In this document: positions 1 to 35,597 of the stretch, in pieces | How positions within the stretch are numbered: position 1 is the stretch's first letter | How the letters are laid out: each line of letters starts with the position of its first letter | IMG/VR virus record: IMGVR_UViG_3300011115_000261 | Location: 1-35,597 of that record | Direction: 5' to 3' (one strand) | Source: a virus | DNA length: 35,597 nucleotides | Notes under the pieces: model-generated | What the model saw: only the letters and a program-made list of their open reading frames with translations | Database searches by the model: none | What the model was told of the DNA's origin: nothing | Position numbers and translations under genes: made by a program

Positions 1-395
1 CCTACCAGTATGCGCTGCCGACCGAGCCGTACTGCCTGCGCGTCTTGGAATTCTCCAATGGCTCTATGTCCTATCCGCAGGACAACATGACATCAAACAG
101 CGGCGGTCCTGTGTTCGTAATTGAGGGTCGCAAGCTTCTTACGGATGAGGGCAGCGCTCAGATCAAATATGTTGCGCGTGTCACTGACCCGCAGGAATAT
201 GACGCCAGCCTGGTTGAAGCTTTGTCTGCGCGCCTAGCGTCTGAGATCGCTTATGCCGTCACCGGATCGACATCGGTTGTGCAGCTAGTAGCCGCAATCT
301 ATGACGAAAAGATGCGCGAAGCTCGGTTTATTGATGCCACTGAAGGTGCGCCGCAAAGGATTGAAGCCAGCGACTTTATTGATTCGAGGTTCTGA
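1..395 (+). CDS. Tail tubular protein A, C-terminal part (truncated by window start)
   Basis: The reading frame is open from base 3 and ends in TGA at 393-395. It matches residues 72-201 of the complete copy at 33175-33780 with only a few changes (for example LASEIA against LATEIA, AVTGSTS against AITGSTT). In T7-like phages tail tubular protein A (gp11) forms the adaptor ring between the portal and the nozzle made by tail tubular protein B, which is the next gene and overlaps the stop by one base (TGATG). An ATG at 45 lies inside the conserved region and is not the real start. The family call rests on position and resemblance; the truncation is caused by the window edge. Confidence 0.85.
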   Translation, partial: YQYALPTEPYCLRVLEFSNGSMSYPQDNMTSNSGGPVFVIEGRKLLTDEGSAQIKYVARVTDPQEYDASLVEALSARLASEIAYAVTGSTSVVQLVAAIYDEKMREARFIDATEGAPQRIEASDFIDSRF

Positions 396-2911
396 TGGCT
401 CGTTCAGCACCGGCTCTAAGCTCATTCACGGCAGGCGAGATCTCGCCACGGCTTGAGGGCCAGATCACGCTGGAGAAGTACCGGCAGGGTCTGTCCACCC
501 TGACCAATATGATCTGCATGCCGCACGGCGGTGTGACCCGTCGCCCTGGCACTGAGTTTCTCGGTGAGGTTAACAACAGCGCAGCCAAGGCACGTCTGAT
601 TCCGTTTCAGTTTAAGACCACCGACACCTACATGTTAGAGTTTGGGCCTTTGACGATGCGAGTGTATCGCAACGGCCTACAGGTGTTGACTGGATCGGCC
701 AAGACAATCACAGCCGTGACGCGGGCAAACCCTGGTGTGCTGACATCCGTAGCCCACGGGTTTGCCAACGGCGACGAGATTTACATCACTGGCGTTGTTG
801 GCATGACGCAGCTAAACGATCGTAATTATCGTGCTGCCAACGTGACAGCCAATACGTTCACGCTTGTGGATTTGTTTGGCGCTCCAATAGACACAACCGC
901 CTTTACGGCTTATGCCTCTGGCGGAACGGCCGACAAGGTCTATCAGATCACGACGCCATATGCTGAAGCCGATCTATTTTCCCTGCGCTACGCGCAGTCG
1001 GCAGACGTTATGTATATTGTGCATCCGAATTACGATATGCGCATTCTTTCGCGCACAGGGTCTGCGGCATGGACCCTTGTCATCCCGATCGTTCAAGGCT
1101 CGCTTCTCACAGCAAAAACGGTTGAAAACATTACGCAGGCCAACCCTGGCGTTGTGACTGTCACCGGCCACGGGTTTAGCAATGGCGACGCGGTGCAACT
1201 TAACAACATCAAGGGCATGGTTGAAGTAGAAGGTACAAACTTCCTTGTTGCTAGTGTTACTGCAGACACCTTTGCGTTGAAGGATGCGGGCAACAACAAT
1301 ATCAATACCACCAGCTACACAGCATTTGTTAAAGGTGGTGGGACTAGCAAAGTAATCACCGGCGCCACGGCCGCCAACCCAGTTGTTGTGACATCAGCAG
1401 CTCACGGGTTTGCCAATGGCGACATCATATACATCAGCGGCGTAGTTGGCATGACGCAACTGAACGGCCTGTATTACAAAGTTTCGGCGGTTGCTGTGAA
1501 TACCTTTGCACTGCAAACTGTGGGCGGAACCAACGTAAACGGCACTGCCTACACGGCCTATAGCTCTGGCGGCACGGCAGAACTCGGCGCGTCTAAGGTG
1601 CAGAAGGTTGGCCCCGCAGCAACGCCACTGACCGGAGCAGACAACCGCCCCAGCGTTGTCACATTCTTTGAGCAGCGCTTGGTGTTCGGCAATAGCAACA
1701 ACAACCCACAGACCCTGTGGTTCAGCAAGAACGGCAATTACCTCAACTTTACGGTTGGCACGGCCGCCGATGATGCGCTGATCTATACGATCGCTTCCAG
1801 CCAGGTGAATGCCATCCGCTATCTATCGGCCACCCGTGTGCTGGCGCTTGGCACCTCTGGTGGCGAATATGTTGTGACGGCCACCAGCGACGGCCCGATC
1901 ACGCCGACCACAACGCTGATCCGCAAATACTCCAACTACGGCGTTGCCGCAGTTGAGCCTATTCAGGTGGCCGATGTTACGCTGTTTTTGCAGCGCGGCA
2001 ATCGCAAGATCAGGGAATTCAAGTACGTCGGCGATGTAAACGCAGACGCCTATACGGCACCTGATCTGTCAATCTTGGCCGAGCATATCACCAAAGGCGG
2101 CATCACGCAGTTTGCCTACCAGCAAGAGCCTGACAGCATCATCTGGATGGCCCGTACCGATGGCACACTGATTGGCATGACGTATCGCCGCGAAGAGCAG
2201 GTAGTCGCATTCCACAAGCATGTGATCGGCGGCGCCTTTAACGGCGGCCAGGCGGTTGTTGAAAGCGTGGCAACGCTGCCATCAGAGACGGGCGAGGATG
2301 AGCTTTACATGATTGTAAAGCGCACGATCAATGGTGTGACCAAGCGCTATGTAGAGCTGATGAAGCCTTTTAACTTTGGCGGTATCACAACCGGCGCGTT
2401 CTTTGTGGACAGCGGCCTAGCATACAGTGGCACTGGTGTGACCACCCTGTCTGGCCTGCACCACCTACAAGGTGAGACGGTGTCCATCCTAGCTAATGGC
2501 GCCAGCCATGCAGATAAGACTGTGGCAAGCGGCGCTGTGGCCCTAGACTTCTCCACAACCACGGCCGCGATCGGCTACGGCTACAGCAGCATCATGGAAA
2601 CCCTGCGCATTGAGGCTGGGTCTGTTGACGGCACAAGCCAAGGCAAGCCTAAGCGCATCCACGGCATCACGGTGCGCCTGCATGAGACGGTCGGCGCTGA
2701 AGTCGGCAGCGGCCCTGACAAGCTTGATCGGATCTACTTCCGCGACAGCTCAATGCCGATGAACCAAGCCGTGCCGCTGTTTACAGGCGACAAGGATGTT
2801 GAGTTTGAAGGTGGCTTTGACGATGATGACCGCGTCTATGCGCGTCAGACCCAGCCGCTTCCGATGACTATTCTTGCGCTATTCCCGCGCATGAACACTT
2901 TCGACAAGTAG
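395..2911 (+). CDS. Tail tubular protein B (tail nozzle), 838 aa
   Basis: Long structural protein directly after tail tubular protein A. The N-terminus (SFTAGEISPRLEGQ, then the MPHGGVTRRPGTEFLGEV stretch) is the hallmark start of T7 gp12-like nozzle proteins in podoviruses; residues 410-620 carry the conserved EQRLVFG, NTLWFSKNG-like and GGEYVVTATSDGPITPTT segments. Family role: six copies form the tail nozzle through which ejection proteins and DNA pass. Unusual feature: three tandem repeats of about 75 residues (about 104-179, 241-316, 319-396), each with an NPG/NPVVVTS, HGF.NGD, VGM.QLN, TFxL and T.Y.A..SGGT pattern, resembling the FCCH-like beta modules annotated in phage tail proteins. 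A second, diverged and truncated copy starts at 33780. Confidence 0.88.
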   Translation: MARSAPALSSFTAGEISPRLEGQITLEKYRQGLSTLTNMICMPHGGVTRRPGTEFLGEVNNSAAKARLIPFQFKTTDTYMLEFGPLTMRVYRNGLQVLTGSAKTITAVTRANPGVLTSVAHGFANGDEIYITGVVGMTQLNDRNYRAANVTANTFTLVDLFGAPIDTTAFTAYASGGTADKVYQITTPYAEADLFSLRYAQSADVMYIVHPNYDMRILSRTGSAAWTLVIPIVQGSLLTAKTVENITQANPGVVTVTGHGFSNGDAVQLNNIKGMVEVEGTNFLVASVTADTFALKDAGNNNINTTSYTAFVKGGGTSKVITGATAANPVVVTSAAHGFANGDIIYISGVVGMTQLNGLYYKVSAVAVNTFALQTVGGTNVNGTAYTAYSSGGTAELGASKVQKVGPAATPLTGADNRPSVVTFFEQRLVFGNSNNNPQTLWFSKNGNYLNFTVGTAADDALIYTIASSQVNAIRYLSATRVLALGTSGGEYVVTATSDGPITPTTTLIRKYSNYGVAAVEPIQVADVTLFLQRGNRKIREFKYVGDVNADAYTAPDLSILAEHITKGGITQFAYQQEPDSIIWMARTDGTLIGMTYRREEQVVAFHKHVIGGAFNGGQAVVESVATLPSETGEDELYMIVKRTINGVTKRYVELMKPFNFGGITTGAFFVDSGLAYSGTGVTTLSGLHHLQGETVSILANGASHADKTVASGAVALDFSTTTAAIGYGYSSIMETLRIEAGSVDGTSQGKPKRIHGITVRLHETVGAEVGSGPDKLDRIYFRDSSMPMNQAVPLFTGDKDVEFEGGFDDDDRVYARQTQPLPMTILALFPRMNTFDK
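704..1582 (+). repeat. Three tandem ~75-residue beta repeats inside tail tubular protein B
   Basis: Protein units at about residues 104-179, 241-316 and 319-396. Units 1 and 3 remain alike at DNA level (around 745-805 and 1390-1460, both encoding AHGFANGDxIYIxGVVGM), pointing to duplication within the gene. Unit 2 is more diverged (GHGFSNGDAVQLNNIKGM). The pattern is that of FCCH-like insertions; the assignment is by motif only. Confidence 0.7.
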
Positions 2912-2920
2912 GTGTAAGAA

Positions 2921-3448
2921 ATGAGCATCTTTGGGTTGCTTTCGTTCGGTGCCTCTCTTCTTGGAGGTATACAAAACAAGAAATCTTCCGATAAGGCCGC
3001 AGCAGCTGCTAAGGCCGCCGGTGAATTCAATGCCAAGATCATCGAGCGGGACATCGACCTGCTTGAAAAGCAGCGCCAGATATTCAATGCCAACTTCCTG
3101 ACACAGGCCGACCGCAGCAAGCGTGCGTTTGAGCGCGATGTGCAGGGTGCCGTGCGCGCTGGATTTGGATTTGCCGGCTTTGATATGTCTCAAGGATCTC
3201 CGCTGCAAATACTGCGTGAGAATGCCCGTGAATTCCAGTATGAGCAGGATGTGAACGAATTCAACCGAGGGATCACCAATATGCAGATCTCGGATGAGCA
3301 GGAATCGGCTAGGCTAAACGCACAGCTTTCTCGGATGGGTGGAAATGCTCAGGCATCTGGCCTTCGCGCGTCTGGCACAGCCAGCCTGATCGGGGCGGTC
3401 GGACAGGCCGCAGGGATTGGTTACGAATATAAATTGTTTGGAAGGTGA
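2921..3448 (+). CDS. Internal virion / ejection protein, T7 gp14-like, 175 aa
   Basis: Follows tail tubular B by nine bases, the place of small ejection protein genes in T7-like phages. It has a hydrophobic glycine-rich N-terminus (FGLLSFGASLLGG, residues 3-15), an alanine-rich helix, then long charged coiled-coil helices (about 40-140) and a glycine-rich C-terminus. The pattern of Gly-rich membrane-active start plus Ala/Gln-rich helices is typical of phage virion core proteins that enter the envelope during ejection. A weak GGTG sits upstream of the ATG. Function is inferred from order and composition; I see no enzymatic motif. Confidence 0.65.
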   Translation: MSIFGLLSFGASLLGGIQNKKSSDKAAAAAKAAGEFNAKIIERDIDLLEKQRQIFNANFLTQADRSKRAFERDVQGAVRAGFGFAGFDMSQGSPLQILRENAREFQYEQDVNEFNRGITNMQISDEQESARLNAQLSRMGGNAQASGLRASGTASLIGAVGQAAGIGYEYKLFGR

Positions 3449-3451
3449 TCC

Positions 3452-5212
3452 ATGAGAATTCCGGTTTACGCTTCAAACGCTGTTGCAACATCAGAAGCCC
3501 CAGGCGCAAGTATTCGGGCGCGCATGGACCCCACCGTCTTTGTGCAGGCTGAACTAGCCAAGGGCGAAGTGCTTGGGGCTGCCCTTGAGCAGGTCAATAA
3601 ATACGCTTTGGTACGAGCTGAAGCAGAGGCCAAGATCCAGTACAATGAGGCGATGCTTGGCGCTGAAGTAGAAATGCGTGATCTGGCTGACAGCCTGAAG
3701 GACAGCTCACGCCTTGGCGATGTGCTGAACGACAAAGGCACTGGCGCTTGGCAGGTGGCAACGAAAGACATGCGCGCGCGTCTGGCTGACGGGCTTTCAA
3801 GCCGATCGATGACGGACGCATTTAATGCGCGCTTTGACCAGCAAGAAGTTACCGTGCGGTTCCAGCTGCGTGATGCGGTCGAGACGCGGATCAATGCGCG
3901 CGCAGCTGCGGCTGCGGCTGCCCGTCAGGATTCGGTTGTTACACAACTAAGCGATCCAAGGATGGACCCCGCCACAGCAGCCATGCTGCTTGCATCGTCT
4001 GATGCTGACATGAAATCCGATCTGGCCGCTGGCATCGTCACGCCTGATATGGCGGCCAACATCAATTCGGCGATGGTCAACAAGATTGTGGGGAATCTAG
4101 CCTCTGGCTTTGTCGGCAGTGACCCAGCCAGGGGGCTGGCGCTGGCTAGAACCCTGCAGCTGCAGGATGAGGTCAACGCTGGAACGATGACGGCCGAAGA
4201 GGCTGCTGCGCAGTCTGGCCTTGATGCCAGCTCGGCATACACGCTGTCTGTGCTGCGGTTGGCAACGCCTGATGTTGCAACCAAAGCAATTTCTGATGCA
4301 ATCAAGCAAGCTAATACGATTGACAGCGCTTTGGATGAATTTGTTGCACAAGGCAAAGCGGCCGTTGCCGCGCAGAACAGCGATCTGTTCAATTCGGCAT
4401 TCGGAGTATCGGTGACCGCTCCCGCCAGTGTGGATCTCACGGCTCGGCTGCAGGCTGTGGCACCAGAAGCTTTGGTACTTGGCAAGATTGACCCGACGCA
4501 GCCGATCACAGGCAAGCAGTACATCGACTTGGCAACTCGGTTGCTGGACACACGCAATGCCTTAACGCCGGCAGATCGTAAATCACTCGATACCCACAAG
4601 AACCCAGACACTGTCGGGCCATTTGCTACGGAAACCAACTCCGGCGTTTATGCGACTTTGTTTGAAAAGTCGAATACCGGCAACTTGTCGCAAGACGATT
4701 TGAATGCCGCAAGGGGTGATCTTTCGCTCAAAGATTGGGAAGCGCTGACCACCAAGATCCAAAGCGAAGCAGACGAAAGCTTTAAGGCGATCGATGACCA
4801 GGTTGCCGCGCAATTCAAGTACAACAAGATCGCAGGGGCTACTGACGCTGCATCTAAGGAAGCCGAGGCTGCGTATGCCTTTGTCAGCTCTAGGCTTTTG
4901 TCTGAGACAATTCGCCGGAAGTCTGAGGGCAACCCAATGACGCGGGTCGAGGTTGGCGCGTTTGCCAAGGCACTTGTTGATGATCGCATGGTGACTTATC
5001 GCGCAGGCCTTAAAGACAATTTAGCGCAATACATAGTATCGGTAAGTGATAAGGGCATCCCAAGCCTTACGCCTGGCCTTGAGATTATTGAACTTGACGC
5101 ATGGTATGCAGAATTCAGCAAAAATGGGAACGCACCAACACCCTCACAAACTACTATATATCTTAACGTCAAAAAAGAAATTAACAAACTTTTGCTACAA
5201 ATGAGGGATTGA
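3452..5212 (+). CDS. Internal virion protein (gp15-position), 586 aa
   Basis: The second gene of the ejection block, three bases after its neighbour. The protein is almost wholly helical and rich in Ala, Asp, Gln and Lys, with an alanine run near residue 150 (RAAAAAAARQ) and no membrane segment or catalytic motif that I can recognise. Size and position match the T7 gp15 class, which stacks with gp14 and gp16 inside the capsid and forms the periplasmic conduit. AAGGTG lies just before the ATG. The 3-prime end (5030-5210) is more AT-rich than the rest. The role is inferred from context. Confidence 0.6.
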   Translation: MRIPVYASNAVATSEAPGASIRARMDPTVFVQAELAKGEVLGAALEQVNKYALVRAEAEAKIQYNEAMLGAEVEMRDLADSLKDSSRLGDVLNDKGTGAWQVATKDMRARLADGLSSRSMTDAFNARFDQQEVTVRFQLRDAVETRINARAAAAAAARQDSVVTQLSDPRMDPATAAMLLASSDADMKSDLAAGIVTPDMAANINSAMVNKIVGNLASGFVGSDPARGLALARTLQLQDEVNAGTMTAEEAAAQSGLDASSAYTLSVLRLATPDVATKAISDAIKQANTIDSALDEFVAQGKAAVAAQNSDLFNSAFGVSVTAPASVDLTARLQAVAPEALVLGKIDPTQPITGKQYIDLATRLLDTRNALTPADRKSLDTHKNPDTVGPFATETNSGVYATLFEKSNTGNLSQDDLNAARGDLSLKDWEALTTKIQSEADESFKAIDDQVAAQFKYNKIAGATDAASKEAEAAYAFVSSRLLSETIRRKSEGNPMTRVEVGAFAKALVDDRMVTYRAGLKDNLAQYIVSVSDKGIPSLTPGLEIIELDAWYAEFSKNGNAPTPSQTTIYLNVKKEINKLLLQMRD

Positions 5213-5213
5213 T

Positions 5214-7715
5214 ATGGTGTACTCAGTGAACGACAGTACCGACCTTGAGATGACCCGCTACAACGAAGCGGCCGACATCAAGAAGTATTCCGGCGTATCA
5301 ATCGACAACGTGCGCGGCGGCTATGTGCAGCACGACCCGATCCGCAAGGTCGAGGGCGTTTACATTGATTTGCCGTCGGGCGGCAAGCTGCGCGTCGGTG
5401 ATCGGCCTGTCACGCCAAAGCAGATGGCCCAGACGGATGTGCTGGCACAGACGCAAGCCCCTAGTCCTGTCGCAGAAGTTTCGACATCCCCGATTCCAGC
5501 CAATGGTCGCTTTCCGATTGAAAGCATCATGGGCGCAGGCGGAGCCGTCCAAGTGGATGATTACTTGGCGGCTGGGTACACCGAGGCAGAGGTGCAGCAA
5601 TACAATCAATACTTGGTTGGGCAGAACACGCCTCAGAACGTGCCGGTGAAATTGACGGCCGCCCAGATGGCCGAATACGCGAAGCAGCCTGGTGCGCAAG
5701 TAGTTTATTCTAAAGACCCCAGCCTTGCCGAGAACATGCAGGCTGGCATCTACAACACGCTTGATCCCAATCGTGAGCAAACCGGCGGCGTGATGGACAC
5801 CGTCAGCTCGGTTCTGCAAGACTTGATTGGTAAAGAAAACCTGACGCCTAGCATGTTAAGCCAAATCTCTGGCGACCTAACGCAGTTTGCAGACTTCTTT
5901 GCACCTGGCATCGGTGGCGCTATGTCTGTGGACGAAGGCACGACCATGATTGATTCAGGTTATGCCATGATGAAAAACGGCTTGGCCCAAGGTGATACGG
6001 GTATGGCTGTGTCGGGCTTGGTTGACGCAACGCTAGGTTCTGTTTTCACAGGCCTCGGCGTTGCAGAGCTTGTTCCAATGGTGAAAGGCTTGACCAAGCC
6101 TGCTAGGGAATTGTTAAGCCAAGCATCACCTGCGGCAAAGAACCTATTGGCCGACACGATCGGCGCTAGTCGAGCCATCACGCAAGGCGACAAGGACATG
6201 CTGATGGAAATCTTCCAGCCCGCCGGTACGCCGCGCAGCTTGGGGGCAGCGGCTGAAGGAGAAGCACCTGCCTTCACAATTGCACCGCCATCTCAAACGC
6301 CTGGCATTGCCGGCCTTGATCCTAAATACCGTGTGACTGTTGAAGGGTTTACGCCGGAAGGAACCGGCAAGCAATCGTTTATTCCACAAGAAATGACGCC
6401 AAAAAACCGCAATGTTTCGGACGAGCGGTTGACGGTTCTGGCGCAAGAATTCCCAGATCCATTGGCAAGCCAAGAACAATACGCCGGCATGATGGCCCGT
6501 GCGCGTAATGCGGTTGAGGTTCCTGCCCCACCGACATGGATGATCGAACATGCCAATGATGTTGATAAATGGGCTGGCTGGTTTAAGGGCCTAACCCCAG
6601 GTCAGATAAAGGCTGCGGACGAAGGATTGGCTGTGCAAGATAAATTCCGCGCAGCCTATGCCGATCCGACAACCGGACCAGAGCTGACAGGACAACTCAT
6701 GTTATGGTCAATCATGTCTAAGGCTTTGTCGGCCTTCCCGCACGAAAGCGGGTTCTTGGAGCTTGCGCAGTCGGCAGACCCGTACATCCGCAAGGCTCTT
6801 GCTGGTGATTGGACAGATCAGACCACTGCTGAATGGCGCAACATGGTCAGCAGCACGATCCCACTGGACAGCCCAGGCCGATCTGCAACATCAAATGCCA
6901 ATGGGTTTGGCGATACATTCCTGCGCAAGATGGCCGTCAAAGACGAAAGTGGAAAGTCTGCGCTTGAGCGCTTGCACGATATGATCGCCAATTTTAACAC
7001 ACCTAGTGCGCAAGTCCGCCGTGGGTTTTATGGGCTGGCAAACCAAACCGGCATTGGCAACAAGATCCTTTCGTTTGCACTACTTGTGTCTGGTCGGAAC
7101 GATGTTGTTGTCTTGGATCGTATTCAAATCAATCGCATGTGGGGCGCAGGCGAAAAAATTTACGATGCTATTGCAGGCCAATTTGATGGCGCGCAGGGTC
7201 TGGCTCAATACGAAGCGCTTGAGCGGTCGTTGGCTTCTCGCGTCTCAGATCTGTACGACAAAGCTGGCCGACCTGGCCAAGGGTCCACTGGTCGTTACCA
7301 CTGGGAAAGCTGGGTTTTGTCATCCGGCCAAGTTGTGTCGCACCCAACATTGGAATCGGTTGTTCGGGCTGGGACGCCAAACGTCCAGCGCGCAATCCCG
7401 CCAACTGCATCAACCCCTGTCATGGAAGGCCGCTTCCATACCACATATTCTGGCGTCACATACGAAAAGACGCCAAGCGGCGGAAACCGTTATATTTACA
7501 AGACCAGCACTGGCGAGCCTTATCAGTTCACAAAGGCAGAACTAGATGCTATGTTCGACGAAGCGAAAAAGCGCAAGTCTGGTGTGTTGCCACCAGACTT
7601 CCCAGGCGTAAAAGCCTTTGAAGGCGGCAACATCCCTTGGTTTGAGTATAAAGGAGTAGACCGTGCAAAACTCGATGCCCTCATCCGATCCGCAGGCAAG
7701 CCAGTCGAAAAGTAA
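5214..7715 (+). CDS. Internal virion protein with an HhH-GPD-like motif, 833 aa
   Basis: Large protein in the ejection block, starting one base after the previous stop. N-terminal 130 residues are low-complexity; residues about 220-310 contain glycine/alanine-rich hydrophobic stretches that could insert in membranes; residues about 440-740 look globular. In the latter, GIGNK (613-617) is followed 18 residues after the Lys by an Asp in VVVLDRIQINR (D635). That is the spacing of the helix-hairpin-helix Lys and catalytic Asp in endonuclease III-type DNA glycosylases (GVGRK...AVDTHIFR, K120 and D138 in E. coli Nth). I see no iron-sulfur cysteine cluster. Function could be an ejected DNA-acting enzyme or a structural domain with a chance match. 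The C-terminus overlaps a small gene. Confidence 0.6.
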   Translation: MVYSVNDSTDLEMTRYNEAADIKKYSGVSIDNVRGGYVQHDPIRKVEGVYIDLPSGGKLRVGDRPVTPKQMAQTDVLAQTQAPSPVAEVSTSPIPANGRFPIESIMGAGGAVQVDDYLAAGYTEAEVQQYNQYLVGQNTPQNVPVKLTAAQMAEYAKQPGAQVVYSKDPSLAENMQAGIYNTLDPNREQTGGVMDTVSSVLQDLIGKENLTPSMLSQISGDLTQFADFFAPGIGGAMSVDEGTTMIDSGYAMMKNGLAQGDTGMAVSGLVDATLGSVFTGLGVAELVPMVKGLTKPARELLSQASPAAKNLLADTIGASRAITQGDKDMLMEIFQPAGTPRSLGAAAEGEAPAFTIAPPSQTPGIAGLDPKYRVTVEGFTPEGTGKQSFIPQEMTPKNRNVSDERLTVLAQEFPDPLASQEQYAGMMARARNAVEVPAPPTWMIEHANDVDKWAGWFKGLTPGQIKAADEGLAVQDKFRAAYADPTTGPELTGQLMLWSIMSKALSAFPHESGFLELAQSADPYIRKALAGDWTDQTTAEWRNMVSSTIPLDSPGRSATSNANGFGDTFLRKMAVKDESGKSALERLHDMIANFNTPSAQVRRGFYGLANQTGIGNKILSFALLVSGRNDVVVLDRIQINRMWGAGEKIYDAIAGQFDGAQGLAQYEALERSLASRVSDLYDKAGRPGQGSTGRYHWESWVLSSGQVVSHPTLESVVRAGTPNVQRAIPPTASTPVMEGRFHTTYSGVTYEKTPSGGNRYIYKTSTGEPYQFTKAELDAMFDEAKKRKSGVLPPDFPGVKAFEGGNIPWFEYKGVDRAKLDALIRSAGKPVEK

Positions 7716-7815
7716 AACGATGTCTCTGATCGCAGAGCTTTACGCGAACCGAGATAAATTTCCGCTGCAGGCCGAGCCAACTGAAGAGGCGATGCCCAAA
7801 CCGCAAGGCGAGTGA
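7663..7815 (+). CDS. Small hypothetical protein, 50 aa, overlapping gene
   Basis: GTG start at 7663 with AAGGAG seven bases upstream; stop TGA at 7813-7815, one base before the next ATG. An internal ATG at 7675 is a less supported start. It overlaps the 3-prime end of the previous gene by 53 bases in another frame. The product is Ser/Gln-rich at the N-terminus followed by a short helix (MSLIAELYANRDKFPLQAEP). It closes the gap between two large ejection protein genes, and the good ribosome-binding site makes it a likely real gene. Function unknown; it might be a small virion or chaperone protein. Confidence 0.6.
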   Translation: MQNSMPSSDPQASQSKSKTMSLIAELYANRDKFPLQAEPTEEAMPKPQGE

Positions 7816-7816
7816 C

Positions 7817-10800
7817 ATGGCATTTGACCCCAACCAACTAGCGACAGAGCAATCGCAGCGCACAGCAATGGACGCTGCGGGCGCACCTACGGAATTCGCA
7901 AGTGCGCCAGAGCAGCTCACACGGGTCGCGCAGGTTGGGGCATTCCGAGAGTTGCTGCAAAAGCTTGGTCGCAATGTCATTAAAGAAGTCCCGCCGACTG
8001 TGGCGCAATCCGCAGCAGGTTTGGTTGATCCGCGCTTTGCCCCAGCACCTGGGGCTGTTGCGGCAGAAGCGGCCCCACTTGCATCAGCAGCGCCAGTGCA
8101 ACGCATCCCGACGCCACAAGAGCGCCGCCTGCTGGCCGATAACCCGCAATACTCTGAGCGGGCAGCCCAAGAGGCTTTGGCCCCACAGGTGCTGTCGCCG
8201 GAAGGCGTACAACGCTTTCAGCAGCGCGGCCTAGAAGCGCCTGGTGTCAATGCTCCGGTTGTGCCGGCGACGCCAGAGGTGCTGCAGTCGGCCAGTGATG
8301 CGCTTAATCAGCAGGCAGCCGACGCAGCTGCGGGCGCAGAGGCTATCCGTAAAGACGCCGGCAAAGCTTTGAACGCCGAGGCTCAAGGCTTCCGCGCAGA
8401 AGCCGGCGTGGCGCCAGAGGCAATCGCAGATCCTGTGCTTGACGCTATGGCAAAGCGCGATCTGGAAATCAAAAGCCTGACAGAAGGCGGCGACTTCAAT
8501 TTTGATTACCTGAACACCACCGATGACGTGAAGGCTGTGATCACGGCCGTCGGCCAGACGCTGTCCAGCGAACAGGCTGCTATCACGCGCGGCGTGGTGT
8601 CGAACAAGACAACGATTGAGGAAGCTTCCAAACTGGCCGCTGATGAGCTTGGCCTAACGCGCAGCCTGCTTTCCAGAAAGATCGGTGATGGATCGCTGAA
8701 CGCGGCCGAGATGGTTGCTGCGCGGGATCTGCTGGTACGCAGCGCAACCAAACTGGCAACCTTGGCCGAATCAATCAAGACGGGCAATGCCACGTCAACC
8801 GATCGCCTAGCATTCCGTCGGCAACTGGCGATCCATGCTGGCATTCAGCTGCAGCTCAAGGGCGCGCAGACCGAGGCTGCCCGTGCGCTGCAATCGTTCC
8901 GCATCCCTGTGGCCGGTGAGATGAGCGCCAATCGCATGAGCGCAGATGCTATGGCCGCCCTGAAAGAATCGGGCGATGACAGCGCAACGGATGCTCTGGC
9001 ACAGCGCATCCTTGAAACTGGGCGCCTGACCGAGGGACAGCGCCTGCAGGCTATCAATGCTCTGGCCGAGAAGGGATGGGGCGCAAAGACTGCAGACATC
9101 GTCAGCGAGGCTTATATGGTCGGCCTACTGTCGGCGCCGTCTACACAGGTAAAGAACGTCATTGGCACGATCGGCTTTATGGCCGCGCAGTTGCCGGAAG
9201 AAATGTTGGCCGGCGCCTGGGGCGCTGTGATCCGGAAGATCAAAGGCAAGAGTACCCCGTACAATCTGCGCGAAGATCAAGTGTACATGGCCGACGCAAT
9301 GATCCGCGTGAAGGGCTGGGTCGACAGCATCGGCGATGCTTTCCGGATTGCGTCGAAAGCCTACCGCACTGAGATCCCGACCAGCGACATGAACAAGCTT
9401 GACTACAACGTCGGCGCAATCCGCTGGACCGGCGACAACACCGGCACGTTTTATGCCAAAGCAATTGATGAATTCGGCAAGCGCGCACGTCTTCCCTTCC
9501 GTCTGCTTTTGGCCGGTGATGAATTCTTCAAGACGATCAGCCAGCGCGGTGAGCTGTATGTCGCTGCGCACCAGCGCTACCAGGCTGGACTGCGCGCTGG
9601 TGAAAGCTCCAAGTACGCTTTGGATGAAGCGGGCATGGTTCTGCTTGATCCTCGATCGGTATCGGAAGATCTGCTTTACAAGTCGCGCTACGACACGATG
9701 ACGCTGGACACTGGCCTGCTTGGCAAGATGGCATCTAAGCTTCAGAACATCCCCGTGCTTGGCCGTATTATCCTGCCGTTTGCCACAGCGCCGACCAATG
9801 ACATGCTGCGCGTCATGGAGCGCCTGCCAATCCCGATCGGCGGCAAGCAACTGTATCAGAACCTCTTGGGCCAGAACGGGCCAAAGGCGCAGCAGCTTGC
9901 GCTGGGCCGCTGGTCGATGGGGTCGATGACGTTTGCCTATGTCGCCAACCTCGCAACCGAAGGCCGCGTCACCGGCGCTACGCCTGACGATGCGAAAGAG
10001 CGCCAAGCGCTTCCACCAGGTTGGCAGCCGTACAGTATCGTGCTGCGCGGCGAAGGCTTCCCCAAGAATGCAGATGGCGAAGACATGCCGCTATACGACG
10101 AGTATGGCCGGCCTAATGGCCCACTGACCTACGTCAACTATGCGGGTTACGGCCCATATTCTGCGGTGGTTGGTTTGGCTGCAACGGTTCCGCAAAAGCT
10201 TGCAATGGCCCGTGATCCTGAAAAGGCGCAGTCGCTGGCAACCGCAGCTCTTGGATCTGTGGCGGATTACTACAAAGAGCTGCCGATGCTGCAGGGCATC
10301 TCGCAGATCATGGACTTTGCAGACGGCTTTAGCATTGAACAGATTGCGCGCAGCCCTGCATCGTCGGCCACGCCGCTTGGTGTGCCAAACATCTTCAGCT
10401 CACTGCAGCGCGGCGTCACACGCGGCATGGACCCTACACGGGTCACGCCGCGTGATGCGGTCGAATACTACACGATGGCTGACGCTGATGCGGGCCACGC
10501 ATCTGACGATCCGCTGTTCAGCAACCCTGACGGATCGGTTAGCTATCGCCTGGTAGGCTCGGCCAAGTCTGATGTCGGCCAGCAAATGCGCGAAGTGTGG
10601 ACGATGATGCGCGCATATCAGCAGCAGGACAGCATGTTTGCTGACGAGAAAGATCTGAATGCCATCCAGTACGACACGCTCGGCAATGCGATCGGCGCGG
10701 AAGATGTGAGCTTTGCGGCCCGCCCAGGTCTGGCAATTTGGAACCTGACCACCGGCGTCATCGTAAAGCCTGGCCGCGAATTGACTGCGGCCGAAAGCGA

Positions 10801-11155
10801 GATGATGCGGTTGGCTAAGGATGTTGGCGGCTGGCCGATCAGCAACCCCGACAGCATCAGCAGCATCAAGCTCAGTGCTGGTGCCAAATCTGACCTAACG
10901 CGGATTGCCAAAAATGAGGTGACACTAAACCTTTATGGGATGGGTTATGCCGATTTCAGAGGGGCGCTTGAGCAATTGATCTTCACGCCGGAATATTCAA
11001 TGATGACCGACGCGGGTAAGCGCAACATGGTACGCAACCTGAACAGCAAGTTTGTTGATGCCGGAACAGAGACTTTGCTCCTATTGCCAGAGTATGCTAA
11101 CTTGGCGCAAGCCTATCAGGACGTACAGTCTCTTAAGAAGAAAGGTTTGCAATGA
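7817..11155 (+). CDS. Large internal virion / ejection protein (gp16-position), 1112 aa
   Basis: The largest gene, at the position of T7 gene 16, immediately before the tail fibre. Residues 1-230 are Ala/Pro/Gln-rich and probably disordered; residues 230-440 are helical; the segment around 430-480 (LLSAPSTQVKNVIGTIGFMA) has the flavour of phage large polyvalent proteins; 700-860 contains several hydrophobic patches and a Tyr/Gly-rich stretch. Unlike T7 gp16 I find no clear soluble lytic transglycosylase motif, so cell wall opening during infection may rest elsewhere. The gene overlaps the fibre start (ATGA). The call is from size, order and composition. Confidence 0.6.
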   Translation: MAFDPNQLATEQSQRTAMDAAGAPTEFASAPEQLTRVAQVGAFRELLQKLGRNVIKEVPPTVAQSAAGLVDPRFAPAPGAVAAEAAPLASAAPVQRIPTPQERRLLADNPQYSERAAQEALAPQVLSPEGVQRFQQRGLEAPGVNAPVVPATPEVLQSASDALNQQAADAAAGAEAIRKDAGKALNAEAQGFRAEAGVAPEAIADPVLDAMAKRDLEIKSLTEGGDFNFDYLNTTDDVKAVITAVGQTLSSEQAAITRGVVSNKTTIEEASKLAADELGLTRSLLSRKIGDGSLNAAEMVAARDLLVRSATKLATLAESIKTGNATSTDRLAFRRQLAIHAGIQLQLKGAQTEAARALQSFRIPVAGEMSANRMSADAMAALKESGDDSATDALAQRILETGRLTEGQRLQAINALAEKGWGAKTADIVSEAYMVGLLSAPSTQVKNVIGTIGFMAAQLPEEMLAGAWGAVIRKIKGKSTPYNLREDQVYMADAMIRVKGWVDSIGDAFRIASKAYRTEIPTSDMNKLDYNVGAIRWTGDNTGTFYAKAIDEFGKRARLPFRLLLAGDEFFKTISQRGELYVAAHQRYQAGLRAGESSKYALDEAGMVLLDPRSVSEDLLYKSRYDTMTLDTGLLGKMASKLQNIPVLGRIILPFATAPTNDMLRVMERLPIPIGGKQLYQNLLGQNGPKAQQLALGRWSMGSMTFAYVANLATEGRVTGATPDDAKERQALPPGWQPYSIVLRGEGFPKNADGEDMPLYDEYGRPNGPLTYVNYAGYGPYSAVVGLAATVPQKLAMARDPEKAQSLATAALGSVADYYKELPMLQGISQIMDFADGFSIEQIARSPASSATPLGVPNIFSSLQRGVTRGMDPTRVTPRDAVEYYTMADADAGHASDDPLFSNPDGSVSYRLVGSAKSDVGQQMREVWTMMRAYQQQDSMFADEKDLNAIQYDTLGNAIGAEDVSFAARPGLAIWNLTTGVIVKPGRELTAAESEMMRLAKDVGGWPISNPDSISSIKLSAGAKSDLTRIAKNEVTLNLYGMGYADFRGALEQLIFTPEYSMMTDAGKRNMVRNLNSKFVDAGTETLLLLPEYANLAQAYQDVQSLKKKGLQ

Positions 11156-13284
11156 CCGTCAGCAGCGCCACCAGCAAAGTACAGTACAACGGCAATGGCT
11201 CGACCACTGTCTTTGCGTACACTTTCAAGGTCTTCGACCAGAACGACCTGACCGTCATCGTGCGATCGGCCACTGGTACTGAGACGGTCAAGACGATCAC
11301 GACCCACTACACGGTTAGCGGTGTCGGCAGCGCAGGTGGCGGCAACATCACGATGCTGACGGCTCCAGCGTCTGGCGAGACGCTGACCGTTCTGCGGGAA
11401 CAGGATCTGGTGCAAGAGCTGGACCTGGTCGAGAACGATCCGTTTCCCGCTCAGTCGCTGGAAGATGCGCTGGATAAACTGACCTTCACGGTACAGCAGC
11501 ACAGCGAAGAGCTTGACCGAGCAATCAAGGCATCGCGCACCAACACCATCACATCTACCGAATTCACGGTGTCGGCGGCATCGCGCGCCAACAAGATCTT
11601 TGCCTTTGACAGCGCCGGCGAGCTGGCCGTCACGCAAGAGCTTGGCACTTACCGCGGCAACTGGGCAACCGCCACAGCCTTTGCGCAGCGCGACATAGTC
11701 AAGGACACGTCCAACAACAACATCTACATCGTTGTCACAGCCCACACATCCACCGGCTCTCAGCCGATCAGCAGCAATGCCGATGTTGCCAAGTGGGCGC
11801 TGATTGTGGATGCAGCCTCGGCCACTACGTCTGCCTCGGCTGCGTCAGGCTCTGCGTCGGCAGCTGCATCGTCTGCCTCGGCGGCTGCCACATCGGCAAC
11901 CAACGCGGCCAACTCTGCCACCTCTGCCTCAACTTCGGCCTCAACGGCTACAACCCAGGCCACCAATGCTGCTGCGTCTGCGGCATCTGCCGCTGCCAGC
12001 TTTGATGCCTTTGACGATATTTACCTTGGGTCGAAGTCTAGCGATCCCAGCGTTGACAACGATGGCAACGCGCTGACTGTCGGCGACCAGTACTTTAACT
12101 CTGTCGCCAATGAATTGCGCGTTTGGAACGGCACGACTTGGCAGGCGGCATCGACTGTCGGCGGCACAGTTTCGTCGCTTGCTGTTACGGGTGTTGCATC
12201 CTTCGCAGATGGCACAGCTGCAGCACCATCCATTGCCCACACGGGCGACCTCAACGCTGGCATCTTCTTTCCCGCTGCGGATACAGTTGCTTTGTCTACG
12301 GCTGGCAATGAGCGTTTGCGTATCAGCTCAGACGGCCTAGTAGGGATTGGGGGAGCTTCTAGCGGACCAAAATTAGCAGTTACTGCTGCTGCCAACTCAT
12401 CATCTTTAGTCCTAACAGATGCTACTCAGTCAACTTTGACTATTAAGCACGAAGCTACAAATTTACTTACATATGAAACAGGAGGTGCAGCAGTTCAGCG
12501 TTGGGTTTTGAATGGCGTAGAACGTATGCGTATCGACGCCTCTGGCAACGTGGGGATTGGCACGACTACGCCGGGTTCTCCTTTAGATGTTACTAGCACT
12601 GTAACAATTGGCAACTATGCTCTTAACGCGAATTTACAGCTTACTCGCGCCGAAGGCACACGGACAGCACCAACTCAAGTTACTGCTGCAGCTATTTTGG
12701 GAACACAAACTTTCTATGGTTTGGATAATACTTCAGCTTATCGTGAAGTGGCTCAAATCAGAGCAGTATCAGACGGCGCTATTACATCAACATCATCCCC
12801 AGGGTATTTAACCTTTCGCACTACCTTTTCTGGGTCTGTTTCGACTGCTGAAGCTATGCGGATCACCTCCGCTGGCAACGTGGGGATTGGCACGAGTGCG
12901 CCAATAACACCTCTTCACGTTACTGGTGATACGATGACTACTGGCGTTGTCTATAGGGCGCAACCAGCACAGACATCAAAGGCCGCTGCGGCAACCCTGA
13001 CCATCGCAGAACTTCTCACTGGCATCATCCAATATACGGGTGCGGCTGCTACGTTAACCTTGCCGACAGGGGCATCAATCGAAGGTGGCCTACCAGCTAC
13101 ATTCCCGTCAGGTATGTCATTCGACGTTTCATTCATCAACACAGGGGCTGCATTGCTAACCATTGGCAATGCGGCAAGTGGTTTAACTTTGTTAGGGAGC
13201 ATGACTGTCGCAAGCGGCACATCTGGCATACTTCGGTTTCGGAAAAGCTCTGCAAATAACTATAACGTTTATCGCGTGGCGTAA
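11152..13284 (+). CDS. Tail fibre with T7-type N-terminal domain, 710 aa
   Basis: Residues 1-135 match the T7 tail fibre N-terminal domain pattern (QYNGNGSTTVFAYTFKVF, LTVLREQDLVQELDLVENDPF, EDALDKLTFTVQQHSEELDRAI), which docks the fibre to the tail. Residues 140-215 form a small module with FRGNWATA-like carbohydrate-binding flavour; 221-285 is an Ala/Ser/Thr repeat shaft; 288-332 holds a conserved DDIYLGSKSSDPSVDNDG segment; the rest has three GNVGIG-type beta repeats (about 393, 465, 575). GNVGIG repeats often precede an S74 chaperone domain, which is absent here. The ATG overlaps the upstream TGA. Codon use in 12355-12870 is clearly more AT-rich than in neighbours, suggesting an acquired receptor-binding part. 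Confidence 0.88.
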   Translation: MTVSSATSKVQYNGNGSTTVFAYTFKVFDQNDLTVIVRSATGTETVKTITTHYTVSGVGSAGGGNITMLTAPASGETLTVLREQDLVQELDLVENDPFPAQSLEDALDKLTFTVQQHSEELDRAIKASRTNTITSTEFTVSAASRANKIFAFDSAGELAVTQELGTYRGNWATATAFAQRDIVKDTSNNNIYIVVTAHTSTGSQPISSNADVAKWALIVDAASATTSASAASGSASAAASSASAAATSATNAANSATSASTSASTATTQATNAAASAASAAASFDAFDDIYLGSKSSDPSVDNDGNALTVGDQYFNSVANELRVWNGTTWQAASTVGGTVSSLAVTGVASFADGTAAAPSIAHTGDLNAGIFFPAADTVALSTAGNERLRISSDGLVGIGGASSGPKLAVTAAANSSSLVLTDATQSTLTIKHEATNLLTYETGGAAVQRWVLNGVERMRIDASGNVGIGTTTPGSPLDVTSTVTIGNYALNANLQLTRAEGTRTAPTQVTAAAILGTQTFYGLDNTSAYREVAQIRAVSDGAITSTSSPGYLTFRTTFSGSVSTAEAMRITSAGNVGIGTSAPITPLHVTGDTMTTGVVYRAQPAQTSKAAAATLTIAELLTGIIQYTGAAATLTLPTGASIEGGLPATFPSGMSFDVSFINTGAALLTIGNAASGLTLLGSMTVASGTSGILRFRKSSANNYNVYRVA
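12542..12895 (+). repeat. 24-bp exact direct repeat within the tail fibre gene
   Basis: The 24 bases at 12542-12565 recur exactly at 12872-12895 (both contain GCAACGTGGGGATTGGCACG). They encode the GNVGIGT motif and flank most of the AT-richer fibre segment, so they could act as recombination points for exchange of the fibre tip. Confidence 0.8.
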
Positions 13285-13296
13285 GGAGACTGACGA

Positions 13297-13593
13297 ATGA
13301 CAACCAATTGGAGCATTGCTCAACTAGACCGCAACGCTGCTGATGGCGGCGTCACTGTCGCTCACTGGCGTGTTGAGGCAGTTGATGGGGACTATTCCGC
13401 ATCGGCTTATGGCAGCGCAGGGTTTACGCCTGACGCATCCGCTGCGGGCTTTGTGCCTTACGCCAGCCTGACCGAGGCAGATGTGCTGGCGTGGGTCTGG
13501 GGATCGGTTGATAAGGCTGAGATAGAAACATCGCTTGCACAGCAGATCGAAGCCAAGAAAAACCCCGTCACTCTTAACGGATTGCCTTGGTAA
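13297..13593 (+). CDS. Fibre-associated small phage protein (WVWG...GLPW family), 98 aa
   Basis: Starts 12 bases after the fibre stop with AGGAG eight bases before ATG. N-terminal half is a small beta domain (WSIAQLDRNAADGGVTVAHW); the C-terminal part has the pattern LTEADVLAWVWGSVDKAEIE...AQQIEAKKNP...GLPW, which is shared by a family of small proteins next to tail fibre genes in marine podo- and siphoviruses. A chaperone or tail assembly role is often assumed for this family but not shown by sequence. No signal peptide or membrane segment. Confidence 0.6.
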   Translation: MTTNWSIAQLDRNAADGGVTVAHWRVEAVDGDYSASAYGSAGFTPDASAAGFVPYASLTEADVLAWVWGSVDKAEIETSLAQQIEAKKNPVTLNGLPW

Positions 13594-13597
13594 GATC

Positions 13598-13843
13598 ATG
13601 CAGCAGGAGATGGACCTGATGGAACTGGCGAAGCTCTTGCTGCAATTTGCGGTGCTGCCGATTGTTGCGTTCATGTGGGCACACTACAAGATGACACAAG
13701 GCCACCAGACGGAAATCGCTGTCATAAAAACTGAATTTTCATTGACTAAAGAAGGCCATGACCGCGAACTCAAGGAGATAAAGGATGCGCTATCCAATAT
13801 CTTCAAGAAGCTAGATGAAATTCAAAAGGATATACACAAGTGA
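13598..13843 (+). CDS. Membrane-anchored coiled-coil protein, lysis-associated, 81 aa
   Basis: One transmembrane helix near the N-terminus (LAKLLLQFAVLPIVAFMWA), then a charged heptad-like helix (EIAVIKTEFSLTKEGHD...IKDALSNIFKKLDEIQKDIHK). Possible starts are ATG 13598, 13610 and 13619; AGGAG at 13606 favours 13619, which would leave 74 residues. The stop overlaps the GTG start of the endolysin gene, so translation is coupled. Placement right after the fibre and before the endolysin, as for T7 gp17.5, and topology suggest a holin or holin modulator; a second holin-like gene lies after the endolysin, so this could instead be an antiholin or spanin-like factor. Confidence 0.6.
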   Translation: MQQEMDLMELAKLLLQFAVLPIVAFMWAHYKMTQGHQTEIAVIKTEFSLTKEGHDRELKEIKDALSNIFKKLDEIQKDIHK

Positions 13844-14394
13844 GCGTGAACAAAGCCACACTTGATCTCATCAAGCAATACGAAGGCTGCAAACTAACAG
13901 CCTATCAGGACATTGTTGGTGTCTGGACCATTGGTTACGGCACTACTGCAATGGCAGATGTTGGCATCATACCCTCTAAGGGTTTGACTATCACCCAAGA
14001 CCGCGCTGAAGATTTGCTGCGTCAGGGCGTTGATAAATTCGCAGCAACAATAGACGCCATGATTACTGCCAGCGTAAATGCAAATGAATTCGGCGCGTGT
14101 GTTTCGCTGGCCTACAACATCGGCCCGAATGCCTTTGCCAAATCCACCGTTCTGCGTGAACTGAACGCCGGCCATAAGGACAAGGCCGCTGCAGCATTCC
14201 GGATGTGGAACAAAGCTGGAGGGGAGGTGATCAAAGGTCTGGTCAATCGCCGTGAGGCGGAGATCAAGTTATTTCTAACGCCGCCGACCGCTGACATGCA
14301 CACCGTTGCACTGTCCGAAAAGGCACAGGCCGAATCTACTCTTGCTGCAATCTTTCACGCCATCGCGGCAATCTTTCAGGGGATGAAGAAATGA
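13840..14394 (+). CDS. Endolysin, glycoside hydrolase family 24 (T4/P22-type lysozyme), 184 aa
   Basis: Hydrolyses the beta-1,4 bond of peptidoglycan to burst the cell. The GH24 triad is complete and correctly spaced: E15-x8-D24-x5-T30 in YEGCKLTAYQDIVGVWTIGYGTT-type sequence. Later conserved parts are present (SLAYNIGPNAFAKSTVLRELN, GLVNRREAEIKLF). Start is GTG overlapping the previous TGA, with AGGA nine bases upstream. No N-terminal signal or SAR helix is visible, so export should depend on a holin. A C-terminal extension of about 30 residues (LAAIFHAIAAIFQGMKK end) forms a likely amphipathic helix, which is not standard for the core domain and may aid membrane contact. It overlaps the next gene by ATGA. 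Confidence 0.95.
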   Translation: MSVNKATLDLIKQYEGCKLTAYQDIVGVWTIGYGTTAMADVGIIPSKGLTITQDRAEDLLRQGVDKFAATIDAMITASVNANEFGACVSLAYNIGPNAFAKSTVLRELNAGHKDKAAAAFRMWNKAGGEVIKGLVNRREAEIKLFLTPPTADMHTVALSEKAQAESTLAAIFHAIAAIFQGMKK

Positions 14395-14558
14395 GCGCTA
14401 CTGAAATCGGCGGCATCGCCCGCGCACTTGCATCTGCACTTGGCGGCTACTTGGTCGGCAAGGGGTTGGTCGACAGCGAGACGGCCACCACAGTCGGTGG
14501 TGCGGCCGCTACGATCATCGTGGCGGTTTGGTCAGTCATCGCCAAGCGTAAAGCATGA
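14391..14558 (+). CDS. Small holin-like protein (Pam3 gp28-like), 55 aa
   Basis: ATG at 14391 overlaps the endolysin stop. The protein has two short hydrophobic segments (IARALASALGGYLVG and ATTVGGAAATIIVAVWSVIA) separated by a polar turn with KGLVDSET, and a basic tail (KRKA). This layout, GGYLVxKGxVD followed by a second hydrophobic helix and WS, closely resembles the Pam3-gp28 family of putative phage holins. Holins form membrane lesions that release the endolysin. Its position between endolysin and spanins supports a lysis role. The next gene again overlaps by ATGA. Confidence 0.75.
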   Translation: MSATEIGGIARALASALGGYLVGKGLVDSETATTVGGAAATIIVAVWSVIAKRKA

Positions 14559-14758
14559 CATCGCTGCTAGCCTCGCTGCTGAAGCCTCTGCTGACACTGC
14601 TTGCAGCATGGTTCGGTGGCAAGGCAGCAGGCCGCCAAGCGGCCAAGATTGAGGAGCTGCAAAGCTATGCCGACACCTCTAGACGGATCGACGAGGTTGG
14701 GCCTGTGCCTGACGCTCACGCTGCTGGTGAATGGCTGCGCAACCGCGCCAAGCACTAG
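14555..14758 (+). CDS. i-spanin-like (Rz-like) inner membrane protein, 67 aa
   Basis: N-terminal hydrophobic helix (LLASLLKPLLTLLAAWF, residues 4-20) then a short polar helical stretch (KAAGRQAAKIEELQSYADTSRRIDEV). The o-spanin-like gene lies nested in its +1 frame, the classic Rz/Rz1 arrangement. Spanins bridge inner and outer membranes and fuse them in the last lysis step. The periplasmic part is much shorter than in lambda Rz, so the assignment rests on topology plus the overlapping lipoprotein gene. Confidence 0.65.
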   Translation: MTSLLASLLKPLLTLLAAWFGGKAAGRQAAKIEELQSYADTSRRIDEVGPVPDAHAAGEWLRNRAKH

Positions 14759-14888
14759 CGCCATCTGCGATGGCACGGTGCAGAGCAGGACGGATCATGC
14801 GGCGGCACTGGCGGCGGATGGCGGCCCGCTCTCACTGGTTACGGGTGCGTTTCTAATCCAACAGATCGACGCCGGTTGCAGTAAATGA
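14667..14888 (+). CDS. o-spanin-like (Rz1-like) lipoprotein, 73 aa
   Basis: Starts at ATG 14667 inside the i-spanin gene in the +1 frame, with GAGGAG about ten bases upstream. A signal segment (LGLCLTLTLL) leads to a lipobox-like LVNGC, with Cys24 as the lipidated residue; Asn at -2 is unusual but tolerated. The mature part (about 50 residues) keeps the CDG...ALAADGGPLSLVTGAFLIQQIDAGC pattern of small outer membrane spanin partners in marine phages. The same frame is open further upstream to 14601, but the longer N-terminus would bury the signal segment. The stop overlaps the next start (AAATGA). Confidence 0.7.
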   Translation: MPTPLDGSTRLGLCLTLTLLVNGCATAPSTSAICDGTVQSRTDHAAALAADGGPLSLVTGAFLIQQIDAGCSK

Positions 14889-16006
14889 CACCTCGTCAGC
14901 AGCAGATCTACGACACCGTGCAGCGGCTCGGTAGCAAAGCGGCTGCAGCCAGGGAGCTTGGCCTAGATACAAAGACGGTGCGCTATGCCTGTGCGATGGC
15001 ACAGGCGTGGCTCGGCACTGACGATGGGATCAAGGCCGCCTTGGAGAGTACCGGCTTGTCGACTGAGACAGGCAAGCACGGCTGGCGCCGCGTCCAGAAC
15101 AAAGAGACGGGCAGCTGGGATTCGGTGTTCTGGAAGGCCGACGCGACGCAGGAAGACATCACATCCTGGGGCGATCTCTTGCGTGAGGCACTCGGCGCTG
15201 TGCCGCAGCCGCTGCCAGCGCTGATACCCGACAATGTTTCAGCAGATCTGCTGCCGCGCTACATCATTGCCGACGTACACTTTGGCATGCGCGCTTGGGC
15301 TGATGAGACAGGCGAAGAGTACAACATCGAGATTGCAAGCCGACGGCTGGCCGAGGCGTCAGCCATGCTGATCGGCGCTGCACCCTATACCGATCGGGCG
15401 GTCATCCTGAACCTCGGCGACACGCTGCACCAAAACGACAGCAAGAACATGACGCCGACATCGGGTCACATCCTCGATGTCGACGGCCGCTTTGCGCAGG
15501 CGGCAATGGCTGCTGTCCGTGCGCACGTCACGATGATCGAGGCGGCCAAGGTCAAGCACCGGCAGATCGACGTGGTGATCTTGGCCGGCAATCACGACCC
15601 AGACTTCACGCAGATGCTGGCAATCGCGCTGGTCTTTAAGTACGAGGCCGATGATCGCGTCACCGTACACTTCAACCCAGCAAAGCTTTGGGTCGTGGAG
15701 TTTGGCCGCAACCTGTTGTCGGCGCATCATGGTGACAAGACCAAGCCGGAGCGCATTGCCATGCAGGTGGCCGACGTTCATGCCCCGATCTGGGGGCGTA
15801 CATACTGGCGGTATCTAGACACCGGCCACATCCACCAAGACAGCAGCAAAGACATCGGCGGGATCTTCTGGGAAAGCCACCGTGCTTTGACCACCCGTGA
15901 CGCAGCTGCTGCGGCATTCGGATATACTGGACGCTCGACCATGAAATGCATTACAGTGCATCGTGAGCGCGGTGAGGTCATGCGCCACACGGCAGCTATA
16001 GGGTGA
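14885..16006 (+). CDS. Calcineurin-like metallophosphoesterase with N-terminal HTH, 373 aa
   Basis: Residues 1-45 form a helix-turn-helix (YDTVQRLGSKAAAARELGLDTKTVRYA). Residues 126-330 carry every metallophosphoesterase metal site: D130-x-H132 (IADVHFG), GD179...H182 (LGDTLHQ), GNHD 235-238, HHGD 281-284 and GHIH 314-317. Such enzymes use two metal ions to cleave phosphomono- or diesters, including DNA ends or nucleotides. The DNA-binding domain suggests it acts on DNA. It sits between the spanin and small late genes rather than in the replication block, so a role in DNA packaging, degradation of host DNA or defence evasion is possible; substrate cannot be read from sequence. Confidence 0.88.
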   Translation: MTPRQQQIYDTVQRLGSKAAAARELGLDTKTVRYACAMAQAWLGTDDGIKAALESTGLSTETGKHGWRRVQNKETGSWDSVFWKADATQEDITSWGDLLREALGAVPQPLPALIPDNVSADLLPRYIIADVHFGMRAWADETGEEYNIEIASRRLAEASAMLIGAAPYTDRAVILNLGDTLHQNDSKNMTPTSGHILDVDGRFAQAAMAAVRAHVTMIEAAKVKHRQIDVVILAGNHDPDFTQMLAIALVFKYEADDRVTVHFNPAKLWVVEFGRNLLSAHHGDKTKPERIAMQVADVHAPIWGRTYWRYLDTGHIHQDSSKDIGGIFWESHRALTTRDAAAAAFGYTGRSTMKCITVHRERGEVMRHTAAIG

Positions 16007-16010
16007 TGAG

Positions 16011-16160
16011 ATGAAGAAGCCTGGACTGTACGCAAACATCAATGCGCGCAAGGAAGCCGGCACGTCTCGGCCGAAAGACGAAAGCACGATCGACAAGAAG
16101 ACCTATTCGCTGATGACCCGCAAGGTCGGGCCGTTCAAAGAGGGCAAGAAGAATGCCTAA
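16011..16160 (+). CDS. Small basic phage protein, 49 aa
   Basis: ATG 16011 follows the phosphoesterase stop by four bases; GGTGATGAG lies upstream. The product is rich in Lys and Arg (KKPGLYANINARKEAG, then DKKTYSLMTRKVGPFKEGKKNA). The KPGLYANINARK start is a recurrent small protein in many phages of aquatic bacteria, of unknown function, often near head genes. It overlaps the next gene by eight bases. Confidence 0.7.
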   Translation: MKKPGLYANINARKEAGTSRPKDESTIDKKTYSLMTRKVGPFKEGKKNA

Positions 16161-16455
16161 GTCTCCCGCCTGGCAGCGCAAGGAAGGACAAGCGGCAAGC
16201 GGCGGCCTGAATGAAAAGGGCCGGCAGTCCTATGAGCGCGCCAACCCTGGCTCTGATCTCAAGGCGCCGGTGAAGTCGGGCGATAACCCGCGCCGCGCAT
16301 CCTTCCTAGCGCGCATGGGTGGCACAGCTGGGCCGGAGCGCGACAAGGACGGCGAACCTACCCGCCTGCTGAAGTCTCTGATGGCCTGGGGCGCAAGCAG
16401 CAAGGCCGATGCGAAGAAGAAGGCTGCGGCAATCAGCGCGAGGAATAAAGCATGA
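16153..16455 (+). CDS. Conserved phage protein, DUF6321-like, 100 aa
   Basis: The sequence has SPAWQRKEGQAASGGLNEKGRQSYERA, then VKSGDNPRRASFLARMGGTAGPERDKDGEPTRLLKSLMAWGASSKADAKKKAAAIS in separate conserved blocks. This is the pattern of a widespread phage family annotated DUF6321. It is highly basic and probably binds nucleic acid or is packaged in the virion, but no function is established. It overlaps both neighbours (coupled translation). Confidence 0.7.
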   Translation: MPKSPAWQRKEGQAASGGLNEKGRQSYERANPGSDLKAPVKSGDNPRRASFLARMGGTAGPERDKDGEPTRLLKSLMAWGASSKADAKKKAAAISARNKA

Positions 16456-17207
16456 GCGACCTAGAGGCCCACGCCAGCTGGCAGCTGCACAAGGAAATGC
16501 CTTTCGGCCTGCGCGCCTCGATGGGTCATGTCGCCAATGGCACGACCGTCTTTGTCTACGGCAGCAACCCAAGTGTGCAAGGCACTGAGACAACCGTTTG
16601 GTACCAAGGCGGCATCTACCAATACCCAGCATCAGCAATCCAGATGTCTGTATCGTCGGACGATGCGGCCGCCACATCTCAGGTGATGATCAACGGCCTA
16701 GATGCAGACTACATGCCGATCAACGAGGTCGTTACCATCACGGGCCAGACGGCTGTGACCACGACGCTGTCCTACCTGCGCCTTCAAAGCGCCTATACGA
16801 TTGCATCTCCCACAGCGCAGAACATCTACATCGGCACTGGCACTGTCACTGCGGGTGTACCGGCCACCGTGTACGAGAAGATCCACGACGGACACAACCG
16901 CACCGAGAGCGGGCGATTTACTGTGCCGGCTGGGCGCACGTTCTACATCAGCCACGGCACGATCTCGCACGGCTCTGACGCATCCAACGCCTATATCACC
17001 GCGCGCCTGATCTACCGGCTGTTCGGAATGCCATTCCAATCTGCGGCCATCGTTAACCTGAACAACAACTTTATTGATTTCTGGTTCGACTACCCGATCG
17101 CCCTGCCCGAAAAGTCTGACATCGAGACGCGGGCCTTTTGTTCTAAAGCGCAGGCCAATGGTGTGTCCACATCGTTTGAAGGCCTGCTGATCACGGAGAC
17201 ACAATGA
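16452..17207 (+). CDS. Beta-rich probable virion protein, 251 aa
   Basis: I do not recognise a named family. The protein is rich in Thr, Ser, Gly and Tyr, with alternating short hydrophobic strands (TTVFVYGSNPSVQG, TTTLSYLRLQSAYTIAS, NIYIGTGTVTAGVPATVYEKI), and a C-terminal segment of aromatic strands (FIDFWFDYPIALPEKSDIE). No membrane segment or signal peptide. Such composition fits a beta-sandwich head decoration, tail or fibre-tip component. ATGA overlaps join it to genes on both sides, which places it in the late operon. Confidence 0.5.
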   Translation: MSDLEAHASWQLHKEMPFGLRASMGHVANGTTVFVYGSNPSVQGTETTVWYQGGIYQYPASAIQMSVSSDDAAATSQVMINGLDADYMPINEVVTITGQTAVTTTLSYLRLQSAYTIASPTAQNIYIGTGTVTAGVPATVYEKIHDGHNRTESGRFTVPAGRTFYISHGTISHGSDASNAYITARLIYRLFGMPFQSAAIVNLNNNFIDFWFDYPIALPEKSDIETRAFCSKAQANGVSTSFEGLLITETQ

Positions 17208-17644
17208 TGGATAAGCCGGAAATGGAAATGATCAGGCGCAGCCTGATGTCTGCAATGAGCGAACCTGACATGGTGACGCCCGCGCAGAACAAAAAGAACA
17301 TGGCAAATGTTCTAAAGAATTGGTTCTTGGGGCCGGAGAAAACCTCGGTCGATCCGACGGCCAACAAGGCGTACTGGTCCGAGCTGGCCGTGATCATGGC
17401 TGTGCCTGAGCCTGTGGCGCGTCGGCGGTTCTGCGGAAATTGCGAATATGGGGACGGCACACCTGAGATGCTAAAGGCAATGGAAGCGATTCCGCTTGGC
17501 CCGCTAGACATGGATGGCGGCGGCAGGGTCTACTGCCACCTGTTCGATTTCGTGTGCCACAATCTAAGGGTCTGCCAAGCCTGGGAGAAGCGCGACTACG
17601 TCATGCCTGAAGAAGAGGATGATTCCGATGCCGAAGAAGATTGA
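17204..17644 (+). CDS. Cys-cluster phage protein, 146 aa
   Basis: Contains C77-x2-C80, C111, C118 and C124 (FCGNCEYG and YCHLFDFVCHNLRVCQAW), a likely zinc or iron-sulfur site. The N-terminus is helical and Met-rich; the C-terminus is a strongly acidic tail (EEEDDSDAEED). ATG codons at 17204 and 17207 are both possible starts. Proteins with this CxxC...CQAWEKR pattern occur next to small late genes in other aquatic phages; function unknown. The acidic tail could mimic DNA or dock a basic partner such as the small Lys-rich protein that follows. Confidence 0.6.
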   Translation: MMDKPEMEMIRRSLMSAMSEPDMVTPAQNKKNMANVLKNWFLGPEKTSVDPTANKAYWSELAVIMAVPEPVARRRFCGNCEYGDGTPEMLKAMEAIPLGPLDMDGGGRVYCHLFDFVCHNLRVCQAWEKRDYVMPEEEDDSDAEED

Positions 17645-17756
17645 GAAGAGCTTGATGACGCAGGCTGCCAAGATTGGATTGAAGGGCGAACGCAAGGACG
17701 CCTACGTCTACGGCACTCTTGCCAAGATCAAGGCGGCAACCGACAAGAAGAAATGA
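17628..17756 (+). CDS. Small basic protein, 42 aa
   Basis: ATG at 17628 overlaps the preceding gene by 17 bases in another frame. The peptide (MPKKIEKSLMTQAAKIGLKG, then AYVYGTLAKIKAATDKKK) is Lys-rich and has the AYVYGTL motif found in tiny phage proteins of unknown role. It is the last gene of the rightward late operon before the convergent gap. Confidence 0.6.
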   Translation: MPKKIEKSLMTQAAKIGLKGERKDAYVYGTLAKIKAATDKKK

Positions 17757-18027
17757 AGCGGGGGTGTTCTGCACCCAGAGCGCATGGGACGCTAGTTCCC
17801 TGCCGTCTCTACCCCACACTGGGCGTGATCCTGTGCAGGCCTCTCCCTGCGGTCACCGTTACAACCTTACGGTCTGGCCGTGGGAATGACCCACAGAACC
17901 TTATTCGGTGAGGGGCGCTTGGAAGATAGGCTGTAGCGCAGACTTGTTCGACCATACAAAAACACCCGTTGCCGTTTGTTAAAGTTGTCGCCCCTCGCCA
18001 TCTGTTTATCAACAGTGGCATTGTTGA
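17757..18027. other. Convergent non-coding gap with inverted repeats (bidirectional terminator region)
   Basis: Rightward late genes end at 17756 and the leftward operon ends at 18028, so both transcripts should stop here. Hairpin candidates: GGGTG-TTCTG-CACCC at 17762-17776; ACCGT...ACGGT around 17861-17879; ATCAACA-7 nt-TGTTGAT at 18008-18028. None has a clear T-tract, so termination may be factor-dependent or use the larger structure at 17910-18000. No open reading frame with a credible start was found. Confidence 0.5.
17910..18000 (+). ncRNA. Candidate structured RNA with tRNA-acceptor-like ends
   Basis: GAGGGGCG at 17910-17917 pairs perfectly with CGCCCCTC at 17989-17996, closing 71 bases, and the 3-prime arm is followed by GCCA, as in a tRNA discriminator plus CCA. 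Inside are GTAGCGCAG (D-arm-like) and GTTCGA, and ACAAA...TTTGT (17956-17979) can pair. A standard cloverleaf with T-arm in the right place cannot be drawn, so this is at most a degenerate tRNA or an unrelated structured RNA. Confidence 0.2.
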
Positions 18028-18243
18028 TCAAGCGCCTAGATCAGCTGGCCGTGGCATGGGCCGTGGGCTGACAATGATCTGATCGGTATAGATGCAGCGC
18101 ATCATGGTGTATTCCATGTCATTTGCTTTTGCGAGTGAGATGGCATGGTCCATCAAGTTTCCGCACTCCATGTCGGCTGGCAGTTTGAAGCCAGACTGAG
18201 AGCCGTCGATCCATGTGATAAGTAGGATTGCGAGTAGTTTCAT
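18028..18243 (-). CDS. Small exported protein, 71 aa
   Basis: Last gene of the leftward operon, overlapping its neighbour by ATGA. A short hydrophobic N-terminus (MKLLAILLITWIDGSQS) looks like a signal peptide or uncleaved anchor; the rest has two cysteines (MECG and MRCIYTD) that could form a disulfide in the periplasm, and a Pro-rich end (IVSPRPMPRPADLG). The C...A...MEYTMMRCIYT...SPRPMPRP pattern recurs in small proteins of other aquatic phages. Function unknown; an envelope-acting role such as superinfection exclusion is a guess from topology. Confidence 0.6.
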   Translation of the reverse strand: MKLLAILLITWIDGSQSGFKLPADMECGNLMDHAISLAKANDMEYTMMRCIYTDQIIVSPRPMPRPADLGA

Positions 18244-18392
18244 TTTTCTTCCTCTAGTTTAGTGGCAACTGCACGATAGTAGCGGCACAAACGTAACAGC
18301 TCACGACTTCGTGCGGGTAAAGTGTCTGCAAGTGCATCTCCTGCCTTTAGCAAAGCATCAGCTTTCTTCGTAGCATCCTCTGCCTTAGTCAT
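18240..18392 (-). CDS. Small helical protein, 50 aa
   Basis: Start chosen at the ATG at 18392, which overlaps the end of the Lar-like gene by eight bases; the frame is open further upstream but that part runs over the neighbour. The product is a charged helical protein (MTKAEDATKKADALLKAGDA, then RSRELLRLCRYYRAVATKLEEEK). It fits the overlapping operon pattern. No family recognised. Confidence 0.55.
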   Translation of the reverse strand: MTKAEDATKKADALLKAGDALADTLPARSRELLRLCRYYRAVATKLEEEK

Positions 18393-18852
18393 CCTCACCC
18401 TCCAGTTCAGCCAGCGCATAAGTGGCAATCGCTGAACAAGACCGATTGGCATGACGGCTGATCTTTTGTAGATACGATTTCGCCTTGGTCAGCTTGGCTT
18501 CTGCTTCATCCAGCCTCTCTTGCCTGACCCACCCATGCTCCTCGCCTATCTGCTTTGCGACAGCACTAACTAGCGCAGCCTCACGGATAGCAACGGGGTC
18601 GATGGTGGGCAGGGCGCGGGTGTTCCATGCGGCGATGGCTTCGGCTTTTGTAGGATACCCAACATTGCCAACAATATTTGTCACGCTGCATGATATGCAG
18701 TTGCAGAAATAAGCTTTAGTGATTTCTGAACCATCATCCCAATGCGTGTCAGGCAGCGCTTTCGACCATATTCTAAGGCCTCTATCTGAGGCTTCCCCCC
18801 CGCAAAATGGGCAAGGCAACAGCGCATCATCGCGCTTGATCATGTCAGTCAT
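18385..18852 (-). CDS. Lar-like restriction alleviation protein, 155 aa
   Basis: Residues 10-80 match the Lar/restriction alleviation zinc-ribbon pattern: LLPCPFCGGEA (C14, C17), then C50/C52/C55 and EAIAAWNTRA. Rac prophage Lar modulates type I restriction-modification so that incoming DNA survives; many phages carry Lar-like proteins of untested activity. Residues 85-155 form an added helical region. Its place in the leftward early-type operon with other host-directed small genes fits an anti-restriction job. ATGA overlap with the gene upstream. Confidence 0.75.
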   Translation of the reverse strand: MTDMIKRDDALLPCPFCGGEASDRGLRIWSKALPDTHWDDGSEITKAYFCNCISCSVTNIVGNVGYPTKAEAIAAWNTRALPTIDPVAIREAALVSAVAKQIGEEHGWVRQERLDEAEAKLTKAKSYLQKISRHANRSCSAIATYALAELEGEDD

Positions 18853-19160
18853 TTTGTTTTCTCCATGTTTTGTTTGTAAGCCACCGCCGCCGCACGGAAC
18901 CGCTTCATGCCGGTGGGGCTATCGGTCGAGATCACCTTGCGCACATACTTCTCGCTCAGGCCCAGCGCACGGGCGGCCGATGCGATCGAGGGGAACGACA
19001 GCCCCTCAACCTCAACAGGCTTTCGCTTCGTATTGCCGAGGCCAAGCAATTCCATCTTGCCACGCCACAGCGCCGAGTAAACTGCAGCCTCGCTGACATC
19101 CAGGCTTAACGCTGTCTGCCTGACGCTGGCGTAGGTCACGCCCCTGACTTTGGTGATCAT
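18849..19160 (-). CDS. Double HTH DNA-binding protein (NUMOD1-like), 103 aa
   Basis: The ATG at 19160 overlaps the previous stop. The N-terminal half has a helix-turn-helix (YASVRQTALSLDVSEAAVYSAL); the C-terminal half (LSFPSIASAARALGLSEKYVRKVI) has the NUMOD1/IENR1 pattern found beside homing endonuclease domains. No HNH or GIY-YIG nuclease residues are present, so it is likely a stand-alone DNA-binding protein or a remnant. Possible role: regulator of the phage early region. Confidence 0.65.
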   Translation of the reverse strand: MITKVRGVTYASVRQTALSLDVSEAAVYSALWRGKMELLGLGNTKRKPVEVEGLSFPSIASAARALGLSEKYVRKVISTDSPTGMKRFRAAAVAYKQNMEKTK

Positions 19161-19387
19161 AGGCCTACCCCCCAATAGCCGGCCAGCACCTGCGCTGGCG
19201 TCTCGATGCCCTGCTTCTTGCTGGCCTTGATGTCATCCACCAACACGCGGTTGCACATCGTGCGCACCCGCTCACTCTTCAGCCCAAGCATCTTGGCAAC
19301 CTTGACAGCCTGGTGCTGCATCCTGAGATCCAACATGCGCAGCAGGTACTCGTCATCCTGCCGCGTTGTGTGCTTGCCGCCGCTCAT
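19157..19387 (-). CDS. HTH-type small protein, 76 aa
   Basis: Contains a helix-turn-helix-like segment (QHQAVKVAKMLGLKSERVRTMCNRVLVDD). Basic N-terminus, Gly-rich C-terminus (LAGYWGVGL). ATGA overlaps tie it to both neighbours. Its regulator role is inferred from the HTH only. Confidence 0.6.
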   Translation of the reverse strand: MSGGKHTTRQDDEYLLRMLDLRMQHQAVKVAKMLGLKSERVRTMCNRVLVDDIKASKKQGIETPAQVLAGYWGVGL

Positions 19388-19818
19388 TGCTCATCCCCCT
19401 CAAAGTCGGCAGGATCGACGGCGTAGTAGGTGCGCTTGTAGATCACCCCGCGCCGCTCCATCTCTTGCATCTTTGCCATGACACTGAGCGCCGGATAGTC
19501 AATGCCATCGGCCACGGTGTCAGAGGTTGCCATGCCACCCTCGCGCAGATCCGCCAGGATCATGTCGGCCAAATTGTCGGCTGTGCCATTGGTGACGGAC
19601 TTCCCCTGCCGATCGATCTTGATGGCAACCCAACGCGTCTTGTCTGCGTGGGTCAGGTTTGGCACGATGATGGCGCCGACCGTCATGGACTGCTGCAGGC
19701 CAGCCTGCAGTGACAGTTTGGACGGGATGAAAACAGATTGCGACATGTCATCCGCGATCACCGCAAAGGTCGTGCCTGTTGGCAGGATGTGGGTGATCAT
19801 TATCTCAGTTAGTTGCAT
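19384..19818 (-). CDS. Putative OB/winged-helix protein, 144 aa
   Basis: ATG at 19818 has AGGGG seven bases upstream, making it the best start although a second ATG lies at 19800. Residues 1-78 look beta-rich (THILPTGTTFAVIADDMSQSVFIP...KTRWVAIKIDR) and could be a small OB-like barrel; residues 82-144 resemble a winged helix (NLADMILADLREGG...YPALSVMAKMQEMERRG) ending DFEGDEQ. The combination suggests nucleic acid binding or a regulatory role. No named family recognised. Confidence 0.55.
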   Translation of the reverse strand: MQLTEIMITHILPTGTTFAVIADDMSQSVFIPSKLSLQAGLQQSMTVGAIIVPNLTHADKTRWVAIKIDRQGKSVTNGTADNLADMILADLREGGMATSDTVADGIDYPALSVMAKMQEMERRGVIYKRTYYAVDPADFEGDEQ

Positions 19819-20023
19819 TAGTTTCCCCTAGAATTTCAGCAATCAATTTGGATTTCATTTGCTGCGCATAGATCATGCGAGAGCGGAGCATGTCGATCTC
19901 TTCGCCGACCCAAGCCTTGTCGGCCTGTTCCCCGTAGCGCGCGTACAGCTGGTCGATCTCGGCCTGCTTTATGCGGATCACGGCGTTCCAATCAGCGATC
20001 GTGTAACGAGTTTGGTTTGTCAT
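19805..20023 (-). CDS. Small helical protein, 72 aa
   Basis: Start taken at the ATG at 20023, which overlaps the preceding TGA; a longer frame from 20035 exists. Charged, mostly helical (ADWNAVIRIKQAEIDQLYARYG, MLRSRMIYAQQMKSKLIAEIL), likely a coiled coil. It overlaps the next gene by 14 bases. Function unknown. Confidence 0.55.
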   Translation of the reverse strand: MTNQTRYTIADWNAVIRIKQAEIDQLYARYGEQADKAWVGEEIDMLRSRMIYAQQMKSKLIAEILGETNATN

Positions 20024-20208
20024 TTCTCGCACCATACTAGCTTTGCATAAGACCGCTTGTAGGATTTGATCAGCCGCTCCACGTCTACGGCATGGACGCT
20101 CAGATCATCGCACTGCCAGTGCGGCGGCAGCTCTTTGAGCGCTTCGCGGTATTCTTGCAGGGCGGATAGGACGATCATTGTGTCGGCGCTGTTGAGTTTG
20201 ATTGCCAT
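20020..20208 (-). CDS. Small hypothetical protein, 62 aa
   Basis: ATG at 20208 overlaps the previous stop (ATGA); the longer frame from 20268 would run over the membrane peptide gene. The product has a helical N-terminal half (SADTMIVLSALQEYREALKELP) and a basic C-terminal helix (VERLIKSYKRSYAKLVWCEK). Two cysteines (WQCDD, WCEK). No family recognised. Confidence 0.5.
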   Translation of the reverse strand: MAIKLNSADTMIVLSALQEYREALKELPPHWQCDDLSVHAVDVERLIKSYKRSYAKLVWCEK

Positions 20209-20303
20209 CACTGCCACCCGAATCCGTACAGCAGGAAGAAGATGCCAGGTATCATGGCGAAGAGGCACAGGCAGCCGATTAGGTCTTCTAAGAATTCACG
20301 CAT
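20208..20303 (-). CDS. Tiny membrane peptide, 31 aa
   Basis: ATG at 20303 has AAAGGAAA seven bases upstream. After MREFLEDL the peptide is one hydrophobic helix (IGCLCLFAMIPGIFFLLYGFG). It lies just after the hairpin that follows the RMF-like gene. Membrane micro-proteins of this kind are common in phage early operons; its target is unknown. Confidence 0.55.
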   Translation of the reverse strand: MREFLEDLIGCLCLFAMIPGIFFLLYGFGWQ

Positions 20304-20333
20304 TTGGTTTCCTTTTCTAAGATGAGAGGTGGT

Positions 20334-20349
20334 GGGGGCCGAAGCCCCC
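20334..20349 (-). terminator. UUCG hairpin after the first leftward gene
   Basis: On the minus strand GGGGGC-TTCG-GCCCCC, a six-pair GC stem with an extra-stable UUCG tetraloop, starts seven bases after the TAA of the 51-aa gene. No T-run follows, so it may be a partial terminator, attenuator or mRNA 3-prime end stabiliser that sets the first gene's level above the nine genes behind it. Confidence 0.6.
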
Positions 20350-20355
20350 GTTGAG

Positions 20356-20511
20356 TTACGCAGTTTTGAAACCTTCTTCCCACGCATATGCTTGCAATGT
20401 TTCGCGTGTGAAGCTGTAAGGGTTATCAAAAATCTCCAAGCCAGAAAGTTTGGCGCTCCGGCCTTCTTCTGCTGCTTGCCGTGCTGCGTGAGATCCGATC
20501 ATTTTTTTCAT
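20356..20511 (-). CDS. RMF/CrpP-like small protein, 51 aa
   Basis: ATG at 20511 has AAGGA upstream; stop TAA at 20356-20358. The sequence shows A..EGR.A...G (residues 14-24), DNPY (29-32) and AxAWEEGF (41-48), the Gly-Ala-Gly...PY...AW..G scaffold of the ribosome modulation factor superfamily and of the related CrpP-type proteins of mobile elements. RMF dimerises ribosomes; CrpP-like proteins have disputed roles in quinolone resistance. Here it is the first gene of the leftward operon, right behind a consensus-like promoter and operator, so it should be among the earliest and most abundant products. A ribosome- or stress-directed host takeover role is inference. Confidence 0.65.
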   Translation of the reverse strand: MKKMIGSHAARQAAEEGRSAKLSGLEIFDNPYSFTRETLQAYAWEEGFKTA

Positions 20512-20527
20512 CCTTGTTTGCTAGTTC

Positions 20528-20545
20528 GTTTCGTCTACGCAATTG
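20528..20545 (-). promoter_or_regulatory. Operator-like repeat A (inverted)
   Basis: On the minus strand CAATTGCGTAGACGAAAC, matching copies B and C at 15 core positions (ATTGCGTNNRCGAAA). It lies directly after the -10 of the leftward promoter, where a bound repressor would block initiation. Confidence 0.7.
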
Positions 20546-20572
20546 ATATAGGCACTGCTTCACCACTGTCAA
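20545..20572 (-). promoter_or_regulatory. Leftward sigma70-type promoter
   Basis: Minus strand TTGACA (20567-20572), 16-base spacer, TATATC (20545-20550). This is a full consensus -35 with a good -10 and lies about 30 bases before the ribosome-binding site of the first leftward gene. It indicates early transcription by host RNA polymerase. Confidence 0.7.
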
Positions 20573-20580
20573 GGCCACCA

Positions 20581-20598
20581 CAATTGCGTAAGCGAAAT
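20581..20598 (+). promoter_or_regulatory. Operator-like repeat B
   Basis: CAATTGCGTAAGCGAAAT. Centre is 53 bases from copy A and 54 from copy C, about five DNA turns, so proteins bound at the three sites would face the same side and could form loops. Confidence 0.7.
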
Positions 20599-20634
20599 AT
20601 TTTTCACTTGCCATCGGCCACGCAAGAGGCGCAT

Positions 20635-20652
20635 AGATTGCGTCTGCGAAAC
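20635..20652 (+). promoter_or_regulatory. Operator-like repeat C
   Basis: AGATTGCGTCTGCGAAAC, overlapping a possible -10 (TAGATT, 20634-20639) of the rightward promoter and ending just before GAGGGGG, the ribosome-binding site of the Cro-like gene. Suited to autoregulation. Confidence 0.7.
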
Positions 20653-20664
20653 GAGGGGGCCGCG

Positions 20665-20847
20665 ATGGTCTACACAATCAAAGAGCTGAAGATGATGCTG
20701 GCGGGGCAACCGCTCAAGTCGATCTCGGTTGGCTCAGGCGTACACCACGTCACGCTGTGGCGGCTGGTCAACAACCGGCAAGAGGCCAAGGAAGGCACAC
20801 TGATCAAGCTTACCGATTACGTAAAGAAGGCGATGCAAGATGCCTAA
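20665..20847 (+). CDS. Cro-like HTH regulator, 60 aa
   Basis: ATG 20665 has GAGGGGG six bases upstream; an open frame extends to 20329 but that region holds the divergent promoters and an opposite gene. The protein is one small HTH domain: SISVGSGVHHVTLWRLVNNRQ (helix 2-turn-helix 3) followed by TLIKLTDYVKKAM. It resembles minimal Cro/LacI-type phage regulators. Three operator-like repeats lie in the 150 bases before it, so it probably represses or switches the divergent leftward and rightward promoters. It overlaps the following nuclease gene by eight bases. Confidence 0.75.
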   Translation: MVYTIKELKMMLAGQPLKSISVGSGVHHVTLWRLVNNRQEAKEGTLIKLTDYVKKAMQDA

Positions 20848-21223
20848 CGGCCGCAACAAGGGCGCCGCGTTTGAGCGCAGCATCGCGCAGGATTTATTCC
20901 TAGAGCTGGGCATCAAGTTTGCCCGCGATCTGCGGCAGTACCAGGAATCCGAATTCGGCGACCTGGTCACCGACGATCCGGCATGGCCGTACATGCTGGA
21001 GCTGAAGCGCTACGCCGCCGGCCCGATCGGTGGATCGGAAGCCTGGTGGAAGCAGGCCTGCGCTGCGGCCGACAAGGCGCACAAGCAGCCCGTGCTGATC
21101 TACAAGTACGATCGGCAACCCATCCGCTGTGTGCTTATGCTGCAGGGTGTGCGGGCCGACATGACGTTCCCCGATTTCTGTTATTTAGCAAGAGAGAGAA
21201 TGGCACATGACGCAAGCCTCTAA
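20840..21223 (+). CDS. PD-(D/E)XK endonuclease, Holliday junction resolvase-like, 127 aa
   Basis: Starts GAAFERSIAQDL (conserved acidic residue E12), then D41 (FGDLVTDD) and E54-L-K56 (YMLELKR), giving the E...D...ExK core of small archaeal-type resolvase-like nucleases, followed by WWKQA and PVLIYKYDRQPIR strands. Length is right for a single-domain phage nuclease. Role: cutting branched replication or recombination intermediates before packaging. Overlaps genes on both sides, placing it in the rightward replication operon. Confidence 0.75.
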   Translation: MPNGRNKGAAFERSIAQDLFLELGIKFARDLRQYQESEFGDLVTDDPAWPYMLELKRYAAGPIGGSEAWWKQACAAADKAHKQPVLIYKYDRQPIRCVLMLQGVRADMTFPDFCYLARERMAHDASL

Positions 21224-21980
21224 CGGTTTCACCAAGCACGGCATCGATCACCTGTCTGCATCCAGCATCAACCTGTGGGCCAATGCGCCCGACGTGTGGG
21301 TCATGCAGTACCTGCACTTCAAGCGCACCCCGATGGGGCCGGCCGCATGGCGTGGCATCTGCACCGAGGATGCCGTGGCCGCCACGCTGATGGGCGGCGC
21401 AATCACCGAGTGCATCGACCAGGCCATCGCCAAGTTTGACGGCAAGTACATCATCGGCGACGAGGCCACCACCCGTGAGCGCGACCGGATCAAGCCCATG
21501 ACCGAGCTGGCCGTGGCCGAGCTGGAACAGTACGGCAAGCCGTTCTTTCCAGAGGTTGAAGATGGCGACCACCACCAGAACAAGATCGAGATCATCGCCA
21601 AGGGCGACGGCTGGACGATCCCCGTGATCGGTTACCTTGACCTGGTCTATCCAGATCACGGCGTGATCATCGATCTCAAAACCACCGGCCGCATACCAAC
21701 CACGATGTCTGCCGAGCATCAGCTGCAGCGCGCCATCTACGCCAAGGCCAATGGCAACATGGCCGTGAAGTTCCTGTACGTCAGCGAGAAGAAGACCAAC
21801 TTGCTGGAAGACGGCGACCCGACAGAGCTGCTTGCCAAGGCCAAGGTGCAGATCGGCCGCATGGAAGCCTTCCTGCGCCATGTGGACAAAGACATCGCGC
21901 GCGAGATTGTGCCGCTCAACACGGCCAGCTTCTACTGGTCGGGCAACGAAGCCCTGCGCAAAGAATTCTACGGGGTCTGA
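21207..21980 (+). CDS. PD-(D/E)XK nuclease, RecB/Cas4-like, 257 aa
   Basis: N-terminal LSASSINLWANAPDVWVMQYL (16-36) is the usual RecB-type nuclease lead helix. Active site: D145 (IGYLDLV), D156-L-K158 (IIDLKT) and QxxxY at Q174-Y178 (QRAIY), matching motifs II, III and the RecB Gln-x3-Tyr. Family members are exonucleases that resect DNA ends. Next to an SSB-like gene it could form a recombination pair, or process genome ends. It overlaps the resolvase-like gene by 17 bases. Confidence 0.82.
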   Translation: MTQASNGFTKHGIDHLSASSINLWANAPDVWVMQYLHFKRTPMGPAAWRGICTEDAVAATLMGGAITECIDQAIAKFDGKYIIGDEATTRERDRIKPMTELAVAELEQYGKPFFPEVEDGDHHQNKIEIIAKGDGWTIPVIGYLDLVYPDHGVIIDLKTTGRIPTTMSAEHQLQRAIYAKANGNMAVKFLYVSEKKTNLLEDGDPTELLAKAKVQIGRMEAFLRHVDKDIAREIVPLNTASFYWSGNEALRKEFYGV

Positions 21981-21989
21981 CCCTGAGAT

Positions 21990-22032
21990 CCGAGCCTGCC
22001 GGTAGCAGGTATTCCTCGGTGCGACACGCACC
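21990..22032 (+). promoter_or_regulatory. Structured leader of the SSB-like gene with overlapping hairpins
   Basis: CCGAG (21990-21994) and CCTGC (21995-21999) pair with GCAGG (22005-22009) and CTCGG (22015-22019), leaving a TATTC bulge. A second hairpin GGTGCG-ACA-CGCACC covers 22018-22032. They share two bases (22018-22019), so full forms exclude each other. The structure sits about 20 bases before the ATG and after the nuclease stop: attenuator or autoregulatory site candidate. Confidence 0.5.
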
Positions 22033-22052
22033 CGACAAGAGAAAGACTGAAC

Positions 22053-22688
22053 ATGTTTGCACTTGATACTGGCAACAACGGCGGCGGCAACGGACCCTTC
22101 CTGCAGTGGAGCGCCCGCGGTACGCAAGACGGGATCATCAACCCCAAGTCGTTCTACATCCGCGCCTCGGATGGCAAGACCACTTACGACGCCACCAAAG
22201 GGATGGTTCTGGACATCGAGAAGATGCGCACCGGCTGGCAGAAGTCGGAAGGCGTGGCAGGCGTTGCACCCGAATGGAACTGGAACCCCAGCCCCGCGCA
22301 GATGATGGCCGCCCCTGGCGACGATTGGAAGAAAGGCTTTTCAATCGTCGTGGCGATCGGCGGCGGCGAAGTAGCAACGTGGGAACAAGCCGGCACGGCC
22401 GCGTGGCAGTGCTTGGTGGATCTATCCGCAGCCCTGCAGCAGCAGCCGGCACTGGGTCACCTGCCGCTGGTGCGTCTGGCCGACGTGAAGCCCATGCAGT
22501 TTAAGCGTGGCAGCACGATCTCGCCGGTGCTTGAGGTGATCAAGTGGGTTCCGCGTCCCGATTGCCTGAAGGAAGGCGCGGCGGCTGGCATTGCAACTGC
22601 ACCCGCAGCTGCGCCGGCAGCAGCACCGAAGGCTGCACCCGCTGCAGCGCCGGCAGCTGCGGCCGTCTACGACGATATGGAATTCTAA
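22053..22688 (+). CDS. Single-stranded DNA-binding protein-like, 211 aa
   Basis: No close family name, but the architecture is that of a phage SSB: a globular beta-rich domain (about 10-180, with GPFLQWSARG, FYIRASDGKTTYD, WEQAGTAAWQCLVD and SPVLEVIKWVPR), then an Ala/Pro linker (about 185-204), then an acidic tail VYDDMEF ending in Phe. SSBs of E. coli (DDDIPF) and T7 gp2.5 end in the same way and use the terminal Phe to bind replication partners. Followed by a strong hairpin and the PrimPol-helicase gene. The leader is structured. Confidence 0.7.
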   Translation: MFALDTGNNGGGNGPFLQWSARGTQDGIINPKSFYIRASDGKTTYDATKGMVLDIEKMRTGWQKSEGVAGVAPEWNWNPSPAQMMAAPGDDWKKGFSIVVAIGGGEVATWEQAGTAAWQCLVDLSAALQQQPALGHLPLVRLADVKPMQFKRGSTISPVLEVIKWVPRPDCLKEGAAAGIATAPAAAPAAAPKAAPAAAPAAAAVYDDMEF

Positions 22689-22696
22689 AAGAAAAG

Positions 22697-22724
22697 GCCC
22701 ACCCATCGGATCTGATGGGTGGGC
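22697..22724 (+). terminator. Strong 11-bp hairpin after the SSB-like gene
   Basis: GCCCACCCATC (22697-22707), loop GGATCT, GATGGGTGGGC (22714-22724). Perfect stem nine bases after the stop codon. No T-run follows (CTAGTTC), so it may be a partial terminator giving more SSB than helicase, or an mRNA stabiliser. Confidence 0.65.
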
Positions 22725-22754
22725 TAGTTCAAACAACAACAGAGAGGAAGAGGC

Positions 22755-24977
22755 GTGACCCTCATGTCGGATAATAAGACCGAAGACCAGAAAACGCAAT
22801 CAAATCCTGAACAAATCAGGCAGTTCTTTAACTACATTACGCAGGGTTGGGATGAACTTTGGGTGCGCTGGGCCGACATAAACGCCGAGCCGCTGATCGA
22901 ATTGCGCTGCATCAGCAGCAACCGAGGCGTGAACGTGCAGCGCTTTGCTGTCGGCCAGATCGACGATGCCGTGCAACACGCAGAAGCCATGAATAAGCAC
23001 GGGCAAAACGTGTACATGTGCATCAACCCGATCGACGGGCGCGCTGTGATACCAGCCGGCAAGGCCGCCACAGATAAAGACATCCTCGCCGCCATGTTCT
23101 GCTTTGCAGATGCCGACACGGATGGATCAATGGCGAACGTGCTGTCATTCGCCGGCCCGAAATTTACGATGAGCGTCAAGACCGGCACGACGCCTTACGT
23201 CCGAGGCCATGCCTACTGGCAGCTGGAAGAACCGTGCATCAACCTCGATGCATGGCGCCAGGTGCAGGCCAGCATCGCGGCCAGCCTTGGCACTGATCCG
23301 GTCGTGATCAACCCAAGCCGGATCATGCGTGTCGCTGGCACAATCAGCTACCCGAACAAAGACAAGCAGGGCCGTGGCTACATCCAAGAGATGGTCACGA
23401 TGCGCACGGAATTCAGCAGCGACCGTGACCCTGTGCCTTTTGAGCGCATGATGCGGGCATTCCCGCCCACACAGCGCAGCAGCTCGGCCACCACAGCCGG
23501 CATCCAGATCGACCTGGGCCAGCAGGCGATGGACCGAGCAATGGCAGAGGCCGAGATCCTGACCGGCAAGGATTGGCATCACAACGTCGTGCGCCTCATT
23601 GCCTCATACGTCAGCCGTGGCCTGTCCGACACAGAGATCCACGCCCTGACCGATCGCCTCACACTGCCAGGCTATACGGTCGAGGACACCAGACGAGAGG
23701 TGCAACAGGCAATCGACGGCGCGAGATCAAAGGGATGGACGCCTGAACCTGACACAATCCAACAGAAGATGGACGTGCAAGTGCCAGCGGTGGCACAGCA
23801 ATTCGATGCGCCCAAGGTAGACGTTGCGCAGCCGACGTGGCCGACGCCGATCGAGGACTTCAACCCGCTCAACCTGCCCCGCAGACACTGGATCTATGGG
23901 CGCACCTACATCAGATCCTACGTCAGCCTCACGGCGTCGGCCGGTGGCATTGGCAAGACCAGCCTGACGATGGTCGAGGCGGTGGCAATCGCAACGGGGC
24001 GCAAGCTCTTAGAGCAAGACGTACATGAGCGCACAAAGGTCTGGGTGATCAGCCTTGAAGACCCGCGCAGCGAGGGTCTGCTACGCCTTGCGGCCATCAT
24101 GCAGCATTACAATGTAAAGCACGAAGACTTGGCGGGTTGGCTGTTCCTCGATGGGGAAGATGACATCAGGATCACCCTGGCCGCCGAGACACGAGAAGGT
24201 GTGACAGAGAACGACGCCCTGCTTGAGTACATGATCAACAAGGTCAAGACGCTGGGCATCGGTGTCGTGATCATGGACCCGCTGATCGGCGCGCACCAGG
24301 TCAACGAGAATTCCAATATGGCCGTGCAGGTGGTGGTTGCCATGCTGCGCAGGCTGGCAAGGGAAACCGGCGCATCTGTGCATCCAGTGCATCACATCCG
24401 CAAGGGCAATGGAGAAGACGCCGGCGTTGACAGTGTACGCGGCGCCAACGCCTTGATCGGGGCAGCACGGGCAGCGCGCGTCCTCAACAAGGTGTCCGAA
24501 GAACAGGCAGAGAAGCTCGGCCTAGAGGGCGACGCAGGCAAGGGCCTGTTCCGCATAGACGATGCCAAGGCCAACCTCGCAGCGCCATCAGACAAGGCCA
24601 CCTACATGCAGACCATCGGCGTACAGATCGCCAATGGCGAGTACATCGCAGTTGTCGTGCCGGTCACCCTGCCCGATGCATTCGAAGGCGTGACAGCAGA
24701 GGCCGCGATGAAGGTGCAGCGCATGATAGGTCAGGCCGATGATGATCCCTACAGAGAAAGCAGCCAAGCCAAGAGATGGGCCGGCCATGCCATTGGTGAG
24801 CTGCTTAACATCGACACGACAGAGAAGGCAGGCAAGGGCCGCGTGTCGCTGATCATCAAGCAGTGGGTCAAGACAGACGTGCTGCGGATTGAGAAGATGC
24901 TGGACGCACGGCAGGGCCGAGAGACAGCCATTTTGATCGTGGGAACATGGATCAATAGGGATGAGGCAGGGCTGTGA
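22755..24977 (+). CDS. PrimPol-type primase fused to RepA-like helicase, 740 aa
   Basis: Residues about 60-225: archaeo-eukaryotic primase fold signs, D119-x-D121 (FADADTDG), H152 (RGHAYW) and D181 with NPSRIMRVAGTISYPNK, as in PrimPol-like phage and plasmid primases. Residues 260-335 are a helical linker domain (WHHNVVRLIASYVSRGLSD). Residues about 385-590: RecA/RepA-like hexameric helicase with Walker A GGIGKTS (397-403), Walker B VVIMD (504-508) and HH 546-547. GTG 22755 is preceded by GAGGAAGAGG; ATG 22764 is the alternative. It primes and unwinds DNA at the replication fork; with no phage DNA polymerase gene in the unit, it must recruit the host enzyme or use its own PrimPol activity. 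Confidence 0.85.
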   Translation: MTLMSDNKTEDQKTQSNPEQIRQFFNYITQGWDELWVRWADINAEPLIELRCISSNRGVNVQRFAVGQIDDAVQHAEAMNKHGQNVYMCINPIDGRAVIPAGKAATDKDILAAMFCFADADTDGSMANVLSFAGPKFTMSVKTGTTPYVRGHAYWQLEEPCINLDAWRQVQASIAASLGTDPVVINPSRIMRVAGTISYPNKDKQGRGYIQEMVTMRTEFSSDRDPVPFERMMRAFPPTQRSSSATTAGIQIDLGQQAMDRAMAEAEILTGKDWHHNVVRLIASYVSRGLSDTEIHALTDRLTLPGYTVEDTRREVQQAIDGARSKGWTPEPDTIQQKMDVQVPAVAQQFDAPKVDVAQPTWPTPIEDFNPLNLPRRHWIYGRTYIRSYVSLTASAGGIGKTSLTMVEAVAIATGRKLLEQDVHERTKVWVISLEDPRSEGLLRLAAIMQHYNVKHEDLAGWLFLDGEDDIRITLAAETREGVTENDALLEYMINKVKTLGIGVVIMDPLIGAHQVNENSNMAVQVVVAMLRRLARETGASVHPVHHIRKGNGEDAGVDSVRGANALIGAARAARVLNKVSEEQAEKLGLEGDAGKGLFRIDDAKANLAAPSDKATYMQTIGVQIANGEYIAVVVPVTLPDAFEGVTAEAAMKVQRMIGQADDDPYRESSQAKRWAGHAIGELLNIDTTEKAGKGRVSLIIKQWVKTDVLRIEKMLDARQGRETAILIVGTWINRDEAGL

Positions 24978-25156
24978 ATGCGTAGTAAATATGCTTCCTC
25001 ACCTTGTGTTTTTAGGTGAGGAAAACCTGAGGAAGAGTGAGGTAAAATACCTACCAATCCTTTCCTCCTCGCCCCCCCTATATAGGGGGTGAGAGGTAAG
25101 GAGGTTAAGGTGGTGAGTGAGATAGTGAGGTGAGGTTGACATGAGGAGAAGACATC
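24978..25156 (+). other. Iteron-like non-coding region, candidate replication origin
   Basis: 180 bases between the PrimPol-helicase gene and the next gene. GTGAG occurs seven times on the plus strand (25016, 25037, 25089, 25113, 25117, 25125, 25130) plus CCTCAC in the hairpin at 24997. A perfect 16-bp palindrome CCCCCTATATAGGGGG lies at 25074-25089 inside a longer imperfect inverted repeat (about 25049-25118), and 25085-25150 is almost all purine with T. Clustered short repeats next to a replication initiator-helicase are typical of iteron origins. It may also act only as an mRNA leader. Confidence 0.45.
24995..25023 (+). terminator. 10-bp perfect hairpin after PrimPol-helicase
   Basis: TTCCTCACCT (24995-25004), loop TGTGTTTTT, AGGTGAGGAA (25014-25023). 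It begins 18 bases after the stop codon. The loop rather than the tail is T-rich. Possible terminator in both directions, or part of the origin-like region. Confidence 0.5.
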
Positions 25157-25738
25157 GTGACAGACAAAAGACCGCAGCGGCCAAAGCGTGAGAGAAAGTC
25201 GGATCGGCTCATCCATCCTGGCGCCACGGCAAATCAAATCAAGTGTGACTTCGCGCTTGCACCCTTCGACAAGGTAGCCAGAGACATGGAGCATCGGTGG
25301 GGTGTTGATCGGCTGGTGGAGCTTGTGCCAACAGAGACGGCGGCCAAGTACGGATCGGCCATGGCAAAGCTCAATGCGGCGATCGATGCGGAAGATCCAG
25401 ATGAGATAGCGGCAAGAGCATCGGTATGCATTAGGGGCATGCAGCTGATGGATCAAGTTGCCACGCAGAGCCACGGAGAGCCGCCCACAGCGCAGGTCTG
25501 GGTGGTGGACGCTGATGGGTATAGCTTTGGGCTGATGCGTGACGGTAGGGCTTGGCAGAGGGCGCAAGAAGCCTATCCAGATCTTGAGCTGATCACCGAG
25601 CGGCAGATGGTCTTGGCGCTGACCATGTACAAGCACAGCCTCGCCAAAGAAATGATTGATGCTGCCAAGGCAGCCTTTCCAAAGACAGAGATCACGGCAA
25701 TCACAAACCAAGGGATAGATGATGCAATACCTTTCTAA
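25157..25738 (+). CDS. Uncharacterised replication-region protein with SSB-like C-terminal tail, 193 aa
   Basis: GTG start with GAGGAG upstream. Basic N-terminus (DKRPQRPKRERKSDRL), a central helical part (about 35-100, KVARDMEHRWGVDRLVELV, NAAIDAEDPDEIAARASVCIRGM), a short beta segment (QVWVVDADGYSFGLM), then helices to the end. The last residues are GIDDAIPF, very close to the SSB tip DDDIPF that docks many genome maintenance enzymes. No family recognised. It overlaps the next gene by 20 bases. Possible role: loader or adaptor that binds host SSB-interacting proteins, or a decoy. Confidence 0.6.
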   Translation: MTDKRPQRPKRERKSDRLIHPGATANQIKCDFALAPFDKVARDMEHRWGVDRLVELVPTETAAKYGSAMAKLNAAIDAEDPDEIAARASVCIRGMQLMDQVATQSHGEPPTAQVWVVDADGYSFGLMRDGRAWQRAQEAYPDLELITERQMVLALTMYKHSLAKEMIDAAKAAFPKTEITAITNQGIDDAIPF

Positions 25739-26000
25739 AGCACAGGCGGCGCTAGAGCAGGCGTCCAGCCTGATCAATGGTCCGAGGCAAGAGGCCTACG
25801 GATCACCCAACGAAAACTTTGAACGCCTGGCAGTAAGGATCAGCCAGATCGTCAAGGCGCCAGTGACCAAGCGCCAGGCTGCACAGATCATGGTGGAGCT
25901 GAAGCTTGCACGTCTCGCTCACTCGCATCACGAAGACAGCGTGATCGATGCAATAGCCTACCTGGCATTGATGATGGAGCTGACCGATGAACCCGCTTGA
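25719..26000 (+). CDS. DUF6378-like phage protein, 93 aa
   Basis: Carries the pattern RQEAYGSPNENFERLAVRIS, VTKRQAAQIMVELKLARLAH and EDSVIDAIAYLALMMEL in order, the arrangement of the DUF6378 family of phage proteins. The all-helical acidic/His pattern recalls MazG-like nucleotide pyrophosphohydrolases, and a link to nucleotide metabolism has been suggested on that basis; not proven. ATG codons at 25719 and 25722 are both possible. Overlaps the next gene by 14 bases. Confidence 0.7.
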   Translation: MMQYLSKAQAALEQASSLINGPRQEAYGSPNENFERLAVRISQIVKAPVTKRQAAQIMVELKLARLAHSHHEDSVIDAIAYLALMMELTDEPA

Positions 26001-26247
26001 AGCATGGCGCATGTCGAAAGGCATGTCATACGTCGACATCGCAGATCGCCTTGGCCGCAAGAACATGCGGCAGATCACGCAATGGTGCAAACCATACAAT
26101 GATCCAGACTATCTCAAGCCTGAGCTAGAGGTGCAAAACCACATCCAGATGATGACGTTGGGCGAGGTATCGCCAAATGCTTGGCGAGATCGGCAGATTG
26201 ATGTATCATCTGCAAAAGCCATTGGGGGTTCAAATGGGCGGAAATAA
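25987..26247 (+). CDS. HTH protein before terminase, 86 aa
   Basis: Residues 1-35 form a helix-turn-helix (MNPLEAWRMSKGMSYVDIADRLGRKNMRQITQWC), Xre-like. The rest is a helical tail (LEVQNHIQMMTLGEVSPNAWRDR). It overlaps the terminase small subunit gene by 14 bases. Likely a regulator, perhaps of the late genes, or a DNA-binding helper for packaging. Confidence 0.6.
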   Translation: MNPLEAWRMSKGMSYVDIADRLGRKNMRQITQWCKPYNDPDYLKPELEVQNHIQMMTLGEVSPNAWRDRQIDVSSAKAIGGSNGRK

Positions 26248-26695
26248 CAAAGGCAAGTCAGTCAAGGTCACCAAGGCAATCATGGTTGAGGTGGCTGACC
26301 GCTTGGGTGCAGGTGAGAACCTGCTGCAGATTGTCGAAAGCGACAACATGCCAAGCTATCGAGCAATCACGTCAGCTGTGATGCGTGACGATGAATTCTT
26401 TCTACTCTACCGCGAAGGACGTGTGCGCCAAGCAGAGTGGCACTCAGATCGCATCAACAAGCTGGCAACAGAGCCACTGCCGACGCACCATGCCGATGGC
26501 TCGCCATGCGATGGGCGTTGGCTTGGCGCTGAGATCCAGCGGCGCAAGCTTGAGATCGAGACGCTGCGCTGGACGTTGGCACGGTCGCAGCCGCATGGCA
26601 TTAGAGACAAGCGTGAGGACACCCCCCAAGCCCAATCGATTACGATTAGCTGGGCTGGTGGTGACACGGCGATCGATGCAAAAGCGGTTGATTGA
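26234..26695 (+). CDS. Terminase small subunit, 153 aa
   Basis: Start at ATG 26234 (GGGGG seven bases upstream) trims an extension that overlaps the HTH gene. Residues 12-60 form the HTH with the usual pattern VADRLGAGENLLQIVESDNMPSYRAITSAV and DDEFFLLYREGRVRQAEWHSD; residues 85-125 (GRWLGAEIQRRKLEIETLRWTLARSQP) give the oligomerisation helices, and the GIRDK end matches family members. It recognises the phage DNA packaging start and hands it to the large subunit encoded next. A hairpin follows the stop. Confidence 0.82.
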   Translation: MGGNNKGKSVKVTKAIMVEVADRLGAGENLLQIVESDNMPSYRAITSAVMRDDEFFLLYREGRVRQAEWHSDRINKLATEPLPTHHADGSPCDGRWLGAEIQRRKLEIETLRWTLARSQPHGIRDKREDTPQAQSITISWAGGDTAIDAKAVD

Positions 26696-26716
26696 CCTAT
26701 ATATCAGTCACGCTGT

Positions 26717-26742
26717 CTGCCGTTCCACGCGCGGAGCGGCAG
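26717..26742 (+). terminator. Hairpin after terminase small subunit gene
   Basis: CTGCCGTTCC (26717-26726), loop ACGCGC, GGAGCGGCAG (26733-26742): ten pairs with one G-T, 21 bases after the stop codon. A short CTTT follows. Likely end of the rightward early/middle transcript. Confidence 0.6.
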
Positions 26743-26755
26743 GTGGCTTTGAGAC

Positions 26756-26829
26756 TTTACATAATGCTGATTATCGGATAATAATGTCTAGCGTTTTCAA
26801 TGGGTTGGGAATGCGCAGAATATCCGATA
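26756..26829 (+). promoter_or_regulatory. Candidate late promoter with inverted repeat
   Basis: TTTACA (26756-26761), 17-base spacer, TAATAA (26779-26784). TATCGGATA (26772-26780) is overlapped by the -10 and repeats inverted as TATCCGATA at 26821-26829; ATTATC-G-GATAAT is also palindromic. Position before the packaging and head genes fits a regulated late promoter. Confidence 0.45.
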
Positions 26830-27043
26830 TGCCACCTCGTCGGCTTGGCGTTTTGAAAGGCTCGGCCGCTGCGGATCGCCAGGCTGCAAAGCATACCCCC
26901 TTCCAGATTGCGCAGGAATATCAATGGCTTGCGCTGGCTGGACCGCCGAAATTCACGACCCCGACCCCCCACCCCCCGCCAAACGACCCGCCATCCTATA
27001 CAGCGATATAACGGGTCTGCGAAACGCACACATCGAGGCTGCC

Positions 27044-28333
27044 ATGTCGCCAAAGCTGCAGAACATCGTGATCCCTTACGCACCGCGTCCCTTGCAGCGT
27101 GAGCTGCATGACGCCATGGACGCCAAGCGCTGGGGCGTCGTTGTGTGCCATCGTCGGTTTGGCAAGACTGTTTGGGCAATCAATCACATCTTGCGGGATG
27201 CGATCATGTCCAAGAAGGCCAATCCGCGATACGCCTACATGGCCCCGACGTACCGTCAGGCTAAGAACGTGGCGTGGGATTATTTGAAGCAGTTTGCCGG
27301 TGCGATCCCAGGTGTGAAGTTTCACGAGACGGAATTGCGGTGCGATCTTCCCACCGGCGGGCGGATTTCATTGCTCGGCGCCGAGAATCCAGACAGCCTG
27401 CGCGGCATTTACCTTGATGGCTGCGTGATGGACGAGGTCGCGCAGATGCCTGAGAATGTCTTCCCAGAGGTGATCCGACCCGCCTTATCCGATCGCAAGG
27501 GCTGGGCGGTCTTTGTCGGTACGCCAAAGGGCCACAACGCATTCTATGAGATTTACGAACAGGCCAGCGAGAATGAGGATTGGCTGTGCGTGGTTAACAA
27601 GGCCAGCGAGACGGGTGTGCTGGACGAGGTAGAATTGACGGCGGCTCGGCAGACGATGACCGAGGATCAGTACCAGCAGGAATTCGAGTGCAGCTGGAAT
27701 GCCAACGTGCCTGGTGCGATCTACGGCAAGGAGCTTGAGGCTGCGCAGTCGGCCGGTCGGATTTGCAATGTGCCTTATGATCCTGCGCACAAGGTCGATA
27801 CCTGGTGGGATTTGGGTGTTGGTGACAGCACGGCGATTTGGTTTACGCAGACGGTCGGCCGCGCGGTGCATGTGATTGACTTTTATGAGGCTCGGAATGA
27901 GGGTCTGCCGCACTATTGTGAGATCTTGAACCAGCGAAAATATTTATATGGGACACACAACGCCCCGCATGATATAGAGGTTCGGGAATTGGGCAGTGGT
28001 AAGAGCCGTCGAGAGGTGGCTTGGGACTTAGGGTTGAACTTCCGCGTTGTGCCTCGTCTGCCGATCGAGGATGGGATACACGCGGGGCAGATGTTGATAC
28101 CGAGGTTGTGGTTTGATCGGGATCGGTGCAATAATGGGCTTGAGGCTTTGCGGCAGTATCATCGTGCGTATAACGAGCGCACCCGCAGTTTCAGGGCTTC
28201 GCCGGTGCATGATTGGACCAGCCACGCATCTGATGCGTTTCGGTACTTTGCGGTTGGGTATAGGGAAGCAGGGCCTATGTTGAAGGCTCCACAACAGCAG
28301 GCGGTTATGGATTATAACCCCTTTGCAGCATGA
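27044..28333 (+). CDS. Terminase large subunit (packaging ATPase-nuclease), 429 aa
   Basis: Numbering from ATG 27044 (GAGG five bases upstream). IVIPYAPRPLQ near the start is where homologues begin, so the in-frame ATG 26924 is less likely. ATPase: Walker A CHRRFGKT (35-42), Walker B VMDE (D130, E131), coupling motif GTPKG (159-163). Nuclease: D256 (TWWDLGVGDS), and near the end HASDAFRYF with the last acidic residue. It pumps DNA into the prohead through the portal and cuts concatemers. Sequence type is that of short podovirus terminases rather than T7 gp19. Packaging end type cannot be told from it; no exact terminal repeat is seen. Confidence 0.93.
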   Translation: MSPKLQNIVIPYAPRPLQRELHDAMDAKRWGVVVCHRRFGKTVWAINHILRDAIMSKKANPRYAYMAPTYRQAKNVAWDYLKQFAGAIPGVKFHETELRCDLPTGGRISLLGAENPDSLRGIYLDGCVMDEVAQMPENVFPEVIRPALSDRKGWAVFVGTPKGHNAFYEIYEQASENEDWLCVVNKASETGVLDEVELTAARQTMTEDQYQQEFECSWNANVPGAIYGKELEAAQSAGRICNVPYDPAHKVDTWWDLGVGDSTAIWFTQTVGRAVHVIDFYEARNEGLPHYCEILNQRKYLYGTHNAPHDIEVRELGSGKSRREVAWDLGLNFRVVPRLPIEDGIHAGQMLIPRLWFDRDRCNNGLEALRQYHRAYNERTRSFRASPVHDWTSHASDAFRYFAVGYREAGPMLKAPQQQAVMDYNPFAA

Positions 28334-28342
28334 GGTGATGGA

Positions 28343-28833
<491 letters not shown>

Positions 28834-28837
<4 letters not shown>

Positions 28838-29037
28838 TGGATGGCAAGATGATTGCTGGTCTGATGGGGCGCAAGTCGAACCAGGTTGCCAAGGGCATGT
28901 CTTCGTCGGTGACTGTTGACCCGCTGGAGCGGCTGAACCAGAAGATGGCCGGCCGCACTGAGGGTGGCATGGTTAAGAAAAAGACGCAGGAAGACCGTGC
29001 GCGTCGTTCCTTGATGTCGAGCTATGGGAGTATGTGA
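28834..29037 (+). CDS. Small basic protein before portal, 67 aa
   Basis: Overlaps the preceding gene (ATGA) and the portal start (TGATG). The peptide (MIAGLMGRKSNQVAKGMSSS, ERLNQKMAGRTEGGMVKKK) ends in EDRARRSLMSSYGSM. The RRSLMS motif near the C-terminus also ends the previous protein (RRSLMSGGMIK). A shared binding site on a head protein is possible. Function unknown. Confidence 0.55.
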
Positions 29038-30638
29038 TGCAGGTTGATCCGCTAGTCTCAAAACTAGATCGTCGCTATCAGGACTTGTCAAATGCTCGTT
29101 CCAACTGGGAAAAGCACTGGCAAGAGCTGGCGGATTATATGCTGCCGCGCAAGGCTGACATCACCAAGAAACGCACACAGGGTGACAAGCGCACCGAGCT
29201 GATCTTTGACAGCACGGCGATCCACGCGGTCGAGCTGCTTGCAGCATCTCTGCACGGCATGATGACCAGCCCCAGCACGCCGTGGTTTTCTCTGCGGTAT
29301 CGTAATCCCAACTTGCAAGGTAACGATGCTGCCAACGAATGGCTAGAGATCTGCATCGACCAGATGTATCAGGCGTTCCACCGCTCGAACTTCCAGCAAG
29401 AAGTGCATGAACTGTATTACGATTTGGTAGTGTTCGGCACGGGTGCGATCTATCTGGACATTGACGGCAAAAGCCTGCGGTTCGCCACGCGGCACATCGC
29501 CGAGATATGCGTGTCGGAGAATTCGCAAGGCGTTGTTGATACGGTTTACCGCAAGTTTAAGATGACGGCGCGCGCAATGGAGCAACAATTCGGCTCTACT
29601 TTGCCGGTTGGTGTGTTGAAAGACGCGCAGAACGAGCCGTACAAAGAACATGAGATCATCCATGTGGTCTATCCGCGTGGCGAAACCAAAGGGCGCGCGG
29701 CTAAAAACAAGCCAATTGCGTCGGTTTACTACCATAAAGCGACAAAAACGCTGCTTTCAGAGAGCGGTTTTGACGAATTCCCGTTCTTCGTGCCGCGCTT
29801 TGTGAAGGATTCGGTGTCAACCTACGGCCGATCGCCTGCCATGACGGCACTGCCTGACACCAAAATGCTTAACAAGATGTCAGAGGTGACCATCCGCGCG
29901 GCCCAAAAGCAGGTTGACCCGCCGCTGATGGTTCCGGATGACGGCTTTATGCTGCCGATCCGCACCACACCAGGCTCGTTGAACTTCTATCGGGCTGGTA
30001 CGCGGGACCGTTTGGAGCCTTTGCAGATCGGCGCGAACAATCCGCTTGGTCTGAACATGGAAGAACAGCGCCGGAATGCGATCCGCCAGGCGTTTTATGT
30101 GGATCAGCTGCTGCTTGGGCAGGGTTCGTCCATGACGGCCACCGAGGTTCTGCAAAGGAATGAGGAGAAGATGCGGTTGCTTGGCCCTGTTTTGGGTCGC
30201 TTGCAGTCTGAGTTGCTGCAGCCGCTAATTTCCCGCGCCTTTGCTTTACTCCTGCGGAGTGGGCAACTCCCACCCGCTCCGCAGGAGCTGCAGGGCCAAG
30301 ACATTGACATCGAGTATGTGTCGCCCCTGGCTAAGGCGCAGAAGCTGACCGACCTGCAATCTATGCTGCGCGGCTTTGAGGTAATGATGCAGGTGGCGCA
30401 GATCGCGCCGGTCATGGATTACCTGGATGCCGACAGGCTTGTGCAGTATTTGGTCGAGGTCACCGGCATTCCTGCGCGTGTGATCCGGTCGGATGAAGAG
30501 GTTGCGCGGATTCGCCGTCAGGCGCAGCAGGCTCAACAGCAGCAAGCGCAGCAGCAACAGGCCATGATGGAAAGCGAACAGGCAAAGAATGTCGCGCCCT
30601 TGATTAAGGCTGTCGGCGGCATCGGCGGTGCAGCATGA
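29037..30638 (+). CDS. Portal (head-tail connector) protein, 533 aa
   Basis: Start chosen at ATG 29037 with GGGAG seven bases upstream; GTG 29034 would add one residue. The start (YQDLSNARSNWEKHWQELADYMLPRK), DSTAIHAVELLAASLHGMMTSP, WFSLRY, YYDLVVFGTGAIYLD, SVSTYGRSPAMTALPDTKMLNKM and QAFYVDQLL...MTATEVLQRNEE are the conserved blocks of the T7 gp8-like head-tail connector family. Twelve copies form the ring for DNA packaging and ejection and bind tail tubular protein A. The C-terminus is Gln-rich (residues 490-515, QAQQAQQQQAQQQQ), probably disordered. ATGA overlap with the next gene. Confidence 0.95.
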   Translation: MQVDPLVSKLDRRYQDLSNARSNWEKHWQELADYMLPRKADITKKRTQGDKRTELIFDSTAIHAVELLAASLHGMMTSPSTPWFSLRYRNPNLQGNDAANEWLEICIDQMYQAFHRSNFQQEVHELYYDLVVFGTGAIYLDIDGKSLRFATRHIAEICVSENSQGVVDTVYRKFKMTARAMEQQFGSTLPVGVLKDAQNEPYKEHEIIHVVYPRGETKGRAAKNKPIASVYYHKATKTLLSESGFDEFPFFVPRFVKDSVSTYGRSPAMTALPDTKMLNKMSEVTIRAAQKQVDPPLMVPDDGFMLPIRTTPGSLNFYRAGTRDRLEPLQIGANNPLGLNMEEQRRNAIRQAFYVDQLLLGQGSSMTATEVLQRNEEKMRLLGPVLGRLQSELLQPLISRAFALLLRSGQLPPAPQELQGQDIDIEYVSPLAKAQKLTDLQSMLRGFEVMMQVAQIAPVMDYLDADRLVQYLVEVTGIPARVIRSDEEVARIRRQAQQAQQQQAQQQQAMMESEQAKNVAPLIKAVGGIGGAA

Positions 30639-30853
30639 CGCAGATCGAGGCCACAAAGCTGGCGTATCGGCGCACGTTCAACACCGAAGACGGCCAAAAG
30701 GTTTTAGCTGATCTCAAATCGCGCTTTGCGTTTGAGGCCAGCACGTTTGTTCCTGGTGATCCTCACTATTCCGCCTTCAAAGAGGGGCAGCGTGACGCTG
30801 TGCTTTTGATCATCAGGATGCTCTCGGAAGGCGCGATGAGGGAAAATACATGA
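30635..30853 (+). CDS. Bbp19-like phage protein, 72 aa
   Basis: Matches the pattern of the Bbp19 family: AYRRTFNTEDGQKVLADLK, then F...DPHYSAFKEGQRDAVLLIIRML. These small helical proteins lie between portal and scaffold genes in podoviruses; function is unknown. ATGA overlaps on both sides. Confidence 0.8.
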   Translation: MTQIEATKLAYRRTFNTEDGQKVLADLKSRFAFEASTFVPGDPHYSAFKEGQRDAVLLIIRMLSEGAMRENT

Positions 30854-31653
30854 GCGAAGAGACAACCCAGGACACTGGATCTCAAGAAGTCGCCGCAGCT
30901 CCGGCTGCATCTGTCGGGTTCTTTGATAGCCTGCCAGAGGATTTGCGGGCTGAACCCAGCCTGCGCAATTTCACAGACCCCGTCTCGCTGGCAAAGAGTT
31001 ATGTCCATGCGCAACGGATGATCGGCGCGGACAAGATCCCGCTGCCAGGTAAGTCTGCCACCGATGACGAGTGGCGGCAGGTTTACAAGCGGCTGGGCGC
31101 GCCTGACAGCGCCAAGGGCTATGACTTCAAGGTTGGCGCGGATGTCATGCGCGACACCGAGATCGAGGCTTTCCGCGCGGCTGCCTTTGAGGCTGGCCTG
31201 AACGGCAAGCAGGCTGGGCGGATCGCGCAGTTTCTGGAAGGCACTGTGACGCAGTCGCGCACGGCTATGGAAGAAAGCCTGCAGGCGGTGCGCTATGAGG
31301 GTGAGCAAGAGCTGCGCCAAGAGTGGGGCCAAGCTTTTGATCAGCAAGTGCAGCTGGCGCACAAGGCGGCCGTAACTTTCTTGGGCAACACCGATTTGCT
31401 GGACACGGTAGAGCTGGCCGACGGCCGTCTGCTTGGCGATCATCCGGCGATCGTGAAGATGTTTGCCAGCCTTGCAAAAGAGATCGGCGAAGACAATCTA
31501 TTGGGTGATGCCAGTGAGCTGGTGATGACACCTGCCGAGGCTCAGAATAAGATTTCTGAGATGACTAGACACGGAACCCCTTATTGGGATAAATTCCACC
31601 CTGAACATCGTGCGTATGTTGATGAGGCGCTGCGCCTCAGAGAGTACATGTGA
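30850..31653 (+). CDS. Capsid scaffolding protein, 267 aa
   Basis: Sits between the portal/Bbp19 genes and the major capsid gene, as T7 gene 9. Low-complexity acidic start (SEETTQDTGSQEVAAAPAAS), then FFDSLPEDLRAEPSLRNFTDPVSLAKSYVHAQRMIGADKIPLPGK spread over 23-70, a common start of phage scaffold proteins, and a long charged helical region to the end (PEHRAYVDEALRLREYM). It shapes prohead assembly and leaves before DNA entry. No protease motif seen. Confidence 0.8.
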   Translation: MSEETTQDTGSQEVAAAPAASVGFFDSLPEDLRAEPSLRNFTDPVSLAKSYVHAQRMIGADKIPLPGKSATDDEWRQVYKRLGAPDSAKGYDFKVGADVMRDTEIEAFRAAAFEAGLNGKQAGRIAQFLEGTVTQSRTAMEESLQAVRYEGEQELRQEWGQAFDQQVQLAHKAAVTFLGNTDLLDTVELADGRLLGDHPAIVKMFASLAKEIGEDNLLGDASELVMTPAEAQNKISEMTRHGTPYWDKFHPEHRAYVDEALRLREYM

Positions 31654-31784
31654 TGCAGCGGACAATCTTCGGACCCGCGCACCAAGCTTGTGAGACAGGC
31701 GGATTGACTGCCCAAGCAGTAAGCCCGACCCCGCATGGGATAATCGAGCGAAGAACCCTGAAACCTTTGTTGGAGTGAAGACAC
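31654..31784 (+). promoter_or_regulatory. Non-coding leader of the capsid gene
   Basis: 131 bases without a gene. Holds a palindrome CAAGCTTG (31683-31690) and hairpin ACTGC-CCAA-GCAGT (31707-31720). GGAG lies nine bases before the capsid ATG. A GATAAT at 31739-31744 has no -35 at proper distance, so a promoter is not clear; an mRNA processing or stability element for high capsid output is plausible. Confidence 0.35.
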
Positions 31785-32648
31785 ATGTCTACTCAAATCA
31801 CTACGGCATTCGTCTCTCAGTTTTCCTCGAACATCCAAATGCTGTCTCAGCAAATGGGTTCGCTGCTGCGCAATGCAGTTGATGTGGAAACCGTGACGGG
31901 CGAAAAAGCCTTCTTCGACCAGGTCGGTAGCGCTGCTGCTGTCCTGCGTACCTCGCGCCACGCAGACACCCCCTTGATCGAAACGCCGCACTCGCGTCGT
32001 ATGGTCACCATGTCGGACTACGAATACGCCGACCTGATTGACGATCAAGACAAGGTGCGCCTGCTTGTCGATCCTACCTCGACCTATTCGCGCGCTGCTG
32101 CAGCCGCTATGGGCCGTGCAATGGATGACGCCATCATCGCTGCTGCCCTTGGCACTGCGCTGACCGGCAAAGACGGCAGCACCTCGACTGCTTTTGCAAC
32201 CTCGACCAACCAGATCGCCGCTGGCGCCACTGGCTTGACGCTTGCAAAGCTGATCTCGGCCAAGGAAATCTTGGACTCTGGTGATGTCGACCCGTCGATC
32301 CCGCGCTACATTGTGGTGTCGCCGAAGCAGATCACGAACCTGCTGAACTCCACGACCGTCACGTCGTCGGATTTCAACACCGTTAAGGCCCTGGCTATGG
32401 GTGAGATCAACAGCTTTGTTGGTTTCAACTTCATCGTCTCCAACCGCCTGGGCGTTGATGGTTCTGCAGCTCGCCGCGTCATCGCCTTTGCGGGTGACGG
32501 CATCAAGCTGGCAATCGGGCGTGAGCCTGTTGCTCGTATCGATGAGCGCGCTGACAAGTCGTATGCGACCCAAATCTACTATGCGATGACCCTTGGGTCG
32601 ACCCGCATGGAAGAGAAGAAGGTCGTTGAAGTCCTTTGCACTGAATAA
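31785..32648 (+). CDS. Major capsid protein, 287 aa
   Basis: Follows the scaffold gene. Conserved blocks for phage capsids of this podovirus type: SFSSNIQMLSQQMGSLLRNAV-like start, FFDQVGSAAAVLRTSRHADTPL, RRMVTMSDYEYADLIDDQDK, ISAKEILDSGDVDPSIPRYIVVSPKQITNLL and TLGSTRMEEKKVVEVLC at the end. HK97-fold is expected from the family. Short length and no long propeptide indicate scaffold made by a separate gene. GC-biased, high-expression type codons compared with nearby genes. Confidence 0.9.
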   Translation: MSTQITTAFVSQFSSNIQMLSQQMGSLLRNAVDVETVTGEKAFFDQVGSAAAVLRTSRHADTPLIETPHSRRMVTMSDYEYADLIDDQDKVRLLVDPTSTYSRAAAAAMGRAMDDAIIAAALGTALTGKDGSTSTAFATSTNQIAAGATGLTLAKLISAKEILDSGDVDPSIPRYIVVSPKQITNLLNSTTVTSSDFNTVKALAMGEINSFVGFNFIVSNRLGVDGSAARRVIAFAGDGIKLAIGREPVARIDERADKSYATQIYYAMTLGSTRMEEKKVVEVLCTE

Positions 32649-32662
32649 AGGGAGAAAAGCAA

Positions 32663-33124
32663 ATGGCTACCGTTTATTCTGCGCAACGCACGAACTCTCG
32701 TGCAACGCCTGTCGTTAAGAACAAGGCCAACGAGCTTGGTGGCCGTGTTCGTGTTGCTCACGCAACCTACACCGCTGCCGCCTTGCAGATCGGTGACGTG
32801 ATCGAGATGTTTGTCCTTCCCGACAACGCTCGTTTGCTGAACGGTTTCTTGACCAACGCCGCTTTGGGCGCATCGACCACCCTGTCGGTTGGTTATGGCG
32901 CTCACAAGACCGCTGCCGGTGCTACTGTAGCACTGTCGGCTGCGGCGTACTTGGCAGCAACGTCGACTTCGTCGGCCGCAAAGACCTCGGTCGTGGCATC
33001 TCTGGCTCTTGGTTCTGGCGTTGAAATAGACGCCAACGCTGACGGCCAGCCTGTCACGGTTACCTTGGCCGGTGGCGCCGCAACTGGTGCGATTGAGCTG
33101 ACGATCATCTACGCGATCGACTGA
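32663..33124 (+). CDS. Head-associated (decoration-type) protein, 153 aa
   Basis: 14 bases after the capsid gene, GGGAGAAA before ATG. The protein is Ala/Thr/Val-rich with repeated beta strands (TYTAAALQIGDVIEMFVLPDNARLL, TTLSVGYGAHKTA, VTVTLAGGAATGAIELTIIYAID), like small head decoration or cement proteins next to capsid genes. Strong codon bias similar to the capsid gene suggests it is abundant. Followed by a strong terminator. Confidence 0.65.
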   Translation: MATVYSAQRTNSRATPVVKNKANELGGRVRVAHATYTAAALQIGDVIEMFVLPDNARLLNGFLTNAALGASTTLSVGYGAHKTAAGATVALSAAAYLAATSTSSAAKTSVVASLALGSGVEIDANADGQPVTVTLAGGAATGAIELTIIYAID

Positions 33125-33131
33125 TAAACTG

Positions 33132-33153
33132 AGGGGGCAGGAAACTGCCCCCT
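33132..33153 (+). terminator. Strong terminator after capsid genes
   Basis: AGGGGGCAG (33132-33140), GAAA tetraloop, CTGCCCCCT (33145-33153), then TAACCTT. Nine-pair stem eight bases after the stop codon. Equivalent in position to the T7 terminator after the capsid gene, which makes capsid mRNA more abundant than tail mRNA. Confidence 0.8.
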
Positions 33154-33174
33154 TAACCTTCAAAGGGGCGACCG

Positions 33175-33780
33175 ATGACCAGCACAGTTGATATTGCGAA
33201 CTATGCGCTCAACATGATCGGGGCTTCCAACATTTCTAGCTTTGATGAAAACAGCAAGGCGGGGCGTTTGGTCAACCAGCGCTATGCCGGTGCGCGTGAT
33301 GCCGTCTTCCGCTCACACCCTTGGAATTGCCTAATCCGCCGTGCTGCGCTGGCTCAGGAGACTGAGACGCCTGCCTTTGGCTATACCTACCAGTATGCGC
33401 TGCCGACCGAGCCGTACTGCCTGCGCGTCTTGGAATTCTCCAATGGCTCTATGTCCTATCCGCAGGACAACATGACATCAAACAGCGGCGGTCCTGTGTT
33501 CGTAATTGAGGGGCGCAAGCTTCTTACGGATGAGGGAAGCGCTCAGATCAAATATGTTGCGCGTGTCACCGACCCGCAGGAATACGACGCCAGCCTGGTC
33601 GAGGCTTTGTCTGCGCGTCTGGCGACTGAGATCGCCTATGCCATCACCGGATCGACCACCGTCGTGCAGCTAGTGACCGCGATCTACGACGAGAAGATGC
33701 GCGAGGCCCGTTTTGTTGATGCCACCGAAGGTGCGCCGCAAAGGATTGAGGCCAGCGACTTTATTGAATCGAGGTTCTGA
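33175..33780 (+). CDS. Tail tubular protein A, complete, 201 aa
   Basis: AAAGGGG lies upstream of the ATG. Starts TSTVDIANYALNMIGASNISSFDENSKAGRLVNQRYAGARDAVFRSHPWN in separate conserved blocks, the typical N-terminus of T7 gp11-like tail adaptor proteins, with C-terminal VEALSARLATEIAYAI and EGAPQRIEASDFIESRF. It binds the portal ring and holds the nozzle. Comes directly after the capsid terminator and overlaps the nozzle gene by one base. The window start holds the end of a diverged second copy of this same gene. Confidence 0.88.
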   Translation: MTSTVDIANYALNMIGASNISSFDENSKAGRLVNQRYAGARDAVFRSHPWNCLIRRAALAQETETPAFGYTYQYALPTEPYCLRVLEFSNGSMSYPQDNMTSNSGGPVFVIEGRKLLTDEGSAQIKYVARVTDPQEYDASLVEALSARLATEIAYAITGSTTVVQLVTAIYDEKMREARFVDATEGAPQRIEASDFIESRF

Positions 33781-35597
33781 TGGCTCGTTCAGCACCGGCT
33801 CTAAGCTCATTCACCGCCGGCGAGATCTCGCCACGGCTGGAAGGCCAGATCACGCTGGAGAAATACCGGCAGGGTTTGTCCACGCTGACCAACATGGTCT
33901 GTATGCCGCATGGCGGTGTGGCTCGTCGCCCTGGCACAGAGTTTCTCGGTGAGGTCAAGAACAGCGCGGCTAAGGCTCGACTGATCCCGTTTCAGTTTAA
34001 GACCACCGACACCTATATGTTAGAGTTTGGGCCATCGACAATGCGGGTGTATCGCAACGGCCTACAGGTGTTGACTGGATCGGCCAAGACAATCACAGCC
34101 GTGACACGGGCAAACCCTGGTGTGCTGACCTCTGTAGCTCACGGGTTCAGCAATGGCGATGAGATTTACATCACCGGCGTTGTTGGCATGACGGAGCTGA
34201 ACGGGCGCAACTACCGAGTCGCCAACGCCACGGCCAACACGTTCACGCTGCAGGATTTATTCAGCGTTGCAATCAACACGACCGCCTTTACAGTTTACAG
34301 CTCTGGCGGATCAGCCGACGAGATCTATCAAATCACGACGCCTTACATCCAAGCCGACCTGTTTGACCTGCGCTACGCGCAGTCGGCAGACGTTATGTAT
34401 ATCGTGCATCCGAATTACGATATGCGCATTCTTTCGCGTACAGGGTCTGCAGCGTGGACCCTTGTTACCCCGATCGTTCAAGGCTCGCTTCTCACAGCAA
34501 AAACGGTTGAAAACATTACGCAAGCCAACCCTGGCGTTGTGACTGTAACCGGCCACGGATTTAGCAACGGTAATGCGGTACAACTTAACAACATTGAAGG
34601 CATGGTTGAAGTAGAAGGCACAAACTTTCTTGTCGCCAACGTCACTACAAATACCTTTGAACTGAAAGACGCAGGCAACAACAACATTGATACCACCGGC
34701 TACACAGCATTTGTTAAAGGTGGCGGGGCTAGCAAAGTAATCACCGGCGCCACGGCCGCCAATCCAGTTGTTGTGACATCAGCAGCTCACGGGTTTGCCA
34801 ATGGCGACATCATATACATCAGCGGCGTAGTCGGCATGACGCAACTGAACGGCCTATATTACAAAGTTTCGGCGGTTGCGGCAAACACCTTTGCACTGCA
34901 AACGGTGGCTGGGGTTAACGTAAACGGCACTGCCTACACGGCCTACAGCTCTGGCGGCACGGCAGAGATCGGTGCGTCTAAGGTGCAGAAGGTTGGCCCC
35001 GCAGCAACGCCGCTGACCGGAGCAGACAACCGGCCCAGCGTTGTCTCGTTCTTTGAGCAGCGCTTGGTATTCGGGAACAGCAACAACAACCCGCAAACCC
35101 TGTGGTTCAGCAAGAACGGCAATTACCTCAATTTTACGGTTGGCACGGCCGCCGATGATGCGCTGATCTATACGATTGCATCCAGCCAGGTGAACGCCAT
35201 CCGCTATCTATCGGCAACCCGTGTGCTGGCGCTTGGCACCTCTGGCGGCGAATATGTTGTGACCGCAACCAGCGACGGCCCGATCACGCCGACCACAACG
35301 CTGATCCGCAAATACTCCAACTACGGCGTTGCTGCGGTTGAGCCTATTCAGGTGGCCGATGTTACGCTGTTTCTGCAGCGCGGCAATCGCAAGATCAGGG
35401 AATTTAAATACGTCGGCGACGTAAACGCAGACGCCTACACGGCGCCTGATCTGTCGATCTTGGCAGAGCATATCACTAAGGGCGGCATCACGCAGTTTGC
35501 CTACCAGCAAGAGCCTGACAGCATCATCTGGATGGCCCGTACCGATGGCACACTGATTGGCATGACGTATCGCCGCGAAGAGCAGGGAGTCGCATTC
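33386..35597. repeat. Second copy of the window-spanning overlap
   Basis: Colinear with 1-2212, offset 33,385. The first 127 bases are identical, then diverged, by eye roughly 5-10 percent overall. A non-synonymous change lies near the very end (EEQGVAF here, EEQVVAF at about 2200). Confidence 0.93.
33780..35597 (+). CDS. Tail tubular protein B, second copy, N-terminal ~606 aa (cut by window end)
   Basis: No stop before the window end. Same protein as at 395-2911, with identical start (MARSAPALSSFTAGEISPRL) and triple repeat. Amino acid differences cluster in the repeats: unit 1 reads LQDLFSVAINTTAFTVYSSG here against LVDLFGAPIDTTAFTAYASG there; unit 2 TTNTFELKD against TADTFALKD; unit 3 TVAGVNVNG against TVGGTNVNG. 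Residues outside are almost unchanged although DNA differs at many silent sites. It is the same gene in a sister strain, not a second gene of one genome, unless a tandem duplication is shown. Confidence 0.85.
   Translation, partial: MARSAPALSSFTAGEISPRLEGQITLEKYRQGLSTLTNMVCMPHGGVARRPGTEFLGEVKNSAAKARLIPFQFKTTDTYMLEFGPSTMRVYRNGLQVLTGSAKTITAVTRANPGVLTSVAHGFSNGDEIYITGVVGMTELNGRNYRVANATANTFTLQDLFSVAINTTAFTVYSSGGSADEIYQITTPYIQADLFDLRYAQSADVMYIVHPNYDMRILSRTGSAAWTLVTPIVQGSLLTAKTVENITQANPGVVTVTGHGFSNGNAVQLNNIEGMVEVEGTNFLVANVTTNTFELKDAGNNNIDTTGYTAFVKGGGASKVITGATAANPVVVTSAAHGFANGDIIYISGVVGMTQLNGLYYKVSAVAANTFALQTVAGVNVNGTAYTAYSSGGTAEIGASKVQKVGPAATPLTGADNRPSVVSFFEQRLVFGNSNNNPQTLWFSKNGNYLNFTVGTAADDALIYTIASSQVNAIRYLSATRVLALGTSGGEYVVTATSDGPITPTTTLIRKYSNYGVAAVEPIQVADVTLFLQRGNRKIREFKYVGDVNADAYTAPDLSILAEHITKGGITQFAYQQEPDSIIWMARTDGTLIGMTYRREEQGVAF

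Follow-up and report, generated by a model that had tools for sequence, protein, structure and literature searches.

The small Cro repressors of phages lambda and P22 are autoregulating proteins that work with three operators and divergent promoters. A related arrangement is the switch of plasmid pLS20, which is said to combine divergent promoters with a DNA loop. In the regulators of the AcrIIA15 and Aca type the repressor binds at its own promoter. The AcrIIA15 NTD consists of four helices, of which alpha2-alpha3 form the HTH, and as a dimer it sits on an inverted repeat, bends the DNA and represses its own promoter (PMC10901769). The promoters of Aca systems carry one or two inverted repeats, one of which always lies inside the predicted core promoter (PMC9410906). 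For archaeal viruses, a conserved early regulatory sequence has been reported to guide the discovery of anti-defence genes (PMC11065993).

Here we describe a divergent promoter region in the record IMGVR_UViG_3300011115_000261, the 35,597 bases of a marine-type bacterial virus (the window, by which the whole analysed stretch is meant). Three operator-like sites occupy the intergenic stretch that separates a leftward set of small genes from a rightward block headed by the gene of a 60-aa HTH protein. We consider it likely, with good confidence, that this protein is an early autorepressor of both divergent operons, and that the sites are part of a conserved brake and not of a switch between lysis and dormancy.

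The virus and its lineage

The large terminase of the window is 55.6% identical to that of the Pelagibacter phage HTVC203P and 54.9% identical to that of HTVC010P, over 89% of its length, and the portal matches Head-tail_con, the podovirus head-tail connector family PF12236. Two features of HTVC010P-type podoviruses, an HTVC010P-like terminase and a head-tail connector, are therefore present, and on the similarity of terminase and portal we call the virus HTVC010P-like. The HTVC010P genome is similar in size to that of the window, but its G+C content is 32% as against 56%, and the whole HTVC010P record is without a homologue of the 60-aa HTH gene. A DNA search of the phage collection with window positions 12000-35000 gave zero matches, and the lineage treated here is one of podoviruses represented by metagenome contigs only. 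The two ends of the window (1-2212 and 33386-35597) are 91% identical over 2212 bases, which indicates that the contig probably overruns one genome length, joining near-duplicate sequences or two strain variants; a single genome unit would then measure about 33.4 kb. Elsewhere, a 21-bp tandem repeat is found at 11829-11886, within a long ORF (11152-13284).

Operator-like sites and promoters

Three exact copies of ATTGCGTNNRCGAAA are present, at 20529-20543 on the minus strand and at 20583-20597 and 20637-20651 on the plus strand, and no further copy occurs in the 35,597 bases of the window with up to two mismatches allowed. The unit of the site is a 14-bp dyad, TTGCG-N4-CG(A/C)AA, with centres at 20535.5, 20590.5 and 20644.5, that is, at distances of 55 and 54 bp.

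20529..20542, minus strand: O1, TTGCGTAGACGAAA; candidate operator on the predicted leftward transcription start; at most two mismatches in 21 contigs of clades A-D
20584..20597, plus strand: O2, TTGCGTAAGCGAAA; candidate operator centred some 54 bp upstream of each predicted start; kept in all 21 clade A-D contigs and in L102
20638..20651, plus strand: O3, TTGCGTCTGCGAAA; candidate operator on the predicted rightward transcription start; at most two mismatches in 21 contigs of clades A-D

The evidence for these sites from the window by itself is modest. With up to two mismatches, three occurrences of ATTGCGTNNRCGAAA are found against 2.0 expected, and 31 of 100 shuffles reach three; the loose motif count by itself is not significant. 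A motif-blind search for triples, defined as three 15-mers with pairwise at most three mismatches within 140 bp, returned two places in the window, the operator region and the coding tandem repeat at about 11829, and any triple at all was obtained in 3 of 60 shuffled windows. The decisive support is comparative, and by sequence comparison the three operator-like sites are confirmed as real.

Promoter-like sequences flank the middle site on both sides, and their elements are predicted as follows.

20567..20572, minus strand: PL -35 hexamer TTGACA, from sequence; exact in 18 of 19 contigs examined, all but L016
20543..20548, minus strand: candidate PL -10, TATCAA, with an 18-nt spacer; 4/6 matches only
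20545-20550, minus strand: alternative PL -10, TATATC, with a 16-nt spacer, by eye
20608..20613, plus strand: PR -35 hexamer TTGCCA; TTGCC in 21/21 aligned contigs, as TTGCC(A/T)
20632..20637, plus strand: candidate PR -10, CATAGA, with an 18-nt spacer; weak, 3/6
20595..20605, plus strand: A+T-rich stretch upstream of the PR -35 in the alignment; possible UP element

Both -10 boxes are weak, that of PL adjoining O1 and that of PR adjoining O3, and a scan for consensus promoters and terminators over 20300-20900 returned none at the thresholds used. If transcription starts about seven bases past each -10, the centres of O1 and O3 would coincide with +1 of PL and of PR, respectively, and O2 would sit near -54 relative to either start. 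A further promoter candidate overlapping O2, noticed by eye, was dropped for want of a conserved -35.

An earlier note on this DNA had described three repeats, spaced by 53 and 54 bases, in a divergent region with a consensus leftward promoter. The repeats themselves stand, being exact, unique in the window and retained in 21 contigs of four clades, and promoter-like sequences are indeed found on both sides. The spacing of 54 is borne out, but that of 53 is wrong, as the dyad centres are 55 apart; the difference arose because an off-centre 18-mer, with one copy inverted, had been measured. Of the leftward promoter, the -35 is an exact TTGACA, but the -10 matches at only four of six positions and the consensus scan was negative.

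Conservation among relatives

Homologues of the HTH gene were found in 29 distinct contigs or records, made up of IMG/VR relatives, the window and the record of phage CASP1; they fall into clades A (six), B (six), C (three), D (six), E (two) and F (three), to which L102, L107 and CASP1 are added. With a retained site defined as one with no more than two mismatches to TTGCGTNNRCGMAA, applied to each of the three, the sites and their spacing are retained in 21 of the 29 records, belonging to four clades (A-D). The distance between O1 and O2 is 55 bp in 21/21 contigs, and that between O2 and O3 is 54 in 15 (clades A, B and C) and 55 in 6 (clade D); in the alignment of clade C, one base lost and one base gained between O2 and O3 cancel out. 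Contigs inside a clade are near-copies, and the independent unit is the clade (n=4). The earlier note had let its proposal depend in part on whether motif and spacing recur in related genomes, and in these four clades both are conserved.

Across the 21 sequences, 22 of the 27 dyad-core columns are invariant versus 10 of 77 other columns (the N4 columns, counted among the latter, contribute 1 of 12), in a count with the PL -35 displaced by two bases, a shift that touches that row and two of the 'other' columns only. Invariant core columns number 8/9 in O2, 8/9 in O3 and 6/9 in O1, and the template slid to other offsets (26 placements) gave at most 18/27. The PR hexamers are also kept, being invariant at 5/6 and 4/6 columns in the same sequences, and to judge from this alignment part of the conservation here is therefore that of the promoter.

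The exact dyad is present in 24 of 27 whole records with the HTH gene, every listed match lying in the operator region, and the three records without it are all of clade F. In clade E (L045 as scanned; L046 the same by its printed sequence) the region is arranged otherwise, an exact dyad and a second dyad with a single mismatch standing 18 bp apart before the gene, so that it is the protein, rather than the layout, that the dyad accompanies. In L102, whose HTH protein is 60% identical, O2 is perfect, O1 is by eye about 4 bp short and O3 was not found; the full three-site set is accordingly not universal. The stretch upstream of position 3001 in L102, where O2 is the one intact site, amounts to a natural experiment on what the middle site does. 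Clade F, with 43% identity and a different recognition helix, has an altered site at most: L071 carries TAGCGTCGGCGCCA, with two mismatches, and the scan of L069 gave nothing convincing (clade F was scanned on these two contigs, and L070 was viewed as printed sequence). The dyad is absent, at up to two mismatches, from the remote homologues L107 and CASP1. It is found at 0/16 loci that have the common exonuclease and no detected HTH homologue, 13 of which are informative in having more than 1 kb upstream (L067, L075 and L078, with little or no upstream DNA, were left out). Across these alignments and scans, the dyad tracks close relatives of the protein, and the layout with three sites tracks clades A-D.

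A scan of viral contigs for tandem dyads at the DNA level, with the start-to-start spacing left free between 40 and 70, returned 31 stretches. In the 19 that have a close HTH homologue, all of them already-known contigs, the spacing is always 54 or 55; in the 12 that have none, two stand at a spacing of 54 and ten at others. L119, with 32% identity to a generic XRE-like stretch and a spacing of 64, was placed outside the 19. The two stretches with a spacing of 54 and no HTH gene (L128 and L136) each overlap a mechanical ORF and were taken as chance. A viral-contig scan for pairs of TTGCG-N4-CGCAA gave 43 stretches. By eye, several TTGCG-N4-CG(A/C)AA dyads can be seen beside XRE-type HTH genes at about 885-1000 in L119 and at about 3007-3150 in L127, two viral contigs in which no close homologue of the window HTH gene is present; the dyad may be a shape reused by HTH regulators of this broad class. 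A literature search with three spellings of the dyad found no paper.

The HTH protein

20665..20847, plus strand: 60-aa HTH protein, proposed autorepressor (family alignment; AlphaFold2 model with pLDDT 94; fold matches to AcrIIA15-NTD and Aca11)

The HTH character of the gene that had been placed beside the sites is supported by modelling, as the AlphaFold2 model (pLDDT 94) predicts four helices in a single HTH domain, and 13 relatives of the protein could be aligned over 61 columns. The best solved structures in Foldseek are AcrIIA15-NTD and Aca11, with a probability of 1.00 and an E value that is not significant (best 0.023), and against these two the VIA Z is 8.8-8.9 over 56-60 residues. 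By sequence, no family was found in Pfam or NCBIfam and no convincing match among solved structures (PDB), nor was there an Aca match in these three collections, dedicated Aca profiles being outside the search. A PHROG of transcriptional regulators matches weakly (E 0.007), and among named phages there is one weak match, at 35%, in Alcaligenes phage CASP1. A peptide-pattern scan of 84,980 bacterial and archaeal species genomes, which reaches only relatives with the patterns of the HTH protein, gave 69 pattern matches and no confirmed relative.

Neighbouring genes

The rightward block continues from the HTH gene with nuclease and replication genes, and the leftward block consists of small genes.

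20840..21223, plus strand: PDDEXK_15 endonuclease, second rightward gene (PF24608, E 2.9e-14)
21207..21980, plus strand: exonuclease-like protein, third rightward gene (weak PHROG exonuclease matches)
22755..24977, plus strand: 740-aa AAA_25 protein, likely a replication helicase or primase-helicase (PF13481, E 2.5e-31)
20511..20524, minus strand: PL leader with a likely ribosome-binding site, CTAGCAAACAAGGA; copies before further leftward genes in some relatives
20356..20511, minus strand: first leftward gene, 51 aa (48 aa from the second ATG), RMF (ribosome modulation factor)-like (PF04957, E 9e-4, below the curated cut-off)
18849..19175, minus strand: 108-aa protein with NUMOD1/HTH-like stretches, no nuclease-domain match
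18385..18852, minus strand: Lar-like restriction-alleviation protein (phrog_599, E 1.3e-10; PF14354, E 5.9e-6, just below the cut-off)

In most contigs the first leftward gene is another than that of the window, and 12 families were counted in 21 contigs by a mechanical call (first ATG ORF of at least 30 aa within 200 nt; blastp E 1e-3) that may over-split short proteins. The sample comprises 20 of the 21 three-site contigs and L102, L039 having been omitted for want of sequence; for L013, L014, L015, L017 and L018 the call fell on a small membrane-like protein that resembles a later gene of clade D. A C5 cytosine methyltransferase is present in the leftward block of L005, L013 and L035. The leader CTAGCAAACAAGGA, with zero to two mismatches, directly follows O1 in 14 of 20 contigs, and further copies precede later genes of the leftward block in eight of these 20 (L016, L019, L020, L035, L037, L038, L040 and L102), and zero copies were found on the opposite strand of the same 20. 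In this recurrence the leader resembles a cassette boundary. The pattern fits an exchange of genes at a common leader, with anti-restriction among the cargo and a putative role in anti-defence.

Proposed mechanism and alternative explanations

The early brake that we infer would act as follows. On infection, host RNA polymerase would fire the divergent PL and PR, of which PL would serve the leftward operon, made up of small accessory genes, and PR the 60-aa HTH gene and then the nuclease and replication genes. The HTH protein would build up and dimerise, one dimer binding each 14-bp dyad, and the dimers at O1 and O3, on the two start points, would block the polymerase. O2 would lie about 54 bp upstream of both starts, where the alpha-subunit tails of the polymerase would bind, and a dimer at this site may damp both promoters jointly or aid the binding of the outer dimers. 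Early transcription would thus come as a pulse and then be shut off; searches of the record gave neither an integrase nor a lysogeny repressor for this phage. This proposal is supported by the fact that the dyad accompanies the HTH gene across clades and is absent from the 13 informative loci without the gene, by the retained sites and spacing of clades A-D, by the predicted fold with its likeness to AcrIIA15-NTD and Aca11, and by the other palindromes found where a ribbon-helix-helix gene fills the slot (L061, L062 and L060); it is weakened by the weak -10 boxes, by the exceptions in L102, clade F, L107 and CASP1, by the non-significant Foldseek E values, by the conserved PR hexamers, by the number of clades (four only) and by a scan that recovered known contigs only. 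Among the matches listed from open-licence PMC papers, there was no title on such a module.

The same repressor could also work by DNA looping, in which dimers on neighbouring sites would form tetramers and close loops of 55 or 109 bp. A spacing that varies by no more than 1 bp among four clades, with indels that cancel in clade C, would agree with such loops, and at 11 bp per turn the sites would be 0 to 33 degrees off phase; at 10.5 bp per turn, however, the phases become 51, 86 and 137 degrees. A 55-bp loop is, moreover, very tight, and the protein is modelled as one 60-aa domain, in which no tetramerisation part can be seen. We infer that promoter geometry suffices for the fixed spacing without looping, as the outer sites on the starts and the middle one at -54 would fix it anyway, and looping appears unlikely.

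It is doubtful, too, that O2 is an activation site, at which a dimer would recruit polymerase to either or both of the promoters while O1 and O3 repress, such that the protein would activate at a low level and repress at a high one. The core of O2 is as conserved as that of O3 in the 21 sequences (8/9 each, as against 6/9 in O1), O2 is the sole site kept in L102, and weak -10 boxes at both promoters would suit activation. Activators of the CRP type take positions at -41.5 and -61.5, however, and -54 presents an unusual face for classical activators.

A bistable lysis-lysogeny switch like that of lambda is brought to mind by three operator-like sites in a divergent region with an adjoining Cro-like gene, and a genetic switch in a phage with no visible integrase was what the earlier note proposed. 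The integrase remark holds, as the search of the record with Phage_integrase (PF00589) was negative, and so were those with Peptidase_S24 (PF00717) and resolvase (PF00239), in searches that were positive for 14/14, 10/14 and 10/14 control genomes, respectively. The diversity of the first leftward gene (12 families in 21 contigs) leaves no conserved opposing repressor in that place, and the pattern scan of 84,980 genomes, limited to relatives with the patterns of the protein, confirmed no HTH relative where some would be expected if the family resided in prophages. A repressor of another type elsewhere in the record is possible; with no second regulator conserved and no S24 repressor, integrase or resolvase detected, the switch is nonetheless very improbable and that part of the note is not supported. 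Binding of the phage protein to the sites is a prediction, and a host regulator might bind them instead, but the chance of this appears slight indeed: the dyad follows the gene over clades and layouts and is absent in the 13 informative relatives without it, and similar dyads stand, by eye, beside XRE-type HTH genes in L119 and L127. Chance repeats or plain promoter conservation are scarcely credible, even with a loose motif count in the window that is not above chance and with PR promoter columns that are conserved as well, as the conservation is concentrated in the dyad cores, not in the N4 or most flanks, and the dyad recurs in the different layout of clade E.

Possible replacement of the regulator

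Some relatives share the exonuclease but have no detected HTH homologue; upstream of this exonuclease, L060, L061-L064, L065, L066 and L068 carry a small gene of the ribbon-helix-helix class. These genes are NikA-like, with TacA1, ParD and HicB matches in L066 and L068, and the matches in L060, L061 and L065 are below the curated cut-off; in L076, a YdaS-like HTH gene, likewise below the cut-off, occupies the place of the regulator. Three of the ribbon-helix-helix loci have palindromes of their own.

L061, 3281-3358: 21-nt inverted pair, 18/21 matching; reached in 0/100 shuffles
L062, 1845-1922: 21-nt inverted pair, 19/21 matching; reached in 0/100 shuffles
L060, 1004-1076: pair of another type, 18 nt, 15/18 matching; reached in 1/100 shuffles

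In each of these pairs the two arms stand on opposite sides of the divergent gap, at a distance of 57 bp in L061 and L062 and of 55 bp in L060, and a scan for repeat pairs in L065, L066, L068 and L076 gave nothing convincing. The claim of a replaced circuit thus refers to L061, L062 and L060; L063 and L064 have the same regulator as L061. Promoter-like hexamers and -10 boxes at the ribbon-helix-helix loci, noted by eye, were given no weight.

A wider reading, possible and here advanced tentatively, is that of a plug-in port. The conserved promoter, operator and leader of a virulent-looking podovirus lineage would serve as the place at which small host-takeover and anti-defence genes are exchanged, the autorepressor would limit their dose, and the regulator would itself be replaceable, such that the circuit outlives the protein. 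A port with exchanged cargo and replaced regulators is the more interesting part of this proposal. If the cargo reading is true, O1 and the leader would be an entry point, a bait for anti-defence and host-takeover genes, and the early accessory genes at the port, 12 families in 21 contigs, mostly have no assigned function. Unrelated regulators in the same place would, if true, be a clear case of a circuit that is conserved while its protein is replaced. Apart from the port, the early brake itself offers a predicted and easily tested operator and regulator for a podovirus lineage represented by metagenomes only.

Comparison with known systems

With the Cro systems of the lambda/P22 type, the window shares a small proposed repressor, three operator-like sites, divergent promoters and the proposed autoregulation. 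It differs from them in that no CI partner or integrase was found, and its sites are 54-55 bp apart on separate promoters, whereas the operators of lambda are clustered. Divergent promoters are also the point of likeness with pLS20; the difference is that the regulator of the window is a single 60-aa domain, for which looping is putative.

The likeness to Aca and to AcrIIA15-NTD extends to the protein, predicted to be a small four-helix HTH domain, to an inverted repeat inside a candidate promoter (O1 and O3 at the predicted starts) and to the proposed autoregulation. Aca systems have one or two inverted repeats per promoter (PMC9410906), whereas the window has three sites for two divergent operons. 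Its HTH operon carries nuclease and replication genes, unlike that of Aca systems, and no anti-CRISPR is known in the window, the Lar-like gene being the only candidate of a related kind. To the discovery of anti-defence genes in archaeal viruses (PMC11065993) the locus is similar in having a conserved early regulatory sequence ahead of variable genes, and it differs in that the virus is a bacterial podovirus, the conserved sequence contains an operator dyad and the cargo is putative.

Follow-up and report, generated by a model that had tools for sequence, protein, structure and literature searches.

The alpha protein of P4 is primase, helicase and origin binder at once and works together with iterons. 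A comparison with P4 alpha/ori is given in PMC4234260. RSF1010 oriV contains iterons plus hairpins, and its primase starts at the hairpins (PMC4234260). In pRN1, ORF904 is an AEP-helicase-winged-helix initiator and the origin lies immediately downstream of its gene; this replicon has a 100-bp stem-loop and, according to its authors, is without iterons (PMC4234260). PrimPol-PV1 proteins of the PrimQH / All3500 type have the order AEP, helicase and winged helix (WH), and recognition of the origin by the WH tail of a PrimPol-helicase is put forward there as a suggestion only (Kazlauskas 2018, PMC5862659). The iterons of lambda and of Stx phages are neither equal in number nor alike in sequence (PMC7466680). 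In geminiviruses, the position and pattern of the iterons are conserved and the words diversify with the cognate Rep (PMC12548392).

The window, a stretch of 35,597 nucleotides from a virus record, contains podovirus-like genes for head and tail. At both ends an open frame continues past the edge, as expected for a circular or permuted map. Between the stop of a 740-aa ORF and the GTG start of a 193-aa ORF, there is a gap of 179 bp (24978-25156). This segment is likely to be an iteron-type replication origin of a marine phage, read by the C-terminal winged-helix domain of the primase-helicase that is encoded upstream. The original prediction had named the gap as a candidate origin, and an iteron-type origin beside a PrimPol-helicase gene is indeed the best explanation. 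Where cultured relatives share this gene order, an ssDNA-binding protein is annotated directly upstream of the helicase.

The 740-aa primase-helicase (22755..24977, + strand) was identified through Pfam (AAA_25), PHROG primase/helicase families, a PDB sequence match (1G8Y), folds and an AF2 model. It has an AEP (PrimPol) fold at about aa 1-330 and a RepA-type RecA helicase core at about aa 365-640. The AEP primase fold matches 3H20 and 6ZP9 (E about 1e-8). The RepA-type RecA motor matches the 1G8Y profile (RSF1010 RepA, E 3.9e-15) and the folds 1OLO/1NLF. The fold agrees with the PrimPol-helicase call made from the letters, and the top solved matches are the RSF1010 RepB' primase, RSF1010 RepA and the cyanophage S-2L PrimPol. 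The AF2 model has a mean pLDDT of 72 and a low pTM (0.36), so the placement of the domains is unsure. A PriCT domain between the AEP domain and the motor had no Pfam match, and aa 256-325 are helical in the model. At about aa 645-740 (24687..24974, + strand), AF2 gives a winged-helix-like C-terminal domain, which is proposed as the iteron reader from the model and from covariation with the repeated word. It is modeled with helices at 648-659, 676-683 and 691-706 and a beta hairpin at 710-716/723-729. The predicted topology is that of a winged helix, with pLDDT of about 78-86 and residue 720 at the wing turn. The Arg719-Gln720 codons (24909..24914, + strand) encode the predicted wing tip, the proposed reader of the A in TGAGG.

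The phage protein is like RSF1010 in having a RepA-type hexameric helicase and a RepB'-type AEP primase, as judged by the top fold matches. RSF1010, however, splits the steps among RepC, RepA and RepB', whereas the phage protein would combine the three functions in one polypeptide. Its putative reading domain is the helicase's own C-terminus, and its 10-bp words are both direct and inverted. No RepC-like match was found for the genes around the array in general family searches (Pfam, PHROG). With the PrimQH / All3500 type it shares the order AEP, RepA-type ATPase and winged-helix C-terminus, the last being predicted here; it differs in that a PriCT domain was not recovered by Pfam, and in that the target sequence and the reading residues are now proposed from covariation. 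It resembles pRN1 in domain order and in the putative origin just downstream of the replication gene, but pRN1 has an SF3 helicase and the phage protein a RecA/RepA-type motor. P4 alpha has a bacterial (Toprim) primase and other iterons than the phage array. Lambdoid O, as is proposed for the phage protein here, is a phage-encoded initiator that binds iterons beside or within its own gene, as described in the available text of PMC7466680, where a residue-to-base rule was not found. O is unrelated and recruits host DnaB, whereas the phage protein carries its own motor and primase. Geminivirus Rep belongs to rolling-circle replication in plant ssDNA viruses and has no homology to the phage protein; it serves as an analogy only.

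Seven GTGAG units had been reported in 119 bases of the gap. They are present at 25016-25134, with starts at 25016, 25037, 25089, 25113, 25117, 25125 and 25130. The region was dinucleotide-shuffled 2000 times; the mean count was 0.8 and seven was never reached. GTGAG density across the window has its maximum at the gap. By the shuffles and the site scan, the repeat cluster beside the putative initiator gene exceeds chance. Comparison with relatives indicates that the real repeat unit is longer than GTGAG, namely a 10-bp iteron with the consensus AGGTGAGGAA. The window has nine iteron-like sites on the + strand and one on the - strand; two are exact and eight are weaker, several of these degenerate. 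The exact copies of AGGTGAGGAA, one inverted (24995..25004, - strand) and one direct (25014..25023, + strand), coincide with the arms of the perfect 10-bp inverted repeat noticed at the outset. Two further iterons, ACCTGAGGAA and GAGTGAGGTA, lie at 25025..25044 (+ strand), and the block of three direct copies is also found in relatives. The 16-bp palindrome, CCCCCTATATAGGGGG, was likewise found where it had been seen (25074..25089) and is AT-centred. In relatives its letters vary, its symmetry is mostly retained and inverted words stand at its flanks. The mean symmetry score is 7.8 versus 4.8 for shuffled sequence, in a scan that often chose an inverted iteron pair instead. The right half of the array (25087..25137, + strand) consists of GGGTGAGAGG, TGGTGAGTGA, GAGTGAGATA, TAGTGAGGTG and AGGTGAGGTT, which are partly degenerate iterons. 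A word-like ACATGAGGAG (25139..25148, + strand) overlaps the likely Shine-Dalgarno of the 193-aa gene.

The AT content is 53% in the gap, 59% in its left half and 41-43% in the flanks. The purine bias of the strand is real but modest (104 of 179 bases). GC skew had been suggested as a check, and the detrended minimum at 23932, about 1.1 kb from the array, is compatible with an origin; this evidence is weak because most of the larger genes sit on one strand. Searches for Rfam RNAs and for tRNAs gave none. A sigma-70-type scan gave no promoter in 24600-25500, and a terminator or sigma-70 promoter was rejected as a reading of the site after the scan.

IMG/VR was scanned with the helicase, the 193-aa protein (p193) and alignments of each, and this gave 109 distinct contigs with a p193 homolog. 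At least three copies of one listed word were found within 250 bp upstream of this homolog in 99 of the 109. A scan of genome contigs beyond IMG/VR added only five distant loci, in MAGs. The common layout, shared by more than 100 related IMG/VR contigs, begins with one or more inverted words, about 15 bp, usually three direct words and about 20 bp. It continues with an inverted word joined to the AT-centred palindrome, and further direct words come after. The word often differs between relatives, and nearly all copies within one array agree. Core words include TGAGG, TGTGG, TGCGG, TGGGG, TGTAGAA and TGTATGA, among others. The words found include AGGTGAGGA, AGGTGTGGA, AACTGTGGA, AAGTGTGGA, TGTAGAAA, TGTATGAAA, TGTAGGAA and GTGTAAAA, as well as TGTAGTTT, TGGGGA, TGTCTGG and others.

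Several loci depart from this layout. An inserted gene or a long spacer divides the array in L012, L035, L101, L136 and L144. In these five, p193 or the inserted gene is closely preceded by a second long, G+C-rich hairpin, which has the word of the main array (TGAGG, TGGGG or TGCGG) at its base. In L135, L156 and L072, TGTAGGA and TGTATGA are mixed in one array, a possible intermediate or dual specificity. In L056 the gene order is rearranged, with array and p193 upstream of the helicase and still together. L020-L032 have a further word, CAGTGGCGCA, and the helicases upstream of it are of the same RecA type but have another N-terminal part. In L203 and L242, helicase and p193 are separated by an inserted phosphoadenosine-phosphosulfate-reductase-like gene; the array adjoins p193 in L242, and no array was seen in the 900 bp read of L203. 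A gene with this annotation also follows p193 in CRP-821 and CRP-831 (L317, L319).

The word family tracks the RecA/C-terminal half of the helicase, while the PrimPol half and p193 are common to word families. One RecA type pairs with NTGNGGA words and another with TGTAxxA words. Helicases that were at least 90% identical over aa 1-640 were compared in pairs. Identity over aa 665-740 was 91% for the same word (n=126) and 60% for different words (n=30). For p193 in those pairs, it was 95% and 88%. On the tree of aa 1-640, at least 19 changes of word class are needed. Close relatives diverge most, within the helicase, over the last ~100 residues. By these alignments, the word goes with the last ~75-100 residues of the helicase, and not with the PrimPol part, p193 or the small terminase.

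The genes that follow the array were also explored. The p193 gene (25157..25738, + strand) is conserved beside the array; Pfam, PHROGs and NCBIfam gave no name for its protein, and a fold search gave no significant match. The small terminase (TerS) gene is at 26177-26695, about 1 kb downstream of the array. TerS of the window is about 76-79% identical to that of L003/L004, and most neighbours are at 90-99%, which makes it a second fast-evolving DNA-binding protein, perhaps with a changing packaging site. An 86-aa protein (25987-26247) has a weak match to a KorB domain. It was rejected as the reader: the words of L003/L006 are different, yet the protein is still 90-92% identical there.

Within the helicase, the wing tip is the part that best predicts the word. 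In the first 64 sequences, Gln720 was present if and only if the word was TGAGG, and this was the sole such column of 740. New contigs were then gathered for the code, one search using 80 matches listed of 529 candidate loci. In held-out sequences, Gln720 separated A from not-A correctly in 43 of 44, the best of 375 columns; the next-best column was right in 39 of 44 and always calling not-A in 35 of 44. The new contigs added Asp/Asn with TGCGG, and Lys-His, Lys-Lys and Ala-Lys with TGGGG. A two-residue rule (719, 720) for the middle base of TGNGG fits 103 of 105 sequences, which are not independent of one another, and its C and G parts were formulated after seeing some test loci. By this rule, Gln goes with A, Asp/Asn with C, Ser/Thr/Ala with T, and Lys-His, Lys-Lys or Ala-Lys with G; for Lys, His and Arg at 720, the base call depends on context. 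The exceptions are L222 (Arg-Gln but G) and L271 (Arg-Arg but T). The code table omits L024-L026, L138 and L203, where TGNGG counts came from coding sequence or the word was different, and the rule was not applied to L020-L032, where the wing is unalignable. The tree of aa 366-640 requires at least 22 changes of the middle base and 21 of the wing class. Seven of eight independent pairs for A were concordant (sign p 0.016), these eight being the only A-pairs on well-supported branches. The base before TG tracks residue 671 (Gln with G in 64/64, Arg with C in 36/40), and the second base before TG tracks residue 669. Gln-A and Asp-C are classic side-chain/base pairings with known contact preferences.

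In the near-minimal pair L213/L222, helicases and downstream flanks are almost the same, yet TGAGG has given way to TGGGG in nearly every word. Their helicases have 7 aa differences in 373 aligned residues, and 5 of these fall within the last 63. Both have Gln at 720, and therefore other residues must carry this word change. In L222, compared with L213 and L215, one TGAGG is left among the TGGGG copies, like an unfinished word switch. Cultured Roseobacter phages have PrimPol halves only about 19% identical to the window's, with the same pattern of word and tail. The helicases of CRP-821 and CRP-823 are 97.8% identical over aa 1-640 and 70% over the last 100 aa, and their array words are TGTATAAA and TGTAGTTT, respectively. 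CRP-811 and CRP-823 have a common word and tails that are 98% identical. A text search of PMC12629253, the paper describing these roseophages, turned up nothing on intergenic regions, repeats or a primase.

The coupling of word and domain, as seen in sequence, shows the domain to be the reader of the word but does not by itself make the site an origin, since it would look similar for an operator. Iteron-binding initiators often serve both replication and the control of transcription. It is possible, if unlikely, that the array is a transcriptional operator by which the primase-helicase represses or times the downstream 193-aa, terminase and structural genes, and that replication starts elsewhere. 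The array does lie upstream of this gene block in the reading direction, and covariation with the C-terminal domain would be identical. The promoter scan described above speaks against it, as does the array keeping to the helicase where genes are inserted before p193 or p193 is ~800 bp off (L012, L035, L020-L023). The fusion of the putative reader to a primase and a replicative motor also suggests loading. Physical linkage could mimic the coupling, since the C-terminal codons adjoin the array and both can therefore be co-inherited by recombination as a cassette without functional contact. The great divergence of the last ~100 residues among close relatives would fit this. As the whole explanation, mere linkage is quite improbable; it explains part of the coupling, but not the uncoupled p193, contiguous on the other side, nor the single wing-tip column that exceeds all others, even those closer to the array. 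The Gln-A and Asp-C agreement is a further point against it, and L213/L222 switched word and domain without replacement of their flanks.

Other proteins might read the array. Small terminases recognise repeated sites close to the genes that encode them, and TerS evolves fast here. A pac site read by TerS is nonetheless very improbable and was rejected, as TerS does not covary with the word. At the 90% background, TerS is 96% identical for the same word and 91% for different words, against 93% and 61% for the helicase domain; in addition, TerS of L052, which has a quite different word, is nearer to the window's (86%) than that of L007, with the same word (75%). The original prediction had offered both the helicase and the 193-aa protein as readers. 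The helicase part stood, by covariation of its C-terminal domain with the word. The p193 gene begins right after the array in most relatives, but p193 is an extremely improbable reader and was rejected, being near-constant while the word changes. It is 98% identical among the window, L003 and L004, each of which has a word of its own. Its best column predicts the word in 83% of loci, versus 100% for helicase 720, and no DNA-binding fold was recognised in it.

An origin read by the helicase is thus the preferred reading. The array, its constant layout, the concerted changes of word and the link between word and C-terminal domain are results of the computation; from them we infer physical binding, origin firing, and melting and priming at the palindrome. 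The C-terminal winged-helix domain would bind the repeated 10-bp word: the wing tip (719/720) would recognise the middle base of TGNGG, and residues 669/671 are the probable readers of the two positions that precede TG. Once bound along the array, the protein would load its RepA-type hexameric motor at the AT-centred palindrome, and priming would then fall to the fused AEP domain. A single polypeptide would cover the tasks that RSF1010 divides among RepC, RepA and RepB'. With a change in the specificity of the domain, nearly all copies of the word would be replaced, and phages would come to differ in the address of their origins.

There are precedents for iteron origins, for co-diverging initiators and for AEP-RepA-WH proteins. 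The literature searched, which was mostly non-subscription, contained no case in which a wing reads the word base by base and this specificity is rewritten across the arrays of related phages. On balance, we lean towards the view that a large marine phage group has a self-loading PrimPol-RepA initiator with a near one-residue-per-base wing code, whose origin addresses have been repeatedly rewritten, leading to replication incompatibility. With all iterons rewritten at once, related phages would be unable to use each other's origins, and single base words would be the units of this incompatibility system. Natural variation is the basis on which target, reading domain and reading residues are all proposed, and each can be tested directly. 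If the proposal is true, it would raise the question of what makes replication addresses diverge so quickly among near relatives, which has also been posed for the iterons of geminiviruses (PMC12548392). Escape from satellites, competitors or cross-initiation are possible causes. The origin word of many uncultured phages would be predictable from one protein, and these phages would offer a natural panel of compact replicons with different addresses.
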